Origin: Marinobacter sp. ATCH36
Lineage (GTDB): Bacteria; Pseudomonadota; Gammaproteobacteria; Pseudomonadales; Oleiphilaceae
Direction: 5' to 3'
DNA length: 64,000 bases
NCBI RefSeq assembly: GCF_023555055.1
Contig: NZ_JAMJPL010000001.1
Span: 1,178,001-1,242,000 of the forward strand
How positions within the stretch are numbered: position 1 is the first letter of the stretch; the number at the start of each line of letters is the position of its first letter. The notes beneath the pieces were generated by a model. That model was given only the letters and a program-made list of their open reading frames with translations, had not been told where the DNA came from and did not search any database. Below, one piece after another: positions 1 to 64,000 of this stretch. The translations under genes and the position numbers were made by a program.

Positions 1-1982
1 AAAAGAAAGAGAAAGCCCGTGAGCGCGGTGAAGAGCCCGAGGAGGGCAAGCCCAAGAAGAAGTCCGCTGGTCATCGCGGGCCCCGCAGCCGTCCGGTAGA
101 AGAACCTCTGGTTATCAATGAAGAGGAAGAAGACACCACGCTGCGCAAGCCACTTCGCGCGAAAAAGAAACCCAAAGAGAAGCGTCACGCTTTTGAGAGG
201 CCGACCAAGCCAATGGTAAGAGAAGTCGATATTCCCGAGACGATCACAGTGGGCGACCTCGCCCAGCGAATGGCCGTCAAGTCAGCCGACGTCATCAAGA
301 AACTGATGGGCATGGGAGTAATGGCGACGATCAACCAGGCCCTGGATCAGGAAACCGCTGTTCTGGTGACTGAAGAGCTTGGTCACAAGGCGAATACGGT
401 CAGCGAGGATGCGTTCGAGGAAGAGGTACTGAGCGAGTTCTCCTTCGAAGGCAAGGAAAAGACCAAGCGGGCACCGGTCGTCAGTGTGATGGGTCACGTT
501 GACCATGGTAAGACGTCACTGCTGGATTACATTCGCCGCACCAAAGTGGCCTCGGGTGAGTCCGGTGGTATTACCCAGCATATCGGTGCTTACCACGTGG
601 AAACTGACCAGGGCATGGTGTCTTTCCTTGATACACCTGGTCACGCTGCCTTCACGGCGATGCGTGCGCGGGGCGCCCAGTGTACCGATATCGTGGTCCT
701 GGTGGTTGCAGCCGATGATGGCGTGATGCCACAGACCAAGGAGGCCGTCCAGCACGCGCGCTCCGCCGGTGTGCCCATCGTGGTTGCCATTAACAAGATG
801 GACAAGGAAGAAGCTGATCCTGACCGCATCAAGACCGAGCTGGCTGGTATGGAAGTGATTCCGGAAGACTGGGGCGGTGACGTCCAGTTTATCGAGGTAT
901 CCGCTCATACGGGTGAAGGTATTGAAGATCTGCTCGAGGCATTGGTGCTTCAGGCAGAGATCCTTGAGCTCGAGGCATCTCCGGATGCGCCGGCGAAGGG
1001 TGTGGTCGTTGAATCCAGCCTGGAGCGTGGCCGTGGCTCCGTAGCCACTGTGCTGGTCCAGAATGGCACGCTGCGTCAGGGCGAAATGGTTGTTGCCGGT
1101 TCCTTCTTCGGTAAGGTTCGCGCCATGACCGACGAGGCCGGAAAACAGGTCAAGGAAGCCGGGCCTTCCATTCCGGTGGAAATCCTGGGCCTGAACGGCA
1201 CCCCGAATGCCGGCGACGAGTTCTTTGCCGTGGCCGACGAGAAGAAGGCCAAGGAGCTGGCGGAATTCCGCCAGACTCGCGAGCGGGAGCAGCGTCTGCA
1301 CAAGCAGCAGGCAGCCAAACTCGAAAATCTGTTCGAGAACATGGGCAAGGACGAGGTCAAGACCCTCAATGTGGTTCTAAAGACCGACGTTCGTGGTTCC
1401 CTGGAAGCCATTACCAAGTCCCTGCAGGATCTTGGTAACGACGAAGTGCAGGTGAAGATTGTGTCTTCTGGCGTCGGTGGTATTGCCGAAACAGACGTGA
1501 GTCTGGCCATGGCCACCAACGCGGTTATCTTCGGCTTTAACGTGCGCGCTGATACCGCGTCCAAGCGTCTGGTAGAACAGGAAGGCCTGGATCTGCGCTA
1601 TTACAGCATTATCTATAACCTGATTGATGACGTGAAAGCGGCCCTGACCGGTATGCTGGCACCTGAATACCGCGAGGATATCGTGGGTATCGCCGATGTG
1701 CGTGACGTGTTCCGTTCACCGAAGTTTGGCCAGGTGGCCGGCTGCATGGTGATTGAGGGTAACGTATACCGTAACAAGCCGATCCGTGTCCTGCGGGATA
1801 ACGTGGTTATCTTTGAGGGCGAGCTGGAATCCCTGCGCCGCTTCAAGGACGACGTACCCGAAGTCCGCAACGGCATGGAATGTGGTATCGGTGTTAAGGG
1901 TTACGACGTCAAAGTCGGTGACCAGATCGAGGTGTTTGATCGCATCCGGGTCGAGCGCAAGCTTGAGTCTACGGGGGCCTGA
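1..1982 (+). CDS. infB: Translation initiation factor IF-2 (5' truncated)
   Basis: This GTPase brings fMet-tRNA to the 30S subunit and promotes subunit joining. The window opens inside the gene: the frame is open from base 3 without an upstream start, and its first codons encode the Lys/Glu/Arg-rich linker typical of IF-2. About 659 residues are visible, so roughly the first 150-200 of a usual gammaproteobacterial IF-2 are missing. An IF2_N module (bases about 225-380) precedes the G domain, where GHVDHGKT (G1), DTPGH (G3), NKMD (G4) and VSAHTG (G5) are all readable. Domains II to IV follow. The TGA stop shares one base with the ATG of rbfA, so the two are translationally coupled. Confidence 0.98.
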
Positions 1983-2392
1983 TGCCAAGAGAGTTCAGCC
2001 GGATTGATCGCATTGGCGATCAGATGCAGCGAGAGCTGGCCCAGCTCATCCAGCGGGAAGTCAAAGACCCGCGGGTGGGTATGGTCACGGTCAATGCCGT
2101 CAAGGTAAGCCGTGACCTGGGCTACGCGGATATTTACGTGTCCCTGCTCACCACCGAAGAGCTGACCGAGGAATCGCCCGAAGTGCGGGATTCCCTGGCG
2201 GTATTGAACAAGGCGTCCGGTTTCCTGCGTGGTCAGGTCGGCCGTGCCATGAAGTTGCGGGTGACGCCCCAGTTGCGCTTTCACTTCGATTCGTTGCTCG
2301 GCCACAGTCGCCACATGGATAACCTGATTCGAGAAGCTGTTGGCGACAAGCCTGCCGTTGATCGCGATGATGATCCGGAGCGAGACGCTTGA
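1982..2392 (+). CDS. rbfA: Ribosome-binding factor A
   Basis: RbfA is a small KH-fold factor that binds the 30S subunit and assists late 16S rRNA 5'-end maturation and cold adaptation. The 136-residue product has the usual family length. It opens with the characteristic [19 protein letters not shown] helix and contains [10 protein letters not shown] and the [13 protein letters not shown] strand. The ATG overlaps the infB stop by one base, and its TGA overlaps the TTG start of truB, so it sits in the middle of a tightly coupled operon. The acidic C-terminal tail is typical of the family. Confidence 0.97.
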
Positions 2393-3309
2393 GTCGTCGT
2401 CGCAAAGGTCGTGACGTTAACGGTATTCTGGTTATCGATAAGCCGATGGATATTACGTCCAATGGCATCCTGCAGCAGGTAAAGCGTCTGTTTGGTGCGG
2501 CCAAGGCGGGCCATACCGGCGCCCTCGACCCGCTGGCCACCGGGGTGCTGCCGCTGTGTTTTGGCGAGGCGACGAAGTTTTCCCAGATGATGCTGGACAG
2601 CGACAAGGCCTACATCGCTACGGCACGCCTGGGTATCCGCACGGAAACCGGCGACAGCGAAGGCGCGGTGGTGGCTGAAAAGCCGGTGCCACCGGGGTTG
2701 GATGCAGAAGCCCTGGAACCGGTTCTCGACCAGTTCCGTGGTGATATCCAGCAGGTGCCGTCCATGTACTCTGCGCTCAAGCATAAGGGTCGTCCCCTGT
2801 ATGAATACGCAAGGGAAGGTATCGAAGTGGAGCGTCCTTCGCGCCCGGTTACTATATACGAGCTGAAGCTGCTGGAGGTGCGCGAGACCGAGATCGATAT
2901 TGCGGTCAGTTGCACCAAGGGCACTTATATCCGTTCGCTGGTGGAGGATATTGGTGAAGCGCTGGGTTGTGGTGCTCATGTGACGGCTCTGCGCCGGACA
3001 ATGGCCTCTGGCTTTTCTCTGGCAGATGCCTGTGAGGTCACTACCCTAGAATCGATGCGTGAACAGGGTGAGAGTCTCGACGGCCTCCTTGTCGCTCCCG
3101 ATGCGGCGTTGTCCATGTTCCCCGAGCAGGAGCTGGATGGCAGTGCGCTGGTATCGATATTGAACGGACAAACAGTTAGAATATCTGGTCAGCCAGTCGA
3201 AGGGTACGTTCGCCTTTATGGCAACGGGCGCTTTGTCGGGCTGGCTGAAGGGTTTCCGGAAGGGGAGGCCACCAAACTGGTGCCTCGTCGTCTGGTTAAG
3301 AGTGGCTAA
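2389..3309 (+). CDS. truB: tRNA pseudouridine(55) synthase
   Basis: TruB makes the universal pseudouridine 55 in the T loop of tRNAs. The 306-residue product has the catalytic motif [12 protein letters not shown] with the nucleophilic Asp near residue 47, and the KGTYIRSL motif near residue 180. A TruB C-terminal/PUA-like domain occupies roughly the last 60 residues. The start is a TTG overlapping the rbfA stop by four bases; a GGAG lies eight bases upstream and the first residues ([18 protein letters not shown]) fit the family N-terminus, so TTG is preferred to any later ATG. It is cotranscribed with infB and rbfA. Confidence 0.96.
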
Positions 3310-3402
3310 CAACCGTTTTGCAATGGTTGTGGCTGATTAGCCGGGCTGTAGAGATGCGTGGTTCGGCTGAATTCGATAGCATCGCAACAATAGAGGTGAG
3401 TT

Positions 3403-3672
3403 ATGGCACTTTCTGCCGCCGAGAAAGCACAGATCGTTAAGGATTTTCAGCAGGGTGATGGTGATACAGGTTCTCCTGAAGTTCAGGTTGCACTGTTGAG
3501 CTACAACATCAACAAGCTGCAGGATCACTTCAAGACCAACAAGCAGGATCACCATTCCCGCCGTGGTCTTATCCGGATGGTCAACCAGCGCCGCAAGCTG
3601 CTGGATTACCTGAAGCGCAAGAATGCAGACCGCTACCTGGAAATGATCCAGCGTCTGAATTTGCGTCGCTAG
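3403..3672 (+). CDS. rpsO: 30S ribosomal protein S15
   Basis: S15 is a primary 16S rRNA-binding protein of the central domain of the 30S subunit. The 89-residue product has exactly the usual length, and the HHSRRGL and [13 protein letters not shown] motifs of the four-helix S15 fold are present. A GAGGTGAG ribosome binding site lies just before the ATG. The gene has a 93-base leader after truB, consistent with a promoter of its own and with the translational autoregulation known for rpsO elsewhere, though I cannot identify a specific pseudoknot here. It precedes pnp, the classical rpsO-pnp arrangement. Confidence 0.98.
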
Positions 3673-3690
3673 TCTGGTTGTACTTAACGG

Positions 3691-3714
3691 CCGGCGGGGC
3701 ATTGGCCTCGCCGG
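3691..3714 (+). other. Hairpin between rpsO and pnp
   Basis: A nine-pair stem (3691-3699 with 3706-3714, one G-T wobble) closes a six-base loop 18 bases after the rpsO stop. No run of T follows, so it is not a textbook terminator. By analogy with other rpsO-pnp regions it could be an attenuator, a 3'-end stabiliser or an RNase III processing site. That role is inferred. Confidence 0.5.
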
Positions 3715-3790
3715 TTGTGCTTCTCCCCTGCATCGTGTCTGTCAATGAACCCTGAAGAAACTCCCTGTCGTATTGGAAAGTTGAAATTGA

Positions 3791-3866
3791 TAGCAGGTTG
3801 TTGAAAAGCCCGGCGCGAAGGTAGCGCATTCTCATTCTGGCCCGGGATTTTGCAACAGCCTGTTAG
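3791..3866. repeat. Small imperfect inverted repeat upstream of pnp (MITE-like)
   Basis: The 309-base gap between rpsO and pnp holds, besides the hairpin at 3691-3714, an element of about 76 bases. Its ends are imperfect inverted repeats of about 24 bases: the left end contains GCAGGTTGTTGAAAAG, and the right end read on the other strand contains AACAGGCTGTTGCAAAA. Both run inward to a CCCGG block. CAGGCTGTTGAAAA-type ends resemble those of small transposon-derived repeats. No target-site duplication is obvious. I see no open reading frame and no clear promoter in the rest of the gap. Confidence 0.5.
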
Positions 3867-3981
3867 CTTTCAGACGGGTTGCTCTTCAGTTCATCAGTTC
3901 AGATGTTGGTGCAGTTTTAACGGGTAGCCCGCATGGGTGGGTTATCTGAGTCAATTTGAAACGATGAATTCAGGAGTTACC

Positions 3982-6105
3982 GTGGATCTTAATCCCGTAA
4001 AGAAAACCTTTGAACTCGGCGGCAAGACCGTCACCATCGAAACCGGCCGTATTGCACGCCAGGCTACCGGCTCCGTTCTGGTTACCATGGACGACATCTC
4101 GGTACTCGGTACTGTGGTTGCCGCGAAGGAAGCCAAGCCGGGCCAGCCGTTCTTCCCGCTGACCGTTAATTACTTCGAGAAGACTTACGCCGTGGGCAAA
4201 ATTCCGGGTGGCTTCTTCAAGCGTGAAGGCCGTCCGTCCGAGAAAGAAACCCTGACCTCGCGCCTGATCGACCGTCCGATTCGTCCGCTGTTTCCCAAAG
4301 GGTTCATGAACGAAACCCAGGTTATCCTGACAGTAATGTCTTCCGACAAGAATCAGGATCCGGATATTGCCGGTATGCTGGCGGCTTCTGCAGCCCTGGC
4401 TATCTCAGGCGTACCGTTTGACGGCCCGATTGGCGCATCCAGGGTTGCGTACACCAACGAGCGTGGCTACTTCCTGAACCCCACCTTCGAAGAGCTGGAA
4501 ACCTCACTGCTCGACATGGTGGTTGCCGGTACCCAGGACGCGGTTCTGATGGTTGAATCCGAAGCCAAGGGCCTGTCCGAAGACCAGATGCTGGGTGCTG
4601 TTCTGTTTGGCCACCAGGAAATGCAGACAGCGGTTACCGCCATCAAGGAACTTGCAGATGAAGTCGGCAAGCCGCGCTGGGATTGGCAGCCAGAGCCGGA
4701 GAATACCGAGCTGCTGAATGCTGTCAATGCCGAAGCCGCCGCGGGCATCGAAGAAGCCTACGGTATCCGCGACAAGATGGAGCGTTATGCACGTCTGAGC
4801 GAGATCAAGAGCGCGCTGGTCGAAAAACTGGCCGGCGAAGAGGAAGGCCAGCCTTCCAAAGATGACGTCAAGAAGTACTTCGGTATAGTTGAGAAAACCA
4901 TCGTTCGTAATCAGGTTCTTGACGGCAAGCCGCGCATTGACGGCCGTGATAACAAGACCGTTCGCCCCATCGAGGTTGAAGTTGGTGTTCTGCCCAGTGT
5001 TCATGGTTCAGCCCTGTTCACCCGCGGTGAGACCCAGGCTATTGTGACCACTACCCTGGGTACAGCGCGCGACATGCAGATCATCGATGCTCTGGAAGGC
5101 GAGAAAAAGGATCCGTTCCTGTTCCACTACAACTTCCCACCGTACTGCGTCGGCGAAGCTGGCCGTGTCGGTACCCCGGGCCGTCGTGAAATTGGCCACG
5201 GTCGTCTGGCGAAACGTGGTGTGGCTGCGGTTATGCCTTCCATGGAAGAATTCCCGTACACCATCCGTGCGGTTTCCGAGATCACTGAATCCAACGGCTC
5301 CAGCTCCATGGCGTCTGTCTGTGGTTCCAGCCTGGCGCTGATGGATGCCGGTGTGCCCATCAAGGCACCGGTTGCCGGTATCGCCATGGGTCTGGTCAAG
5401 GAAGGCGAGAAGTTCGCGGTTCTGACCGACATCCTGGGTGACGAAGATCACCTCGGCGACATGGACTTCAAGGTGGCCGGTACCTCTGACGGTATCACGG
5501 CGCTGCAGATGGACATCAAGATCCAGGGCATCACCGACGAGATCATGGAAATTGCTCTCGACCAGGCCAATGCTGCACGTATGCACATCCTGGGTGAAAT
5601 GGCGAAAGTGATTTCCGCGCCGCGCAAAGAGCTTTCAAGCCGTGCGCCGAGCATCACCTCCATCAAGATCAATCCGGAGAAGATCCGCGACGTGATCGGC
5701 AAGGGCGGCTCGATGATTCGCTCAATCTGTGACGAGACCGGTGCTTCCATTGATCTGGATGACGACGGCAACGTGAAGATTTATGCCGACAATCTGGATG
5801 CCGCCAAGGCTGCGATGAAGAAGGTGATGGAAATCACTGCGGAAATCGAGGTTGGTGCGATCTACAGCGGTCGTGTTGAGCGCATCGTGGACTTCGGTGC
5901 CTTCGTCAACATCCTGCCTGGCAAAGATGGCCTGGTACACATCTCTCAGATCTCCGAGCGTCGCATTGAGAACGTCACTGACGAACTCAGCGAAGGCCAG
6001 GAAGTTCTGGTGAAGGTGCTGGACGTAGACAACCGTGGCCGCGTGAAGCTGTCCATGAAAGAAGTGAAGGAAGGCGAGCAGCCCACGGACCTCTCCGCGC
6101 TGTAA
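3982..6105 (+). CDS. pnp: Polyribonucleotide nucleotidyltransferase (PNPase)
   Basis: PNPase is the phosphorolytic 3'-5' exoribonuclease of the degradosome. The product has two RNase PH-like domains separated by the alpha-helical domain, then a KH domain with the IGKGG loop and an S1 domain ([18 protein letters not shown]) near the C-terminus, in the standard order. I choose the GTG at 3982 (707 residues): a perfect AGGAG lies five bases upstream and the following residues ([15 protein letters not shown]) match the family start. The in-frame ATGs at 3937 and 3964 lack comparable ribosome binding sites. A strong terminator follows. Confidence 0.97.
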
Positions 6106-6122
6106 GTTGAATCCGATAAAAG

Positions 6123-6157
6123 AACCCGCCACTCTCTCGAGTCTGGCGGGTTTTTTT
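6123..6157 (+). terminator. Rho-independent terminator of the pnp operon
   Basis: A GC-rich stem (ACCCGCCA at 6124-6131 pairing with TGGCGGGT at 6144-6151) is followed by a run of seven T. It lies 18 bases after the pnp stop and ends the infB-pnp operon before the convergent hydrolase gene. Confidence 0.93.
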
Positions 6158-6183
6158 ATCTCCAGGCCTACTAGTTGAGTGCA

Positions 6184-6295
6184 GCGTCCATCGCAAACAG
6201 GCTTTCAAAACACGCCACGTAAATACGTCCCTGTAGGGCTCGGTCGCGCCATCCCTGGCGCTCCACGGTTTTGCAAGCCTGTTCGCGATAGACGC
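6184..6295. repeat. Cloverleaf-like intergenic repeat, copy 1
   Basis: Outer arms of 28 bases (6184-6211 and 6268-6295) pair with three mismatches. They enclose a 56-base core starting ACGCC and ending CCACG. Inside the core are two small hairpins: TACG-TCCC-TGTA, and GCGCCA-TCCC-TGGCGC. The core is almost identical to copies 2 and 3, whereas the arms are different. It lies between the convergent pnp and hydrolase genes and could act as a bidirectional 3'-end structure; that role is inferred. Confidence 0.85.
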
Positions 6296-6303
6296 CCAGA
6301 CTT

Positions 6304-7170
6304 TTACTCACCATTCGCATCCATAAACCCGAGCAACGCTGCCTGATACCCCGGAATCACAAACGTAGCCCCATGCCCCGTATCCGTCCTTAAAAATCGC
6401 TTGGGCTCTTCCGCCGCTTCAAACAACTGCTCACCATGATGGAACGGAATAATCCCGTCGCGCTCACTGTGAATCACCATCACCGGCACCGGGCTGATGT
6501 CGCCGATACGCTCGTCGGTTTCGTACTCGTCGGTGATGGTCCAGCTCAGGGGAATCTGGAACGGCCAGGTGAGCCAGAATTCGCCCAGTTTTTCCCGGGC
6601 AATGGCGCGGAATCCGTTGAAGGTGCCGTCAAGGATGACGCCGTCCAGGGGGGGATGTTCGTTCCGGGTTACCCATTCACTGGCGAGCGCAGTTCCCAGT
6701 GCGCCACCGAGGCTCTGGCCCAGCAAAAATAGCGGCTGGTTTTCGGCGTCTGGCTGGTTGGTCAGCCATCTGAGGCCCGTCTCTGCGTCGTGCAGGGTGC
6801 CTTCTATGTCGGGTGCGCCGGTGGAGCGCCCGTACCCACGGTAGTCGATCAGAAATACGTTGTAGCGCCTCTCGGGCAGCCAGGCGACGTTCATAATGTG
6901 GCTGCTGATGTTCTGGGCGTTGCCGTGAAGAAAGTAGACCGTGCCCTTGGCTTCGGACTGCGCTGGTAGCCACCAGCCATGGAGGGTTTCGCCGTCGGGG
7001 GTATCAATGTAGACGTCTTCGTAGTCCAGGTTCAGGCGGTCCGGGGTGACGTAGGTGACTTGGTCGGGATAGAAAAACACGCTGCTGCACCCGGTCTGCA
7101 GCAGCAGGGAGAGGGCGGCGGTGATGCCGGCCAGTGTTCTCAGAAGTACGCGTGGAGTCCGAGTTGCCAT
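6304..7170 (-). CDS. Lipoprotein alpha/beta hydrolase (YfhR/BEM46-like)
   Basis: This is a probable membrane-anchored serine hydrolase of unknown substrate. The 288-residue product has a lipoprotein signal with the lipobox LLQTGC (Cys28), so the mature protein is probably attached to a membrane on the periplasmic side. The fold motifs are the oxyanion-region LHGNAQN (81-87), RGYGRSTG (111-118), the nucleophile elbow GQSLGG with Ser153, Asp238 in HSERDG and His266 in GHG, so the catalytic triad looks complete. Its ATG lies inside the last 31 bases of the DUF4105 gene, which implies co-expression. YfhR or BEM46-like peptidase/esterase is the closest family I recognise. Confidence 0.85.
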   Translation of the reverse strand: MATRTPRVLLRTLAGITAALSLLLQTGCSSVFFYPDQVTYVTPDRLNLDYEDVYIDTPDGETLHGWWLPAQSEAKGTVYFLHGNAQNISSHIMNVAWLPERRYNVFLIDYRGYGRSTGAPDIEGTLHDAETGLRWLTNQPDAENQPLFLLGQSLGGALGTALASEWVTRNEHPPLDGVILDGTFNGFRAIAREKLGEFWLTWPFQIPLSWTITDEYETDERIGDISPVPVMVIHSERDGIIPFHHGEQLFEAAEEPKRFLRTDTGHGATFVIPGYQAALLGFMDANGE

Positions 7171-9005
7171 GTGCTGCGGTACCTGTCGTAGTGGTCTTCA
7201 CGGGCGAATTTTGCGAACAGGCCGAAGTCCCGGCCGAAATGCCAGTTGCCTTCAAGGTAGGCCTGGTCCTGGCGATGCTGGCTGCTGACGATCCAGGCTT
7301 TGGTTTTTATGCCACCCAGCAGGCTGAACTGGTTGTTCTGGTGGAATATTCCCAGGTCGGCGCCGGGTGCGGCGTCGTATCCCCGGCGCAGGTCGTCGTC
7401 AATTTCAAGGTCGGCGGTGGCCATGGCGAAGACCTGGGTGCCGCTGGCCAGCTGCCAGCTGCCACCGGCACCGCCATCCAGGTAGGGCGTGAATACGCGG
7501 TTGGTTTCGGTATCGGTTCGGCGGCCACCGAAGCTTACCTGCCAGGACAATGGCGAAAAAAACTGGTTGCGGGGTGATAGGGAACGGATTTCCACACCAG
7601 TTAGCTGTTCAATCTGCAGCTCGTCGTTGTCGGTGTATAGCCGGGTATCCAGCCGCAGGAACTGGAGCTGGGCGCCGCCACGATAGCCGGCCGGTGGGTC
7701 CAGTATGTCGTGGTAGGCCGGGCGTAGTGTCAATTCAGTAAAGTTACGATCCCCCAGTTGCCCACCGCTGAGGCTGGCACGAAAGGTGTCGTGGCCCTGG
7801 TCATCACGAATGGCGGGTTCAGGAGGACCGCTTTGCGCCGCTACTCCGCGGATCTGGCTGCGTTCCCGCAGGAGATTATGGGACAGGGGGGCTGCATGTT
7901 CCCGTGGCCAGCCGTCGGCCTCGCTCTGATAACGAACATAATCGTAGGTGGTGTCCAGCACACGGGCGCGCTCTTTATCGCTCAGTGTTCTTACTTCTGG
8001 CGCATCCGCATCCACGTAACCGTTGGCGATAGCAGCGGCCAGCGTTTGGTGGTCGTCGGGAAGGGAGTCAATGCGATGGCTGACACTGGTTGCCGCGGAG
8101 GGGCGATAATACACCTCTTCAACAAGCCCCCGGTCCACCACCCAGCGCACGGTATCCGAGGGAATGGCATGGGTGCTGACTTCATCCAGCAGGTCAGTGC
8201 CGGGGCGGGCTACGTCTATCAGTGCCAGCAGCCGGTAAGCGCAGTTTTCATCGAAGAAATAATAGTCGAAATTGCGGTCGCGGATCTCCCAGGTGTGGGC
8301 CAGCATCATGTCTACTTCCGGCTGGGTCAGATTGAGCTGATATTCCCACAGGTCCCGATGCTCAATATCCGAATACAGGCGGATCTTTTCGTAGTAGGGC
8401 TGGATGGACGTAATTCCCGGGTAGCCGCCAAAGATCCCTTTATAGGCAAACAGAATCTCGCTGTCGTGGGCAGCAGCGTCGGCGGCGTAGGAAATCGTGT
8501 TGGCGAGGATCAGGTTGGTTTCCTCGTCTTCCCGGGGTGGGTCGAGACGCAGGAAGGTGTGGCCAAACATCGATGACGGGCTGTTCAGGTACGATGCGGC
8601 AAACACCAGTGTCACGGTTTCGGTATTCAGCTCATCCGCCCAATCTTCGAAAGCGGGGCAGTCTGCCGGTTGCTGCGGCAGGTCCAGTTGCTGTCTCAGC
8701 CAGCGATCCCTGGCCGGAAAGTGGCAGCGGGCGTGGTCGTCCCCATCTCCGGGCTGGGTAATGGCTCTCAGTGTGGCGTCAAGTTCCGCCTTTGGTGAAG
8801 TTTTGCCAGTGTCACTGAGGAAGAAGTCGTCATCATCTGCCTGACTGGTATAACCATCACCGAAACGGTCGGGTTGATAGTGTATAAGCGTGTGCCAGGC
8901 GGGGTGTTGGTGAAGGTCTCCGGCATTCGGGAGTGGGTCGGCGTATGCATGATAACTTGTTGCCAGCCAGAGCAGGGCCAGCGCGAACCGAAGCGAAATG
9001 CGCAT
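7140..9005 (-). CDS. DUF4105 (Lnb N-terminal periplasmic domain) protein
   Basis: The molecular function is not established. The 621-residue product has a signal peptide (about residues 1-22, cut near AYA-DP). A central region with ASYLNSPSSMFGHTFLRLD and later NFDYYFFDENCAYRLL identifies the DUF4105/Lnb N-terminal domain family; the conserved Ser, His and Cys in these motifs suggest a papain-like hydrolase fold. The last 200 or so residues are rich in alternating strands and end in YF, as in outer-membrane beta-barrels. The gene overlaps the downstream lipoprotein hydrolase by 31 bases, so the two probably act on the same envelope substrate. The substrate is unknown. Confidence 0.8.
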   Translation of the reverse strand: MRISLRFALALLWLATSYHAYADPLPNAGDLHQHPAWHTLIHYQPDRFGDGYTSQADDDDFFLSDTGKTSPKAELDATLRAITQPGDGDDHARCHFPARDRWLRQQLDLPQQPADCPAFEDWADELNTETVTLVFAASYLNSPSSMFGHTFLRLDPPREDEETNLILANTISYAADAAAHDSEILFAYKGIFGGYPGITSIQPYYEKIRLYSDIEHRDLWEYQLNLTQPEVDMMLAHTWEIRDRNFDYYFFDENCAYRLLALIDVARPGTDLLDEVSTHAIPSDTVRWVVDRGLVEEVYYRPSAATSVSHRIDSLPDDHQTLAAAIANGYVDADAPEVRTLSDKERARVLDTTYDYVRYQSEADGWPREHAAPLSHNLLRERSQIRGVAAQSGPPEPAIRDDQGHDTFRASLSGGQLGDRNFTELTLRPAYHDILDPPAGYRGGAQLQFLRLDTRLYTDNDELQIEQLTGVEIRSLSPRNQFFSPLSWQVSFGGRRTDTETNRVFTPYLDGGAGGSWQLASGTQVFAMATADLEIDDDLRRGYDAAPGADLGIFHQNNQFSLLGGIKTKAWIVSSQHRQDQAYLEGNWHFGRDFGLFAKFAREDHYDRYRSTWQLGLHAYF

Positions 9006-9055
9006 GGATGGTCAGTCAGTTCCGGGTGAAAAAGGGTGGATGTCCGGGTAGCGGT

Positions 9056-9073
9056 TGCGCCGTCCCTGGCGCA
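9056..9073. repeat. Short hairpin resembling one arm of the cloverleaf repeat
   Basis: The perfect six-base arms TGCGCC and GGCGCA flank GTCCCT, much like the second inner hairpin of copies 1 to 3 of the cloverleaf repeat (GCGCCA-TCCC-TGGCGC). No outer arms are visible. It lies between the stop of the DUF3015 gene and the start of the DUF4105 gene. It may be a degenerate copy or a weak terminator. Confidence 0.35.
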
Positions 9074-9098
9074 TTGTTTCCTGTTCAAGGCTGGAAAA

Positions 9099-9563
9099 TC
9101 AGGCTGCTACATACTTGCTCAGCGCCTCATCCTTTTCCAGCAGCGCTACGATCGCATCAACCGCCTCACCAGAAGTGGTGTCAGATGACGGGAAGATGGT
9201 TGCAAAGTTGTCCTGGAGAGCTTTGCGGAAAGAGTCGCGATCCGCTTCATCTACACCCAGCAGCACTGCGAGAGTTTCCAGGTTCTCACCAGAGCCCCGG
9301 GACATGTCGCGGGCTACCTTGTCGATGTTGCTTTCCATGTACATGGCCATGGACTGAACAGACTGGTTGGTCTGACAACCCAGGGTGCCGGTGGTCATAC
9401 CAAAGGTCTGGTTACCGAAGGTACCGTTGGTGGTTGCTGCCAGAACGTGGGGCGCGATACCTGACTGTCCTTTCCAGATCATGGCACCAACGCCACAGCC
9501 GGGCTGGGCGAATGCGAGGGTAGAAGCACCCATGAGCAGTGCACCTGCGATCAGTTTTTTCAT
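9099..9563 (-). CDS. DUF3015 family secreted protein
   Basis: Function is unknown. The 154-residue product starts MKKLIAGALLMGASTLAFA, a clear signal peptide, and continues with the GCGVGAMIWKG and GCQTNQS segments typical of DUF3015 proteins. It is expected to be periplasmic; two early Cys could form a disulfide. I chose the ATG at 9563 because GGAG lies eight bases upstream and the signal peptide begins there; the longer frame up to 9716 would bury it. The gene lies downstream of livF on the same strand but is separated by about 200 bases with a possible promoter, so it is probably transcribed independently. Confidence 0.85.
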   Translation of the reverse strand: MKKLIAGALLMGASTLAFAQPGCGVGAMIWKGQSGIAPHVLAATTNGTFGNQTFGMTTGTLGCQTNQSVQSMAMYMESNIDKVARDMSRGSGENLETLAVLLGVDEADRDSFRKALQDNFATIFPSSDTTSGEAVDAIVALLEKDEALSKYVAA

Positions 9564-9689
9564 TATCCACTCCTTGTTTAATTTAGCTGTCGTCGCAAAC
9601 GCGCCATATCCGCTGAGGGGGTCCCCGGAAGCCGGCGCGCTAACGGCCCTGACTGATTTCCCGTGGAGACAGGTCGACCGTTGACTCTG

Positions 9690-9710
9690 AGTATAGTTCA
9701 TATACCAGGA
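9690..9710 (-). promoter_or_regulatory. Possible promoter of the DUF3015 gene
   Basis: On the minus strand a TATACT hexamer (9690-9695) lies about 127 bases before the ATG, and a partial -35 (TTGCCT) occurs 15 bases further upstream. The spacing is short, so the call is weak. The rest of the 202-base gap shows no other clear signal. Confidence 0.3.
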
Positions 9711-9765
9711 AGGCAAATTACAAACGCGCTGAGTGATTGATTTGGCCTACAAAGTCAAAGTGTGT

Positions 9766-10467
9766 TCAGCCGCCAAGATAGGCATTCTGAACATCCGGGT
9801 TGGCCAGCAGGTTCTTCCCGGTATCGTGCAAACGGATGCGTCCGGTTTCCAGCACGTAGCCCCGATCTGCCAGGTTCAGAGCCTGGTGCGCGTTCTGCTC
9901 CACCAGGAATACGGTAATCCCTTCCTCGCGCAGCTTGCCGATGATCTCGAAGATCTGCTTGATGACCAGCGGTGCCAGTCCCAGCGACGGTTCATCCAGG
10001 ATGATCATGTTTGGCCTGCTCATCAGCGCCCGCCCGATGGCGAGCATCTGCTGCTCGCCGCCGGACATGGTACCGGCACGCTGGTGTTCGCGTTCTTTCA
10101 GCCGTGGAAACAGTTCGTAGACGTGTTCCTGGCTCTTGCGGATTTCCGATTTGGTGTTGAAGAAACCGCCCATATGGAGGTTTTCCTCGACAGTCAGGCC
10201 GGAAAACACGCGCCTGCCCTCGGGCACGATGGCAATGCCCGAGCGCATGATGTTGGACGTCATGTCACGGGTAATATCCCGCCCCTGCAGAATTACCCGG
10301 CCAGACGTGGCCTGGGGATTGCCACAAACGGTCATCAGCAGCGTGGTTTTGCCGGCGCCATTGGCGCCGATCAGGGACACAATCTCACCTTTCTTGACTT
10401 CAACGGAGACGCCATGGAGCGCCTCAATCTTGCCGTAGTGGGTATGGACATCTTCTAGTACAAGCAT
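9766..10467 (-). CDS. livF: Branched-chain amino acid ABC transporter ATP-binding protein
   Basis: This is one of the two cytoplasmic ATPases of a LIV/HAAT-type importer. The 233-residue product has Walker A GANGAGKTT (about residues 34-42), signature TMSGGEQQMLAIGRALM, Walker B MIILDEPSLGLAP and the switch His in VEQNAH. Length and the CGNPQATSGRVILQG segment are typical of LivF. It lies nine bases downstream of livG and is the last gene of the livKHMGF run. Substrate could be branched-chain amino acids or related hydrophobic compounds; the sequence does not settle this. Confidence 0.95.
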   Translation of the reverse strand: MLVLEDVHTHYGKIEALHGVSVEVKKGEIVSLIGANGAGKTTLLMTVCGNPQATSGRVILQGRDITRDMTSNIMRSGIAIVPEGRRVFSGLTVEENLHMGGFFNTKSEIRKSQEHVYELFPRLKEREHQRAGTMSGGEQQMLAIGRALMSRPNMIILDEPSLGLAPLVIKQIFEIIGKLREEGITVFLVEQNAHQALNLADRGYVLETGRIRLHDTGKNLLANPDVQNAYLGG

Positions 10468-10476
10468 GGTTCTTCC

Positions 10477-11232
10477 TCAGGCCTCACCCAGATAGGCTTT
10501 GATAACGTCATCGTTCCGGCGAATCTCATCCGGTGTACCGCTGGCCAGGGGGCGCCCCTGGTTGATCACATTGATGCGGTCGGAGATATCCATCACCAGG
10601 CTCATATCATGTTCAATCAGCACCACGGAAACGTTGTAGTCTTCCTTGAGGCTGATAATCAGTTGATTGAGGTCTTTCGTTTCGGCGGGGTTCAGGCCGG
10701 CAGCAGGCTCGTCCAGCATCAGCAGCTTAGGCTCGGTGACCATGCAACGGGCTATTTCCAGCCTTCTCTGCTGGCCGTAGGCGAGGTTGCCCGCGTCACG
10801 GTTGGCCATATCCATCAGCCCGACCCGGTCCAGCCAGTAGGCCGCCCGGTCCAGGGACTTCTGTTCCTTTTCGCGGTAGTTCGGTGTTTTAAGAATACCA
10901 GAGAGCAGGTTGGTGTTGAGATGTCGGTGCTGAGCGACCAAAAGGTTTTCCACTACCGTCATGCGGCTGAACAGCCTCACGTGCTGAAAGGTCCGTACCA
11001 GGCCAAGGCGGGAAATCTTGTAGTCAGGCTTGCCCTGAATTTCTTTACCCTCGAACAGGATTTTGCCACCGGTCGGCTTGTAGAAGCCGCTCATGCAGTT
11101 AAAAACGGTCGTTTTGCCGGCCCCGTTGGGGCCGATAATTGCCACGATTTCATGTTCCTGTACGTCCAGCGACACCTGATCCACAGCCAGGAGCCCGCCG
11201 AAGCGCATCGACAGATTCTGTACTTCAAGCAT
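10477..11232 (-). CDS. livG: Branched-chain amino acid ABC transporter ATP-binding protein
   Basis: This is the second ATPase of the importer, pairing with LivF. The 251-residue product has Walker A GPNGAGKTT near residue 36, the LivG-type insert YKISRLGLVRTFQHVRLF, signature NLAYGQQRRLEIARC, Walker B LLMLDEPAAGLNP and VVLIEHDM. The C-terminal GTPDEIRRNDDVIKAYLGE is the classic LivG ending. It begins six bases after the livM stop and ends nine bases before livF, so the three are cotranscribed. Confidence 0.95.
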   Translation of the reverse strand: MLEVQNLSMRFGGLLAVDQVSLDVQEHEIVAIIGPNGAGKTTVFNCMSGFYKPTGGKILFEGKEIQGKPDYKISRLGLVRTFQHVRLFSRMTVVENLLVAQHRHLNTNLLSGILKTPNYREKEQKSLDRAAYWLDRVGLMDMANRDAGNLAYGQQRRLEIARCMVTEPKLLMLDEPAAGLNPAETKDLNQLIISLKEDYNVSVVLIEHDMSLVMDISDRINVINQGRPLASGTPDEIRRNDDVIKAYLGEA

Positions 11233-11238
11233 TATCCG

Positions 11239-12510
11239 TCACTCCTGCCGTTTCAGTTCGATGTGGATGCGTCGCATGGGCATCAGGCCCTGGGGGCGCC
11301 AGACCATCATCAACACCATGGCGGCACCGAATATGGCCATTCGGTACTCGGAGAACTCCCTTGCCAGTTCCGGCAGGATGGTGACCGCGATCGCTGCAAG
11401 GATCACCCCCATCTGGGAGCCCATGCCACCGAGCACCACAATAGCCAGGATAATGGCCGACTCCAGGAATACGAATGACTCGGGGCTGATAAAACCCTGC
11501 TTGGAGGCAAAGACAGTGCCGGCAAATCCCGCAAAGAAGGCGCCAATGGTGAAGGCGGACAGCTTTACCGCGGTGCGGCTCAGCCCAAGGGATTTGGCTG
11601 CGATTTCATCCTCACGCAGCGCTTCCCAGGCCCGGCCTACCGGCATACGCATCAACCGGCGAATGGCAATCGCCGTAATGACGGCCAGTACCAGGGCAAT
11701 CAGGTACAGGAAGATGACTTTGTGCTCGCCGCTGTAGGCGATACCAAAGGTCTCGTGGAAAGACGTGTTGCCTTCCTCCTTGACCCGGCGGCCGAACTCC
11801 ATGCCGAACAGGGTGGGGTCCGGAATGCCGCCGATACCATTGGGACCACCGGTCAGGCTGGTCATGTTGTTCAGCAGGATGCGGATGATCTCACCAAACC
11901 CGAGGGTAACGATGGCGAGGTAGTCCCCCCGCAATCGCAGCACCGGAAAGCCCAGTACCAGCCCGAAAAGAGCAGCAAGCAGGGCGCCTATGGGCAGGGC
12001 GAACCAGAACGAGATTCCGAAATACTGCGACAGCAGGGCAAAGGAATAGGCACCGACTGCATAGAAGGCTACATAGCCGAGGTCGAGCAGGCCTGCCAGA
12101 CCCACCACCACGTTCAGGCCCAGGGCCAACATGATGTAGATAAGCACCAGGGTTGCCAGATCCACCGCGCCGCGGGAGGCGATAAAGGGCCAGATAAGAG
12201 CCCCTATAATCATCAGGGTGAGCAGCGTGGATTCCAGTTTCAGCCGTTTGCTCTGTTCCATGGGCTTGCGGTTGGCAAGCGGGTTTACAGCAGGAAGCTG
12301 GCGCAATGACCCCATTATGTTGTCCCGGTATAGCTGGAACAGGAAGACAATCAATGCCGCCAGCAGCACGCCGAGGACAGTGGAGGTTTTGGCCCCCTCG
12401 AGGGTCACGTCTATACCCTCGCTGGCAAGATTGAAACCCAGTATGGGGTACGAAATGATCAGGGTGACAATGGCGCAAAACAGCGCATGTTTCAGGTTAT
12501 GAGCAGCCAT
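11239..12510 (-). CDS. livM: Branched-chain amino acid ABC transporter permease
   Basis: This is one of the two inner-membrane permeases. The 423-residue product has two hydrophobic segments and a linker in the first 110 residues, then the conserved LivM core with [21 protein letters not shown] and a [17 protein letters not shown] motif followed by several transmembrane helices. The ATG shares one base with the TGA of livH. Length is close to the long LivM class of pseudomonads rather than the shorter forms of about 300 residues. Confidence 0.95.
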
Positions 12511-13433
12511 CAGATCTTCTCAACCTCCGGTTTGCCGAGCAGGCCGGTGGGTTTGAACAGCAGGATCAGGATAAGCAGTCCGAAGGACACAACGTCTTTG
12601 TACTCACCGCTGAGATAACCGGAGGTCATACTTTCGGCAACGCCCAGAATGAGCCCGCCGAGCATGGCACCCGGAATACTTCCGATGCCCCCGAGTACCG
12701 CCGCAGTGAATGCTTTGAGACCCGCGATAAACCCGAACAAAGGGTCAATGGAGCCGTAGTACATACCCAGAAGCAGGCCGGCAACCGCAGCCAGCGCGGC
12801 ACCGATCACAAATGTGGCCGAAATGATGCGGTTGGTATCGATGCCCAGCAGATTGGCCATGCCCAGATCCTGGGAAACGGCCCGGCAGGCCCGGCCGATG
12901 CGGGAGCGGGAAATAAACAGGGAAAGAATCGTCATGCACACCAGGGTGGTTGCGAATATGGTGATCTGCATGTAGGTGATGGAGGTCTGGAACGAGTCCT
13001 CGGCTCCGAAGCGGAAGCCGCCCTCAATCAGCGCAGGAAAACCGATGTTCCGCGACCCTTGGGCGAGGTGGACGTAGTTCTGCAGGAAAATCGACATGCC
13101 GATCGCCGAGATCAACGGAATCAGCCGGTGCTTTCCGCGCACGGGCCGGTAGGCTACCCGTTCCACGGCCCAGCCCATGGAGCTTGATACAATCATTGCG
13201 CAAATCAGCGCCACGATCAGCACCAGTGGCAACCATGCTATACCCAGAGCCGCGAGCCCGGTGATAGCGATCAGCGCAGTGTAGGCGCCGATCATGTAGA
13301 TCTCACCATGGGCAAAGTTGATCATGCCGATGATGCCATAAACCATCGTATAGCCGATGGCGATCAGGGCATAGGTGCTCCCGATCGTCAGCCCGTTGAT
13401 GAGCTGCTGAATAAAATACAGGAGGTCTTGCAT
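12510..13433 (-). CDS. livH: Branched-chain amino acid ABC transporter permease
   Basis: This is the partner permease of LivM. The 307-residue product carries the LivH signature [24 protein letters not shown] near its N-terminus (about residues 21-44), then eight or so hydrophobic segments and the [19 protein letters not shown] cytoplasmic motif. A GGAGG precedes the ATG. It follows livK across a gap of 162 bases that contains a terminator-like hairpin, as expected when the binding protein is made in excess over the membrane parts. Confidence 0.95.
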
Positions 13434-13525
13434 CTGTGTGGGACTCCGATAGCCTGCTCCCTCCTCTGTGACCAGCCACTGTCCCGGGGTGCCGGGCGTG
13501 CTGGAAACAGGGTCAACAGGAGCCT

Positions 13526-13564
13526 AGAAAAACACCTTCTCCCGGATCGCGGTGAGAAGGTGTT
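13526..13564 (-). terminator. Terminator or attenuator between livK and livH
   Basis: Eleven-base perfect arms (13531-13541 and 13554-13564) flank a 12-base loop. On the minus strand the stem is followed by a run of five T. It lies 32 bases after the livK stop and probably causes partial termination, so that binding protein exceeds permease. Confidence 0.75.
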
Positions 13565-13595
13565 CTCATAATTACCGTTTGTTAACGATTTTGGC

Positions 13596-14708
13596 TCAGT
13601 TTACCGGAGTTTTGCTGCCATCTGAATGCCATTCATAGACAACAAACTCGAACGATTCCATATCGCCCTTGCTGTCGTATTCAACGGTACCAATTGGTGT
13701 CTGGAAATTGCCTTCGCGCAGGGCTTCGGCAACATCAAACGGATCGGTAGAGTTGGCGGCTTCAATGCCATCGGCAATCAGCTGAACGGCGGTGTAAGAA
13801 GTTAGCACGAAGGGACCAGACGGATCCTCGCCCTTATCTTCAAAGGCCTGGACCAGTTCCTGGTTTTCCTCTTTCTCGTCGAAGCTCGGTGGCAGGGTTA
13901 CCAGCAGACCCTCAGCGGCTTCACCGGCAATGGTGTTGATGTCCTTGTTACCAACGCCTTCCGGGCCCATGAAGATGGTGTCCAGCTCAGCCTGGCGTGC
14001 CTGACGCAGGATCAGGCCCAGTTCAGGGTGGTAGCCGCCATAGTAGACGTAGTCCACATCGGCCTGGCGAAGCTTGGTCACCAGCGATGAAAAGTCCTTG
14101 GCGCCGGCAGTGATGCCTTCGAACATGGCCACTTCAACACCGCCTTCTTCGAGGGTGTCACGAACTGCGGTGGCGATGCCTTCACCGTACTGCTGCTTGT
14201 CGTGAATAACGGCAACGCGTTCCGGCTCCTGGCTGATCAGGTAGTTGGCGGCAACCGGGCCCTGCATGCTGTCCAGGCCGATGGTGCGGAATATCAGCTC
14301 GTAGCCGCGTTCGGTGATTTCCGGGCTGGTGGAAGCTGGCGTAACCATCAGGATGCCTTCATCTTCATAGATGTCGGAAGCCGGCTGGGTGGAGCTGGAG
14401 CACAGGTGCCCGACCACGAAGCGCACGCCTTCGTTAACCATGTTGTTGGCAACGGTTACGGCCTGCTTGGGATCACAAACATCGTCCTGTTCAACGGCTA
14501 CAAGCTGCTCTCCCATAACGCCGCCGGCTGCGTTGATCTGTTCGATCGCCATACGGGCACCGGAGAATTGCATGTCACCATACTGGGCAACGGGACCGGT
14601 CATCGGCCCTGCGATACCGATCTTGATTTCAGCGGCAGCGTGGCCAGCGCCCATGACGGCGATAGAAGTACCAATTGCAGTTACGAGTTTCTTGACTGGT
14701 GTACTCAT
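13596..14708 (-). CDS. livK: Branched-chain amino acid ABC transporter substrate-binding protein
   Basis: This is the periplasmic receptor of the importer (LivK/BraC family, type I periplasmic-binding fold). The 370-residue product has a signal peptide (about 1-26, ending GHAAA), then IKIGIAGPMTGPVAQYGD, the conserved opening of the family. The two motifs GGVMGEQLVAVEQDD and HLCSSSTQPASDIYEDEG also belong to it. A perfect minus-strand TTGACA lies at 14778-14783, between the stop of the upstream TPR gene and this start, which suggests a promoter of its own, although I see no good -10. Ligand specificity is inferred from the family only. Confidence 0.93.
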   Translation of the reverse strand: MSTPVKKLVTAIGTSIAVMGAGHAAAEIKIGIAGPMTGPVAQYGDMQFSGARMAIEQINAAGGVMGEQLVAVEQDDVCDPKQAVTVANNMVNEGVRFVVGHLCSSSTQPASDIYEDEGILMVTPASTSPEITERGYELIFRTIGLDSMQGPVAANYLISQEPERVAVIHDKQQYGEGIATAVRDTLEEGGVEVAMFEGITAGAKDFSSLVTKLRQADVDYVYYGGYHPELGLILRQARQAELDTIFMGPEGVGNKDINTIAGEAAEGLLVTLPPSFDEKEENQELVQAFEDKGEDPSGPFVLTSYTAVQLIADGIEAANSTDPFDVAEALREGNFQTPIGTVEYDSKGDMESFEFVVYEWHSDGSKTPVN

Positions 14709-14787
14709 TGGGTCTGTCCTGTTTCAGGGTTATTCTTATGTACTCAAGGATGTAAACAAACACCACACATGCTGCCTTGTCAAGCAA

Positions 14788-15738
14788 TCAGGTGTCGGAC
14801 TGCTCCTCGTCTTCCGGGAAAATAAGTTTCCGGAAACTGTCGTGATCCCGCAGCTGTTCAAAGCTGGGGTCAACTGAAGCGTCGTCCTTGTACGCCTCGG
14901 AAATATCAATCGCTTTTTGCAGTGTAGCCACTGCATCTTCCCATCTGCCAATTTCAGCATAGGCGCAGGCCAGCTGGTAGTGGGCATGGCCGTTGTCCGG
15001 TGCCAGTTTCAGCGCTCGCTGGCACAGGCTGATGGCCCATAGGGGTTCCTGCATTTCCAGCACTGCGTCGGCTTTATAGCTGAGGGCTTCCACGTCATCC
15101 GGGCGAAGATCCAAGATAGTATCGTAGGCGGCAATCTTATTCTGCTGGGAGGTTTCCTGGCTGGCTTTCAGCCATAGCGAGTGCACTTCGTTGGTTCGCT
15201 CAATCTCTGCCTGGTTTTGCTGGATGATATCGGATTTCTGCCTGAGTTGATCTTCAATGAACTCCAGCCGTTTCTCGTATTCTATTACCAGTTCGTTTAC
15301 CCGCTTTTCGGCCAGGGTCGTCAGCTGATTGCGCATGTCGCGAATGGAGTTCCAGCCTATGACAACCAGGATGGAAGTGGCGCCGGCTATCAGGTAAAAG
15401 AAATAAGTGACCGTATCGGTGGCGTAGGACATGGTTTTGTCGGCTACCGAGAGCTCCTTGTCCACGACCTTTTCAATCAATTCAGCCCGGGTGTTCATCA
15501 TTTCCTTGCGTAACGCCTTGCTTTCCTCAAGCAGGTACAGCTCTACGAATGGCGTGTACATGGGCTTTTCCAGGGTATCGATGCGCTGTTGTACGTCTTC
15601 CGCGGTGAGATCTTCGCCGGGATCCTGGGCGTGGGTTCCGGTGCTGAAAACCAGTGCCAAAAAGCATGAGGCAATGAGTAGTGTAAGGCGCTTCCCGGAT
15701 GGGCAGTGCGGGACGTTGTTTTGAACTCGGGTATTCAT
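14788..15738 (-). CDS. Membrane protein with coiled coil and TPR repeats
   Basis: I do not recognise a named family. The 316-residue product has a signal peptide (about 1-38, cut after THA), a periplasmic stretch with coiled-coil character and a transmembrane helix around residues 108-128 (VTYFFYLIAGATSILVVIGW). A long Glu/Arg/Lys-rich coiled coil follows (about 130-195), then two or three TPR-like helix pairs (about 205-295), for example NGHAHYQLACAYAEIGRWED. The topology suggests a scaffold with its TPR domain in the cytoplasm. It lies 79 bases upstream of livK on the same strand; a functional link to transport is possible but unproven. Confidence 0.75.
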   Translation of the reverse strand: MNTRVQNNVPHCPSGKRLTLLIASCFLALVFSTGTHAQDPGEDLTAEDVQQRIDTLEKPMYTPFVELYLLEESKALRKEMMNTRAELIEKVVDKELSVADKTMSYATDTVTYFFYLIAGATSILVVIGWNSIRDMRNQLTTLAEKRVNELVIEYEKRLEFIEDQLRQKSDIIQQNQAEIERTNEVHSLWLKASQETSQQNKIAAYDTILDLRPDDVEALSYKADAVLEMQEPLWAISLCQRALKLAPDNGHAHYQLACAYAEIGRWEDAVATLQKAIDISEAYKDDASVDPSFEQLRDHDSFRKLIFPEDEEQSDT

Positions 15739-15890
15739 CTGGCCATGTCCGTTTTGCGGAAATTCAACAAGGTGGAGACCTTAGCATAGTGGCTGCGGAA
15801 AAAATGCTGAAATTCGCGCAGGTGCCTGCAGGCCAGTGTAATAGGTGTCAGGGATTGCGGCGACTACGGCTTGCAATATCCCGGCCGAAG

Positions 15891-15909
15891 ACCTCTAATA
15901 ATTAGAGGT
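15891..15909. promoter_or_regulatory. Perfect 19-bp palindrome, probable MarR operator
   Basis: ACCTCTAATAATTAGAGGT is a perfect inverted repeat about one base. It lies 36 bases upstream of the chosen start of the MarR-type gene and in the divergent region shared with the TPR gene. MarR proteins usually bind such 16-20-bp palindromes to repress their own promoter and neighbouring genes. That this gene product binds here is inferred. Confidence 0.65.
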
Positions 15910-15945
15910 ATAAAGAAACTGAAAGTCACGAAACGGAGTGGTGCA

Positions 15946-16440
15946 TTGGAGAGTTACGAAGAGGTTTTGGTGGCGTTGCGCCGGGTAATAAGGGCCACGG
16001 ATCTGCATTCCAAACGTCTGAGCAAGCATGCGGGACTGACGGGCCCACAGTTGCTGATAATGCGTAGTATTCGCGACCTGGGTGAGGTGACGATTGGCAC
16101 CATTGCTGACAAAGTCAGCCTCAGTCAGGCCACGGTGACCACGATTCTGGACAGGCTGGAGCTTCGCAAGCTGGTTTATCGTGTTCGCAGCACCCGGGAC
16201 AAGCGTAAGGTTCACGCCCATCTCACGGAGGAGGGCGTCGATATTCTGGCCCGCGCGCCACAGCCTTTGCAGGAGGATTTCATCAAGAAGTTCCAGAGCC
16301 TGGCGGAGTGGGAGCAGACGATGATTCTGGCGTCGCTTCAGCGGGTTGCCAATATGATGGATGCCGATGACATTGATGCGTCGCCGGTTCTGGATGTGGG
16401 GCCGGTGCTTCGTGAGGATGGGTGGAAGGCCAAGGCCTGA
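15946..16440 (+). CDS. MarR family transcriptional regulator
   Basis: This is a winged-helix dimeric repressor. The product of 164 residues contains a typical MarR core: dimerisation helix, GLTGPQLLIMRSI, the recognition region VSLSQATVTTILDRLELRKLV, and the wing RSTRDKRKVHAHLTEEG with the conserved D-x-R. I place the start at TTG 15946, with CGGAG seven bases upstream. The longer frame from 15871 would contain the 19-bp palindrome inside the gene and lacks a ribosome binding site. It is divergent from the TPR/livK genes and convergent with the Lon gene. The ligand is unknown. Confidence 0.85.
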   Translation: MESYEEVLVALRRVIRATDLHSKRLSKHAGLTGPQLLIMRSIRDLGEVTIGTIADKVSLSQATVTTILDRLELRKLVYRVRSTRDKRKVHAHLTEEGVDILARAPQPLQEDFIKKFQSLAEWEQTMILASLQRVANMMDADDIDASPVLDVGPVLREDGWKAKA

Positions 16441-16467
16441 GGTTGGGTGCTGGCCTCAGAGGTGCCT

Positions 16468-16560
16468 GGTTCGGGGGTGGGGTTATCTTTTCTTTGGAAA
16501 AAGAACTCGCTTCGCTCAGACACCTTTTTCTGGCAGAAAAGATAACCCCACCCCCAAACC
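16468..16560. terminator. Long hairpin acting as bidirectional terminator between MarR and Lon genes
   Basis: Arms of 36 and 37 bases (16468-16503 and 16524-16560) pair almost perfectly around a 20-base loop reading AACTCGCTTCGCTCAGACAC. The two genes converge here. The stem carries a T-rich stretch on both strands (CTTTTTC and GAAAAAG), so it may stop transcription in both directions. Like the cloverleaf repeats it has a short central motif enclosed by long unique complementary arms, but the loop is different. Confidence 0.75.
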
Positions 16561-16598
16561 GATTTCGCCTGTTTGCGGGCCGCTTTAACTTCACGGCA

Positions 16599-19049
16599 TC
16601 AATGCACCGAAGCCCCCTTCTTAGGCTTGTCCCCGAAGCATACCTGAAACACATCGCTGTAATGCTTGGCAAAATTCACCGTCAGCCCTTCCTTCAGGTA
16701 TTCCGGCAACTCTTCATAATCGCCCTTGTTCGCCTCCGGCAGAATCAGGTTGCTGATTTTCTGGCGCCTTGCCGCGATGACTTTTTCGCGGATGCCGCCG
16801 ACCGGGAGTACCTGGCCGGTGAGGGTCAGTTCGCCGGTCATGGCGAGGTTTTGCTGGGGTGACTCCCGGCGGGCGATGGACAGTAGTGCGGTGGCCATGG
16901 TGACGCCGGCGCTGGGGCCGTCTTTGGGCGTGGCGCCTTCGGGGACGTGCAGGTGCACGAAGGATTTGTCGAAGAAGGTCGGGTCGCCTTTGAATCGTTT
17001 CAGATTCGAGGAAACGAAGCTGTAGGCGATTTCGGCGGACTCTTTCATGACGTCACCCAGTTGCCCGGTGAGCTTGAAACCGCGTTGGGTGCTGTGGATG
17101 CGCGAGGCTTCGATGCTCAGGGTGGCGCCGCCCATGGCGGTCCAGGCCAGGCCAGTCACTACACCGGTGCCTTTCAGGGATTTTTCTTTGCGGAATGCCG
17201 GCTGTCCCAGATAGGTTTGCAGGTCACTCACGCCCACCTTCACCGGCTGATCCGGGTTTTCAAGCAGGCGAACGATGCCTTTGCGGATGACTTTGTGCAG
17301 CAGTTTCTCCAGGCCACGCACGCCGGCTTCCCGGGCATAGCCTTCGATGATCTGTTTTATCGCCGCGTCGGTGATGTTCATCTGCTTTTTAAGCAGGCCG
17401 GCACGTTTGAGTAGCCTTGGCATCAGGTAATGCTTGGCGATGGCCAGCTTTTCTTCGGCAATATAACCAGACAGCCGGATGACGTCCATGCGGTCCAGCA
17501 ATGGCCGCGGGATGGTGTCCAGCTGGTTTGCGGTACAGATGAACAATACCTTGGACAGGTCCATGCGCACGTCCAGGTAGTGGTCGAGAAACTCCCGGTT
17601 CTGCTCCGGGTCCAGGGTTTCCAGTAGCGCGGAGGCCGGATCGCCCTGGAAGGAGGCGCCGATCTTGTCGATTTCGTCCAGCATGATCACCGGGTTCGAC
17701 ACTTTCGAGTCTTTCAGTGCTTGCACGAATTTACCGGGCATGGCGCCGATGTAGGTGCGGCGGTGGCCCTTGATTTCAGCCTCGTCGCGCATGCCGCCGA
17801 CGCTAAAGCGGTAAAACTTGCGCCCGAGAGCGTCGGCTACGGAATGGCCAATGGAGGTTTTGCCGACGCCGGGCGGGCCCACCAGCAAGAGGATGGAACC
17901 GCTGACTTCACCCTTGAAGGTGCCCTCGGCCAGGAACTCGACAATGCGGTCTTTAACATCGTCCAGGCCGTCATGGTCACGGTCCAGAATGCGGCGGGCT
18001 TCCGCCAGATCGAAATGGTCTTCCGAGGTCAGGCCCCAGGGCACCTGGGTCAGCCAGTCGAGGTAGTTGCGGGTCACGCCATATTCCGGTGAGCCCTGCT
18101 CCAGTACCTGGAGTTTCTGGAGTTCGTCGTCAAAGCGCTCCTGAACCTGCTCTGGCGGATTCAGTTTTTCCATGCGCTCGCGGAAACGCTCGGCGTCGGC
18201 AGTCTTGTCGTCCTTCGCCATGCCCAGCTCGCGCTGAATCACCTTGAGCTGTTCCCTGAGGAAAAACTCGCGCTGATGTTTCTGGACCTTCTCGTTCACC
18301 TCCTCGCTGATTTCACTTTGCAGGCGCGCCACTTCCTGTTCCTTCGCCATCAGCAGCAGTACTTTCTCCATGCGCCGTAGCAGCGGCACGGTATTGAGCA
18401 CTTCCTGAAGTTCGTGGCCCGGCGCGCTGGTCATAGAGGCGCCGAAATCCGCCAGGGGCGAGCTGTCGTCCGGCCCGAAGCGTGACAGGTACTGCTTGAC
18501 CTCCTCACCATAAAGTGGGTTGGTGCGCAGCAGTTCCTTGATGGAGCTGATGATGGCCAGTGTATAGGCTTTCAGCTCGTCAGCCGCTTCCTCCGGCTCT
18601 TCCGGGTATTCCACTTCCACCAGGTAAGGCGGCCGGCGGCGTAGCCATTGGGTAATCCGGAAACGCTGCAGGCCCTGGGCGATAAACTGAACCTTGCCGC
18701 TTTCCCCCTGGGCATGGTGAACCCGCACGGCGCACCCGACCGTCTCCAATTCTTCGCTACCCGGGATGCCCTGCTCAGGGTCGGAATCTTCCACGAAGCA
18801 AATGCCCAGCACCTTGTGGTCGGTTTCGCCCACCCGCTTCAGGGTTTCCTGCCAGGGGTTCTGATTAACCACAATCGGCTGCACCTGAGCCGGGAAGAAT
18901 GGCCGGTTGGAAACGGGCAAAACGTACATGCGCCGGGGCATCTGCTGTTTCGGCAGTACCAGGCTTTTGCTGTTTTCGTCCTCACCGATGTACTCGGCCA
19001 GGTCTTCTTCAGGGGCTATAAAAGAGTCGTTGCGGTTATCGTCGTTCAT
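16599..19049 (-). CDS. lon: Lon-family ATP-dependent protease (LonA type)
   Basis: This is a cytoplasmic AAA+ serine protease. The product of about 816 residues has a LON substrate-binding domain (about 40-240, MYVLPVSNRPFFPAQVQPIV), a coiled coil, and an AAA+ domain with Walker A GPPGVGKTS and Walker B VIMLDEIDK. In the C-terminal protease domain the catalytic Ser lies in KDGPSAGVTM and the Lys in GGIREKVIAARR. The N-terminus resembles the second, stress-linked Lon of pseudomonads (AsrA-like) more than the clpX-linked one; no clpPX is nearby. The start is ATG 19049, 13 bases from GGAGG, or TTG 19058, four bases from it. Confidence 0.93.
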   Translation of the reverse strand: MNDDNRNDSFIAPEEDLAEYIGEDENSKSLVLPKQQMPRRMYVLPVSNRPFFPAQVQPIVVNQNPWQETLKRVGETDHKVLGICFVEDSDPEQGIPGSEELETVGCAVRVHHAQGESGKVQFIAQGLQRFRITQWLRRRPPYLVEVEYPEEPEEAADELKAYTLAIISSIKELLRTNPLYGEEVKQYLSRFGPDDSSPLADFGASMTSAPGHELQEVLNTVPLLRRMEKVLLLMAKEQEVARLQSEISEEVNEKVQKHQREFFLREQLKVIQRELGMAKDDKTADAERFRERMEKLNPPEQVQERFDDELQKLQVLEQGSPEYGVTRNYLDWLTQVPWGLTSEDHFDLAEARRILDRDHDGLDDVKDRIVEFLAEGTFKGEVSGSILLLVGPPGVGKTSIGHSVADALGRKFYRFSVGGMRDEAEIKGHRRTYIGAMPGKFVQALKDSKVSNPVIMLDEIDKIGASFQGDPASALLETLDPEQNREFLDHYLDVRMDLSKVLFICTANQLDTIPRPLLDRMDVIRLSGYIAEEKLAIAKHYLMPRLLKRAGLLKKQMNITDAAIKQIIEGYAREAGVRGLEKLLHKVIRKGIVRLLENPDQPVKVGVSDLQTYLGQPAFRKEKSLKGTGVVTGLAWTAMGGATLSIEASRIHSTQRGFKLTGQLGDVMKESAEIAYSFVSSNLKRFKGDPTFFDKSFVHLHVPEGATPKDGPSAGVTMATALLSIARRESPQQNLAMTGELTLTGQVLPVGGIREKVIAARRQKISNLILPEANKGDYEELPEYLKEGLTVNFAKHYSDVFQVCFGDKPKKGASVH

Positions 19050-19244
19050 ACCGTGCAAGCATCCTCCGGGAATGTTGATCCGGGGAGCAGTGCTCCCGGG
19101 CCTAATGCCTATGTAGCGGCGCCAGCGATTATTTCAAGGCAAGAGGTAGACTTGAATTTCTTCCCTCAGCCCCCACTTCCAACAACAATCCGTTTAGGAC
19201 ATTTCAGGAAACCATTTCCAGAAAACCAATTTCAGGTGCCACCC

Positions 19245-20114
19245 ATGAGCAATTCGCCGTACATTTTCGAAGCCACCATGGACAACTTCCAGCAGGATGT
19301 CATGGAAGCCTCGTCCAGAACGCCAATCCTGATCGACGTATGGGCCGAATGGTGCGCCCCCTGCAAGCAGCTTATGCCACTGCTGGAGAAGCTGGCAGAT
19401 GAGTACAGAGGCGGTTTCATGCTGGCTAAGGTGAACGCTGATGAGCAGGAGCAACTCACCGGTAGCCTGGGTGTGCGAAGCCTGCCAACTGTCATCCTGG
19501 TTAAAGATGGCCAGGCCGTTGACGGGTTCAACGGCGCACTGCAGGAAAGCGAGATCCGCAAGATTCTCGACAAGCACATCGAGATACCGGAAGAAGAGGA
19601 GGCTCCCTACGACAAGGCCCATCGCTTATGGGAAGAGGGTGATGTAGAAGCGGCCCTTGCGGTTCTCACCGAGATGAACCGGAACGATCCGGAAGATCTG
19701 AAGGTACTGATTGACCTGGCCCAGCTGAAAGCGGAACTGGGCGATTTGGAAACCGCCGAACAGGTACTGGAAAGCCTGCCGCCGGAAGAAAAAATGCAGC
19801 ACCAGGCCAAGCAACTGGCAGCCCGGCTGAAGTTCCTGAAGGCGTCCGCGGAGCTCCCTCCTGTTCATGAGCTGGAAGATGCACTGGACAAAGACCCGCA
19901 AGACCCCAACGCCTTGCATCTGCTGGCCTTGCACCACATTCTGCAGGAAAACAACGCCGAAGCCATGGAACTGCTGATCCGCCTGATGCGGGTGGATAGC
20001 AAGTACAAGGACGAAGTGGCGAAAACGACACTGATTGAGCTGTTCGATAAGCTGGGCAACAACAATCCGGATGTACGCACGTATCGGCGTAAGCTCTATA
20101 CGCTCATGCATTGA
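19245..20114 (+). CDS. cnoX: Thioredoxin-domain co-chaperone (CnoX/YbbN-like)
   Basis: This is a cytoplasmic thioredoxin fused to TPR repeats; homologues act as holdases that protect proteins from oxidative damage and pass them to GroEL or DnaK. The 289-residue product has a thioredoxin fold (about 8-110) with an intact WCAPCK active site, so unlike the E. coli protein it may be redox active. A C-terminal set of TPR helices (about 118-285) follows. The start is ATG 19245, where the thioredoxin domain begins; the same frame stays open for 600 bases upstream only as antisense to the Lon gene. It is divergent from Lon. Confidence 0.9.
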   Translation: MSNSPYIFEATMDNFQQDVMEASSRTPILIDVWAEWCAPCKQLMPLLEKLADEYRGGFMLAKVNADEQEQLTGSLGVRSLPTVILVKDGQAVDGFNGALQESEIRKILDKHIEIPEEEEAPYDKAHRLWEEGDVEAALAVLTEMNRNDPEDLKVLIDLAQLKAELGDLETAEQVLESLPPEEKMQHQAKQLAARLKFLKASAELPPVHELEDALDKDPQDPNALHLLALHHILQENNAEAMELLIRLMRVDSKYKDEVAKTTLIELFDKLGNNNPDVRTYRRKLYTLMH

Positions 20115-20120
20115 TCCCTC

Positions 20121-20156
20121 GTAGGTCGGGTAGAGCCAAAGGCGAAACCCGACAAC
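20121..20156. terminator. Hairpin between convergent genes
   Basis: GTCGGGT (20125-20131) pairs with ACCCGAC (20147-20153) around a loop that itself contains GCC-AAA-GGC. It lies between the cnoX stop and the stop of the convergent hydrolase, and it resembles the common GTCGGGT...ACCCGAC repeat of gammaproteobacteria. There is no strong T run, so termination is probable but not certain. Confidence 0.55.
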
Positions 20157-20159
20157 ACG

Positions 20160-21008
20160 TTATTTCCAAATGAAGCGGATCACGCTGTAGTGCCCCTCTC
20201 CATCAAAAAGGAGCCTCTTGGCGATAGGTAGGTAAGCGGATAACACGCTTTGATGTTCCTTGTGCACAAGCTCATCGCTTTGACCGTGAATGACACGCAC
20301 GGGCACCTTGAGGTTCTCCGGCCGGAAAGGCCATCGTTGTGCAATCAGGCGGGAGTCCCGGGCAAGTGCTTTGGCCGATCCTGTCGGGCCCTGCTGCAAT
20401 GCTGTTTCAGTGCTTTTGTGAAAGGCTCGCCGTAACTGTTCAGAAGAAAGGTGTTCGCGATCAAGCTGCCCGGCTGAACTGATTAGTGCGTCCGATAAAA
20501 CCTCAGCCGACTCCGTAAGCACCTGTAATTCCCTGGCAAGTTTATCCGTATCTTCGAGCGCAGCTTGCCACGCGTTTGCTGTCAGCTCCGACGCATAGGC
20601 AAACGGATTATCCATCAGTGGCACGGCCGGTGTTGCGGCGATCGTGAGCTGTTTTATTCGTTCGCCAAGATCATGAGCGGTTGCCATGGCAAATACCCCA
20701 CCTCCGGAAAAACCGGATACCGAAAAGCGCTGCAACCCGAGATGGTCGGCCAGTTGGCGAAGGTCAGCCGAGTGCTGTTCAAAACTGTAGTGAGGGTGGG
20801 GAGTCGAATCGCCATAGCCGGGGCGATCAGGAATAATTATTCGCACGCCTCGGGCACTCAGGTCCTCAGCGAGGTGTGCCAGCTCATATCGAGAGCCCGG
20901 GATTCCGTGACAGTGAACCCAGGTGCCATTAACGCCATCTCCCGTGTCTGAATAGCTTAAGGTGCGGCCATCTGACAGCTGCAAGTGCCGGGTTTGTGAA
21001 TCATTCAT
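20160..21008 (-). CDS. Alpha/beta hydrolase
   Basis: This is a serine hydrolase of unknown substrate. The 282-residue product has no signal peptide and should be cytoplasmic. It shows the early HCHGIPGSRYELAHLAEDL motif with the oxyanion HG, then IIPDRPGYGDST, a nucleophile elbow SGFSGGGVFA (catalytic Ser near residue 100), Asp in HGQSDELV and His in GEGHYS near the C-terminus, so the triad is complete. Its ATG lies within the last eight bases of the upstream LuxR-type gene. The regulator and the enzyme are therefore one transcription unit, and the enzyme may make or remove a signal sensed by the regulator. Confidence 0.85.
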   Translation of the reverse strand: MNDSQTRHLQLSDGRTLSYSDTGDGVNGTWVHCHGIPGSRYELAHLAEDLSARGVRIIIPDRPGYGDSTPHPHYSFEQHSADLRQLADHLGLQRFSVSGFSGGGVFAMATAHDLGERIKQLTIAATPAVPLMDNPFAYASELTANAWQAALEDTDKLARELQVLTESAEVLSDALISSAGQLDREHLSSEQLRRAFHKSTETALQQGPTGSAKALARDSRLIAQRWPFRPENLKVPVRVIHGQSDELVHKEHQSVLSAYLPIAKRLLFDGEGHYSVIRFIWK

Positions 21009-22131
21009 CCGGCTGTCTCAGCATGTCGGCACTGAGCAGAAGCATGCGCTGCAACGCTGCCTGCCTGTTGACTCCTGTTTTTTGCATGATGGACTTCAGC
21101 TGTGTCCTGCCGGTGTGTGGAGAGATCTGCAGAAGTGCGCTTGCTTCAGAGACATCAAGGCCGGTCACCAGAAAACTGGCAAGCCGATATTCCGCGGGTG
21201 TCAGGTTGTACATTGTGGTGAGCTGACTCTGGTTCAGATGCGCTGGTCGGCCGGCATCCAGAAGGAAGCAGAGTATGCCGGGAACATGCGCCCTGCCGAT
21301 GTGAAATCCGGTTCGGGTCTGAAGGGACTGTGTCATCACCAGGCATGCTCCCGTCTGGCCCAGTTTCAGGGTTTCGGTCAGTGACTGGTTTTCGGTCAGC
21401 TTACGGACCATGGCTTTAAGAACATCAGGCGAATTCGTCGATTCCGACCTCAGGCGTCCGCGCCTTAGGCCGAGGCCATAGGTGTTGGTGGCGAGCGCAT
21501 CTTCTGCCGCTGCATTCATCCAGTCGACACCGAGCGCTGCATCCATGTGCCAGACACCGAAGGGCAGGTGGTCAAGAGCCCGGTTCGCCTGCCTCAGAGA
21601 TTCGTTAAGGCTGTTCAATAGTCGGGACAGTCTGATCACCCGCTGCAGGTGAGGGCTGAAGAATTCCAGAGTGCTGACTTCTTCTCTGGTAAAGCAACCA
21701 CGATGTTTGGGCCGGTGAATTCCGATGTGCATGCCGCGGCCCCCTTCGCGTTCAAACTGGGTACCCATGGCGTAAAAATTACCGTTGGGGCGAAACACGG
21801 TTTGATAATGCTCCGAACGTTCGAAATCCTGATCGCTGATAATGGAAGTACTTTCGAGCACCTCGCCCAGTGGGCCAGTTGCTATGCGCTCACGAAAAGG
21901 ATCCAGTCCAACGGCTTCTGATTCGTAGCGCTGGTTGGAGTGTTGCTGAAAGCCGATGGTGTAGGAGTGGTAGACCACGGGGTCATGCAGGTCAGTCAAT
22001 CGAAGGGAGGCAGTATCCGCGCGGAACAGGGTTGCGAGTTTGCCCAGAAAGACCGGCCATTGCGTGGGATCGGTTGTGCGTTCGTACAGATCATTCAGCA
22101 GTGAGGGGGCTGCTGAGACTACATCCTTCAA
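21001..22131 (-). CDS. LuxR-type HTH transcriptional regulator
   Basis: This is a probable DNA-binding regulator with a sensory N-terminus. The 376-residue product has a helix-turn-helix of the LuxR/NarL class at about 310-370: the region starts at NLTPAEYRLASFL and continues with LLQISPHTGRTQLKSIMQKTG. The first 290 residues carry no receiver or autoinducer domain that I recognise; a PAS-like segment (FGVWHMDAALGVDWMNAAA) lies near 190-215. It starts with TTG at 22131, nine bases after GGAG. It overlaps the downstream hydrolase by eight bases. Its ligand and targets are unknown. Confidence 0.8.
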   Translation of the reverse strand: MKDVVSAAPSLLNDLYERTTDPTQWPVFLGKLATLFRADTASLRLTDLHDPVVYHSYTIGFQQHSNQRYESEAVGLDPFRERIATGPLGEVLESTSIISDQDFERSEHYQTVFRPNGNFYAMGTQFEREGGRGMHIGIHRPKHRGCFTREEVSTLEFFSPHLQRVIRLSRLLNSLNESLRQANRALDHLPFGVWHMDAALGVDWMNAAAEDALATNTYGLGLRRGRLRSESTNSPDVLKAMVRKLTENQSLTETLKLGQTGACLVMTQSLQTRTGFHIGRAHVPGILCFLLDAGRPAHLNQSQLTTMYNLTPAEYRLASFLVTGLDVSEASALLQISPHTGRTQLKSIMQKTGVNRQAALQRMLLLSADMLRQPDE

Positions 22132-22204
22132 AACAGTCGACTCCTGTTGATTTTTTGTACATATTATTTGCGTTCCCGAAGTAAAGCACAGGTGTAAAGC
22201 TTAG

Positions 22205-22227
22205 GCAAAAAAAAGGCTCTGAAAGCC
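22205..22227 (-). terminator. Weak terminator downstream of the KamA-family gene
   Basis: On the minus strand a short GGCT/AGCC stem is followed by eight T. A stronger stem without a T run (GCGGCCCC with GGGGCCGC, 22289-22309) lies nearer the stop codon. Together they probably separate the KamA gene from the LuxR-type gene. Confidence 0.45.
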
Positions 22228-22326
22228 ACTTGGGTTTGCGACAAACGGGGAGATATACAAGTGGAAGCAGTATCGAGTGGCAGGAGTAGCGGCCCCGAGA
22301 AGGGGCCGCCTGCACGAGGTCGGCTG

Positions 22327-23691
22327 TTAACCGTTACCCTTCTTCATTTCCTCATACTCATCCTCAAAGAAGAATTTCTCTTCTCCGAGCGCCGGCTCCA
22401 GCTCATGCAGCCAGGTGGCGGTTTCACTGTACTTGGCAAAGAACGGCCGCTGTACCCAGTCCGGGTTCCGGGCCTGGATAAACCTCAGTACGAACACCTT
22501 CTCACCGTGGATCTCGGTGATGCCCTGCACCTCTACCTTGCCAGGGCCGGCACTCATGGATGGGCCGCGGGCGGTGCGGGCCAGGCCGGACACCTGCTTC
22601 ATGGCCTCGCGGTAGATGTGGAATGCCTCTACCAGGGGGACTTCGAAGTAGTTCTTGGCGCCGGTGTCCCGCTCCACAAACATATAGTAAGGGATGATGC
22701 CAAGCTGCACTTCCTTGTCCCACAGTCTGGCCCAGTCGTCGGCATTATCGTTTACATGCTTGATCAATGGGCCCTGGGCACGAATTTCCGCGCCGGTGGC
22801 ACGCAAGCGGCGAATAGCCTCTTCCGCAATCTCGGTGGTGATTTCCTGCCAATGGTTATAGTGGGCCATGATGGCCACGTGCTTGCCGGCATCTACCAGG
22901 CGGGCGAACAGGTCGATCAGCTCATCCGCATCCTTATCGGTCACAAAGCGATACGGCCAGAAGGTGAGGGCCTTGGTGCCGATACGGATGGTCTGGATAT
23001 GATCGAATTCAGGCTGCAGCAGCGGTTCCAGGTATTGAACCAGGTGTTTGGTTTTCATCACCATGGGGTCGCCACCAGTCAAGAGAAGATCGCTGACTTC
23101 GGTATGTTCCTGAAGGTAGCCATGCAGCTTTTCGGCTTCGGTGCTGGCCATCTTCAGGTCTTTGTCACCCACGAACTGCGCCCAGCGGAAGCAGAAGGTG
23201 CAGTAGGAGTGGCAGGTCTGGCCCTGGGCGGGGAAGAACAGAACGGTTTCCCGGTACTTGTGCTGCACGCCGTCCAGAACCTCGCCATTCAGCTCCGGCA
23301 TGTTCATTTCCATCTGGCCGGCGGGGTGCGGATTAAGCTCGTCGCGAATTTCTTTGGCAACGGCCTGGATTTCCTTCTTGTCGGCGCCGTCCCGGTGCAT
23401 CGCTGCCATGCGCTCGTAATGCGCTTCCTTCAGCATGCCTTTTTGCGGAAAGACCAACTGGTAGATGGGGTCGTTGGGTACTTTGTCCCAGTTGATGAGC
23501 TCGTTGATCACATATTCGTTAACGCGGAAGGGTAGCACGCTGGCGACCACTTTCATTTCGAACAGGGTCTCCTCGGGGAGGCTCTGTATTACGTCGATCT
23601 TGTCGAGCTGGCGGTCCGTATAGACCTTGAAGCGCCGCTCTTCGAACTCGGCAGTCGGAATCCGGTTCGGGAACGTGACGATGGAGTTCAT
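22327..23691 (-). CDS. KamA family radical SAM protein (lysine 2,3-aminomutase-like)
   Basis: This family uses S-adenosylmethionine, a [4Fe-4S] cluster and PLP to move amino groups, as in lysine 2,3-aminomutase. The 454-residue product has the cluster motif CHSYCTFC (Cys160, Cys164, Cys167), followed by LLLTGGDPMVMKT and IRIGTKALTFWPYRF as in KamA proteins. It is longer than EpmB and the neighbours are unrelated, so EF-P modification is not indicated; no beta-lysine acetyltransferase (ablB) is adjacent. The ATG at 23691 follows GAGGG; an earlier in-frame start at 23745 lacks support. It is divergent from aceE. The substrate is uncertain. Confidence 0.85.
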   Translation of the reverse strand: MNSIVTFPNRIPTAEFEERRFKVYTDRQLDKIDVIQSLPEETLFEMKVVASVLPFRVNEYVINELINWDKVPNDPIYQLVFPQKGMLKEAHYERMAAMHRDGADKKEIQAVAKEIRDELNPHPAGQMEMNMPELNGEVLDGVQHKYRETVLFFPAQGQTCHSYCTFCFRWAQFVGDKDLKMASTEAEKLHGYLQEHTEVSDLLLTGGDPMVMKTKHLVQYLEPLLQPEFDHIQTIRIGTKALTFWPYRFVTDKDADELIDLFARLVDAGKHVAIMAHYNHWQEITTEIAEEAIRRLRATGAEIRAQGPLIKHVNDNADDWARLWDKEVQLGIIPYYMFVERDTGAKNYFEVPLVEAFHIYREAMKQVSGLARTARGPSMSAGPGKVEVQGITEIHGEKVFVLRFIQARNPDWVQRPFFAKYSETATWLHELEPALGEEKFFFEDEYEEMKKGNG

Positions 23692-23771
23692 AGATCGCCC
23701 TCTTTGATGATTCGCCAAATTCAGGAGGGTGGGATTCGCCACCACTCCGCTGGTTAAAAAACGGGCAGGCG

Positions 23772-23800
23772 AGTATACATAAATACAAAAGCATTTTCAG
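23772..23800 (-). promoter_or_regulatory. Probable sigma-70 promoter of the KamA-family gene
   Basis: On the minus strand CTGAAA (23795-23800) and TATACT (23772-23777) are separated by exactly 17 bases. The start codon lies about 80 bases downstream. The match is four and five of six bases to consensus. Confidence 0.45.
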
Positions 23801-23958
23801 GTCTAACTAAAAATGCCTGAAACAGGTAGGAATCCTACGACATTGGTCTGAATACGCTTGTTTGGAGATGAAAAAGGCGCCATTATTGCGTAACTAACCG
23901 AAATAGTCTGGGTGTTTAGTAGCAATTCGTCCTGAAAATTGAAGTATGGCACCAAAAT

Positions 23959-23974
23959 GTAGTAAAAATACTAC
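23959..23974. promoter_or_regulatory. Perfect inverted repeat in the kamA-aceE divergent region
   Basis: GTAGTA-AAAA-TACTAC is a perfect 16-base inverted repeat, 213 bases before aceE and about 270 before the KamA-type gene. The 495-base gap contains this site, the KamA promoter and a purine-rich aceE leader ending in GGGGAGGG, with no gene that I can support. The repeat may be an operator; no binding protein can be named, and it does not match the PdhR consensus I know. Confidence 0.35.
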
Positions 23975-24186
23975 GTGATTCCGGGTTGGTTCAGGCCAAA
24001 AGCCGTCAAAGCAATGCGCTTCAGGCAGTAAAACTGGCAATCGTGTTCTATGCTTGTTCAAGGTAATGAACAGGCGAATACCCACAACAAAACGTTCTGC
24101 ATTCCATCGCAGCTTATCGACACTGCAGGGCGCTCAGCTGCTGATCGTGGCACGCGCCGCACTTTTAATGCCAAGGGGAGGGTTTG

Positions 24187-26850
24187 ATGTACCAGGATGA
24201 TGATCCCATAGAGACCAGTGAATGGCTGGATGCGCTGGAGTCTCTGATCGAGAACGAAGGCGTAGACCGGGCCAAATATATACTTGAGAGGCTCTCCGAG
24301 CGAGCCAGCCGGGATGGTACCCAGCTACCCTATTCCATCACCACGCCGTTCCGGAACAGTATTCCTGTTTCCCAGCAGAAGCCGATGCCCGGTGATCTGT
24401 TCATGGAGCGCCGTATCCGCTCTCTGATCCGCTGGAACGCCATGGCCATGGTCATGCGAGCCAATCAGAGGCCTGGTGATCTGGGCGGCCACGTTTCATC
24501 CTTCTCCTCTGCGGCCACCCTGTATGACGTTGGCTTCAACTATTTTTTCCATGGCGGCGACGGCAAACGCGAATCTGATCTGGTGTACTTCCAGGGGCAC
24601 TCTTCGCCGGGCATTTATGCTCGCTCCTTCCTGGAAGGTCGTTTCGACGAAAAAGACCTGGACAAGTATCGTGAGGAAGTGGACGGCACAGGCCTGTCTT
24701 CGTACCCGCATCCCTGGCTGATGCCCGATTACTGGCAATTCCCGACAGTGTCCATGGGCCTTGGCCCAATCCAGGCCATCTACCAGGCCCATGTGATGAA
24801 GTATCTGGATAGCCGTGAGCTCATCGAGATGGGCGACCGCAAAGTCTGGTGCTTTGTCGGTGACGGCGAATGTGATGAACCGGAAACCCTCGGCTCTATT
24901 TCGATGGCTGGCCGGGAAAATCTCAGCAACCTCATTTTCGTGGTTAACTGCAACCTGCAACGTCTGGACGGCCCGGTTCGTGGTAACGGCAAGATCATTC
25001 AGGAGCTGGAAGGCGTCTTCCGTGGTGCCGGCTGGAACGTGACGAAAGTGATCTGGGGCCGCCACTGGGACCCACTGTTCGAGAACGACAAGGATGGCAT
25101 GATGCAGCGCACCATGGATGAGGTGTGCGACGGCGAATTGCAGAATTTCAAGAGCAACGGCCCGGCCTACACCCGCAAGCACTTTTTCGGCAGGTATCCG
25201 GAAACGGCGAAACTGGTTGAAGGTCTGTCGGATGATGAGATCAACAAACTCAACCGTGGCGGGCATGATCCCTACAAGATTTATGCGGCCTACCACCGCG
25301 CGATTAACGATAACGGAGGTCGACCCACCGTTATCCTGGCCCACACCATCAAGGGCTACGGATTTGGCGAAGCCGGCGAGGCACAGAACACCGCGCATTC
25401 ACTGAAGAAGCTGGATATTGAACAGCTGAAGGCCTTCCGTGACCGGTTCGCGGTGCCGCTGAAGGATGAGGAGCTCAACGACGTTCCGTATTACCGGCCG
25501 GCACCGGACAGCCCGGAAGTTGTTTACATGAAGAAGCGCCGCCAGGAACTGGGCGGTTTCTATCCCAAGCGCCGCAAAGACTGTCAGCCGTTGCAGATTC
25601 CCGATCTGGATATCTTCAAGGCGGTGCTGGAAGGTTCCGGTGACCGGAAAATTTCCACCACAATGGCCTTTGTGCGGATACTGACAGCACTGACAAAAGA
25701 CAAGCGCATCGGTAAGCGAGTGGTTCCGATCGTGCCGGATGAGGCCCGTACCTTCGGTATGGAAGGTATGTTCCGTCAGCTGGGTATTTACACCGCTGAA
25801 GGCCAGAAGTACGTCCCGGAAGACCGGGACCAGATCATGTACTACCGGGAAGACAAGAAGGGCCAGATCCTCGAGGAAGGCATCAACGAGGATGGTTCCA
25901 TGGCGGCCTGGATGGCGGCAGCTACCTCCTACAGTACCAACAACTTCCCGCTGATCCCGTTCTACATCTTCTATTCCATGTTCGGCTTCCAGCGTGTGGG
26001 TGACCTGGCTTGGGCTTCCGGTGACATTCAGGCCCGTGGCTTCCTGATCGGTGGCACGGCCGGCCGCACCACCCTTAACGGCGAAGGCCTGCAGCATCAG
26101 GATGGTCACAGCCACGTTCTGGCCAACACTATTCCGAACTGTAAGGCTTACGATCCGGCTTACGGCTACGAAATGGCGGTGGTGCTTCGTCACGGCATGA
26201 AAGAGATGTATGAAGACAACAAGAACGTCTTCTACTACCTGACGATTGAGAACGAGAACTACGAGCAGCCGGCAATGCCCAAAGATTGCGAAGACGGCAT
26301 CATCAAAGGTATGTACCTGTTCGAGTCGGTCGAAACCAAGGGGCGCAAGAAAACACCCCGGGTACAGCTGCTTGGCGCTGGCGCCATCCTCAACGAAGTA
26401 CGTGCCGCGGCCCAGATGCTGAAAGACGACTGGGGCGTTGCTTCCGATGTGTGGAGTGTGACCAGCTTCAACGAGCTGGCCCGTGAAGGGCAGCATGTCG
26501 AGCGCTGGAACCGTCTGCACCCGGATGACAAGGCCAAGAAAGCCTATGTCACCCAGTGCCTGGAGAATCAGACCGGGCCAGTGGTGTCTTCTACCGATTA
26601 CATCAAGCTGCACTCCGAGCAGCTCCGGGCGTTCATCCCCAAAACCTACCTGACTCTCGGTACCGATGGCTTCGGCCGCAGTGACACCCGGGAGAAGCTG
26701 CGCAGCTTCTTTGAAGTGGACCGGTACAACGTAACGGTGTCGGCGCTGTCAGCCCTGGCTCAGGATGGTGAGGTGAAGAACGATGTGGTTCTCGACGCCA
26801 TGCGCAAGTACGGAATCGATCGCAATAAAACGAACCCGGTGCTGAGCTAA
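24187..26850 (+). CDS. aceE: Pyruvate dehydrogenase E1 component (homodimeric)
   Basis: This thiamine-diphosphate enzyme decarboxylates pyruvate and acetylates the lipoyl groups of AceF. The 887-residue product has the usual length of the homodimeric type. The ThDP motif runs from VGDGECDEPETLGSI to NCNLQ (about residues 220-262), and HDPYKIYAAY, HTIKGYGFGEAGE and the C-terminal transketolase-like domain are all present. The ATG at 24187 lies right after GGGGAGGG; a TTG one codon earlier is less likely. It is followed by aceF after a ten-base gap. No lpd (E3) is in the window, so E3 must come from elsewhere. Confidence 0.97.
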   Translation: MYQDDDPIETSEWLDALESLIENEGVDRAKYILERLSERASRDGTQLPYSITTPFRNSIPVSQQKPMPGDLFMERRIRSLIRWNAMAMVMRANQRPGDLGGHVSSFSSAATLYDVGFNYFFHGGDGKRESDLVYFQGHSSPGIYARSFLEGRFDEKDLDKYREEVDGTGLSSYPHPWLMPDYWQFPTVSMGLGPIQAIYQAHVMKYLDSRELIEMGDRKVWCFVGDGECDEPETLGSISMAGRENLSNLIFVVNCNLQRLDGPVRGNGKIIQELEGVFRGAGWNVTKVIWGRHWDPLFENDKDGMMQRTMDEVCDGELQNFKSNGPAYTRKHFFGRYPETAKLVEGLSDDEINKLNRGGHDPYKIYAAYHRAINDNGGRPTVILAHTIKGYGFGEAGEAQNTAHSLKKLDIEQLKAFRDRFAVPLKDEELNDVPYYRPAPDSPEVVYMKKRRQELGGFYPKRRKDCQPLQIPDLDIFKAVLEGSGDRKISTTMAFVRILTALTKDKRIGKRVVPIVPDEARTFGMEGMFRQLGIYTAEGQKYVPEDRDQIMYYREDKKGQILEEGINEDGSMAAWMAAATSYSTNNFPLIPFYIFYSMFGFQRVGDLAWASGDIQARGFLIGGTAGRTTLNGEGLQHQDGHSHVLANTIPNCKAYDPAYGYEMAVVLRHGMKEMYEDNKNVFYYLTIENENYEQPAMPKDCEDGIIKGMYLFESVETKGRKKTPRVQLLGAGAILNEVRAAAQMLKDDWGVASDVWSVTSFNELAREGQHVERWNRLHPDDKAKKAYVTQCLENQTGPVVSSTDYIKLHSEQLRAFIPKTYLTLGTDGFGRSDTREKLRSFFEVDRYNVTVSALSALAQDGEVKNDVVLDAMRKYGIDRNKTNPVLS

Positions 26851-26860
26851 GGAGACCGCT

Positions 26861-28516
26861 ATGAGTGAGCAGGAAATCAAGGTTCCGGATCTCGGCGGTG
26901 CGGACGAGGTTGAGGTTATTGAAGTACTCGTCAGCAAGGGGGATTCGGTTGAAGAAGAAGATCCGATACTGACGGTCGAGTCCGATAAGGCGTCCGTTGA
27001 GTTGCCTTCGCCCGGTGCAGGCAAGATCACCAAAATTACCGTCAAGGTGGGTGATAAGGTCAAGGAAGGCGACGTTGTGGGGATGATGGAAGCCAGCGGT
27101 GATGCTGGTGGTTCCGATGATTCCGGTGACGACGAGCCTGAGCAGAAAGCCGATGAAAAGGCCGAAGAAAAACAGGAGGAGAAGCCGGCGGAAACCAAGC
27201 CAGCTGCGAAGAAGTCTTCCGGCGGCTCCCGCAAGGAAACCGTCACGGTGCCGGCGCTGGATGGCTTCGACAACGTCCCGATCATCGAGATCAATGTCGC
27301 CGAGGGCGACACCATCGAAGCGGATGATCCGCTGGTGACTGTGGAATCCGACAAGGCCACCATGGAGATTCCTTCGCCCTATGCAGGCAAAGTTGGCAAG
27401 ATCCTGGTGTCCGAAGGTGACAAGCTTTCTGAAGGCGACAAGCTGCTGGAAATGACCGTTCAGGAAGACGGTGGCGAACAGGACGAGGCCTCTGAAGAGG
27501 GAGAAAAGCCCGAGCCGAAATCGGAGGATAAGCCCAAATCCGAGGATAAGCCGAAGCAGGAAGCGCCCGAGCCACAGGGCTCTACCTACGAGCCACCCGC
27601 GCCGGGTACGAAGGTGCATGCCGGCCCCGCAGTGCGCAAGCTGGCCCGTGAGTTGGGTGCTGATCTGGCCCGTATCAAAGGCTCGGGTCCCAAGAGCCGG
27701 ATTATCAAAGACGACGTCCACGCCTATGTGAAGAGCCAGCTCAAGCAGGCTCAGCAGGGCGGTGGCGTTGCGACCGGCTCTGGTATTCCCGGCGTCAAAC
27801 TTCCGGACTTCAGCCAGTTTGGTGAGGTCAAGCGTGAAGCCATGTCGCGGATGATGTTCGCAACCGCGAACAACATGCAGCGCAGCTGGCTGAACGTGCC
27901 CCATGTCACGCAGTTCGAGGATGCGGATATCACCGACATGGAGGATTTCCGCAAGGCCCAGAAGGCAGCCGGCGAGAAGAAGGGCGTGAAGATGACGCCG
28001 CTGCCGTTCCTGCTGAAGGCCTGTGCCACGGCACTGGCGGAGCTGCCACAGTTCAATGTGTCCCTGGACATGGAACGTAAGGAAGTGGTGCGCAAGCAGT
28101 TCATTCACATCGGGATTGCGGTGGATACGCCCAATGGGCTGATGGTGCCGGTGATCAGGGATGTGGACAAGAAGGGGCTGTGGGAGCTCGCGGCAGAGAG
28201 TGCGGAGCTGGCCCAGAAGGCCCGGGACAAGCAGCTGAAGCCCGCTGAAATGCAGGGTGCCTGCTTTACCATCACCAGCCTGGGTGGCATTGGCGGCACG
28301 GCGTTTACGCCGATTGTGAATACGCCGGAGGTGGCAATTCTTGGGGTGTCCAAGGCGGCAATGAAGCCGGTCTGGGATGGCAAGGATTTCCAGCCACGGC
28401 TGATGCTGCCGCTGTCGCTGTCCTACGATCACCGGGCGGTGAACGGGGCGGATGCAGCCCGGTTTACCTCTGTGCTAAGTCAGTTGCTTGGGGATATTCG
28501 CTCTCTTCTTCTTTGA
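26861..28516 (+). CDS. aceF: Pyruvate dehydrogenase E2 (dihydrolipoamide acetyltransferase)
   Basis: This is the core of the pyruvate dehydrogenase complex and transfers the acetyl group to CoA. The 551-residue product has two lipoyl domains with the lipoylated Lys in ESDKAS (Lys43) and ESDKAT (Lys165). Charged Ala/Pro/Glu linkers separate these from an E1/E3-binding domain (about 247-290, AGPAVRKLARELGADLARI) and the catalytic domain. The active-site motif is DHRAVNG (His524, Asn528); the Asn in place of Asp matches what is known for Azotobacter E2p. Two lipoyl domains is fewer than the three of E. coli. Confidence 0.97.
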   Translation: MSEQEIKVPDLGGADEVEVIEVLVSKGDSVEEEDPILTVESDKASVELPSPGAGKITKITVKVGDKVKEGDVVGMMEASGDAGGSDDSGDDEPEQKADEKAEEKQEEKPAETKPAAKKSSGGSRKETVTVPALDGFDNVPIIEINVAEGDTIEADDPLVTVESDKATMEIPSPYAGKVGKILVSEGDKLSEGDKLLEMTVQEDGGEQDEASEEGEKPEPKSEDKPKSEDKPKQEAPEPQGSTYEPPAPGTKVHAGPAVRKLARELGADLARIKGSGPKSRIIKDDVHAYVKSQLKQAQQGGGVATGSGIPGVKLPDFSQFGEVKREAMSRMMFATANNMQRSWLNVPHVTQFEDADITDMEDFRKAQKAAGEKKGVKMTPLPFLLKACATALAELPQFNVSLDMERKEVVRKQFIHIGIAVDTPNGLMVPVIRDVDKKGLWELAAESAELAQKARDKQLKPAEMQGACFTITSLGGIGGTAFTPIVNTPEVAILGVSKAAMKPVWDGKDFQPRLMLPLSLSYDHRAVNGADAARFTSVLSQLLGDIRSLLL

Positions 28517-28563
28517 CTTTTGGTGGTTGATTGCCTTGTAGTCTGCGGGTTACGGGGCTTTCG

Positions 28564-28668
28564 CGAGGCCGGTCAGGTTATTCAGAACACGCCCGTGGAT
28601 ACGTCCCTGTAGGGCTCGGTCGCGCCATCCCTGGCGCTCCACGGTTCTGATTAACCTGACCTGCCTCG
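28564..28668. repeat. Cloverleaf-like intergenic repeat, copy 2 (left of hipBA)
   Basis: Arms of 25 bases (28564-28588 and 28644-28668, two mismatches) enclose a 55-base core with the same two TCCC-loop hairpins as copy 1. The arms do not match those of copy 1. The full unit 28562-28676 differs from 30522-30636 at only three positions, so hipBA lies between direct repeats. It is also the only structure that could end the aceEF transcript. The rest of the 309-base gap (28517-28825) holds the hipBA control region. Confidence 0.88.
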
Positions 28669-28715
28669 CTTGTTTTTGCCTTGGTAATATCGCCTTTCTG
28701 ATTTTTCTGGTCTTC

Positions 28716-28817
28716 AAAACGTACATATCTAATTATTTTGTGCATTTTTACGTACAATTTTGGTTGTATTCAATGTTGTGCGCTAAAATAAACATCTAGT
28801 CCCTATATGTACGTTTT
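28716..28817 (+). promoter_or_regulatory. hipBA promoter-operator region with three ACGTAC sites
   Basis: AAAACGTACATAT (28716-28728) recurs exactly as its reverse complement ATATGTACGTTTT (28805-28817). A third related site, TTTACGTACAATT, lies at 28747-28759. A TAAAAT hexamer at 28784-28789 is a plausible -10 between the outer sites, with a poor -35. HipB antitoxins usually bind paired palindromes over their promoter; that HipB binds these sites is inferred. Confidence 0.6.
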
Positions 28818-28825
28818 GGTGAACA

Positions 28826-29242
28826 ATGCCTAAATCGGTAGAAGCGCAAACCTACAATATTCGTCAGGTTCAGGATGCCCTGAAAGCTACCGGTGAGCTC
28901 ATTGCCACCGCCCGCAAGGAGCGGAAATGGAGTCAGTCTGAGCTCGGTAAGCGTCTGGGTGGCGTGGATCGGCGGCATATCAGTGCCCTGGAAAATGGCG
29001 ACCCGGCGGCGGACTTTGGCCTGGTGGTCAGTGCGCTTTGGGTTCTGAATCTGCCTCTTCTTTCGACGCTCCCGCTCAGTGCTCAAGAATCTTCGGGAAC
29101 TGTGGGTTCTCTTGTTGATGCGTTGGTGAACCTTTCATCACGTTCCAGGCCCCGTACTTCTGCATCGGTAACCCGAAACGCTGCAGCGCACGGGGTAACT
29201 GGGAGAGTCACCGGGAAAAAGGTAATCGACAATGATTTCTGA
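28826..29242 (+). CDS. hipB: HipB-like antitoxin (XRE family HTH)
   Basis: This is the putative antitoxin and autorepressor of a HipBA pair. The 138-residue product has a Cro/C1-type helix-turn-helix at about 20-75 (ELIATARKERKWSQSELGKRL, then VDRRHISALENG). It is followed by a short hydrophobic strand region and a Ser/Arg-rich tail of about 50 residues that is longer than in E. coli HipB (88 residues). It overlaps the hipA start by 11 bases, the usual sign of coupled translation. Three ACGTAC-centred sites lie upstream. Identification is from the HTH plus the adjacent HipA. Confidence 0.88.
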   Translation: MPKSVEAQTYNIRQVQDALKATGELIATARKERKWSQSELGKRLGGVDRRHISALENGDPAADFGLVVSALWVLNLPLLSTLPLSAQESSGTVGSLVDALVNLSSRSRPRTSASVTRNAAAHGVTGRVTGKKVIDNDF

Positions 29243-30479
29243 AGAGGCGTTTCTCTGGTTCTATCTTCCCGGGGAGATAGAGCCGGTTGTGTGTGGCGTT
29301 GTTGCTTTCAACGGCTACGAGCATGTCTTCCGTTACGCACGAAGCTACCTTGAACGCAATAATGCCATTCCCCTGGCGCCTCCGGGCCGCCCTTTGGGGA
29401 AGCTGACTGAAGATGAGGCTGTGCTTGATGCCGAGCTGAACAGTGCTATTCGAGATGCCTCTCCGGATGCGTGGGGGCGTAATGTCATGTTGCGGGAGTT
29501 CGCAAATACGCCGGGTCGTAAACAAAGCGAACTTGGCGAGATCGATTTCCTGCTCCGGGCGGGGCCGGATCGCATCGGCGCGCTGGATGCGACAAACGAT
29601 TCGAAGCACTACATCCCGAAGAAAAGCCACGCAGCGCCGCTGGAGGAACTGCTGGAAGCAGCCGATAGAATCGACCAGGGCAAAGCCCTGGATCCGCATC
29701 TTGATGCTGCTCTGAATCATGGCACAAGTGTCGGCGGGGCTCGCCCGAAAGCGCTTCTCCATGAAAACGATGAGTACTGGATTGCCAAATTCAGTTCCAG
29801 CAGGGACTACGCCGATATGGTGGGTGTAGAAGGTGGCGGTATGCAACTGGCTCTGAAGGCTGGGGTTAACGTTGCTGAAACACGGATTGTGGAGGTGTTG
29901 AACAAGCGGGTGATCCTGGTGCGTCGGTTCGATCGCACAGTTACCCCGGAAGGCGCACATCGGCGGCATATGATCAGCGCCATGACACTTCTGAATCTGG
30001 ATGAATACGCGGTTCGGGCCGGTTATTCGAGCTACCTTGAGCTGGCGGATGTGCTGCGCCAGTATGCCCGGGACTTCCAGGAAGACGGCGCTGAACTGTT
30101 TCGCCGGATGGCGTTCAATATCCTGATCGGGAATGTGGATGATCATGCCCGCAACCATGCCTGTTTCTGGGACGGCCGGTTTCTGGACCTGACACCGGCC
30201 TATGATGTGTGCCCGCAGCCAAGAGCTGGAATTTCGGCGGATCAGGCTATGGTTGTTGGTGAGTGGGGGCGGAAGGCAAACCTCAAGAATGCCATCAGTA
30301 ACTGTGGTCGCTTCGGGCTCGAAAAAGATCAGGCAAGCGAGATGATCGAGCGAATGGTTGAGGTGGTCCGGAAACACTGGTGGGAGATGTTTTCCCAAGC
30401 CGGAACGCCGGAGGGCGACCTCAATTTTCTGTCCCAGGCGACTATTCTTAGCGAATCGATTTTCTACGATTTGGAGTGA
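29232..30479 (+). CDS. hipA: HipA-like serine/threonine kinase toxin
   Basis: HipA kinases stop growth by phosphorylating targets such as glutamyl-tRNA synthetase; the target here is unknown. The 415-residue product has an N-terminal HipA domain and the glycine-rich loop GTSVGGARPK (164-173). A probable ATP-binding Lys lies in YWIAKF (Lys187), the catalytic loop NVDDHARNH contains Asp303/Asp304, and the metal-binding DFG-like site is AYDVCP (Asp325). All key kinase motifs appear intact, so the toxin should be active. It overlaps hipB by 11 bases. The module is bracketed by near-identical repeats, suggesting gain or loss as a unit. Confidence 0.9.
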   Translation: MISEEAFLWFYLPGEIEPVVCGVVAFNGYEHVFRYARSYLERNNAIPLAPPGRPLGKLTEDEAVLDAELNSAIRDASPDAWGRNVMLREFANTPGRKQSELGEIDFLLRAGPDRIGALDATNDSKHYIPKKSHAAPLEELLEAADRIDQGKALDPHLDAALNHGTSVGGARPKALLHENDEYWIAKFSSSRDYADMVGVEGGGMQLALKAGVNVAETRIVEVLNKRVILVRRFDRTVTPEGAHRRHMISAMTLLNLDEYAVRAGYSSYLELADVLRQYARDFQEDGAELFRRMAFNILIGNVDDHARNHACFWDGRFLDLTPAYDVCPQPRAGISADQAMVVGEWGRKANLKNAISNCGRFGLEKDQASEMIERMVEVVRKHWWEMFSQAGTPEGDLNFLSQATILSESIFYDLE

Positions 30480-30523
30480 AGCTGGTCATTTTCCCCCTGG
30501 CCTGTTAGTTGCGTGGATTTCCG

Positions 30524-30628
30524 CGAGGCCGGTCAGGTTATTCAGAACACGCCCGTGGATACGTCCCTGTAGGGCTCGGTCGCGCCATCCCTGGCGCTTC
30601 ACGGTTCTGACTAACCTGACCAGCCTCG
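30524..30628. repeat. Cloverleaf-like intergenic repeat, copy 3 (right of hipBA)
   Basis: Arms at 30524-30548 and 30604-30628 enclose the conserved core. Only three substitutions distinguish this unit from copy 2. It begins about 45 bases after the hipA stop. The remaining part of the 450-base gap 30480-30929 holds about 235 bases in which I see no convincing gene or signal, and then the porin terminator. Confidence 0.88.
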
Positions 30629-30872
30629 CTTGTTTTAGCTTCTGTGAGATCGCAGTTCTCCTTCAGTATCTTTTGCACACTTATGGGTAGCCGGATTCTC
30701 AGCGGTATTCGCGCCGATGCAGCCCATCTATTTCCTCTCCATGATTTTAAATAGCCCTCTCGCGACCCATGGATAACCGGATGACGAAGGCGCTGCCGCT
30801 GCTTTAAAGAGCCTAGGTGGATGTTGGTGGGAGTGCGATGGGGGCGGGGGAGTGGTTTTAATCCAGGCAAAC

Positions 30873-30900
30873 AAAAACCCCGGCCGAAGCCGGGGTTTCT
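30873..30900 (-). terminator. Rho-independent terminator of the porin gene
   Basis: A ten-base stem (30875-30884 with 30889-30898) closes a tetraloop that reads TTCG on the minus strand, flanked by C and G, an unusually stable loop. A T-rich stretch follows on that strand. It lies 32 bases after the porin stop. Confidence 0.9.
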
Positions 30901-30929
30901 GCTGAGTTAACTAACTTCTAACGGAAGGA

Positions 30930-32072
30930 TTAGAAGTTGTACTGAGCCAAATACATGATGCGATTTGCATCGCCGTCGGCTCCGCCTTGGGCTTCGGTTT
31001 CCAGATTTTCGAACTGTACACCCATGCTAACGCTATCAGCCGGACTCCACATGTAGTTGACATACATCGTGGTGTTGGATTCTGTCGTGCCTGCTGGCAC
31101 TGCTCCACTTTGAACGGCGTCATCCAAATCTGACATTGACGTGCCGTAGCCTACGTTGACCGAGCGTCCACCACCCAGGCCAAAGCTAGCACCCAGTGCA
31201 CCGCCTACTGCTTCTATGGTCTCCAGATCGCCATTGGCGTCTACGTAAGCATCTGCTCCGGCAAAGTTGGTGCCCGCGCGATATACATACGCATTGGCGC
31301 CATCCGCATAGTTGATCGCGCCTTGGATGGAGATCATATCGGTAACGGCAAGTTTACCGGCCAGGAACGCGCCATAACCAATGGCTGAATCATCGGCTGT
31401 ACCTGTGTCGTAACTTGTTTGCTTGGCCATGACGGCTGCCGCGTAAGAAAATCCACCCTGTGAATCTTCAAGCTTTGCAGTCAGTGCAGGAGTGCTTGTC
31501 TTGGCAGTGCCGCCTGAGTTTGCTACTCCTCCATAGTCGATCGGATTCTCGAGTGAGAAGGAGAGGGGGCCGGTCATGTAGGTGATTTGTTCGGTCCGGT
31601 CTTGTGTACCAGCAACACCCGGAACGCCATCAAAGTCCACATTCGCGGTGTTACCGACCCAAGAGTTATAGTTAGACCAGTATCGGCCAATTCTTACACC
31701 CTTATACTCGCCATAGGCGTGGCGTAGGCGCGCATCAATGTTGGCGCTATTGTCGAAGTCGTACTCGATAACAGCTTTTACGCCTTGCGGGTTGACTACA
31801 GAAAGACCAACACGGCTGGTATTCGCGTCCATACCGAAATGGCCGTCGGCTGTATCTGCATCGCCTTTTGTGATTGCACCGAAGTTACCGGCTCGGCCGC
31901 CGTTAGAAATATCTTCGTCTATGTCATAGGCCGCAACTATTCGAGCAAATCCGTAGAGATTTGTCTCATAGTCACCAGTGCTCAATTCTACCGCGCCAGC
32001 CTGACCAGCTACGCCAAATACTGCCGCTGCTGCAGTCGCACGAATTGCCATTCTCAATTTGTTGCTTTGCAT
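30930..32072 (-). CDS. Outer-membrane porin
   Basis: This is a probable trimeric beta-barrel porin. The 380-residue product has a signal peptide ending QAGA-VE (about residue 28), many alternating amphipathic strands and a terminal Phe (LAQYNF), the outer-membrane targeting signal. Segments such as NLYGFARIVAAYD, SRVGLSVV and VKAVIEYDF are typical of general or DcaP-like porins; I cannot assign a substrate. The ATG at 32072 has GGAG nine bases upstream and starts the signal peptide, whereas the frame is open to 32135. A strong tetraloop terminator follows. The divergent 206-base gap to the nuclease gene is AT-rich and probably holds both promoters, but I cannot place them. Confidence 0.85.
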   Translation of the reverse strand: MQSNKLRMAIRATAAAAVFGVAGQAGAVELSTGDYETNLYGFARIVAAYDIDEDISNGGRAGNFGAITKGDADTADGHFGMDANTSRVGLSVVNPQGVKAVIEYDFDNSANIDARLRHAYGEYKGVRIGRYWSNYNSWVGNTANVDFDGVPGVAGTQDRTEQITYMTGPLSFSLENPIDYGGVANSGGTAKTSTPALTAKLEDSQGGFSYAAAVMAKQTSYDTGTADDSAIGYGAFLAGKLAVTDMISIQGAINYADGANAYVYRAGTNFAGADAYVDANGDLETIEAVGGALGASFGLGGGRSVNVGYGTSMSDLDDAVQSGAVPAGTTESNTTMYVNYMWSPADSVSMGVQFENLETEAQGGADGDANRIMYLAQYNF

Positions 32073-32278
32073 CTTTGTTGTCTCCACACTTATTTTTGTT
32101 GGACCCACTTCAAGGTAGTTACGAAACTGTGACATTTCAAATAAATTTTTGCATTAATTAGACGAATGTCTATGTAACGAAATCGCCGGGTTAGGGGAAC
32201 TTTTTGAGAATTGTGTTTATTTCCCTCTGCCAGTAGGGCAGAAAATCGACTATTTCGGGTTCAGCGTACCTATTTCCC

Positions 32279-33730
32279 ATGATGAAAAACAACCGTATTC
32301 TCGACTCTGCCACTTTCGCATTTCTCGATATCGAGACAACGGGCGGCAATAACTCACACGATCGTATTACGGAGATTGGCATCCGTTTCTGGCGCTCAGG
32401 CCAGGTGGTTGGCGAGTGGCAGACGTTGATCAACCCCGAAACGCGTATCTCTTCCTTTATTCAGAGCCTTACCGGAATTACCAATGAGATGGTCGCAGAC
32501 GCTCCGCTGTTCGCGGATATTGCTGCAGAGCTGGAATTGGAACTGAAAGACACCATTTTTGTCGCCCACAACGCACGCTTCGATTATGGCTTTATAAAGG
32601 CTGAATTCCGACGGCTGGGTTTGCTGTTTTCTGCAAAAGTGCTTTGTACCGTCAAGCTGTCCCGCAAACTCTATCCCGGCTTCCGGCGCCATAACATGGA
32701 CGCGCTGATTGAACGCCACGGCCTTGACCAGGTTCAGCGGCATCGGGCCCTGGGGGACGTGTCCGCCATGCTGGCTTTTTTTGAGCATGCGTTGGCGGAA
32801 AAGGGTGCAGAATTAATGGATGCAGCCATAGGTGAACTGCTGCAGCGGCCGAGCATTCCCTCCAATCTGCCCGTCGATGTGCTTCAGGACCTTCCGCGTG
32901 GGCCGGGGGTCTATCGGTTCTATGGTGAAAATGACGTCCTTCTGTACGTAGGTAAAAGTACTAATATTGCGCAACGGGTGGCCTCCCACTTCTCCGGCGA
33001 CCACAATTCCAGCCGGGGTGTGCGCATGTCAGAAAGCCTGCGGAGGGTGGACTGGACAGAAACCGCTGGCGAGCTGGGCGCGTTACTGCTTGAATTAAAG
33101 CAGATAAAACAGTTGAAGCCGCTGTTCAACCGTCGCTCCAGGGCCGCGAAGAACCTTGTGAGTATCGAGCTTGCGAATAATGACAGCGGCTACCTTCAGG
33201 CCCGGCTGGTTCGGGAAATCGAACCTCACCGGTTGGGCGGTTATTTCGGGCTGTTTCGCAGCAAAAAAGATGCTGAAAAAGCCCTGAGCGGCATTGCGGC
33301 GAAAAATGATCTCTGCAACAAGCTGCTGGGCCTGGAGCCGGAACATGAGGGGCCCTGCTTTCAGCGCACATTGGGGCGCTGTAAAGGAGCCTGTGATGGT
33401 GGCGAGGACGTGGTGAAGTACAACCTGAGGGTGCAGATTGCTTTTCACGCCCTGCGCCTGAAAACCTGGCCCTGGAAGGGCCCAGTGGGAGTTGTGGAAC
33501 ACAACGATAGAACCGGAAGGACGGATATCCTGGTGGTCTATAACTGGATGCACGTGGCCACGCTGGACAGTATGGATGACCTGCATAACCTGTCGTTGCG
33601 GGGTCAGGCCGTCAATTTTGACCTGGACTCCTACAAGTTGCTGGTCAAGGCCCTTATGGGGCGAGATGGGCGGTCGCCAAAGGTTGTGCAACTGGATGCG
33701 GTGGGTGCACCGGATGTGCTCATGCCCTGA
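32279..33730 (+). CDS. DnaQ-type 3'-5' exonuclease fused to a GIY-YIG (UvrC/Cho-like) nuclease
   Basis: This is a two-nuclease fusion probably acting in DNA repair. Residues 12-172 form a DEDDh exonuclease like the epsilon subunit of DNA polymerase III (Asp17 and Glu19 in DIETTG, AHNARFD with Asp102, His155 and Asp160). Residues 208-285 form a GIY-YIG domain (GVYRFYG, then LLYVGKSTNIAQRV) like the N-terminal half of UvrC or Cho. About 200 further residues include CFQRTLGRCKGAC, a UvrC-like Cys cluster. UvrB-binding and helix-hairpin-helix parts of UvrC are not evident. It is 483 residues long and precedes astC by 49 bases; no functional link is implied. Confidence 0.88.
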   Translation: MMKNNRILDSATFAFLDIETTGGNNSHDRITEIGIRFWRSGQVVGEWQTLINPETRISSFIQSLTGITNEMVADAPLFADIAAELELELKDTIFVAHNARFDYGFIKAEFRRLGLLFSAKVLCTVKLSRKLYPGFRRHNMDALIERHGLDQVQRHRALGDVSAMLAFFEHALAEKGAELMDAAIGELLQRPSIPSNLPVDVLQDLPRGPGVYRFYGENDVLLYVGKSTNIAQRVASHFSGDHNSSRGVRMSESLRRVDWTETAGELGALLLELKQIKQLKPLFNRRSRAAKNLVSIELANNDSGYLQARLVREIEPHRLGGYFGLFRSKKDAEKALSGIAAKNDLCNKLLGLEPEHEGPCFQRTLGRCKGACDGGEDVVKYNLRVQIAFHALRLKTWPWKGPVGVVEHNDRTGRTDILVVYNWMHVATLDSMDDLHNLSLRGQAVNFDLDSYKLLVKALMGRDGRSPKVVQLDAVGAPDVLMP

Positions 33731-33740
33731 GTGGCGTATG

Positions 33741-33752
33741 ATTAAATTTAAT
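33741..33752. promoter_or_regulatory. AT palindrome upstream of astC
   Basis: ATTAAATTTAAT is a perfect 12-base palindrome in the 49-base gap before astC. It vaguely resembles an ARG box (ATTCA-type half sites) and could bind an ArgR-like regulator, or it may simply be AT-rich promoter DNA. Support is weak. Confidence 0.25.
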
Positions 33753-33770
33753 TCTTCACGTTTTGTTTGA

Positions 33771-34997
<1,227 letters not shown>

Positions 34998-35028
34998 AAT
35001 TTGCGGACTAAAACCAGGAGATCCGCCT

Positions 35029-36045
35029 ATGTGGCTGGTACGTCCGGCTCTGCCGGGTGACCTGAAAGACATACTCGACATCGCCGGGGGCCAGGGCCCA
35101 CGGATGTCATCCACCCTGCCCAAAAAGGAAGAGGCACTTGCGCTCAAGATTGACCAGTCTGCACGCTCTTTTGCGGGCAAGAACAAGGCTGATGAGGCGA
35201 GGCGGTTCCTGTTCGTACTGGAAGACACCAGCACCGGAAAGGTTCATGGTGTCTCCGGCATTGATGCCCGGGCGGGAAATGGGCAGCCTTTCTATAACTA
35301 CCGCATGGACGCACTTATTCACGCGTCCCACGAGCTGGGCATTTCGCGCCGGGTGGAGGTTCTGTATCCGTCCCATGCGCTGACTGACCACACCTTGCTG
35401 TGTTCCTTCACCATCAAGCCGGAGCTGCGCGGCACGGATGCCTTTGAACTGCTGTCGCGGGCAAGGATGCTGTTCATTGCGGCCCACCGTCATCTGTTCA
35501 CCGACCACACCGTTGTGGAAATACAGGGTGTTCAGACACAGAACGGCGAGGTTCCCTTCTGGGACAGCCTGGGTCGGCATTTCTTCAATATGGATTTTGA
35601 AACCGCGGACCAGTATTCCGGTGAGCTGAGTAAAACGTTTATTGCTGAACTGATGCCGCCCAATCCGATCTACGTCACCTTGCTCAGTGAGGCGGCCAGA
35701 AAAGCATTGGGGCAGCCACATGACCAGACCCGGGCAACGTTTGAATTGCTTCAGCATGAGGGCTTCCGCAGCGGCTGCTACCTGGATATTTTTGACGCCG
35801 GCCCGGTGCTTGAAGCCCGCACCGACGCGCTCAAATCCGTTGTCACCAGCCACCCGAAAACATTGCATGCCGCGAATACCGATGACGGGGAGCTGTGCCT
35901 GATCTCCGGTGGCGAGGGTGCAGGTTTTCGCAGCACGTTGACGTCACTGACTGAAAGCCTGGGTGATGAGATCAAGGTGCCGCTGAAAACCTGGAAATGC
36001 CTGGGCAGAAGCTCCGGTGACGACGTAAGGATTACACCGTTATGA
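35029..36045 (+). CDS. aruF: Arginine N-succinyltransferase, alpha subunit
   Basis: This catalyses the first AST step, the transfer of succinyl from succinyl-CoA to arginine. The 338-residue product starts MWLVRPALPGDLKDI and has the AstA-family motifs VEIQGVQTQNGEVPFWDSL, FNMDFETADQYSG and FIAELMP. As in Pseudomonas, two paralogous subunits are encoded in tandem: this one and the next share the layout and the motifs WD.LG..FF.M.F and FIAELMP. An AGGAG precedes the ATG by eight bases. Confidence 0.95.
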   Translation: MWLVRPALPGDLKDILDIAGGQGPRMSSTLPKKEEALALKIDQSARSFAGKNKADEARRFLFVLEDTSTGKVHGVSGIDARAGNGQPFYNYRMDALIHASHELGISRRVEVLYPSHALTDHTLLCSFTIKPELRGTDAFELLSRARMLFIAAHRHLFTDHTVVEIQGVQTQNGEVPFWDSLGRHFFNMDFETADQYSGELSKTFIAELMPPNPIYVTLLSEAARKALGQPHDQTRATFELLQHEGFRSGCYLDIFDAGPVLEARTDALKSVVTSHPKTLHAANTDDGELCLISGGEGAGFRSTLTSLTESLGDEIKVPLKTWKCLGRSSGDDVRITPL

Positions 36046-36073
36046 GCAGGGCGATCGCACGCAGGAGGCCGGT

Positions 36074-37120
36074 ATGTTACTGATCCGACCGCTACAGGAA
36101 TACGATCTCGACGCCCTCTATGCCATGGCCCAGGGGGCCGGGAAGGGGCTGACCACCCTGCCGGCAGACCGGGAGTTGCTGCAAAAGAAAATCGACCATA
36201 CCCGCGAAACCTTCAAACAGCGCTGTGCCCCGGAAGCGGGGCTGTACCTGTTTGCCCTTGAAGACACCGAACTGAAGCAGTGCGTCGGCATTAGTGGCAT
36301 TCAGGCGCGGGTTGGCCTGGATGAGGTGTTCTATAACTACCGGCTCAGCGTTACTGTGAATGCCTCCCGCGAGCTCGGGGTGCACGTGCGCACGCCAACC
36401 CTGCACCTGTCCAACGACATGACCGACACCACCGAGATCTGTTCGCTGCTGCTGTCGGGTTCCCACCGGGGTGGCGGCACCGGCCTGCTGCTGTCCCGCT
36501 GCCGGTTTATGTACCTGGACGACTTCAGAGGTCATTTCTCCGAGAAGGTGTTTGCGGAAATGCGGGGTGTGTCAGACGGCAACGGCCAGAGCCCTCTGTG
36601 GGACGCCCTGGGTAGCAAATTTTTCGATATGGAGTTCAGCCAGGCAGACATGCTCTCTGGCCTGGGCAACAAGGCGTTTATCGCTGAACTGATGCCCAAA
36701 TACCCCATTTACCTGCCGATGTTGCCGGATGCCGCTCGGGCGGTGATTGGCCGCGTCCACGACAATACGGCGCCGGCATTGAATATGCTGCAGGCAGAAG
36801 GGTTCAACTTTAATGGCATGGTGGACATTTTCGATGGCGGTCCGGTCGTTGAGGCGTTTATCCACAATATTCGTACCGTGCGTGAAAGCATCGATCGCCA
36901 CGTCATGATCCGCAAGAAGCCGCTGGATATGAACGTGCCGGCGGAAGAGCAGGTGATGATATCCAACCGGTCATTCCGGGACTTTCGGGTAACCACCATA
37001 CCGGCTGGCTGTATTGAGTTCGATACTGTCAGTATACCGGCCGATGTGGCAGAGGCTCTGGAGGTAGAGTCCGGCGACCGTGTACGGCTTGCACCGCTCA
37101 AAGATACCGGAAGGAGGTAA
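36074..37120 (+). CDS. aruG: Arginine N-succinyltransferase, beta subunit
   Basis: This is the paralogous partner of AruF, and the two form a heteromer in pseudomonads. The 348-residue product begins [19 protein letters not shown] and carries [32 protein letters not shown] and [19 protein letters not shown] lies near the ATG. The TAA stop is embedded in the ribosome binding site and start region of astD, so translation is probably coupled. Confidence 0.95.
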
Positions 37121-37125
37121 TGACT

Positions 37126-38601
37126 ATGGCAAACCTGACAGGCCAACTCTATATTGACGGGCTTTGGCTTGAGGGCCATGGCGATTTTTTCGAATCCCTC
37201 CAGCCGGTCACCGGCGAAACGGTGTGGGATGGCGTCAGCGCGAGCATTGAGGACGTGGACGCCGCGGTGCGTGAAGCCCGTAATGCCTTTGTTGACTGGC
37301 GCAAGCGTACGTTTGCGGAGCGCCAGGCCGTGGTGGAAAAATTCGGCAAACTGCTGGAAGAGCACAAGGAGGAACTGGCTTACCAGATCGGATCGGAAAC
37401 CGGCAAACCGCTTTGGGAATCCCGCACCGAAGTGGCGGCGATGATTGGCAAGATCGGGATATCGGTCAATGCCTACCATGATCGCACTGGCCATTCCGAA
37501 TCCGATGTGGCTGGCGGCCACGCCGTGTTGCGGCATCGGCCCCATGGCGTGGTGGCGGTGTTCGGCCCCTACAATTTCCCCGGGCACCTGCCTAATGGCC
37601 ATATCGTGCCGGCCCTGCTGGCGGGTAATACCGTGGTGTTCAAGCCCAGTGAACTTACCCCCGGTGTTGCCGAGATGACCGTGAAACTCTGGGAGAAGGC
37701 CGGCATTCCCAACGGTGTGATCAACCTGGTTCACGGCGCCGCACCAACCGGTAAATCGCTTTCGTCCCACCCAGGCGTGGACGGGCTTTTCTTTACCGGC
37801 AGCTCCACCGTGGGGCACTTGCTGCACAAACAGTTTGGGGGGCAACCGGAAAAAATCCTGGCTTTGGAAATGGGCGGTAACAACCCGCTGATCGTGCAGC
37901 ATGTTCACGATATTGATGGCGCTGTTCACCACGCGCTGCAGTCGGCCTTTCTGTCCGCCGGCCAGCGTTGCACCTGTGCCCGTCGGCTGCTGGTTCCCAA
38001 GGGTACCAAGGGGGACCAGTTTCTGGAGCGTTTCGTGGAAGTGGTCAGTCGCATAAAAGTGGGAGAGTTTGATGCCGACCCACAACCGTTTATGGGTTCG
38101 GTCATTTCCTCGGAAGCCGCCGATAAGCTGCTGGCAGCCCAGAATGACCTGGTGACGCACGGCGGCAAGTCGCTACTTGAAATGCAGCGGCTGCAGGAAG
38201 GCACTGGCCTGCTGTCCCCCGGTATTGTGGATACCACCGGCATGGACCTGGCGGACGAAGAATTCTTCGGCCCATTGCTGACGGTTTATCGCTACAAGAG
38301 TTTTGACGAGGCTCTGGAGCTGGCCAACAATACCCGTTACGGGTTGTCTGCCGGTATCCTGACCGATGATCACAAACTCTACGAACGGCTGGCGGATGAG
38401 GTCCGCGCCGGCATCGTAAACTGGAACCGGCCATTGACCGGCGCCAGCAGTGCGGCGCCGTTTGGCGGTGTTGGCGCCAGTGGTAACCATCGCCCCAGTG
38501 CCTATTACGCTGCCGATTACTGCGCCTGGCCCATGGCCTCGCTGGAAGCGAAAAAGAGTGAAGTGCCGGAAAGCCTTGCCCCCGGACTAAATTTCGACTG
38601 A
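37126..38601 (+). CDS. astD: Succinylglutamate-semialdehyde dehydrogenase
   Basis: This NAD-dependent aldehyde dehydrogenase oxidises N-succinylglutamate semialdehyde, the fourth AST step. The 491-residue product has the AstD-type [22 protein letters not shown] segment (written here in two parts: [10 protein letters not shown] and [12 protein letters not shown]), the nucleotide motif FTGSSTVG, the general-base Glu in [10 protein letters not shown] and the catalytic Cys in [12 protein letters not shown] prefer the ATG at 37126, eight bases after AGGAGG, over the ATG at 37120, which is only two bases away. It is followed by astB after 13 bases. Confidence 0.95.
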
Positions 38602-38614
38602 CGGACAATCACAC

Positions 38615-39955
38615 ATGGCCAAGCATGCGGTAGAAGCCAACTTTGATGGCCTGGTGGGGCCAACCCACAACTATGCCGGGCTGTCCTGGGGCAACGTGGC
38701 GTCGAAATCCAACGTTCGCTCCGTATCCAACCCCAGGGAAGCAGCCTTGCAGGGGTTGGCAAAGATGAAACGGCTGGCGGACCGGGGTTACATTCAGGGC
38801 GTGCTTCCGCCCCACGAGCGCCCCCATATCCCTACCTTGCAGGCATTGGGTTTCAGTGGTTCAGACGGTGAGATACTCAGGGCGGTCGCCGAACAGAGCC
38901 CGTCCGTTCTGGCGTCAGCATCTTCCGCGTCCGCCATGTGGACGGCCAACGCGGCAACCGTCTCGCCGAGTGCAGACACTGCCGACCACCGCGTGCACTT
39001 CACCCCGGCCAATCTGAGCGCCAAGTTCCACCGGTCCATTGAACATGTCGTGACGGGCAGGGCGCTGAAATCTATCTTCGCGGACGAATCCTGGTTTGCC
39101 CACCATCCCGCGTTGCCGTCGGTCAGCCAGTTCGGCGACGAAGGCGCGGCCAATCACACCCGCCTGTGCGGCGGCTACGGCGAACCGGGTGTGGAGTTAT
39201 TCGTCTACGGCCAGATCGCCTTCAATGAACAGGCCCCGGCCCCCAGGCTTTACCCTGCCCGCCAGACCCTGGAGGCCTCCCAGGCGATTGCCCGGCTGCA
39301 CGGCCTCAAAGACAGCCACGTGGTCTTTGCCCAGCAGAATCCGGATGCAATCGATGCCGGGGTGTTTCACAACGATGTCATCGCGGTGGGCAACGGCAAC
39401 ACCCTGTTCTACCACGAACTGGCGTTTCTCGATGAAGACAGTGTGCTGGCCGACATCCGCTCGCGCCTGACCGGAACGAAGCTGGAAGCGGTGCGGGTGA
39501 GCAGCGAGCAGGTGCCACTGGAAGACGCCGTGGCGTCGTACCTGTTCAACAGCCAGCTACTGAACACCCCGGATGGCATGATGTTGGCGGTACCGGGGGA
39601 GTGTCGCGAGGTTGAGTCGGTCAGCCGTTACCTGGACGAGCTGGTGGACGGCTCGGGCCCGATTACCTCGGTGGAGGTCTTCGACGTCAAACAGTCCATG
39701 CGCAACGGCGGCGGGCCGGCGTGTTTGCGTTTGCGAGTGGTACTGACCGACGACGAACTTAAGGCCATGCATCAGGGGGTAATGCTCACCGATGCGCTTT
39801 ACGAACGCCTGACCACCTGGGTAGAGGCGCATTACCGGGAAGAGTTGACCCAGGAAGATCTGAGTGACCCGATGTTGCTTGATGAAGTTCGCAAGGCGCT
39901 TGATGAGCTTACGGGCATACTCGGGCTTGGGTCTGTTTACGACTTCCAGCGTTAA
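38615..39955 (+). CDS. astB: N-succinylarginine dihydrolase
   Basis: This hydrolyses succinylarginine to succinylornithine, CO2 and two ammonia, the second AST step. The 446-residue product starts with the family opening [20 protein letters not shown] and has [27 protein letters not shown]-like sequence appears here as [13 protein letters not shown], followed by [10 protein letters not shown] and the catalytic Cys region [14 protein letters not shown] near residue 365. It is the last of the contiguous aruCFGDB genes; astE, expected next, is displaced to 44882-45916 on the other strand. The downstream TetR gene converges 14 bases away. Confidence 0.96.
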
Positions 39956-39969
39956 ATCCTGGCCCAGGC

Positions 39970-40611
39970 TCAAGAAGCAATCGAAGAAGTCAGCATCTCC
40001 ATGGTGTGACGGATCAGGGACTCTGCAGGGAAGTTCTCTTCCTGGCCGCTTTCGGCCATTTCGCTCTGGCACAACATGATGACACCATGGAGCGCTCCGC
40101 GCAGGTATAACGCCGTTTCCGCCGGATCATGGATGCGGTCGCGGTTCATGGTGCCGTCTTCCAGGCCCAGGTTGATGGCACCCACCATCAGGTCCATGGT
40201 CTGTACCTTGCAGCAGAACATCTCACCGGCCAACTCGTCGTCTGCCTCCGCCATCGCCGTGGAGGCTGTCGTCAGGGCAGAGAAATAATCCGGCTGGTCA
40301 CGGTAGAACTGATAGTAAGCCACCCCCATGGCGCTGATCTGGGCAAGTCCTGTATCCGCCGTCTGGCGGGCTTCCTCGAAGCGGCGGCACAGGCTGTGGC
40401 CGGCGCGTAGCATTATCCCCCGCTGGATCGCCGCTTTGTCCTTGAAGTATACGTACAGCAATGCGCGGCTGAGGGCAGCCGTGCGCGCAATGTCATCCAT
40501 GGACGTGCGCTCGTAGCCTTTTTCAGAAAACACCAGTTCCGCAGCATCCAGAATGGCCTCGTATCTGGCCTGCTTTTCTTTCTCTCTACGGGTTTTTAAC
40601 GGCTCACTCAT
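39970..40611 (-). CDS. TetR family transcriptional regulator
   Basis: This is a probable repressor of the divergent RND efflux genes. The 213-residue product has an N-terminal TetR helix-turn-helix (about 15-60: ILDAAELVFSEKGYERTSM, then DIARTAALSRALLYVYFKDK) and an all-helical ligand-binding C-terminus. The divergent 165-base gap contains inverted repeats at 40675-40705 that overlap the efflux promoter, the usual layout for TetR control of pumps. The inducing compound is unknown. Confidence 0.9.
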   Translation of the reverse strand: MSEPLKTRREKEKQARYEAILDAAELVFSEKGYERTSMDDIARTAALSRALLYVYFKDKAAIQRGIMLRAGHSLCRRFEEARQTADTGLAQISAMGVAYYQFYRDQPDYFSALTTASTAMAEADDELAGEMFCCKVQTMDLMVGAINLGLEDGTMNRDRIHDPAETALYLRGALHGVIMLCQSEMAESGQEENFPAESLIRHTMEMLTSSIAS

Positions 40612-40674
40612 AGGGGATTCCGGATTATTGAGACAGCATTCTCATGATACATGGTTAGGGATGAAAGCCGATTA

Positions 40675-40712
40675 TTGACAAATTGTCAAAGAATGACATT
40701 ATGTCTGATAAT
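40675..40712 (+). promoter_or_regulatory. RND promoter with overlapping TetR-type operator
   Basis: TTGACAAATTGTCAA (40675-40689) is a perfect palindrome about one base, and GACATTATGTC (40695-40705) is another. Between them TGTCA-AAGAA-TGACA forms a third overlapping inverted repeat. TTGTCA (40683-40688) and GATAAT (40707-40712) at 18-base spacing make a good sigma-70 promoter toward the efflux genes, so a bound repressor would block it. Confidence 0.65.
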
Positions 40713-40776
40713 AAATTTTTGTCCATCGGATGGACGAGCAACAAAACATCATCAACATGGAAGAGAGGGCCTCTCA

Positions 40777-41856
40777 ATGAACACCTTCCGGCACCCCGCC
40801 ATCGTATCGCTTCTAGCTGTCGTTCTCCTGTTTGTCAGTGGCTGTAAATCCAGTGAGCCGGCTCCGGAACAGGGGGCAGTCCCCGTTACTGTGCGTGTCG
40901 CCGAGGTTACCGGCGGCCAGACGGAAGGTGTGTCGCTGCGGTTTTCCGGCATCGTGCGGGCGGCCCAGCGAGCGACGCTGACATTCCAGGTCAGCGGCAC
41001 CCTTCGTGAGCGGGCGGTTGAATTGGGGCAGACTGTGAAAACCGGTGATCAACTGGCCCGGGTGTACAACCCGGCACTGGAGCCGGCACGGGATTCAGCT
41101 GCGGCGCGGCTGGAAGAGCTCAGAACCCAACACGACCAGGCCAAACGTGAGTGGGAGCGCTCCCGTCAGTTGCATGAACGTGGCGTGGTATCGGAGCAGG
41201 GGCTTGAACAACTGGCGTCCCGGCGTGACAGCCTGAAGGCCAGTATGGCAACGGCGCAGGCGTCTCTCGCAGAAGCCACCCGCTTGCTGCAGGAGAGCGA
41301 GCTGAGAGCGCCATTCGATGGCCGGGTTGAGGCGTTGCTGGTAGAGCGGGACGAGTTTGTGGCGGCCGGACAGCCGGTAATGCGGCTGTCATCCCCCGAC
41401 GGTCGGGAGGTGGAAGTGCGGGTGCCCGCGTATATGCTCAACCATGTATCGCTGGGGCAGTTGCTGCCGGTCTGGTCGGTGCAGGAACGCGACCGCGCGC
41501 CGGAAACCGGATCGATTGTGGAAATTGCCCAGTCCGGTGGCGTTCGCGGTGAACTTCACCCGGTGCTGGTGAGCCTGCCAGTAGATACCCTTGAGCCCGG
41601 CGAGCCGGTAGAAGTGGGAATCACTCCCCGCGAGACAGTCGCCACAACTGTGCCCCTGTTGTCGGTGATGAAATCCAACGGCGGTGCCAGTGTGTTTCGC
41701 GTCTCCGATGGCGTAGTCCGCCGGGTGCCGGTCACTGTTCAGCGAATCATTGGTGAACGCGTTGTGGTGGATGCCAATGATCTTAGTGCCGGTGACAAGG
41801 TGGTATATGCCGGTATGACCCGGATTTCCGACGGCGATGCAGTGGAGGTGCGCTAA
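40777..41856 (+). CDS. RND efflux periplasmic adaptor (membrane fusion lipoprotein)
   Basis: This links an inner-membrane RND pump to an outer-membrane channel. The 359-residue product has a lipoprotein signal with Cys23 in VSGC, so it is probably lipid-anchored. A barrel-sandwich (lipoyl-like) hybrid domain follows, split by an alpha-helical hairpin with coiled-coil character (about 80-150), then beta-barrel and membrane-proximal domains. I choose ATG 40777 because the signal peptide starts there; the frame is open from 40651 with no supporting site. The stop shares a base with the permease ATG. Confidence 0.9.
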   Translation: MNTFRHPAIVSLLAVVLLFVSGCKSSEPAPEQGAVPVTVRVAEVTGGQTEGVSLRFSGIVRAAQRATLTFQVSGTLRERAVELGQTVKTGDQLARVYNPALEPARDSAAARLEELRTQHDQAKREWERSRQLHERGVVSEQGLEQLASRRDSLKASMATAQASLAEATRLLQESELRAPFDGRVEALLVERDEFVAAGQPVMRLSSPDGREVEVRVPAYMLNHVSLGQLLPVWSVQERDRAPETGSIVEIAQSGGVRGELHPVLVSLPVDTLEPGEPVEVGITPRETVATTVPLLSVMKSNGGASVFRVSDGVVRRVPVTVQRIIGERVVVDANDLSAGDKVVYAGMTRISDGDAVEVR

Positions 41857-44800
41857 TGTCAGTGCGCCTGCTGAACTTCCAACGCCTGCTGGGGATGGTT
41901 GTAACCATGCTCTGCCTTCTGGGTATCGCCGCCTACAGCACGATGCCCCGCCAGGAAGACCCTTCCTTCCCGTACCGTGCCGGCCTGATCACCATCAACT
42001 ATCCGGGTGCCAGTGCTGAGGCGGTGGAGCGCCTGGTCTTGCAACCGCTCTCAGACGAGCTTCGCCAGGTTGAGGAGGTGGATTTCTCCCAGGCCACTGC
42101 CCGCACCGGAGTGGCGGTTTTCAATGTTCGCCTGAACGACACCATCTACGATACCGATTCCGCCTGGGATCGGGTACGCCAGGCCATGGACCGGGCGCGC
42201 CTGGATTTCCCTGACGACGTCGGCCAGATGGTACTCGATGACCGTATGATTGATATCCCCGCCATCATCCTGGCGGTCAGTGGTTCCGGTTCGGTAACAG
42301 AGCTTAGCGAGGTAGCCGAGCGACTGAAGCAGAATCTGGCGGATATTCCCGGAGTTTCCCGTATTGAGCTGGACGGTGATGCGGACGAGCAGATCACCCT
42401 GGCGCTGGACGATGCCGCCATGTACCGGCTGGGTATATCACCGGCACGGGTGCTGGATACTCTTGCACGTCGTAATCAGACCACGCCCGGTGGTTTTATC
42501 GTGGCGGACGGTCGCCGCCTGTCGGTTTTGCCCAACAGTGAATTCACCAGTGTCGAAGCCATTCGCGCCACACCCATTGAGCTGCCGGACGGCTCCCAGG
42601 TCCCCCTGGCCGCGGCAGCGGAAGTCTGGCGGGGGCCAACTGAACCCCGGCAGCCCGAGGCCTGGTACGACGGCGAACGGGTGGTGCTGGTCTCCATGAT
42701 CATGGAGGAGGGCAGCACCGACGCCATCCGATTTGGCGAGCGAGTGCGAGAAAGGTTGTCAGTGGTTCGCGATGAATTCGCGCCTTACCAGATCCGCGAG
42801 ATGTTCTTTCAACCTGACAAAGTGGAAGAGCGGCTTGATAACCTGGCCTGGAGCCTGGTTCTGTCGGCCATTATTATTGTGGCGGTGGTCTTCACCGGCA
42901 TGGGTATCCGCATGGGTATTCTGGTGGCGTCGATCCTGCCGATGGTGGCGTTGATCAGTATCGGATTATATGACCTTGGCGGTGGGGTGCTGCACCAGAT
43001 TGCAGTGATCGGCATGGTGATTTCCCTGGGCATCCTGATCGATAACGCCATTGTGATTGTGGAAAGCATCCAGGGATACCTGGATAGCGGCATGCGCCGG
43101 CTGGACGCCCTGAAACGGTCCGTGCGTGAACTTGCTGGCCCGCTGGGGGCCTCGACGGGCACTACCATAGCGGCATTTATGCCGTTGCTGCTTTCCAAGG
43201 GTGGAACTGCAGACTTTACCCGCGGTGTGCCGGTGATGATCATGCTTACCCTGTCGGTAAGCTACTTGCTGGCGATCTCTGCCGTGCCCCTGCTGGCGGC
43301 CCGGTTTCTTAAACCGCGTAAAGTAGATGCAAGGGAAGACAGGCTGATTGGGCTTTCCCGTTTCCTCGGGGGGCTGGTGGCCAGGCGGCCGGGCACACTG
43401 ATATTAGCGGGTGCCGCACTTGTGGTTTTCAGCCTTTCCCTGACGCCGTTCATGAAGCAACAGTTTTTCCCCAACGCGGACCGCCCCCAGGTGGTGGTAG
43501 AGTTGTATATGCCGGAAGGCACCGACCAGGAACGCACTTCCAGTGTTGCGGCAGATCTTGAGCGGGCCATCCGCACTCGCCCGGAGGCGCTCCAGGTGCA
43601 TCGGTTTACCGGGTTTACCGGCCCCAGCTTCTACTACAACCTTCAGCGCGAACCCCAGGCGCCGAATCGCGGCCGGATTGTAGTATCGACACCCACCCTG
43701 GAGGACACCACCGGCCTGGTGCAGTGGATACGGAACCACGCGGCCCAGGAAATGCCCGAGCTGCAGGTAACCGCTGGCATCCTTGGCCAGGGGCCACCAC
43801 GGGCAGCGCCGGTGGAGGTAAGGGTCTACCATGCCAACGACGAAACCCGCGCCCAGGCAGTGGAACAGTTGTTTGCCGCTCTTCGTGGTGTTGAGGGCAC
43901 CGTGGATGTGCGCCATAACCTGGATATGGGGGTTCCCAGCATTGCCATCAATGTGGACGACGCCAGTGCCGCCCGTTTCGGCCTGAACCGGTCTGATGTG
44001 GCCCAGAGCCTGTATGGCCAGAGCTTTGGCGTGGTCGCGGAGCAATACCGGCAGGAGCAGGATCCGATCCCTCTGGTGCTACGATCCCGCGAGGGCACCA
44101 GCCTGTCGCTGCCAAGATTGCTGTCAGTGAACATTTACAACGATCAGGGTGACGCAGTGCCCTTGTCGGCTATTGCCTCGGTGGAAACCTCCTGGCAGTC
44201 CGCTGCCCGGTATCAGCGCAACGGCACCCGGATGAACACGGTCTGGTCCAACCTGCATACCGGTTACAGTTTCAGTCAGGCGCTTCAGGGGCTGGATGCA
44301 GCTCTTGAAGAGAACCCGTTACCGCCGGGAACCCGGCTGGAAATGGGCGGTGATGCCGAGGGCTCTGGCGATGCCAACAATGCCCTGCTGACCACGGCCC
44401 CGATCGGTGTGCTGCTGTTGCTGTTCTTCCTGCTGATACAGTTCAACTCCTTCCGTCGTGTTGGTGTCATTTTGCTGACGGTGCCGCTGGCGACGGTGGG
44501 TATCTTTCCGGGGCTGGTGTTCTCTGGATCGCCGTTCGGCTTTCAGTCGTTACTGGGTGTGATTGCGCTGGTAGGCATCGTCGTGAACAACGCCATCGTT
44601 CTGCTGGACGTCATGGACCGGGAACTGGAAAAAGGGGAAGCTATTCGTGATGCGGTTCGCAAGGCTGTAGAGCAACGCACACGGCCCATTTTGCTGACAA
44701 CCGGCACCACGGTTGCGGGCCTGCTGCCTCTGGCATTCTCCAGTTCGACATTGTGGCCGCCCATGGCATGGGCCATCATTTCGGGGTTGCTGGCCTCCAC

Positions 44801-44885
44801 GGTACTGACACTGCTGGTTGTGCCGTCTGTCTGCACCCGTGTGATCAGCTGCAAGGTGGCGGAGCCGGAGAATGCACCGGCCTAG
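41856..44885 (+). CDS. RND efflux permease
   Basis: This is a proton-driven inner-membrane pump of the AcrB/MexB superfamily (HAE1-like). The 1009-residue product has the duplicated 6+6 transmembrane layout with two large periplasmic loops. In the fourth helix the proton-relay region reads SLGILIDNAIVIVES, that is Asp-Asn rather than Asp-Asp, a variant seen in several RND subgroups. LLLSKGGTADFTRG and LLTTGTTVAGLLPLAF are typical. No outer-membrane channel gene follows, so a TolC-like partner must be encoded elsewhere. It overlaps astE tail-to-tail by four bases. The substrate is unknown. Confidence 0.92.
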   Translation: MSVRLLNFQRLLGMVVTMLCLLGIAAYSTMPRQEDPSFPYRAGLITINYPGASAEAVERLVLQPLSDELRQVEEVDFSQATARTGVAVFNVRLNDTIYDTDSAWDRVRQAMDRARLDFPDDVGQMVLDDRMIDIPAIILAVSGSGSVTELSEVAERLKQNLADIPGVSRIELDGDADEQITLALDDAAMYRLGISPARVLDTLARRNQTTPGGFIVADGRRLSVLPNSEFTSVEAIRATPIELPDGSQVPLAAAAEVWRGPTEPRQPEAWYDGERVVLVSMIMEEGSTDAIRFGERVRERLSVVRDEFAPYQIREMFFQPDKVEERLDNLAWSLVLSAIIIVAVVFTGMGIRMGILVASILPMVALISIGLYDLGGGVLHQIAVIGMVISLGILIDNAIVIVESIQGYLDSGMRRLDALKRSVRELAGPLGASTGTTIAAFMPLLLSKGGTADFTRGVPVMIMLTLSVSYLLAISAVPLLAARFLKPRKVDAREDRLIGLSRFLGGLVARRPGTLILAGAALVVFSLSLTPFMKQQFFPNADRPQVVVELYMPEGTDQERTSSVAADLERAIRTRPEALQVHRFTGFTGPSFYYNLQREPQAPNRGRIVVSTPTLEDTTGLVQWIRNHAAQEMPELQVTAGILGQGPPRAAPVEVRVYHANDETRAQAVEQLFAALRGVEGTVDVRHNLDMGVPSIAINVDDASAARFGLNRSDVAQSLYGQSFGVVAEQYRQEQDPIPLVLRSREGTSLSLPRLLSVNIYNDQGDAVPLSAIASVETSWQSAARYQRNGTRMNTVWSNLHTGYSFSQALQGLDAALEENPLPPGTRLEMGGDAEGSGDANNALLTTAPIGVLLLLFFLLIQFNSFRRVGVILLTVPLATVGIFPGLVFSGSPFGFQSLLGVIALVGIVVNNAIVLLDVMDRELEKGEAIRDAVRKAVEQRTRPILLTTGTTVAGLLPLAFSSSTLWPPMAWAIISGLLASTVLTLLVVPSVCTRVISCKVAEPENAPA

Positions 44886-45916
44886 TTGCGGTGCTTTACC
44901 ATCAGGCCGGCTCGCTGGCCCACCGGCACGTGGCGGTTCGGGAAGATAATGCCTTCGGGTGAATCGCCCACCATGTGGCAGGTGGTGTTGTCTTCCCAGA
45001 TCACCGTGCCCGGGTCGTACATGGTGAAATTGGCCACATCATCGGGTACATGAAAGCGGAAGCTGTCGCCGGTATTGATGATTTCATGTACCACCTCGAA
45101 CACCGTTATCTGCCCCGATGCCAGATCTAGGTGCGGTGGCTTTTCCCCTTTCATCCGCCGCCGTAAGGCGTTGCTGATGCCTGTAAACCGGATGAGATCG
45201 TTTTGCCCGAAAGGCCGTACTTTACCCAGTTCTACAGTAAAGCTTTCCGCACCGAGTGTGGTTGAGGAAAACGACGCAAACGTGGTTCCCTCGCGGTGTT
45301 GTAGCAGCAGGGTGTCTACCTCTGCCTCCAACAGGAACTCAACTTGCGCCCGGGGGACATCCCGCCCGTCAACAAATGGGTAAAGCGCAAACTTTTCCCG
45401 CAGGGAAGGGCGGATGGCGGTGTGTAAGTCGTAGTGACAGAGGTTGGTGGGATGCCTTGCGGCAAAAGCGTCGCAAGCCCGCTCCAGCGCTCGCGCCCGT
45501 TCCGCCTCGGGACAGTCGCGGTATTCGGGTTTGCGGTGAGCACCACCGAACAGCCGGTTGAGATTCACATCGATAAACCGCTTGCCGACGTCCATCGCGG
45601 GTGGGTTGCCCAGAATCAGTAACACCGGGCAGGCCAGTTGCCATTGGCCATCAAACAATTCATTCAGCAGATTGTTCAGAACCTCAATGGGTGCTGTTTC
45701 ATTACCATGAACACCGGCGGAAACAATCAGCGACTCATTATTGGGGTTGGAGCGGCCTGCCGGCGGCTCCAGATACAGCAGCCCACTGTCCTGCAGCTGC
45801 AGCCCGGTACCATCGTTCAGCACGACAACGGTTTCGGATGCCGCATGTTTGGCGGTAGACAGGGTGTGGGCAAGCCAGTCGCGACCAGGACCGAAAAGCA
45901 ACTCACGTACACTCAT
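44882..45916 (-). CDS. astE: Succinylglutamate desuccinylase
   Basis: This zinc enzyme releases succinate and glutamate in the last AST step. The 344-residue product has the carboxypeptidase-like motifs GVHGNETAPIE (metal His and Glu), GKRFIDVNLNRLF and YDLHTAIR (metal His), with a C-terminal barrel. It is encoded opposite to the other AST genes and 36 bases downstream of an aot-type permease gene, so it is probably expressed with the importer. An AotO-like role is conceivable, since an AstE-like protein sits in the Pseudomonas aot operon, but no other astE is in the window and all motifs fit AstE. Confidence 0.92.
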   Translation of the reverse strand: MSVRELLFGPGRDWLAHTLSTAKHAASETVVVLNDGTGLQLQDSGLLYLEPPAGRSNPNNESLIVSAGVHGNETAPIEVLNNLLNELFDGQWQLACPVLLILGNPPAMDVGKRFIDVNLNRLFGGAHRKPEYRDCPEAERARALERACDAFAARHPTNLCHYDLHTAIRPSLREKFALYPFVDGRDVPRAQVEFLLEAEVDTLLLQHREGTTFASFSSTTLGAESFTVELGKVRPFGQNDLIRFTGISNALRRRMKGEKPPHLDLASGQITVFEVVHEIINTGDSFRFHVPDDVANFTMYDPGTVIWEDNTTCHMVGDSPEGIIFPNRHVPVGQRAGLMVKHRN

Positions 45917-45952
45917 GTGATTCTCCCGGCCTCCTTTGCACCTTACGCCATG

Positions 45953-46675
45953 TCAGCCGCTGACTGGCCGTTGATGCTGCAATAAATAATTTTCCAGTTT
46001 GCGGAACGCGAATACCAGTAAAAAGGTGAGCGCCATATACAGCAGCGCCACGAAAATAAAGGCATCAAATGGCGCATAGAACCGGGAATAGATATTCCTT
46101 GCAGCCCCGGTTAGATCCACCAGCGTGACAACGCTGGCAATCGCACTGGAATGAAGCATGAAAATGACCTCATTAGAGTACGCTTGCACCGCCCGACGAG
46201 CAGCGCTGGGCAGAATAATCCGGCGCATCCGCATTGCCCAGCTCATGCCGTAGGCCTTCGCCGCCTCAATCTCGCCGCTGGGTGTTGCCACGATGGCACC
46301 GCGAATGATTTCCGCGGTGTAGGCCGCGGTGTTCAGGGTGAACGCCAGAAGGGCGGGGTAAAAGGCCTCCCGGAAGATGTCCCACCAGAACGTTTGCTGT
46401 ATACCGTGAATCTGGGCCAGGCCGTAGTAGATGATGTAGAGCTGAATCAGCAGTGGGGTGCCCCGGAACAGGTAAGTGTAGAACCACACAGGGCCATTAA
46501 TCAGCGGGTTTTTCGACGTGCGCATGATTGCCAGCGGAACGGCCAGCACCAGACCGAGAATCAGTGACAGGAAGACCAGTTGCACCGTGGTAACCATGCC
46601 GCCCCAGTATTCCATGATGGTCGACGCGGTAAAGATATCGTTTCGGTTGAGCAGTTCAGCGATAAAGTCTGGCAT
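45953..46675 (-). CDS. aotM: Basic amino acid ABC transporter permease (HisM/AotM-like)
   Basis: This is one of two permeases of a polar amino-acid importer. The 240-residue product has five hydrophobic segments and the conserved cytoplasmic motif EIEAAKAYGMSWAMRMRRIILPSAARRA (here given as EIEAAKAYGMSW and RRIILPSAARRA), plus YTYLFRGTPLLIQLY near residue 66, typical of HisM. It starts three bases after aotQ and is followed by astE. Arginine/ornithine specificity is inferred from the link to astE. Confidence 0.9.
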   Translation of the reverse strand: MPDFIAELLNRNDIFTASTIMEYWGGMVTTVQLVFLSLILGLVLAVPLAIMRTSKNPLINGPVWFYTYLFRGTPLLIQLYIIYYGLAQIHGIQQTFWWDIFREAFYPALLAFTLNTAAYTAEIIRGAIVATPSGEIEAAKAYGMSWAMRMRRIILPSAARRAVQAYSNEVIFMLHSSAIASVVTLVDLTGAARNIYSRFYAPFDAFIFVALLYMALTFLLVFAFRKLENYLLQHQRPVSG

Positions 46676-46678
46676 ACA

Positions 46679-47383
46679 TCAGCTCCCTTGCACCACGCCA
46701 ACATTGGCGCGTTTGGTGAGCCACTTTATAAACAGCTCGGAAACCGCCGTCAGGCTGAGGTAGACAAACGCCACTGGAATGAAAAAGTGGAACGGCATGC
46801 GCTCTGCCTTGGCCGCCTCTTCCGCAACCCGCACCATATCCGTCAGGCCGATAATGGATACCAGTGCGGTGGTTTTCAGCAACACCTGCCAGTTATTACC
46901 AATACCGGGCAGGGCATGGCGCAGCATTTGCGGGAATATGATTCTGTGGAATGTGCGCCAGCGGCTGAAGCCATAGGCGCGGGCGGCTTCAATCTGGCCA
47001 TTTTCAACCGCCAGAAAGGCACCACGAAAGGTTTCTGCCATGTAGGCGCCGAAAATAAGCCCGATAGTCAGAACGCCGGCGATAAACGGATCAAACTGGA
47101 AGAAGAAATCCACGCCATAGGCGTCATACAGATAATCTGACAGGTTGTTAACGGCCACCTGACCACCGTAGTAAAACAGCAACATCATCACCAGATCCGG
47201 TACGCCACGAATCAGGGTGGTGTAGGTAGTGGCTACTCCAATGGCCACGCGGCTTTTGGACAGTTTGGCAGAAGCGCCGATCAGCCCTAGGATCACCGCG
47301 AGGGCAAGGGAAAGGAGGGCCAGTTCGATGGTGACTACGGCCCCATCCAGCAGGGCCGGCCCATAGCCTTTCAAGTCGATCAT
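46679..47383 (-). CDS. aotQ: Basic amino acid ABC transporter permease (HisQ/AotQ-like)
   Basis: This is the partner permease. The 234-residue product has TTYTTLIRGVPDLVMMLLFYYGG and the EAA-loop IEAARAYGFSRWRTFHRI, both characteristic of HisQ-type permeases (the first quoted motif is split as TTYTTLIRGVPD and LVMMLLFYYGG). Five transmembrane segments are predicted by eye. It follows the binding-protein gene after 51 bases that contain a hairpin, and ends three bases before aotM. Confidence 0.9.
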   Translation of the reverse strand: MIDLKGYGPALLDGAVVTIELALLSLALAVILGLIGASAKLSKSRVAIGVATTYTTLIRGVPDLVMMLLFYYGGQVAVNNLSDYLYDAYGVDFFFQFDPFIAGVLTIGLIFGAYMAETFRGAFLAVENGQIEAARAYGFSRWRTFHRIIFPQMLRHALPGIGNNWQVLLKTTALVSIIGLTDMVRVAEEAAKAERMPFHFFIPVAFVYLSLTAVSELFIKWLTKRANVGVVQGS

Positions 47384-47401
47384 GGGAATATCCGGTTAGC
47401 A

Positions 47402-47424
47402 GGGGCAACCACAAAGGCTGCCCC
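47402..47424 (-). other. Hairpin between the binding-protein and permease genes
   Basis: GGGGCAACC (47402-47410) pairs with GGCTGCCCC (47416-47424), a nine-pair stem with one wobble and a five-base loop, just after the aotJ stop. There is no T run, so it more likely protects the 3' end of the aotJ message, or reduces read-through, than terminates fully. Confidence 0.6.
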
Positions 47425-47434
47425 CGAGCCAGTT

Positions 47435-48187
47435 TTACATCTTGATGTCGTAAGCGAAGTACTTGTCCATGATGGTGTCGTAGGTACCATCTTCCTTCAG
47501 GGTGGCCAGAGCCGCGTTCACTTCTTTGGCCAGGTCTTCGTCACGCTTGCGCATGGCTACGCCGACACCCTCGCCGAGCTTGACCTGCTCACCGACTTCC
47601 TTGAAGCCATCCTTGCTCATTACGGTCTGTTCGCCAACCGGGTAATCCAGAAACACCACGTCCAGGCGCTGGCCTTCCAGGTCGAGAACCATGTCATCTG
47701 CGGTGGTGTAACGCTTGATGGAGACTACGCCGCCCATTTCCTCGGTCACATAGGTGTCCATGGTGGTGCCGCGCTGCACGCCAACGGTCATACCTTCCAT
47801 GGCTTCCATGTCGGTGACGTCGGTATCGAAGTCTTCACGAGCAAACCAGCCACCCGGGGTGTTGTAGTAAGGCTCAGAAAACAGAACACGCTCCGCACGC
47901 TCCGGGGTGATCGACATGGAAGACATGATCAGATCGAACTTGCGTGCCATCAGGCCCGGGATCATGCCGTCCCAGGCCTGGATGACGAACTCGCAATTGG
48001 CGTTCATCTCTTCACACATGGCTTCTGCCAGTTCCACTTCAAAACCGGTCAGTTCACCGTTTTCATCCTTGTATTCGAACGGCTCGTAGGGCACGTCGAA
48101 TGCGATGCGAAGATTTCGTTCCTGGGCGTGGGCGACGCCTGCCATCATGGCCAGGACAACGCTTGCTGCAACAATCAGTTTTCTCAT
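47435..48187 (-). CDS. aotJ: Arginine/ornithine-type periplasmic binding protein
   Basis: This is the periplasmic receptor of the importer (type II periplasmic-binding fold, bacterial solute-binding family 3). The 250-residue product has a signal peptide (about 1-21, ending AHA) and the family opening LRIAFDVPYEPFEYKDENGE. It also has GFEVELAEAMCEEMNANCEFV and FDLIMSSMSITPERAERVLFS (the latter split as FDLIMSSMSI and TPERAERVLFS). These match lysine/arginine/ornithine-binding proteins. GGAGAAG precedes the ATG. It lies between aotP and aotQ. Confidence 0.92.
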   Translation of the reverse strand: MRKLIVAASVVLAMMAGVAHAQERNLRIAFDVPYEPFEYKDENGELTGFEVELAEAMCEEMNANCEFVIQAWDGMIPGLMARKFDLIMSSMSITPERAERVLFSEPYYNTPGGWFAREDFDTDVTDMEAMEGMTVGVQRGTTMDTYVTEEMGGVVSIKRYTTADDMVLDLEGQRLDVVFLDYPVGEQTVMSKDGFKEVGEQVKLGEGVGVAMRKRDEDLAKEVNAALATLKEDGTYDTIMDKYFAYDIKM

Positions 48188-48266
48188 GAGTCACTTCTCC
48201 AGTAGTCAGCCTTGTGGGCTTTATTATCGGCAGTGGTCTGCCTTATTTTGCAAGATAGCATGCACG

Positions 48267-49037
48267 TCAGAAGTTGGGAGCCAGAAACTGCTTCATTCGT
48301 TCTGAATCCGGATTGTCGAAGACCTTATCCGGTGTGCCCTGCTCCTCGATTACGCCCTGATGCAAGAACAGGACCTGGGATGATACATCCCGGGCAAAAG
48401 ACATCTCGTGGGTGACCACGATCATCGTTCTGCCTTCCTCGGCGAGATTCTGCATAACCCGCAGCACTTCGCCAACCAGCTCAGGGTCCAGTGCCGAGGT
48501 CGGTTCGTCAAACAGCATGACCTCCGGCTCCATGGCAAGTGCCCGGGCGATGGCTGCACGCTGCTGCTGCCCGCCAGACATCTGGGCGGGGTAATAATCC
48601 TTGCGTTCATAAATGCCAACCTTGTTGAGGTAGGCTTCGGCTCTTTCGATGGCTTCTTTTTTCGGAACCTTCAGAACGTGAATCGGGGCTTCAACAATGT
48701 TTTCCAGAACCGTCATATGGGACCACAGATTGAAGCTCTGGAACACCATGGATAGCCGGGCGCGAATAAGCTCAACCTGTTTGTTGTCGGCAGGAATGCG
48801 CTCTCCTTTACGGTTGGTTGTGAACCGAATCGGGTCGCCGTGCACGATAATGTCGCCCGAAGTGGGCGTTTCCAGCATGTTGATGCAGCGCAAAAAAGTG
48901 CTTTTACCGGAGCCGGAGCTGCCGATCAGGGATATAACATCGCCCTTCTTGGTTTCCAGCGAAATACCCTTGAGTACTTCAAGCTGATCAAAGGTCTTAT
49001 AGATATCCCTGCAGATCAAAGGCGAAGTTTCCGCCAT
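48267..49037 (-). CDS. aotP: Basic amino acid ABC transporter ATP-binding protein (HisP/AotP-like)
   Basis: This is the cytoplasmic ATPase of the importer. The 256-residue product has Walker [11 protein letters not shown] (about 36-45), the HisP-type insert [20 protein letters not shown], signature [17 protein letters not shown], Walker [14 protein letters not shown] and [12 protein letters not shown]. It is the first gene of the run aotP-J-Q-M-astE, whereas in Pseudomonas aotP comes last. A promoter can be placed just upstream. Confidence 0.93.
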
Positions 49038-49072
49038 AGATGGCTCCTGAGGCTGTCTGAATAAAGGCGCAA

Positions 49073-49101
49073 GTTTTACGGACAGTGGTCCCGAAAATCA
49101 A
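49073..49101 (-). promoter_or_regulatory. Probable sigma-70 promoter of the aot-astE operon
   Basis: On the minus strand TTGATT (49096-49101) and TAAAAC (49073-49078) are 17 bases apart, with the aotP ATG about 36 bases further. Each hexamer matches four of six consensus bases. Confidence 0.4.
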
Positions 49102-49150
49102 TACTGGTTAATTGTGGATGACTCAGGCCATGATGCAAGCTTTTCGCCAA

Positions 49151-49909
49151 CTATGCGTTCTGTGAGACGACTGTCTTTGCAGTCGGCGCATTAACGGGCA
49201 CCCGGATAATGGTGACACCCTGTTGCTCGATGTCGCGCATGGCGTCGCTGACAAAACGCACGTGAGCCGTTGCAATGCGTTTCGCTGCCTCCGGTTTTTT
49301 GGCCATTACTGCCTGGTAGATGCGTTTGTGCTGCCGCGCGATTTTGTTGCGCATTTCTTCCCGCGGGTTCAGGTTGGCCACCGACGCCTGCACGGTCAAT
49401 AACATCAGGTTTTTGAGGCCGTTGAGAACATGCACCAATACCGGGTTGTGGGAAGCTTCCACAATGGCCTGATGAAAGTTGTGGTCTGGCCTGGCGTTGG
49501 TGAGCGGGTCAGTCTGTTCCAGTGAGGCATAAGCCTTGGTGATGCGGTGAAGATCCAGGGTTGTCGCGCGCTTCGCTGCCAGGTACGCAGCCTGGCCCTC
49601 CAGTTGCTCCCTTATTTCCAGCAGGTCATAGAGGGTGCGGGCATGGCCGTTGAACATCTGCAGCAATGGGCTGTCATCTCCATCCTCTTCACCACCGGGG
49701 ACGATTCTCGCCACGAAAGAACCCTTGCCGTGTTTTGTCTCGATAACGCCCCGGCCCTGCAGTTCATGCAATGCTTCCCGGATGATGGCGCGGGATACAC
49801 CAAGCCGTGTCGCAAGCTGTCGCTCCGAGGGCATTTTTTGCCCGGGGGCCAGGCCACCATCGAGAATCAGCCGTTCGAGTCGATAGGAAATGTCCTGAGC
49901 GATCGCCAT
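49151..49909 (-). CDS. glcC: GntR/FCD family regulator, probably of glycolate use
   Basis: This is a FadR-subfamily transcription factor. The 252-residue product has the winged-helix domain (about 5-75: GQKMPSERQLATRLGVSRAI, then IREALHELQGRGVIETKHGKG) and an FCD effector domain with conserved Arg/His/Asp residues. Length and layout match GlcC of E. coli. It is divergent from the TRAP-glcGDEF genes, and two copies of TGGTCTGACCA lie in the shared control region, exactly the operator type of LldR, GlcC and PdhR proteins. Glycolate as effector is inferred from the neighbours; lactate would be the alternative. Confidence 0.85.
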   Translation of the reverse strand: MAIAQDISYRLERLILDGGLAPGQKMPSERQLATRLGVSRAIIREALHELQGRGVIETKHGKGSFVARIVPGGEEDGDDSPLLQMFNGHARTLYDLLEIREQLEGQAAYLAAKRATTLDLHRITKAYASLEQTDPLTNARPDHNFHQAIVEASHNPVLVHVLNGLKNLMLLTVQASVANLNPREEMRNKIARQHKRIYQAVMAKKPEAAKRIATAHVRFVSDAMRDIEQQGVTIIRVPVNAPTAKTVVSQNA

Positions 49910-49928
49910 GGTTGTACCTGTAATTGCC

Positions 49929-49943
49929 TACTGGTCTGACCAG
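49929..49943. promoter_or_regulatory. GntR/FCD operator 1
   Basis: ACTGGTCTGACCAGT is a perfect palindrome with the TGGT-NNN-ACCA core of LldR/GlcC/PdhR-type operators. It lies 20 bases upstream of the glcC ATG and is well placed for autoregulation. Confidence 0.75.
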
Positions 49944-50026
49944 TTATTTTTGTTAGCCGGTTAATCGCAAAATTTCTTCCGGGATCAGTAAATATGGCTC
50001 ATTCCGGGACATTCGTCCATTGGGCA

Positions 50027-50049
50027 TTGACAAAACTGGTCTGACCACC
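50027..50049 (+). promoter_or_regulatory. Promoter -35 and GntR/FCD operator 2 before the TRAP-glc operon
   Basis: A perfect TTGACA (50027-50032) is followed directly by ACTGGTCTGACCACC (50035-50049), which holds the same TGGTCTGACCA core as operator 1. A -10 is not clear (CATTCT at 50053-50058 is one poor candidate). A protein bound here would cover the spacer of a promoter toward the transporter and oxidase genes, that is, repress it. Confidence 0.65.
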
Positions 50050-50158
50050 GGGCATTCTTCTGGACTAACACCGGCTGGGCTACGAATATCGATTGAATGC
50101 CGGCATTTGTCGGCGTTTACCTGACGCAGATAACAACAACGTCAACGGAGATGTGTCG

Positions 50159-51271
50159 ATGAATACCAAAAACAACATTGAGCAAACCGTCGCACCAAGG
50201 CGCAGCTTTCTCAAAACAGTCGCACTGGCCACTGCATTCTGCGGTGCAACCTTCATGGGCGCGAGCCAGGCCCACGCTGCAACCACCTGGAAAGTCCAGT
50301 CCGTATGGGACGCCGGCACCGTTGGCTATGACCTGTTCGAGGAATGGGCCGACAGTATGGAAGAGAAGTCCAGTGGCGAACTGATCATCAAGCCTTATCC
50401 GGCGAAGTCAGTCGCGGCGGACAACAATGCGCTCTTCGAGGCGGTTCGTAACGGCGTTCTGCAGGGCATGAACCCATTCACTCTCTACTGGTCCGGAAAG
50501 ATTCCGGCCTCGGTTTTCCTGTCATCCTACCCGGCGGGCCCCGATCAGCCGCACCAGTGGGACATCATGTTCTACTCCATGGGCATGCTGGAAAAAACCC
50601 GTGAAATCTACGAGAAGTTCGGTCTGTTTTATGTAGGTCCAATTCAACACGATGCCAACATCATCCACTCAAAGAAGCCGGTTAACAGCCTGGCCGATAT
50701 GGAAGGCATGAAGATGCGAGTGCCGGGTGGCATGGTAGCCGAAGTCTTCCAGCAGTTCGGTGTATCAACTGTGAGTCTGCCGGGTTCGGATATTTTCCCC
50801 GCGCTGGAGAAGGGCACCATCGATGCGGCTGATTACGTCGGTCCTGCGGTGAACTATGAGCTGGGCTTCTCACAGGTAACGGACTACATCATGTTCGGTC
50901 CTCCAGGTGTGATGTCCATCTACCAGCCAGTGGATCTGATGGACCTGACCATTAATCTGCGTGCCTGGAATGCGCTGGATCCGGAGCTTCAGAAGTTGGT
51001 TGAGGACGAGGTTCGCATCTACTCCCAGAAGCACTATCTGACCATTCAAAAGCGCAATATTGAAGCGATGAAGAAGTTTAAGGCAGATGGCTCCAAGGTG
51101 ACTCGTCTGAGCCAGGAAGACCTGGAAGAGTTCCGGAAGGCTGCGATCCCGATCTGGTTCAACTGGGCCGGCAAGAACGAGGATGCCAGGGCAATTCTGG
51201 ACATCCAGCTTGAGTACATGATGAACGAGACTGTTGGCTATCTCAACGAGGAAGACATCAAAGGCATGTAA
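50159..51271 (+). CDS. TRAP transporter solute-binding protein (DctP family)
   Basis: This is the periplasmic receptor of a tripartite, ion-driven carboxylate importer. The 370-residue product begins with a twin-arginine signal (PRRSFLKTVALA), so export may be by Tat rather than Sec. The DctP fold follows, with VPGGMVAEVFQQFGVSTVSLPG and a conserved Arg region KMRVPGG. The layout resembles the TakP/alpha-keto acid group. I choose ATG 50159, which has GGAG eight bases upstream, over the earlier in-frame ATG at 50093. The position beside glcDEF suggests glycolate or another 2-hydroxy acid as ligand. Confidence 0.9.
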   Translation: MNTKNNIEQTVAPRRSFLKTVALATAFCGATFMGASQAHAATTWKVQSVWDAGTVGYDLFEEWADSMEEKSSGELIIKPYPAKSVAADNNALFEAVRNGVLQGMNPFTLYWSGKIPASVFLSSYPAGPDQPHQWDIMFYSMGMLEKTREIYEKFGLFYVGPIQHDANIIHSKKPVNSLADMEGMKMRVPGGMVAEVFQQFGVSTVSLPGSDIFPALEKGTIDAADYVGPAVNYELGFSQVTDYIMFGPPGVMSIYQPVDLMDLTINLRAWNALDPELQKLVEDEVRIYSQKHYLTIQKRNIEAMKKFKADGSKVTRLSQEDLEEFRKAAIPIWFNWAGKNEDARAILDIQLEYMMNETVGYLNEEDIKGM

Positions 51272-51298
51272 GCCTGCATAACCATAATAAACCGATCA

Positions 51299-51345
51299 CG
51301 GGGAAGGCAGGGAGTGCGTCGATGGCACGCTCGCTGCCTTCCCCG
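51299..51345 (+). other. Strong hairpin between dctP-type and dctQ-type genes
   Basis: Perfect 12-base arms (51299-51310 and 51334-51345) enclose a loop with a further GTGC/GCAC pairing. It lies 28 bases after the binding-protein stop, has no T run, and probably stabilises the upstream message or limits read-through into the membrane-subunit genes. Confidence 0.7.
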
Positions 51346-51369
51346 CTCTGTGATTAAAGGTGATAAAAC

Positions 51370-52083
51370 ATGTCTGACCTGAGTGCGTTTGGCTTTGTGA
51401 TGCCTCACTGGTTTTACTGGGGCTGGCTGGCGTTGATGCCGCTGATCATGATGGCACTTGACCGTTGGCTGTCCCAGCGCGGGGTCGAGGCCATCGACAA
51501 AAATGCCGAGGCCAACGAAAAGCTTCAGCAGATCGAAGCAGAACTGAAAAAAAGTGCTGACTACAGCGACGTCGGTAACTGGTTTACCAAGTCGGTGGAC
51601 TGGATCAGCGAAAAATCCGGTGTGTTCATTTCCTTCTGGACCGTGAATGCGGTGGTGTTTTACTTCTTTGAAGTGGTCATGCGCTACGCATTCAACCAGC
51701 CCACCATCTGGGTACACGAGGCCAGCTTTCTGCTGTTCGGCATGCAATACCTTCTGGCTGGCGCGTTTGCGCTGCTCCATGGAGCCCATGTGCGGGTGGA
51801 CGTGGTCTATAACTTCCTGCCCCTGCGTGGTCGCGTGGGCATGGATATATTCACGTCCATGTTCTTTTTCATGTTCGCCATCGCGTTGATGATCACTTCC
51901 TGGACGTTCTTCGAGAACTCCTATTCGATGGATGAACGAACTGTTGAAACCTGGGGCATTCAATACTGGCCGGTGAAGGCCGTGATGCTGCTTGGATCGA
52001 CACTGCTCTTCCTGGCTGGCCTGTCCAAGCTGATGAAGGACATCTCAGTGTTTATCAAACTTGGCCGGGAGCAGCACGCATGA
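51370..52083 (+). CDS. TRAP transporter small permease (DctQ family)
   Basis: This is the four-helix membrane subunit that pairs with the large permease. The 237-residue product is longer than the typical 160-190, with an extra N-terminal membrane segment (about 10-30) and a charged region before the DctQ core. The core has ISFWTVNAVVFYFFEVVMRY, IWVHEASFLLFGMQYLLAGA and HVRVDVVYNFLPLRG (each a separate motif). The long form fits the group that transports 2-oxo or aromatic acids. It overlaps the large permease by four bases. Confidence 0.9.
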   Translation: MSDLSAFGFVMPHWFYWGWLALMPLIMMALDRWLSQRGVEAIDKNAEANEKLQQIEAELKKSADYSDVGNWFTKSVDWISEKSGVFISFWTVNAVVFYFFEVVMRYAFNQPTIWVHEASFLLFGMQYLLAGAFALLHGAHVRVDVVYNFLPLRGRVGMDIFTSMFFFMFAIALMITSWTFFENSYSMDERTVETWGIQYWPVKAVMLLGSTLLFLAGLSKLMKDISVFIKLGREQHA

Positions 52084-53618
52084 ATTCCGATATTGCAAGC
52101 ACACAGGGGAATAGCTCCCTGACTGGTAAGCTCGGCACCTTGCTAATGATCATCGCTACGGCTGTCCTTGCGTTCGTGATGCTGGTGGAAGTCATCAACA
52201 TCCTTTTCTATGACCCCTGGAGTGATGACAAATTCCTTTTCAAGCTTTCCGGCATTATGTCGGATATCAGGATCGGCCCGCTGACCTACATCATGTTCGG
52301 CTCCCTGGCCGTGTTGTTGATGATGGGGCTGCCGCTGGCATTCGTCACTGGCGGTCTTGGTGTGGCCTTTATCTATCTGGTGGGGGATTCGATGATGCTG
52401 AACATCATTCCCAGCCGGATCTTCCCGATGATGACCAACTCGGACCTCGCGGCGATTCCCTTGTTCATTTTCATGGCGTCAATGCTGGAAAGGGCAGGGC
52501 TGATCGAAGAGATGTTCAATGTGGTGTATAAATGGATGGGCGGCCTTGGCGGCGGTCTGGCCATAGCAACCATCGTGGCATCAACGATTCTGGCTGCGAT
52601 GGTCGGGGTTATCGGCGCAGCGGTAGTCACCATGGGTATCATTGCGCTTCCAGCGATGCTTAAACGCGGCTACGACCAGAAGATTGCGTTGGGCTCGATT
52701 ATGGCCGGGGGAACCCTGGGCATTCTAATTCCACCCTCCATTCTGGCCATCCTTTACGCTGTGGTGGCGCAGCAGTCGGTCGGTGAACTGTATCTTGGCT
52801 CGGTGATTCCGGGTTTGATTCTGTCCTCGCTGTACATCCTCTACGTGGGAATTCGCTCCTGGCTGAACCCGAAGCTCGGTCCGCCGGTGCCTGAGGACGA
52901 GCGGATTGGCCTAAAAGAGAAACTGCTGCTGCTAAAAGACCTGATCGCACCGCTGGTGCTGGTCTTTCTGGTGCTCGGACTGTTGTTCGGTGGCATTGCC
53001 ACCCCGGTGGAAGCGGCAGGTATTGGTTCTTTCGGTGCAATCCTCGTGGCCATGAAGCACAAGGTGTTTACCATTGCCACGTTGCGCGATGCGTCGGTAA
53101 CGACCGCCAAGGCCTCGGCCATGGTGCTGTGGATCATGTTCGGTGCGTCGGTGTTTGTCGGGTTCTACATCCTGCAGGGCGGTCAGGACTTTATTACCGA
53201 GTCCATCCTGGGCATTGGCCTGTCACCCTACGCAGTCCTGTTGCTGTTGATGGTTCTGCTGGTGGTACTGGGTATGTTCCTGGACTGGGTGGGTATCCTG
53301 TTGCTGGCGGTGCCCATTTTCATTCCGATTGTGGAAGCACTGGAATTCCCGGGTTTGTTCGGAATGCCTGGCGTGGACGGAGCCGATGTGGTGCTCTGGT
53401 TCGGTGTGCTGTATCTGGTGAATATGCAGATGTCGTTCCTAAGTCCACCTTTCGGTTACGCACTCTTCTACATTCGGGGTGTGTGCCCGCCGGATATCAC
53501 CATGGGCACTATTTTCAAGTCGTCTCTGGTATTCCTTGCCATTCAGGCATTCGGTTTGTTTATCTGTGTGCTCATCCCGGGCGTCGTTACCTGGCTGCCC
53601 AACCTGGTTTATGGCTAA
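52080..53618 (+). CDS. TRAP transporter large permease (DctM family)
   Basis: This is the 12-helix transport subunit of the TRAP system, usually driven by Na+. The 512-residue product is at the long end of the family. It has GLPLAFVTGGLGVAFIYLVG, PLFIFMASMLERAGLIEEMF, AAMVGVIGAAVVTMGIIALP and the conserved GGTLGILIPPSI segment. The ATG overlaps the small-subunit stop. It is followed 18 bases later by glcG, which ties the transporter to glycolate metabolism. Confidence 0.93.
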   Translation: MNSDIASTQGNSSLTGKLGTLLMIIATAVLAFVMLVEVINILFYDPWSDDKFLFKLSGIMSDIRIGPLTYIMFGSLAVLLMMGLPLAFVTGGLGVAFIYLVGDSMMLNIIPSRIFPMMTNSDLAAIPLFIFMASMLERAGLIEEMFNVVYKWMGGLGGGLAIATIVASTILAAMVGVIGAAVVTMGIIALPAMLKRGYDQKIALGSIMAGGTLGILIPPSILAILYAVVAQQSVGELYLGSVIPGLILSSLYILYVGIRSWLNPKLGPPVPEDERIGLKEKLLLLKDLIAPLVLVFLVLGLLFGGIATPVEAAGIGSFGAILVAMKHKVFTIATLRDASVTTAKASAMVLWIMFGASVFVGFYILQGGQDFITESILGIGLSPYAVLLLLMVLLVVLGMFLDWVGILLLAVPIFIPIVEALEFPGLFGMPGVDGADVVLWFGVLYLVNMQMSFLSPPFGYALFYIRGVCPPDITMGTIFKSSLVFLAIQAFGLFICVLIPGVVTWLPNLVYG

Positions 53619-53636
53619 AACGAGGAGTAATCACTT

Positions 53637-54062
53637 ATGTTGACGGTTAAACGGCTTGATCTGGCGGACGCCAGAATATTGATCGAAGGCGCTGCTGAAA
53701 AAGCGCGGGAAATCGGCGTGCCGATGTGTATCGCCATTACCGATGAATCCGGCAACCTGATTGCGTTCGAGCGTATGGACGGCGGCAAGATCACCAGTGT
53801 GACCATTGCCCAGGACAAGTCGTTTACCGCATCGGCTGCGAAGAAAGCGACGCATGACTACAACGCTGTCAACGTACCCGGCAAGCTGGCATTCGGAATC
53901 CACACCGAGGTAGGTGGCCGTATCAGCTCTGTGGGTGGTGGTCTGCCGGTCATTGTGGATGGTGAGGTTGTAGGCGGAATTGGCCTCAGCTCGGGTACGC
54001 CCCAGCAGGACATGGACTGCGCCCAGGCCGGTATCGACTATTTCGAAACTAAACGTGGTTGA
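53637..54062 (+). CDS. glcG: GlcG/HbpS family protein
   Basis: This is a small protein of the GlcG/HbpS (DUF336) family found with glycolate oxidase genes; homologues bind haem or corrinoid-like ligands, but the role in glycolate use is unknown. The 141-residue product has VPMCIAITDESGNLIAFERM, the FTASAAKKATHDYN helix and the GGGLPVIVDGEVVGGIGLSSG strand-turn (split here as GGGLPVIVDGE and VVGGIGLSSG). It lacks a signal peptide. AGGAG is well placed before the ATG. It sits between the TRAP permease and glcD. Confidence 0.9.
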   Translation: MLTVKRLDLADARILIEGAAEKAREIGVPMCIAITDESGNLIAFERMDGGKITSVTIAQDKSFTASAAKKATHDYNAVNVPGKLAFGIHTEVGGRISSVGGGLPVIVDGEVVGGIGLSSGTPQQDMDCAQAGIDYFETKRG

Positions 54063-54101
54063 GGGCTGTCACACCTGAAGCCAATCACTCCAGAGAACCC
54101 T

Positions 54102-55574
54102 ATGAACACCAAGCCGAAAGTCAGCCAGGCGGAGCTGGCGGAAAAGTTCCGCGCGTTTATAGACCCGGACTTTGTCATCACCGATGACGAAACCATGAAG
54201 CCCTATGAGTGCGACGGCATGTCCATGTACTGCGAGATGCCAATGCTCGTGGTGCTGCCGGAAACCGCCCAGCAGGTGCAGCGGATCATGCGCATCTGCA
54301 ACGAGCATGAGGTGCCCGTGGTGGCCCGCGGTGCCGGAACCGGACTGAGCGCCGGTGCCATGCCTCACAAAGAAGGCGTGGTATTGTCGCTGGCCAAGTT
54401 CAACCGCATTCTGGACATTGACCCGCTGGCGCGGACGGCGCGGCTGCAACCGGGTGTTCGTAACCTCGCCATCAGCGAAGAGGCTGCCCAGTTTGGCCTT
54501 TACTACGGGCCTGACCCCTCATCCCAGATTGCCTGTACCATCGGTGGCAACGTGGCGGAAAACTCCGGGGGTGTGCATTGCCTCAAGTATGGTTTGACGG
54601 TTCACAATATCCTCAGCGTGGAGATGATCACCGCTGAGGGTGAGCGGGTAACCATCGGCAGCGACGCCCTGGATGTGTGTGGCATGGACCTGCTGGCGCT
54701 GATGACCGGCTCTGAAGGCTTGCTGGGCATCGTGACTGAAGTAAAGGTGAAACTGCTACCCAAACCGGAAGTAGCCCAGGTGGTGATGGCCGGCTTCGAC
54801 AGCGTTCAGAAAGCCGGCGATGCGGTCGGTGGTATTATTTCCCGCGGTATTATTCCAGGCGGACTGGAAATGATGGACGGCCACGCCATCATTGCCGCCG
54901 ATGATTTCGCACAGGCGGGCTACCCCAGGGAAGCCAAGGCGTTGTTGTTGTGCGAAGTAGACGGCACCGAAGAGGAAGTCCACGAGCATATCGCCCAGGC
55001 AGAAGCATTGTTCCGCGAGCTGGGTGCCACCTCGGTAAAAACTTCCCAGAGCGAAGAAGAGCGGGCCCTGCTGTGGAAAGGCCGCAAGTCCGCCTTTCCG
55101 GCGGTAGGCCGTATCTCACCCGATTATTACTGCATGGACGGCACGATCCCGCGCCGGTATCTGGCCCATGTGCTGCTGGAAATGGAAAAAATGTCCGAAG
55201 AATTCGGGCTGCGAGTGGCGAATGTGTTCCACGCCGGTGATGGTAATCTGCACCCCCTGATCCTGTTCGATGCCAATGTTGCTGGCGAGTTTGAGCGCAC
55301 TGAAGCCTTCGGTGGCCGCATCCTCAACCTCTGTGTGGAAGTAGGTGGATGCATTACCGGCGAGCACGGCGTGGGTGTGGAAAAAATTCGCCAGATGGCG
55401 GTGCAGTTCAACGATGAGGAGCTGCAGCAGTTCCACGACGTAAAGGCCGCCTTCGACCCGGCCGGTATCCTCAATCCCGGCAAGGGCGTTCCTGCCCTTC
55501 GCTTCTGCCAGGAGTACCGATCTCTGGAACACAAACAACACAAGCACAACACGGTGGACGCTGCCCATGGCTGA
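54102..55574 (+). CDS. glcD: Glycolate oxidase subunit GlcD (FAD)
   Basis: This is the catalytic flavoprotein of the three-subunit glycolate dehydrogenase that oxidises glycolate to glyoxylate and passes electrons to the quinone pool. The 490-residue product has an FAD_binding_4 (PCMH) domain with VARGAGTGLSAGAMPHKEGV, IGGNVAENSGGVHCLKYGLT and MTGSEGLLGIVTEVKVKLLP. The FAD-oxidase C-terminal domain has NVFHAGDGNLHPLI and GCITGEHGVGVEK. It overlaps glcE by eight bases. Confidence 0.95.
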   Translation: MNTKPKVSQAELAEKFRAFIDPDFVITDDETMKPYECDGMSMYCEMPMLVVLPETAQQVQRIMRICNEHEVPVVARGAGTGLSAGAMPHKEGVVLSLAKFNRILDIDPLARTARLQPGVRNLAISEEAAQFGLYYGPDPSSQIACTIGGNVAENSGGVHCLKYGLTVHNILSVEMITAEGERVTIGSDALDVCGMDLLALMTGSEGLLGIVTEVKVKLLPKPEVAQVVMAGFDSVQKAGDAVGGIISRGIIPGGLEMMDGHAIIAADDFAQAGYPREAKALLLCEVDGTEEEVHEHIAQAEALFRELGATSVKTSQSEEERALLWKGRKSAFPAVGRISPDYYCMDGTIPRRYLAHVLLEMEKMSEEFGLRVANVFHAGDGNLHPLILFDANVAGEFERTEAFGGRILNLCVEVGGCITGEHGVGVEKIRQMAVQFNDEELQQFHDVKAAFDPAGILNPGKGVPALRFCQEYRSLEHKQHKHNTVDAAHG

Positions 55575-56631
55575 TATCTCGCAAAAGCTGAAGGAGCAGA
55601 TTCTCCAGGCTCAACAAGTGGGCCAGAAACTCAATATCGAAGGCGGCGGCACCAAAGCCTTTATGGGCCGGGCCGCAGATACCGATGCAGGCACACTGAA
55701 ACTGGGTGAACACACCGGAATCGTCGAATACCATCCGGTAGAGCTCGTACTTACCGCCCGCGCCGGCACCCCACTGGCGGATATCGAAGCCACCCTTGCC
55801 GAAGAAGGCCAGTGCCTCCACTTCGAGCCGCCCAGATTCGGTGAGGGTTCCACCCTGGGCGGCACCCTGGCCTGTAACCTCTCCGGCCCGGCAAGACCCT
55901 GGTCCGGCTCGGTAAGGGACCAGGTGCTGGGCATTCGCCTTCTAAACGGTAAGGGTGAACACCTGCGCTTTGGCGGTCAGGTAATGAAAAACGTGGCCGG
56001 CTATGACACCTCCCGGCTGCAGGCAGGCGCCATGGGCACCCTGGGCGCCATCACCGAAATCAGCCTCAAAGTAATGCCCAAACCAGCCACGTCCCTGACC
56101 CTGGTGCAGGACATGGCCCTGGACGACGTCATCCAATACATGAACAGCCGCGCCAAAGAACCCAAACCCATCACCGGCGCTGCCTGGGTAGACGGTAAAG
56201 TGTACCTGCGCCTGGCCGGCGCCAGGTCCGCCGTGGAAGCCACCGCCGAAAAGTGGTCCGGTGAAGTGATGGAGCAGGGGGACGATTTCTGGCGACAGCT
56301 GCAGCATATGCAGCATGAATTTTTTGCCGGTGACCAACCGCTGTGGCGCTTCTCTGTCGGCTCTACCGCCACCAACCCGGACCTGGACGGCCCCTGGCTG
56401 ATCGACTGGGCCGGCTCCCAACGCTGGTACCGCGGCGAAGCCGACATAACCCGACTGGAATCCCTGGCCCAGCGAGCGGGTGGCCAGGTAAGCCTGTTCC
56501 GCGGCGGCGACCGCACGGATGAAGTAATGCATCACCAGCCCCGGGCCTTGAAAGAAATCCAGCGCCGGCTGAAACATTCGTTCGACCCCGACGGTATTTT
56601 CAACCCCGGGCGTTTATATAGCTGGCTATGA
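55567..56631 (+). CDS. glcE: Glycolate oxidase subunit GlcE (FAD-binding)
   Basis: This is the second flavin subunit. The 354-residue product has an FAD_binding_4 domain with EGGGTKAFMGR near the N-terminus, PPRFGEGSTLGGTLACNLSG and FGGQVMKNVAGYDTSRLQAG (about 135-155). A shorter C-terminal part ends SFDPDGIFNPGRLY. The start overlaps glcD by eight bases. Unlike the usual tight glcE-glcF spacing, 306 bases separate it from glcF, and these contain two large opposed hairpin repeats. Confidence 0.94.
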   Translation: MADISQKLKEQILQAQQVGQKLNIEGGGTKAFMGRAADTDAGTLKLGEHTGIVEYHPVELVLTARAGTPLADIEATLAEEGQCLHFEPPRFGEGSTLGGTLACNLSGPARPWSGSVRDQVLGIRLLNGKGEHLRFGGQVMKNVAGYDTSRLQAGAMGTLGAITEISLKVMPKPATSLTLVQDMALDDVIQYMNSRAKEPKPITGAAWVDGKVYLRLAGARSAVEATAEKWSGEVMEQGDDFWRQLQHMQHEFFAGDQPLWRFSVGSTATNPDLDGPWLIDWAGSQRWYRGEADITRLESLAQRAGGQVSLFRGGDRTDEVMHHQPRALKEIQRRLKHSFDPDGIFNPGRLYSWL

Positions 56632-56651
56632 GAAAAACAACGGAGTTGGCA

Positions 56652-56762
56652 GAGCGGCTGGGACACCCCTTCCGAAACACGCTCCTTCGGCACATCCCTG
56701 TGACGCTTGAGCTCCGCCATCCATGGCTACGCACAGTTTCGGAAGGGGTGTCCCAGCCGCTC
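56652..56762. repeat. Cloverleaf-like intergenic repeat, copy 4 (glcE-glcF gap)
   Basis: The 27-base arms (56652-56678 and 56736-56762) are perfectly complementary. The 57-base core starts ACGCTC and contains CACA-TCCC-TGTG and GCCA-TCCA-TGGC hairpins. The core clearly relates to copies 1 to 3 but is diverged; the arms are unrelated in sequence apart from the inner GAAAC end. It begins 21 bases after the glcE stop. Confidence 0.88.
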
Positions 56763-56803
56763 CGCGTCGAAACTCCAGTCAGGCGGCCAGCACAAAATTT
56801 GAA

Positions 56804-56908
56804 AGCGAGCGGGGTAGGGGTATCTGAAATTGTGCGGAGCCATGGATGGCGGAGCCCAAGCGCCCATGGAGGGCTTGAGCGTATTTCAGGTACCCCTACC
56901 CGCTCGCT
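56804..56908. repeat. Cloverleaf-like intergenic repeat, copy 5 (glcE-glcF gap, opposite orientation)
   Basis: Arms (56804-56830 and 56883-56908, one bulge and few mismatches) enclose a 52-base core. Read on the minus strand, the core starts ACGCTC and ends TGGCTCCGCACA, matching copy 4, and holds GCCA-TCCA-TGGC. Copies 4 and 5 therefore face each other with different arms. Together they fill most of the 306-base gap between glcE and glcF; the rest holds only the glcF ribosome binding region. Confidence 0.86.
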
Positions 56909-56937
56909 AAAGCACCGAGTTTAATAGCAGGTAACCC

Positions 56938-58146
56938 ATGCAAACCAATCTAGTACAGCAATTCGCCAACACAGCAGAAGGCCAGGAAGCCGAGTCCATC
57001 CTGCGAGCCTGCGTACACTGCGGCTTCTGCACCGCTACCTGCCCGACGTACCAGGAACTGAACGACGAACGCGATGGCCCCCGCGGCCGCATCTACCTGA
57101 TGAAAATGTTCCTGGAAGGCGAAGAAGTCACCGAAAAATCCCGCGAACACCTCGACCGCTGCCTCACCTGCCGCAGCTGCGAAACCACCTGTCCCTCCGG
57201 CGTCAAGTATGGCCGCCTGATCGACATCAGCCGTGGCCTGATGGAACAGGAAATGCCCCGGCCACCCCAGCAAAGGTGGATGCGCTGGTCACTGGCCCGC
57301 GTACTTCCCAATCGGCGGTTGTTTGGCCTGCTGCTGCGTATGGGCCAGCTCTTTCGCCCGGTACTGCCAGGAAAACTGCGTACCAAGGTGCCACCCAGAA
57401 AACAGGCCAGCCCCTGGCCGACAGCAAGCCACGAACGCATTGTGCTTGCCCTGGCCGGTTGCGTTCAGCCATCCGCCACGCCGAACACCAACGCCGCCGC
57501 TGCCCGGGTGCTCGACAGACTTGGTATCAGCATGGTGGAAGCGCCTGAAGCCGGCTGTTGCGGCGCCGTGAATCATCACCTGTCTGAACACGAAAAAGCC
57601 CTGGAAGCCATGCGCCGCAACATCGACGCCTGGTGGCCCGCCATCGAGGCCGGCGCCGAAGCCATCGTCATGACGGCCTCGGGCTGCGGCGCCATGGTTC
57701 AGGAATACGGCCACCTGCTGCGGGACGATCCGGTCTATGCCGTCAAGGCGCGGAAAGTCAGCGACATGAGTGTCGACCTGGGTGCCTTCCTGCTCAAACA
57801 GGATCTGGAAAAATTGAACGTCCCCAAAACCACCGGAAAGGTTGCGTTCCACTGCCCCTGCACCCTTCAGCATGCCATGCAGCAAAGCGGCGTAGTGGAC
57901 CAGGTGTTGCGCAAGGCCGGTATAGAACTGGCGGAAACCAAAGAAAAGCACTTGTGTTGCGGTTCTGCCGGTACCTACTCCATTCTTCAGCCGGAACTCA
58001 GCCAGCGCCTGCTGCTGAATAAGCTCAAGGCCCTGACCGTGGATAATCCGGACAGGATTGTCACCGCCAACATTGGTTGCCAGATGCACCTGGAAACCAG
58101 GGCGAAAGTACCGGTTCAGCACTGGATTGAATTGCTGGACGCCTGA
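56938..58146 (+). CDS. glcF: Glycolate oxidase iron-sulfur subunit GlcF
   Basis: This is the electron-transfer subunit. The 402-residue product has two [4Fe-4S] motifs, CVHCGFCTATCP (Cys25, 28, 31, 35) and CLTCRSCETTCP (Cys75, 78, 81, 85), followed by two CCG-type domains with AGCCGAVNHHL and HLCCGSAGTY. All ligands are present. It probably docks GlcD/GlcE to the membrane quinone pool. Two opposed hairpin repeats precede it, so its expression may differ from glcDE; a G-rich site (CAGGTAAC) serves as ribosome binding site. Confidence 0.95.
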   Translation: MQTNLVQQFANTAEGQEAESILRACVHCGFCTATCPTYQELNDERDGPRGRIYLMKMFLEGEEVTEKSREHLDRCLTCRSCETTCPSGVKYGRLIDISRGLMEQEMPRPPQQRWMRWSLARVLPNRRLFGLLLRMGQLFRPVLPGKLRTKVPPRKQASPWPTASHERIVLALAGCVQPSATPNTNAAAARVLDRLGISMVEAPEAGCCGAVNHHLSEHEKALEAMRRNIDAWWPAIEAGAEAIVMTASGCGAMVQEYGHLLRDDPVYAVKARKVSDMSVDLGAFLLKQDLEKLNVPKTTGKVAFHCPCTLQHAMQQSGVVDQVLRKAGIELAETKEKHLCCGSAGTYSILQPELSQRLLLNKLKALTVDNPDRIVTANIGCQMHLETRAKVPVQHWIELLDA

Positions 58147-58170
58147 TCTGTGGCCTGGGCCTCTCACTGG

Positions 58171-58217
58171 CCTGTGGTTTTGTTTATACTGTCGCTGCTA
58201 TCAAACAAAACCACAGG
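58171..58217 (+). promoter_or_regulatory. Perfect 15-bp hairpin in the leader of the DUF4124 gene
   Basis: CCTGTGGTTTTGTTT (58171-58185) and its exact complement (58203-58217) flank a 17-base loop. The right arm ends in CAGG, directly joined to GAGTGG, so the stem abuts or partly hides the ribosome binding site of the gene at 58230. TATACT at 58185-58190 could be a -10 inside the loop, but no -35 is clear. Confidence 0.6.
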
Positions 58218-58229
58218 GAGTGGAAAACA

Positions 58230-58676
58230 ATGCCATGGAGGCAGGCCGCAGTATTTGTAGTGCTTTTTATCCCCGCCGTTTCAGCAGCCGAAATGTACAC
58301 CTGGATTGACGATCAGGGTGTTGCTCATTTCACCGACATCAAACCCAGTGAACGCGAACACGAGCAGGTGGAGCTCAGGCGCCCCTCTTTGATTCCCATG
58401 AGGGAGAACATTACGCGGGGCAAGAGGGTCACCACCATCAACCGCCAGGTCAGTCGCAGCCTGGAAGCCAACGATGGCAGCAAACGAAAAGCTTCCGTGG
58501 AGCAGAAGGCCCGCGAGCTCGAGCGCAAAAATGCCCGGTGTGCCGGATACCGTGAGCGGCTCGAGCGCATCCAGCAGAAGTTGCGGGCCGGCTACTCCAC
58601 CGACCAGGGTAACCGGCTGCGACGTCAGCGCCGGGAAGTCAGCCAGAGATTGTCGCGGGAGTGTATCCTCGGCTGA
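58230..58676 (+). CDS. DUF4124 domain protein
   Basis: This is a small secreted protein of unknown function. The 148-residue product has a signal peptide (about 1-19, ending VSA) and then MYTWIDDQGVAHFTD, the hallmark of the DUF4124 domain. The rest is highly charged with coiled-coil character (KARELERKNARCAGYRERLE) and two Cys. It probably resides in the periplasm. It is preceded by a perfect hairpin touching its ribosome binding site, and converges with the antiporter gene. Confidence 0.82.
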   Translation: MPWRQAAVFVVLFIPAVSAAEMYTWIDDQGVAHFTDIKPSEREHEQVELRRPSLIPMRENITRGKRVTTINRQVSRSLEANDGSKRKASVEQKARELERKNARCAGYRERLERIQQKLRAGYSTDQGNRLRRQRREVSQRLSRECILG

Positions 58677-58700
58677 GCTGTCCCGGGTGGTTTGAGGGTC

Positions 58701-59672
58701 TTACGTGCTAAAGGTGGTTGATATCAGGTAGGTGGTGTAGCCAACGAAGCAGGCCAGCTGCAAGCCACCCTCAACCCGGTTGATTCGCCCCGGGCCGCGG
58801 AAACCATAGCCGAGTATGAACAGTGACAATGTCAGCGCAGACATCACCGCGATATCCCGGTAGAACACTTCTGGTGCTACCGCCATCGGGCTGATGGTGC
58901 CGGCAATACCCACCACGGCCAGGGTGTTGAACAGGTTGGAGCCCAGAATGTTGCCGAGGGCAATGTCATGTTCACCCTTGCGGGCTGCAATCACCGAAGA
59001 CGCCAGTTCTGGCAGGGACGTACCCACAGCCACAATCGTCAGCCCGATGATCAGGTCACTCACCCCAAAGCCGTGGGCAATCTCTACCGCACCCCACACC
59101 AGGATGCGCGAGCTGACAATCAGGACCAGCAGGCCTGCAATCAACCACATCACCGCGTTGCGAAGCGGCATGGAACGGTGGCTCATTTCCTCTGCAATCT
59201 CGGCACCGAGGGCGTCGGACTTCTGGGTCATGCCCTGGCGAATGGACCAGGCTATCAGCATGAAAAACACGCCCAGTAGCACCAGCGCGTCGATAAACGT
59301 CAGCTCACCGTCCCATACCTGCCAGGCGGCCAGGGCCGTCACCGCCGTAAGAATTGGCAGTTCCTTGCGCATCACCTGGGAGTGAACCGCAATCGGGCTG
59401 ATCAATGCTGTGATACCAAGGATCAGGGCAATGTTAGTGATGTTCGAGCCGTAGGCGTTTCCCAGTGCCAGCCCCGGGTTGCCCTGCGTGGCCGCCAATG
59501 CCGACACCACCATCTCGGGCGCCGATGTGCCGAAGCCAACCACGACCATGCCGATCAGCAACGGCGGCATACCAAAATACCCGGCGGTTGCAGCGGAACC
59601 CTCGACAAACCTGCCAGCACTCCAGACCAGAAGCACAAGGCCGAAAGCAATAGCCAGAAACGAAAGCAGCAT
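58701..59672 (-). CDS. Calcium/sodium antiporter (CaCA family, YrbG-like)
   Basis: This is an inner-membrane cation exchanger. The 323-residue product has about ten transmembrane segments and the two inverted alpha repeats of the family, GFGTSAPEMVVSALAA (about 47-62) and AVGTSLPELASSVIAA (about 200-215), each carrying the ion-binding Glu. Length matches YrbG (325 residues). It is divergent from the arginine antiporter gene with a 201-base shared control region. No functional link with its neighbours is evident. Confidence 0.92.
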   Translation of the reverse strand: MLLSFLAIAFGLVLLVWSAGRFVEGSAATAGYFGMPPLLIGMVVVGFGTSAPEMVVSALAATQGNPGLALGNAYGSNITNIALILGITALISPIAVHSQVMRKELPILTAVTALAAWQVWDGELTFIDALVLLGVFFMLIAWSIRQGMTQKSDALGAEIAEEMSHRSMPLRNAVMWLIAGLLVLIVSSRILVWGAVEIAHGFGVSDLIIGLTIVAVGTSLPELASSVIAARKGEHDIALGNILGSNLFNTLAVVGIAGTISPMAVAPEVFYRDIAVMSALTLSLFILGYGFRGPGRINRVEGGLQLACFVGYTTYLISTTFST

Positions 59673-59780
59673 AGATGTTCCTTGTTTGAAAGAGGCTGAA
59701 AACAGCGAAGCGGATATTAGAGCTGAAACTGTGCTTTGTGATCTCAGGGCTTATACGGGTATCCGGCGACTGCGTCAGAC

Positions 59781-59822
59781 TTGACCCTGATCAGGATTTG
59801 TACAGGTCGTGAGGTCCATACT
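59781..59822 (+). promoter_or_regulatory. Anr/FNR site and -10 of the arc operon promoter
   Basis: TTGACCCTGATCAG (59781-59794) matches eight of ten fixed bases of the FNR/Anr box TTGAT-N4-ATCAA. CATACT (59817-59822) matches five of six -10 bases. The spacing places the box centre at about -41.5 from the expected start site, the class II activator position known from Pseudomonas arc control. Activation under low oxygen is inferred. Confidence 0.65.
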
Positions 59823-59873
59823 CAGAACGATGGGCTGCACCGTCAGCAAGCCACTGTGCAAAGGAGACGCCAC

Positions 59874-61319
59874 GTGACTGATGAAAAGACCTCTTCCTCG
59901 AATCCTGAAGAAGATCTGGCAACACGATTTCCCACAGCTTATACCATCCTGTTCCTGCTTATCATTCTGGTAGCCGCGCTGACCTGGATTATACCGGCAG
60001 GGCAGTATGAACGCTCCATGAATGAAGAAGTCGGTCGTGAAGTTGCGGTGCCGGGCACCTATGAAACCGTCGACCCTAATCCCCAGGGCTTCGTTGATGT
60101 GATGCTGGCGCCCACGGCGGGCTTCTACGACCCGGACAGCTACGCAGCCAATGCCATTGATGTGGCCCTGTTCGTGCTGTTTCTCGGCGGTTTTCTGGGG
60201 GTAATGAACGCCACCGGCGCCATCGATACCGGCATCCGCAGTGCCATGCACCGGCTGGAGGGGCGGGAGATATGGATGATTCCGATACTCATGACGCTGT
60301 TTGCGCTCGGGGGCACAACCTACGGCATGGCAGAGGAGACCCTGGCTTTCTATGCCATTCTTATTCCGGTGATTATTTCGGCGGGGTATGACGCCGTTAC
60401 GGGGGTAGCGGTCATTCTCGTGGGTGCTGGTATCGGTGTGCTGGGCTCTACCATCAACCCTTTTGCAACGGTTATTGCTGCCAATGCCGCCAATATTCCC
60501 TTTACTGATGGCATCGTTCTCAGGTTTGTGCTGCTTTTGGGTGGCCTTGTCATTTGTGCTGCGTATGTTATGCGTTATGCCCAGCGGGTAAAGGCGGATC
60601 CATCCCGCTCCGTGGTCGCCAAACAGAGAGAAGCTCACCGCAAGCTGTTCCTCCAGGGGCACGATGAGCTGGAAGATTTCGAGCTCACGGGTACCCAGAA
60701 AATTGCCCTGATCATTTTCGCGCTTACCTTCATTGTCATGATCTGGGGTGTTTCGTCGCAGGGATGGTGGATGGCCAGAATGGGCGCGCTCTTCTTTGGT
60801 TCCGCTATCGTGATTGGCCTTATCGCCCGGCTGGGTGAGAAAAAACTGACCAGCAGTTTTGTGGACGGTGCCCGTGATCTGCTCGGTGTGGCCCTGGTCG
60901 TTGGGCTGGCCCGGGGCATTGTGGTGATCATGGAGCAAGGCATGATTGCCGACACTATCCTGCACAGTGCCGAAACCACCCTGGGAGGACTGCCGGAGCT
61001 GGCGTTTATCAACCTGATGTTCTGGATCGAAGTGGGTATGAGTTTCTTCGTGCCGTCGTCATCCGGCCTTGCCGTGCTGTCGATGCCGATCCTTGCGCCA
61101 CTGGCGGACTTTGCCAACGTGGGGCGTGATCTGGTGGTTACGGCCTTCCAGTCAGCCAATGGCCTGGTTAACCTGATTAATCCGACCTTTGCCGTGGTGG
61201 TTGGCGGCCTGGCCATCGGCCGTGTTTCCTACGACCGCTGGCTGGCGTTTATCTGGCCCCTGTTACTGATCCTCACCGTATTCATCACTGTGGTGATCAG
61301 TATCGGCGCGTTTCTGTAA
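59874..61319 (+). CDS. arcD: Arginine:ornithine antiporter-like membrane protein (YfcC family)
   Basis: This probably exchanges arginine for ornithine to feed the deiminase pathway. The 481-residue product has 12 or so hydrophobic segments and YfcC/ArcD-like motifs: FLLIILVAALTWIIPAGQY near the N-terminus, GGTTYGMAEETLAFY, GAGIGVLGSTINPFATVIAA and FFVPSSSGLAVLSMPI. It belongs to the YfcC (DcuC-like) family rather than the APC-type ArcD of Pseudomonas. The GTG at 59874 has AAGGAG seven bases upstream and starts the hydrophilic N-terminus; the frame is open further upstream through the promoter. It is followed 36 bases later by arcA. Confidence 0.85.
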   Translation: MTDEKTSSSNPEEDLATRFPTAYTILFLLIILVAALTWIIPAGQYERSMNEEVGREVAVPGTYETVDPNPQGFVDVMLAPTAGFYDPDSYAANAIDVALFVLFLGGFLGVMNATGAIDTGIRSAMHRLEGREIWMIPILMTLFALGGTTYGMAEETLAFYAILIPVIISAGYDAVTGVAVILVGAGIGVLGSTINPFATVIAANAANIPFTDGIVLRFVLLLGGLVICAAYVMRYAQRVKADPSRSVVAKQREAHRKLFLQGHDELEDFELTGTQKIALIIFALTFIVMIWGVSSQGWWMARMGALFFGSAIVIGLIARLGEKKLTSSFVDGARDLLGVALVVGLARGIVVIMEQGMIADTILHSAETTLGGLPELAFINLMFWIEVGMSFFVPSSSGLAVLSMPILAPLADFANVGRDLVVTAFQSANGLVNLINPTFAVVVGGLAIGRVSYDRWLAFIWPLLLILTVFITVVISIGAFL

Positions 61320-61355
61320 GCCCTTCAATTAACCCCAGGCAAAGGAGAATGCGAG

Positions 61356-62585
61356 ATGACTGAACACACCCTTGGTGTCCACTCCGAAACCGGCACCCTG
61401 CGGCAGGTGATTGTCTGCCGTCCGGGGCTTGCCCATAGGCGGCTGACACCCTCCAACTGCGATGCCCTGTTGTTTGACGACGTGTTCTGGGTCAAGCAGG
61501 CCCAGAAAGACCACGACGTATTCGCCGGGCTGATGCGGGAACGTGGCGTTGATGTGCTTGACGTCAACGAACTGCTGGCGGAAACCCTGGACATTCCCGA
61601 TGCACGGGCCTGGATTCTGGACAACCGGATTACCTGGAACCACATCGGTGTGGGCATGGTGTCTGATCTCCGTGCCTGGATGGACGAACTGCCGGGCCAG
61701 ACTCTGGCGGAATTCCTCATCGGAGGTCTTGAGGTAGGCGACCTGCCTTTCGACCCGACAGGGCTGTTTGGCAATCATCTGGGGCCCTATGGGTTTGTGT
61801 TGCCGCCGCTGCCAAACTTCCTTTTCACCCGCGACAACAGTGCCTGGATCTATGGCGGCGTCACCCTGAACCCGATGTACTGGGCGGCGCGCAAACCGGA
61901 AACCCTGCTGATGAGCGCGATCTACCGGTTCCATCCGAAGTTCGCCGGCAAGGTCAACGTGCATTGGGGTGACCCCCTAGAAGATCATGCCCTGGCCACC
62001 CTGGAAGGCGGCGACATCATGCCGGTGGGTAATGGTGCGGTGCTGGTGGGAATGGGTGAACGCTCTTCTCCCCAGGCTATCGGCCAGTTGGCCCGGGCGC
62101 TGTTTGCCAACGGCACCGCAGAGCGGGTGGTCGCCTGCCAGATTCCCAAAACCCGTTCCGCCATGCACCTGGATACCGTGTTCACCTTCTGTGGCGGCAA
62201 TGTAGTAACCAGCTTCAAGGAAGTGGCTGACGAAATGGTCTGTTACGACCTGCGTCCGGGAAAGGACGGCAAGCACCTGTCGTTTCAGCAGGACCCGCGG
62301 CCTCTGTTTGATGTGGTGGCGGATGTACTTGGCTATGACTCGCTGGAAGTGGTTGCAACAGGCGGCGACACACCAGCAGAAAGGGAGCGTGAGCAGTGGA
62401 ACGATGGCAATAACGTGCTGGCATTAAGCCCGGGCGTGGTTATTGGCTACGACCGCAATGACGACACCAACGCCGCCCTGGAAGCTGCTGGCATTGAAGT
62501 GCTGGCCATCCCCGGTGCCGAACTGGGCCGTGGCCGGGGCGGAGGGCGCTGCATGAGTTGCCCGACCATACGAGACGCTGTCTGA
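61356..62585 (+). CDS. arcA: Arginine deiminase
   Basis: This hydrolyses arginine to citrulline and ammonia, the first ADI step. The 409-residue product has the guanidino-modifying enzyme fold with [36 protein letters not shown] (split as [11 protein letters not shown] and [12 protein letters not shown]), the catalytic His in [11 protein letters not shown] and the nucleophile Cys399 in GGRCMSCP. Length is close to Pseudomonas ArcA (418). GGAG lies upstream of the ATG. It sits between the antiporter and arcB. Confidence 0.97.
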
Positions 62586-62603
62586 CAAGCAAGGAGCAAC
62601 GCT

Positions 62604-63605
62604 ATGGCTTTTAATCTCAAGAACCGTCATTTCCTGACCCTGAGGGATTTCACCCCACGGGAAATCAGTTTTCTGCTCAAGCTCTCTGCCGACCTGAAAA
62701 CTGCCAAATACGCAGGCACCGAAGTACCGCAGTTACAGGGCAAAGACATCGCGCTGATCTTCGAAAAGAACTCCACCCGAACCCGGGTGGGATTTGAAGT
62801 CGCCGCATTTGATCAGGGCGCCCGGGTAACCTACCTGGGCCCGACGGGCACTCATATCGGCCACAAGGAGTCGGTGAAGGACACTGCCCGAGTGCTGGGG
62901 CGTGTATACGACGCCATCGAGTATCGGGGCTTTGGCCAGGCAATTGTTGAGGAGTTGGCAAAGTATGCCGGTGTGCCCGTTTACAACGGGCTGACCAATG
63001 AGTTCCATCCCACTCAGATACTGGCTGACTTTCTGACCATGCAGGAAAACGTGGAGAAGCCACTGAGGGATGTTGCGTTTGTATTTATCGGGGACGCCGC
63101 CAACAACATGGGGGACAGCCTGCTGATCGGCGGTGCCAAGATGGGTATGGATGTGCGTCTGTGCGCCCCAAAGGCCTGCTGGCCCAGCGAGGCAATTCAA
63201 CAGGAAGCCGAGTCCATTGCCAGTGAAACCGGTGCACGGATCATGATCACTGAAGACACAGGCGCCGCCGTGTCAGGCGTGGATTTTGTCTACACCGACG
63301 TATGGGTGTCCATGGGCGAGCCCAAGGAAAAATGGGCGGAACGGATCAAACTGTTGCAGCCCTACCAGGTTAACGCTGCCCTGATGGAGAAAACTGGAAA
63401 TCCCCGCGCCAGGTTCATGCACTGTCTGCCGGCGTTTCACAACACCGAAACCACCGTTGGCAAAGAGATGCAGGCAGAGTTCGGCATTGACGCCATGGAA
63501 GTGACCGAAGACGTCTTTGAAAGCCCCGCCTCTATTGTGTTTGATCAGGCGGAGAACCGGATGCACACCATCAAGGCGGTGCTTGTCGCCACGCTGGGAA
63601 GCTGA
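62604..63605 (+). CDS. arcB: Ornithine carbamoyltransferase (catabolic)
   Basis: In the ADI pathway this splits citrulline with phosphate into ornithine and carbamoyl phosphate. The 333-residue product has the carbamoyl-phosphate motif STRTR (near residue 56), [36 protein letters not shown] and the ornithine-side motif MHCLPAF. The size and the place between arcA and arcC indicate the catabolic enzyme rather than ArgF. GAGGAG-like AAGGAG precedes the ATG. Confidence 0.96.
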
Positions 63606-63620
63606 CATAAGGAGGATGAC

Positions 63621-64000
63621 ATGCTCGTGGTAGCAGCACTCGGGGGCAACGCCCTGTTGCGGCGCGGTGAACCCCTGACAGCTCAGGCACAGCGCGCAAA
63701 CGTGAAAATTGCCGCTGAATCACTGGCCGAAATCGTCCGGGCCGGTCACCAACTGGTTGTCACCCATGGCAATGGCCCGCAAGTAGGTTTGCTGGCGCTT
63801 CAGGGCGCCGCCTACAAGCCGGACGAAGCCTACCCACTGGACGTACTGGGCGCCGAAACCGAAGGCATGATCGGTTATATCATCGAGCAGGAACTGGAAA
63901 ACGCTCTGGATCACGATCGGCCCGTAGCAACATTGCTGACCCAGGTTCTGGTGGATAAAGACGACCCTGCCTTCAAAAAACCCACGAAATTTGTCGGGCC
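63621..64000 (+). CDS. arcC: Carbamate kinase (3' truncated by window end)
   Basis: This makes ATP from carbamoyl phosphate and ADP, the last ADI step. About 126 codons are visible. The product begins [20 protein letters not shown], the family opening with the Gly-rich phosphate loop, followed by [15 protein letters not shown] and [21 protein letters not shown] lies before the ATG. The reading frame is open to the last base, so the gene continues beyond the window. Confidence 0.96.

Follow-up and report, generated by a model that had tools for sequence, protein, structure and literature searches.

A dispersed family of putative TwoAYGGAY-type RNA elements with paired GGA loops in Marinobacter

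Results

Five elements in one window belong to a large family

Five intergenic elements in a 64,000-nucleotide stretch of Marinobacter DNA (hereafter the window) are members of a family with about 122 copies in the genome that contains the window (G000), and the best reading of this family is as a dispersed, partly mobile RNA of the TwoAYGGAY type. Each element would be a folded RNA in which a long stem, free in sequence, carries a pair of ANGGAY loops that we predict to be CsrA sites; judging from sequence comparison, we would give this reading a probability of about 0.6. A sequence-only reading of the window had reported five such elements, each with a core inside an outer stem, and inspection of the sequence confirms all five:

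6184..6295, RNA strand minus: Element 1; outer stem 6184-6211 / 6268-6295, 25/28 pairs
6248-6259 and 6224-6235, minus: GGA hairpins of Element 1 (GCCAGGGATGGC and TACAGGGACGTA, respectively, on the minus strand)
28563..28669, RNA strand minus: Element 2; outer stem of 26 positions, 24/26 pairs
28624-28635 and 28600-28611, minus: GGA hairpins of Element 2
30523..30629, RNA strand minus: Element 3; outer stem of 26 positions, 24/26 pairs
30584-30595 and 30560-30571, minus: GGA hairpins of Element 3
56649..56765, RNA strand minus: Element 4; outer stem of 30 positions, 29/30 pairs
56716-56727 and 56691-56702, minus: GGA hairpins of Element 4
56766..56803: spacer between Elements 4 and 5
56804..56909, RNA strand plus: Element 5; inner stem 18/19 pairs, longer with a one-base shift
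56839-56850, plus: first GGA hairpin of Element 5 (GCCATGGATGGC)
56862-56874, plus: second hairpin of Element 5; loop ATGGA, without the final Y (among the 8 exceptions in 123 elements)

The match between left and right arms within a copy, noted earlier as 27 of 27 for Element 4, holds over 56652-56762 and becomes 29 of 30 when the stem is extended to 56649-56765. Relative to dinucleotide shuffles, the predicted RNA fold of each window element lies 7 to 10 standard deviations lower.

The copy number in G000 comes from a search with a covariance model of the Marinobacter elements (R1), which was built on the strand opposite to the RNA strand. R1 finds matches in every one of the 41 Marinobacter genomes searched first, with 3 to more than 90 copies apiece; across the order, 98 of 245 genomes have matches, and these represent 53 of 112 genera. 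The 12-base heart of the core, GCCATCC[AC]TGGC, occurs 77 times in G000 as against 0 occurrences of its reversed control; for the core pattern, shuffled sequence leads us to expect 0 matches, and every named match in public genomes is a Marinobacter. The proposal that a family exists had been tied to the discovery of further copies with different but complementary arms, and some 120 such copies are present in G000, which upholds it. The literature searched contained no description of this Marinobacter family.

Within this one genus, copy number ranges from 3-6 in the low-copy genomes (G012, G019, G025 and G004) to more than 90 in the high-copy ones (G007, G010 and G023). Comparing gene content between the two groups might reveal which enzyme is responsible for the spread.

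Pairing evidence identifies the relevant strand

RNA stems tolerate G.U pairs and not A.C, and the two swap when the complementary strand is read. In the outer stems of the G000 copies, which mostly comprise 26-30 pairs and are 96% Watson-Crick, the non-Watson-Crick positions read on the RNA strand include 65 G.U and 11 A.C (p=2e-10), with ratios of 45:8, 53:3 and 43:8 in three other genomes (G122, G116 and G115, respectively). Purine-purine mismatches are likewise more frequent than pyrimidine-pyrimidine ones (38:10 in G000, same strand). Across 55 orthologous pairs of elements from G000 and G122, one-sided changes gave rise to 52 G.U as against 4 A.C. Because the model with which copies were found was built on the other strand, ascertainment acts against this result. 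The G.U:A.C signature is 37:0 where the RNA would run antisense to both flanking genes, 39:7 in convergent gaps and 41:6 in sense contexts; present in all three, it is a property of the element rather than of the neighbouring transcription unit.

The relevant strand is thus the opposite of the one used in the sequence-only reading, and the TCCC and TCCA loops described there are ANGGAY loops. An argument against RNA from the rarity of G.U pairs was rejected, having been made on the wrong strand.

Loop positions are near frozen at single loci

Exactly two ANGGAY hairpins, 23-25 nt apart on the RNA strand, are found in 115 of the 123 elements. Of 237 loops, 138 carry U or C at the second position, making the motif broader than AYGGAY, and the hairpin stems are variable, with 21 and 8 distinct 5' strands. 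When 106 orthologous hairpins are compared between G000 and G122, substitutions at the loop positions A, N, G, G, A and Y number 0, 45, 0, 1, 1 and 26, although, as the loop scan needed at least 3 of 5 motif letters, a few losses could be hidden. The same pattern is seen for G000/G116 and G122/G116. Over roughly 15% coding divergence, then, A-GG-A is near frozen at single loci and N is close to saturated. A longer stretch, ACANGGAYGU, is present in 102 of 122 elements and contains most of the SELEX consensus of CsrA, RUACARGGAUGU (PMC4844966).

Taken together, the G.U bias and the near-frozen A-GG-A argue for selection on the fold at individual loci, more likely as RNA than as single-stranded DNA. 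Strong selection for an RNA or DNA fold had been one of the two mechanisms originally put forward, and both the 52:4 one-sided changes and the near-invariant A, G, G and A positions support it.

Arms change in place while pairing is kept

Arms differ between copies (median identity between G000 copies of 0.40 over 15 outer stem positions), and changes on both sides of a pair are found at nearly all outer-stem pairs. The initial description of the arms as mostly unrelated captures these differences and overlooks the weak consensus that the arms do have (CCTTTCCAAAAC at their inner end, and GGG at pairs 16-18 when counted from there), as well as the match between the arms of Elements 2 and 3. 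Besides the arm, these two elements, which lie 2 kb apart, have some of the right flank in common, so that Element 3 is probably a duplicate of Element 2, or one was copied into the other's site.

How might different copies come to have different arms that nonetheless match within each copy? One idea, also from the sequence-only reading, was that insertion copies a local flank in inverted form. If that were the case, we would not expect what is seen at two sites that are empty in sister genomes, where neither arm is present; at one of them the break coincides with the edge of the right flank box. Empty sites without arms imply that the element is gained or lost as a unit, which contradicts the idea, and orthologous arms change in place by paired substitutions. 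The common arm of Elements 2 and 3 at different sites and the existence, in other genera, of subfamilies with near-identical arms count against it as well, and we consider it very improbable indeed.

A second scenario is that template switching during replication maintains the palindrome neutrally (PMC8794818), in which case complementarity would come from mutation and not from selection. Double changes that keep pairing are indeed common between species: with stems aligned at the best shift, G000 and G122 orthologs differ by 266 double and 80 one-sided changes, and the doubles are as often of transversion type (149) as of transition type (117). However, such a process would not distinguish the two strands of the element, whereas the one-sided changes reported above are markedly asymmetric. 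Moreover, between the close genomes G116 and G115, in 31 orthologs whose flanks are contiguous (after exclusion of one misanchored pair), the stem evolves more slowly than the flank (1.4% versus 2.0% divergence, and 0.6% for the core) with almost no double changes. Template switching is therefore doubtful in the extreme as a full account; it may contribute part of the double changes.

The same contiguous orthologs lead us to reject hypermutating arms; where arm changes between G116 and G115 are large, the whole intergenic region has mostly been replaced. Selection on pairing, perhaps with some template switching, would suffice to explain how arms evolve.

L420 in G115 equals its ortholog L355 in G116 in left arm and flank and differs from it in right arm and flank, which would fit a crossover between two copies via the shared core, or an assembly error. 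At L356 and L391, whose flanks are 99% identical between two sister genomes, a few arm letters seem to have changed sides, left for right, and core orientation is kept. In G301, which belongs to another family of the order, loci L467-L489 form subfamilies with near-identical arms in many copies, as if a single copy had recently been amplified, arms included.

Conserved boxes mark the ends of the element

The element extends beyond its stem to short boxes on both sides: on the RNA strand, a 5' box (GxTAxCTCCxAAGTTxG) about 20 nt ahead of the stem and a 3' box (CTCCxAAGC) immediately past it. Conservation ends sharply at the 5' box, and the flank conservation profile reveals no promoter upstream in the RNA direction and no GTAG tag of the REP/REPIN type. 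It had been proposed that the ends vary and the inside is conserved, which is true of the stem and not of the outermost boxes. Target-site duplications were not found, direct repeats within an element's own pair of flanks being no longer than in shuffled pairs.

Like REPs, REPINs and BIMEs, the elements are short dispersed extragenic palindromes of high copy number that often occur in inverted pairs; unlike in REPs, where the ends and a short hairpin sequence are conserved and RAYT transposases are associated, here the stem is free and the loops are fixed. Integron attC sites were considered and rejected, as the flank boxes are of CTCCnAAG type rather than RYYYAAC / GTTRRRY and the conserved part is the centre.

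The main rival to the RNA reading is a non-autonomous mobile DNA whose one-strand hairpins are recognised by a transposase or recombinase, as in REPIN/RAYT systems or integron attC bottom strands; the element would then have no RNA function, and the GGA loops would be the enzyme's recognition marks. Several observations fit: the high and variable copy number, presence and absence between sister genomes without a trace of the arms, near-sharp ends with boxes, the same-arm subfamilies in another family of the order, an invariable divergent pairing (see below), and the lack of a link between elements and gene strand. If the elements were merely substrates of past transposition, though, we would expect them to decay evenly, and fixed elements that occupy the same sites in species differing by 15% have instead retained A-GG-A and accept strand-specific wobble only. 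The lack of target-site duplications also speaks against mobile DNA, and an unsystematic look identified no family-linked transposase. A single-stranded-DNA mobile element would account for turnover and pairing and not for continuing loop selection at fixed sites, and we regard it as unlikely.

Genomic surroundings

All 34 pairs of elements less than 500 bp apart are arranged alike, the 5' end of each RNA being turned towards the other. Elements 4 (left) and 5 (right) form such a divergent pair between two plus-strand genes; the site of Element 4 is also occupied in the relatives G003, G122 and G010, and an ortholog of Element 5 persists in relatives whose flank identity is as low as about 81%. 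Single elements adjoin gene ends, at a median of about 31-33 nt past the stop codon of the gene reading towards them, and elements are more numerous in convergent gaps (69) than in divergent ones (27). Relative to tandem neighbours, the elements show no sense-strand preference (67 antisense versus 64 sense, with genes called by a simple codon-based procedure).

This proximity to stop codons and the enrichment in convergent gaps are what one would predict for a bidirectional 3'-end element, i.e. a terminator or an mRNA-stabilising hairpin comparable to E. coli BIMEs, selected for a stable stem only. Such an element would leave unexplained the A-GG-A loops with their free N, the fixed loop spacing and the strand signature in antisense contexts. 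In addition, no U-tract follows the stem, and we judge this explanation improbable.

Relation to TwoAYGGAY and other known systems

Rfam assigns TwoAYGGAY to clan CL00106, the CsrB/Rsm clan. TwoAYGGAY itself (RF01731) dates from 2010, when Weinberg et al. (PMC2864571) presented it as a probable RNA without a known function, and it has since been predicted from motif models to bind CsrA, its external stem being 'not well conserved' (PMC4333381). At the gathering level, Rfam gives no match within the window. Below the RF01731 cut-off of 43 bits, the model matches full length at 27.5-39.4 bits, with 13 of 13 matches on the RNA strand; none of the G000 copies reaches the cut-off, the best scoring 41.6. 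Above it, RF01731 is found in 9 of 116 genomes of the order, where it is multicopy with neighbouring matches divergent, and it has no matches in 14 control genomes. Three RF01731-positive loci from other genera are matched by R1 on the opposite strand with the same architecture, one of them strongly (E 1.6e-14), and in G227 the scores are 52.7 bits with RF01731 and 68.9 bits with R1. While the sequence-only reading had recognised no named family, the opposite strand does match one; as the Marinobacter copies stay below the cut-off, we call them TwoAYGGAY-type rather than formal members. Matches to microRNA families in Rfam are weak, fall on both strands and reflect the long stem only.

The likeness to TwoAYGGAY lies in two A-x-GGA-Y hairpins, on the same strand, inside an external stem of poorly conserved sequence, and above-cut-off members in Pseudomonadales are likewise multicopy and divergently paired. 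In contrast to the model, where the second loop base is Y only, Marinobacter elements accept any base there, their outer stem is 26-30 bp long and near perfect, and a single genome can hold as many as about 120 of them.

RNAs of the CsrB, RsmY and RsmZ kind, which sequester CsrA, come from few autonomous small RNA genes per genome, each with many GGA motifs and with promoters. The Marinobacter elements resemble them in having paired GGA motifs in hairpin loops, presumed CsrA sites, and differ in having two conserved sites each, around 100 copies and no visible promoter.

Discussion

What might such an element do? The strand opposite to the one first described would encode a folded RNA whose 26-30 bp stem holds the two small hairpins, and the two ANGGAY loops, spaced closely enough for a dimer to span, would most likely each contact one face of a CsrA (RsmA) dimer, with the long stem serving only to present the loops and protect the RNA. 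We infer both that the RNA is transcribed and that CsrA is its partner, the latter from motif and spacing only. The elements might then titrate CsrA or supply it with binding sites beside genes. Given the lack of sense bias, titration or a role at the DNA level would be favoured over the latter. That same lack of sense-strand preference weighs against the RNA reading, as do the absence of a visible promoter and a strand signature that is no weaker in antisense contexts, and a strand-specific function in DNA may be at work instead.

More tentatively, the hairpin pair may have been spread through Marinobacter and its relatives by a (formerly) mobile RNA element, to up to about 120 copies, and so form a distributed CsrA sponge over many intergenic sites, a possibility that we rate below even odds. 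If true, the sponge would be made of repeats and not of a few dedicated small RNAs, with CsrA, a global regulator, being titrated or recruited. The family as a whole suggests RNA regulation on a genome-wide scale that had gone unnoticed, or a mobile element domesticated for that role. Of ten Marinobacter genomes examined for CsrA, nine have a single gene and one has three, which raises the question of how one CsrA gene copes with some 100 paired sites; the CsrA idea is directly testable in culturable Marinobacter.

Since its description in 2010, TwoAYGGAY has had no more than a motif-based guess, CsrA binding, as to its function. The TwoAYGGAY type now emerges as a high-copy dispersed element throughout a large part of Pseudomonadales, and its evolutionary signature is clean even at individual loci. 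The family is also a large natural data set on how long RNA stems change letters while keeping their pairing.

A second dispersed hairpin family has a similar design, with a long covarying stem around a different conserved core (GGTGTCTGAGCGAAGCGAGTT). Among the loci compared here are ten distinct copies, at sites that include 16468-16560 in the window as well as L272, L274, L290, L311, L435, L067, L081 and L163.

Follow-up and report, generated by a model that had tools for sequence, protein, structure and literature searches.

The window, as we call the whole stretch of 64,000 nucleotides that was analysed, contains the genes glcD, glcE and glcF (Table 1). The gene names are those of the first-pass annotation, and a short match to the annotated E. 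coli glcF backs the name of the neighbour; best matches to glcF across the genus are 55–95% identical, and the named records closest in GlcF place the genus as Marinobacter. The arrangement described in that annotation was found again: glcD and glcE overlap by 8 nt, glcE and glcF are split by a gap of 306 nt (56632–56937), and the gap holds two opposed hairpins with different arms, copy 4 on the minus strand and copy 5 on the plus strand, whose stems are unlike each other. Its copy numbering also fits, since a covariance model of the element (R1, described below) finds full-length copies at 6190, 28567, 30527, 56657 and 56809 in the window, beside one further weak partial match at 5227.

Table 1. 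Coordinates of genes and element features in the window
Feature	Position	Strand	Basis or remark
Element copy	6190–6289	−	R1 74.5 bits
Element copy	28567–28665	−	R1 75.9 bits
Element copy	30527–30625	−	R1 78.2 bits
glcD	54102–55574		8-nt overlap with glcE
glcE	55567–56631	+	ORF and translation; upstream gene of the gap
Copy 4	56649–56765	−	RF01731 35.0 bits; R1 106.6 bits
Copy 4 loop 2, AGGGAT	56694–56699	−	sequence reading
Copy 4 loop 1, ATGGAT	56719–56724	−	sequence reading
17-nt imperfect direct repeat around copy 5, left half	56790–56806	+	by eye
Copy 5	56804–56908	+	RF01731 26.3 bits at 56798–56914; R1 88.7 bits
Copy 5 loop 1, ATGGAT (CsrA-type ANGGAN)	56842–56847	+	sequence reading
Copy 5 loop 2, ATGGAG (CsrA-type ANGGAN)	56866–56871	+	sequence reading
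17-nt imperfect direct repeat around copy 5, right half	56912–56928	+	by eye
AGCAGG, likely glcF ribosome site	56926–56931	+	comparison of gaps
glcF	56938–58146	+	ORF; downstream gene of the gap

Structure of the glcE–glcF gap

Copy 4 has a stem of 30 bp (56649–56678 paired with 56736–56765, 97% complementary) around a 57-nt core. The strand carrying its GGA loops is the minus strand, and is hence antisense within the glc transcript. The stem of copy 5, which is sense within that transcript, is formed by 56804–56830 and 56883–56908 with one indel in the outer part; the inner stem (56812–56830 and 56883–56901) is 95% complementary and encloses a core of 52 nt (56831–56882). Predicted folding energies were −78.5 kcal/mol for copy 4 (z −9.0) and −66.0 kcal/mol for copy 5 (z −8.3), and none of 200 shuffled sequences folded as well in either case. 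The two cores had been proposed to pair with each other and so to allow alternative folds. They are indeed complementary, at 90% over 40 nt, and could adopt an alternative fold, which is however not the preferred one: forced pairing of core 4 with core 5 gave −140.8 kcal/mol, compared with −157.7 kcal/mol for two local hairpins, about 17 kcal/mol worse.

Copy 5 lies between the halves of an imperfect direct repeat of 17 nt. Insertion with duplication of the target and deletion between the repeats would leave the same picture here. One relative with copy 4 alone (G046) has a single stretch resembling the 17-nt motif beside copy 5. Pattern scans of the gap detected no promoter and no terminator (loops of 3–8 nt only were allowed in the terminator scan), and reading of the sequence showed no T tract after either stem. 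The AGCAGG directly 5′ of glcF is preserved in 14 of the 16 gaps that are filled.

To follow the gap through the genus, the locus was read in 50 of 61 genomes, one of which (G058) lacked the glcE end, leaving 49; from a second set of 80 loci, 59 were read, two of them without the glcE end. Among the 49 genomes parsed, our own included, the gap measured only 2–21 nt in 31. It was filled by one plus-strand element in 11, by a pair in four (own included) and by copy 4 only in one, and the remaining two gaps, of 66–69 nt, were without a complete element. A tree of glcF with 56 rows placed every carrier of the element in one group of 28, with support (91/69) that is under the usual mark; rows outside this group were all without the element, and inside it six were empty and one was degenerate. 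The element is also missing in close sisters of carriers, for example in G016 beside G007, so this site is dispensable. This pattern is most simply read as an ancestral short gap into which elements came in one part of the genus, some of them being lost afterwards. The tree represents a single gene with signs of recombination, in which repeated gains and losses are not separable. In one genome (G021, locus L122) glcF is near those of G039 and G059 and the gap element is like that of G051, a mismatch that suggests recombination at the locus. In M. caseinilyticus (L283) the gap is taken up by short repeats of the ACGACGGTGATA type, in an array unrelated to the element. We considered that a stem arm might be an inverted copy of the target flank; this was rejected, as the stems are absent from empty glcE–glcF sites.

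A dispersed repeat with a conserved core

The one meaningful lead in an Rfam search was RF01731 (TwoAYGGAY), although the scores of copies 4 and 5 (Table 1) were below its cut-off of 43 bits and nothing in the window reached a gathering score. Genome-wide there were 59 full-length matches at E values up to 10, all 59 covering model positions 1–168, and a single one was above the cut-off, with 43.3 bits. In 14 control genomes only one match was obtained, below the cut-off. The repeat is thus a relative of the TwoAYGGAY family, and we do not file it as a member. Matches of the hairpins to miRNA-named families and to isrG scored far under the cut-offs, and we put them down to chance likeness to a long stem.

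The R1 model was made from 58 copies of our own genome, which match it by construction because it was built from them; one of the 59 copies, at C24:214044, is truncated and was dropped from the alignment. Searching the 4.29-Mb genome with R1 yielded 126 matches, or 123 distinct copies after removal of three reverse-strand duplicates. In the genus sample, which includes our own genome, 60 of 61 genomes had a match. The counts per genome are of matches listed and so are lower bounds, at least 67 for the top genomes; the lowest were 0, 3, 3, 5 and 6, the genome with 6 being 62% complete. R1 matches were found in 35 of 185 genomes of a sample of the class Gammaproteobacteria and in 13 of 200 genomes of a phylum sample (own genome included in both), all 13 inside Gammaproteobacteria; both samples were searched with stricter filters, by which weak matches are lost. 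Plasmid and phage collections contained no match to the element. A literature search of openly licensed PubMed Central papers, including excerpts of PMC4679880, found no description of the repeat.

Several local groupings of copies were seen. Ten copies are clustered within some 56 kb of contig C11 of our own genome (about 527–583 kb), and in another genome of the order six model matches stand head-to-tail with a spacing of about 227 nt (G423:C1:94422–95646). Within the window, the copies at 28567–28665 and 30527–30625, 2 kb apart, are near-identical including the stem, and their outer flanks are largely unrelated. Their likeness reads as a recent copying or conversion event, which outlines a unit of about 120 nt and some further similarity on the 5′ side.

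The alignment of 58 copies defines the anatomy of the element. The inner 22 positions of the stem each show Watson–Crick pairing of no less than 93%; the figure is 71% at position 28 and 10–43% farther out. All 22 modelled stem pairs vary, 21 of them with double changes, and 98.4% of stem cells pair. The covariation score of the whole structure was 0.648, compared with 0.156 in shuffled alignments, none of 500 being as high, and with the partner shifted by one column, the share of paired cells across that structure fell from 95.2% to 46–49%. A search for a distal helix past the stem produced only a weak signal (best z 3.9 among 45 offsets), and the helix was discarded.

The core forms two hairpins. 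Hairpin 1 has the form GCC-ANGGAN-GGC with a lower part that is Watson–Crick or G-A rich, and hairpin 2 the form CAC-ANGGAN-GTG, together with covarying forms. Loop 1 reads ANGGAN in all 58 copies and loop 2 in 54; among the four exceptions the N is deleted in three, and one loop is AGAGAC. The strict consensus AYGGAY is found in 51 first loops and 29 second loops of the 58. The two GGA triplets are spaced by 20–22 nt in every copy. Cores contain a mean of 3.97 GGA (the loops count toward this figure) against 1.59 in single-base shuffles, and a mean of 0.10 TCC. The same plan is kept by 22 matches from other families of the class, with few deviant loops and one truncated copy. Thus the stem is free in sequence and kept in pairing, and the core is nearly fixed.

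REP sequences have a fixed motif directly beside the hairpin, on its 5′ side. Among 129 copies of the present element no well-positioned six-mer was found 5′ of the stem; the positioned ones were 3′, namely CACCAA about 4 nt from the stem (21 copies, 6.3 expected) and CAGGCT about 16 nt from it (17 copies, 1.9 expected).

Strand asymmetry, placement and conservation

If the element had a role only as double-stranded DNA, mutations in a single arm should leave G-U and A-C oppositions equally often. On the GGA strand, G-U exceeded A-C by 25 to 2 in 57 copies of our own genome (copy 5 was excluded for its stem indel). In relatives the ratio was 40:8 in 73 distinct copies picked by core-only BLAST; for this, 80 copies were chosen among about 150 matches listed, and seven with duplicate stems were dropped. 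When both sets were merged and repeats likely to stem from the same event were removed, 49 G-U and 10 A-C oppositions remained (p 2.7e-7), with 28 other mismatches. The ratio was 16:5 for copies sense to their neighbours, 12:2 for antisense, 23:1 for convergent and 13:2 for divergent contexts, these being raw counts with gene calls from an in-house ORF script. Because the excess holds in every context, the GGA-loop strand appears to be kept whatever the direction of the neighbouring gene, and neighbouring mRNAs cannot explain everything. The asymmetry speaks for an RNA or for a mobile intermediate in single-stranded form. Part of it could be imitated by mutation or repair with a strand bias.

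The element is extragenic: no copy lay inside a script-called gene, either among 59 of our own genome or among 73 of relatives. Copies are oriented at random to the genes beside them (32 sense and 31 antisense, by in-house ORF calls), so that about half of the copies would hide their loops from the mRNA of the neighbouring gene. By eye, the 3′ side seemed nearer to genes in our own genome, an impression that the medians in relatives (57 nt on the 5′ side, 82 nt on the 3′ side) did not bear out.

Neighbouring copies showed a strict polarity. Among the 123 copies, all 17 neighbouring pairs less than 300 nt apart were ordered minus-plus, with their 5′ sides facing, for which the chance would be 6e-11 were orders random. 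An eighteenth close pair, with a truncated partner, has the same order, and pairs at 300–3000 nt have mixed orders (8, 7 and 4). In relatives within the genus 12 of 12 close pairs read minus-plus, some of them counted at a single site in several species. The rule fails outside the genus: a tandem pair (L144) stands beside a minus-plus pair (L154), and the head-to-tail row of six and a minus-minus-plus set (G257) also break it. The number of close pairs was not clearly raised, 17 compared with a crude random mean of 11.1 and maximum of 21 (from a null with a limit of 400 nt and an intergenic share guessed at 12%), and so polarity alone stands out. At two loci (L215 and L161) the spacer between paired elements contains a nested long inverted repeat (CGTAGGTCGGATTA type).

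The copy at 28567 occupies the same site in seven of 12 relatives examined and is missing in five. On average it differs by 6.5% (28 pairs, eight genomes). The gene next to it differs by 28.6% at third codon positions, and its two 60-nt flanks by 48% and 36%. The cores of orthologous glcE–glcF copies of equal core length differ by 0–4 nt, at third-position distances of 0.20–0.54. Stem changes were mostly two-sided in two orthologue groups (139 two-sided and 36 one-sided changes in the first, 38 and 12 in the second), and numbered 45 two-sided and 59 one-sided in the group of our own genome, where the one-sided excess is partly due to the indel in the outer stem of copy 5. These pairwise counts are not independent, and spurious short-stem parses in G010 and G036 were left out of them.

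Interpretation and comparison with known systems

The finding between glcE and glcF is confirmed, and the gap is one of many sites taken by an RNA-like repeat that is dispersed and widespread. The reading that we prefer, with belief and doubt about evenly balanced, is that the hairpins belong to a dispersed extragenic RNA element related to TwoAYGGAY that probably binds CsrA. The element would work as an RNA made from the GGA strand, CsrA/RsmA would be the protein that binds its paired loops, and transcribed copies might act as CsrA sinks or as local docking sites. A function as RNA is preferred mainly because of the GGA-strand asymmetry. Within the glc transcript, copy 5 alone would present its loops, copy 4 being antisense.

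The case for CsrA comes from the loops. ANGGAN hexaloops are reviewed as sites for RsmE, and CsrA as bridging sites 10–63 nt apart, best at more than 18 nt (excerpts of PMC7652899). The element has an ANGGAN hexaloop on a short hairpin and a spacing that one dimer can bridge; the near-invariant A and GGA of the loops, and their spacing, agree with the CsrA/RsmE sites covered in the available part of that review (PMC7652899). Our own genome has one PF02599 (CsrA) match. In the class sample CsrA was found in all 27 high-quality genomes bearing the element and in 119 of 135 without it, a weak association (p 0.046, ancestry ignored) given that 146 of the 162 high-quality genomes have CsrA anyway; three incomplete element-bearing genomes gave no CsrA match. 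A bolder version, which we advance as a tentative possibility, is a distributed, spreading CsrA sponge, in which more than 100 two-site docking hairpins under selection as RNA would set CsrA availability. On the sponge reading, an orphan structured RNA would have multiplied into these extragenic copies, and availability would be set by transcription of scattered loci and not by one or two dedicated sRNAs.

The strongest competitor, which we regard as unlikely but in need of serious weighing, is a selfish or mobile extragenic repeat of the REP kind, with a mobility enzyme that recognises a folded single strand (ssDNA or RNA) and an incidental likeness to CsrA sites. It would account for the high copy number, extragenic position and random orientation, for the differences in presence at glcE–glcF, for the near-identical copies 2 kb apart in largely unrelated flanks, and for the polarity of close pairs and the direct repeat around copy 5. 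Against it, the resident copy at 28567 is far better conserved than its flanks, and the RAYT-type Y1 transposase domain is missing in 27 of the 61 genus genomes, ten of which have at least 60 copies. RAYT, the only transposase type searched, was accordingly rejected as the mobiliser: PF01797 is found in 34 of the 61 genomes, and its presence does not track copy number. One genome of the genus (G004) has 22 Y1 transposase matches and just seven elements, the opposite of what mobilisation by RAYT would lead one to expect.

BIMEs are known for roles at the DNA level, in replication, nucleoid structure and supercoiling. A comparable element, in which the folded strand or a cruciform mattered for such processes, would suit the orientation-neutral, extragenic placement and the long palindromic stems; the strand-specific G-U/A-C asymmetry and the confinement of the loops to the GGA strand would be unexpected if both strands acted, and we consider this explanation improbable.

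Equally hard to sustain is a device local to the glc genes, in which the hairpins process, stabilise or attenuate the glcDE–glcF mRNA and so lower or uncouple glcF expression, as the first-pass annotation had suggested. The elements do separate genes that are 2–21 nt apart in most genomes parsed, and a near-perfect RNA stem of 30 bp, such as that of copy 4, is a plausible target of RNase III or block to an exonuclease. However, the same family occupies more than 100 other places in random orientation, close sisters of carriers lack it, and the AGCAGG before glcF is kept in nearly all filled gaps. The gap also lacks promoter and terminator patterns (within the loop range scanned) and a T tract, and the alternative core–core fold is disfavoured. 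A role in glcF expression is possible, but the sequence patterns give it no advantage over a role that is neutral or exerted in trans; if glcF is affected at all, the effect is probably secondary. A bidirectional intrinsic terminator is highly improbable and was rejected at glcE–glcF, where the T tract and (within the loop range scanned) the terminator pattern are lacking. Strong stems do stand between genes, five of 58 copies, read in the antisense direction, have at least five T among the 9 nt that follow the stem, and a T-rich stretch follows the 28567 copy in that direction in several species, but in the sense direction none of the 58 has such a run.

CsrA binding had been proposed earlier, in 2014, reportedly by Gardner and Eldai; the dispersal, the strand selection and the pair polarity seem to be new. 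Compared with REP, BIME and REPIN sequences, the element is likewise extragenic, palindromic and multicopy, with singlets, inverted doublets and compensatory stem changes (as in the excerpted account PMC3116915). In a REPIN the ends are conserved and the middle varies, whereas the element has a conserved core and a variable outer stem; a REP unit measures 20–60 nt and a unit of the element about 110 nt or more; and, unlike REPINs, the element showed no tie to RAYT-type transposases in the 61 genus genomes. With sRNAs of the CsrB/RsmZ type it shares ANGGAN hexaloop hairpins at a spacing fit for one CsrA dimer (PMC7652899, in part). It differs from them in having two loops per unit, many dispersed units, no promoter pattern in the gap and no sign of a dedicated sRNA gene.

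The closest likeness is to TwoAYGGAY (RF01731), with a full-length structural match, two GGA hairpin loops, occurrence in gamma-Proteobacteria, a G-A-rich interior in the stem of hairpin 1 and a poorly conserved outer stem. Excerpts of the published accounts describe that family as having tandem G-A and, in the 2014 proposal, as binding CsrA (PMC4333381); as probably an RNA, probably not cis-regulatory and of unknown function, from human gut, gamma-Proteobacteria and Clostridiales, in 2010 (PMC2864571); and as gaining two covarying pairs in Rfam 15 (PMC11701678). The element differs in that the window copies fall below the gathering score and in that its loops are ANGGAN and not strictly AYGGAY. 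Unlike the family as described in the available parts of these accounts (PMC4333381, PMC2864571, PMC11701678), it is a dispersed repeat of more than 100 copies. A close relative of TwoAYGGAY that occurs as a dispersed, high-copy repeat in a culturable genus, marked by selection on one strand and by strict polarity of its pairs, makes the CsrA hypothesis directly testable and, if that hypothesis is true, a bacterial repeat family would be linked to a global RNA regulator.
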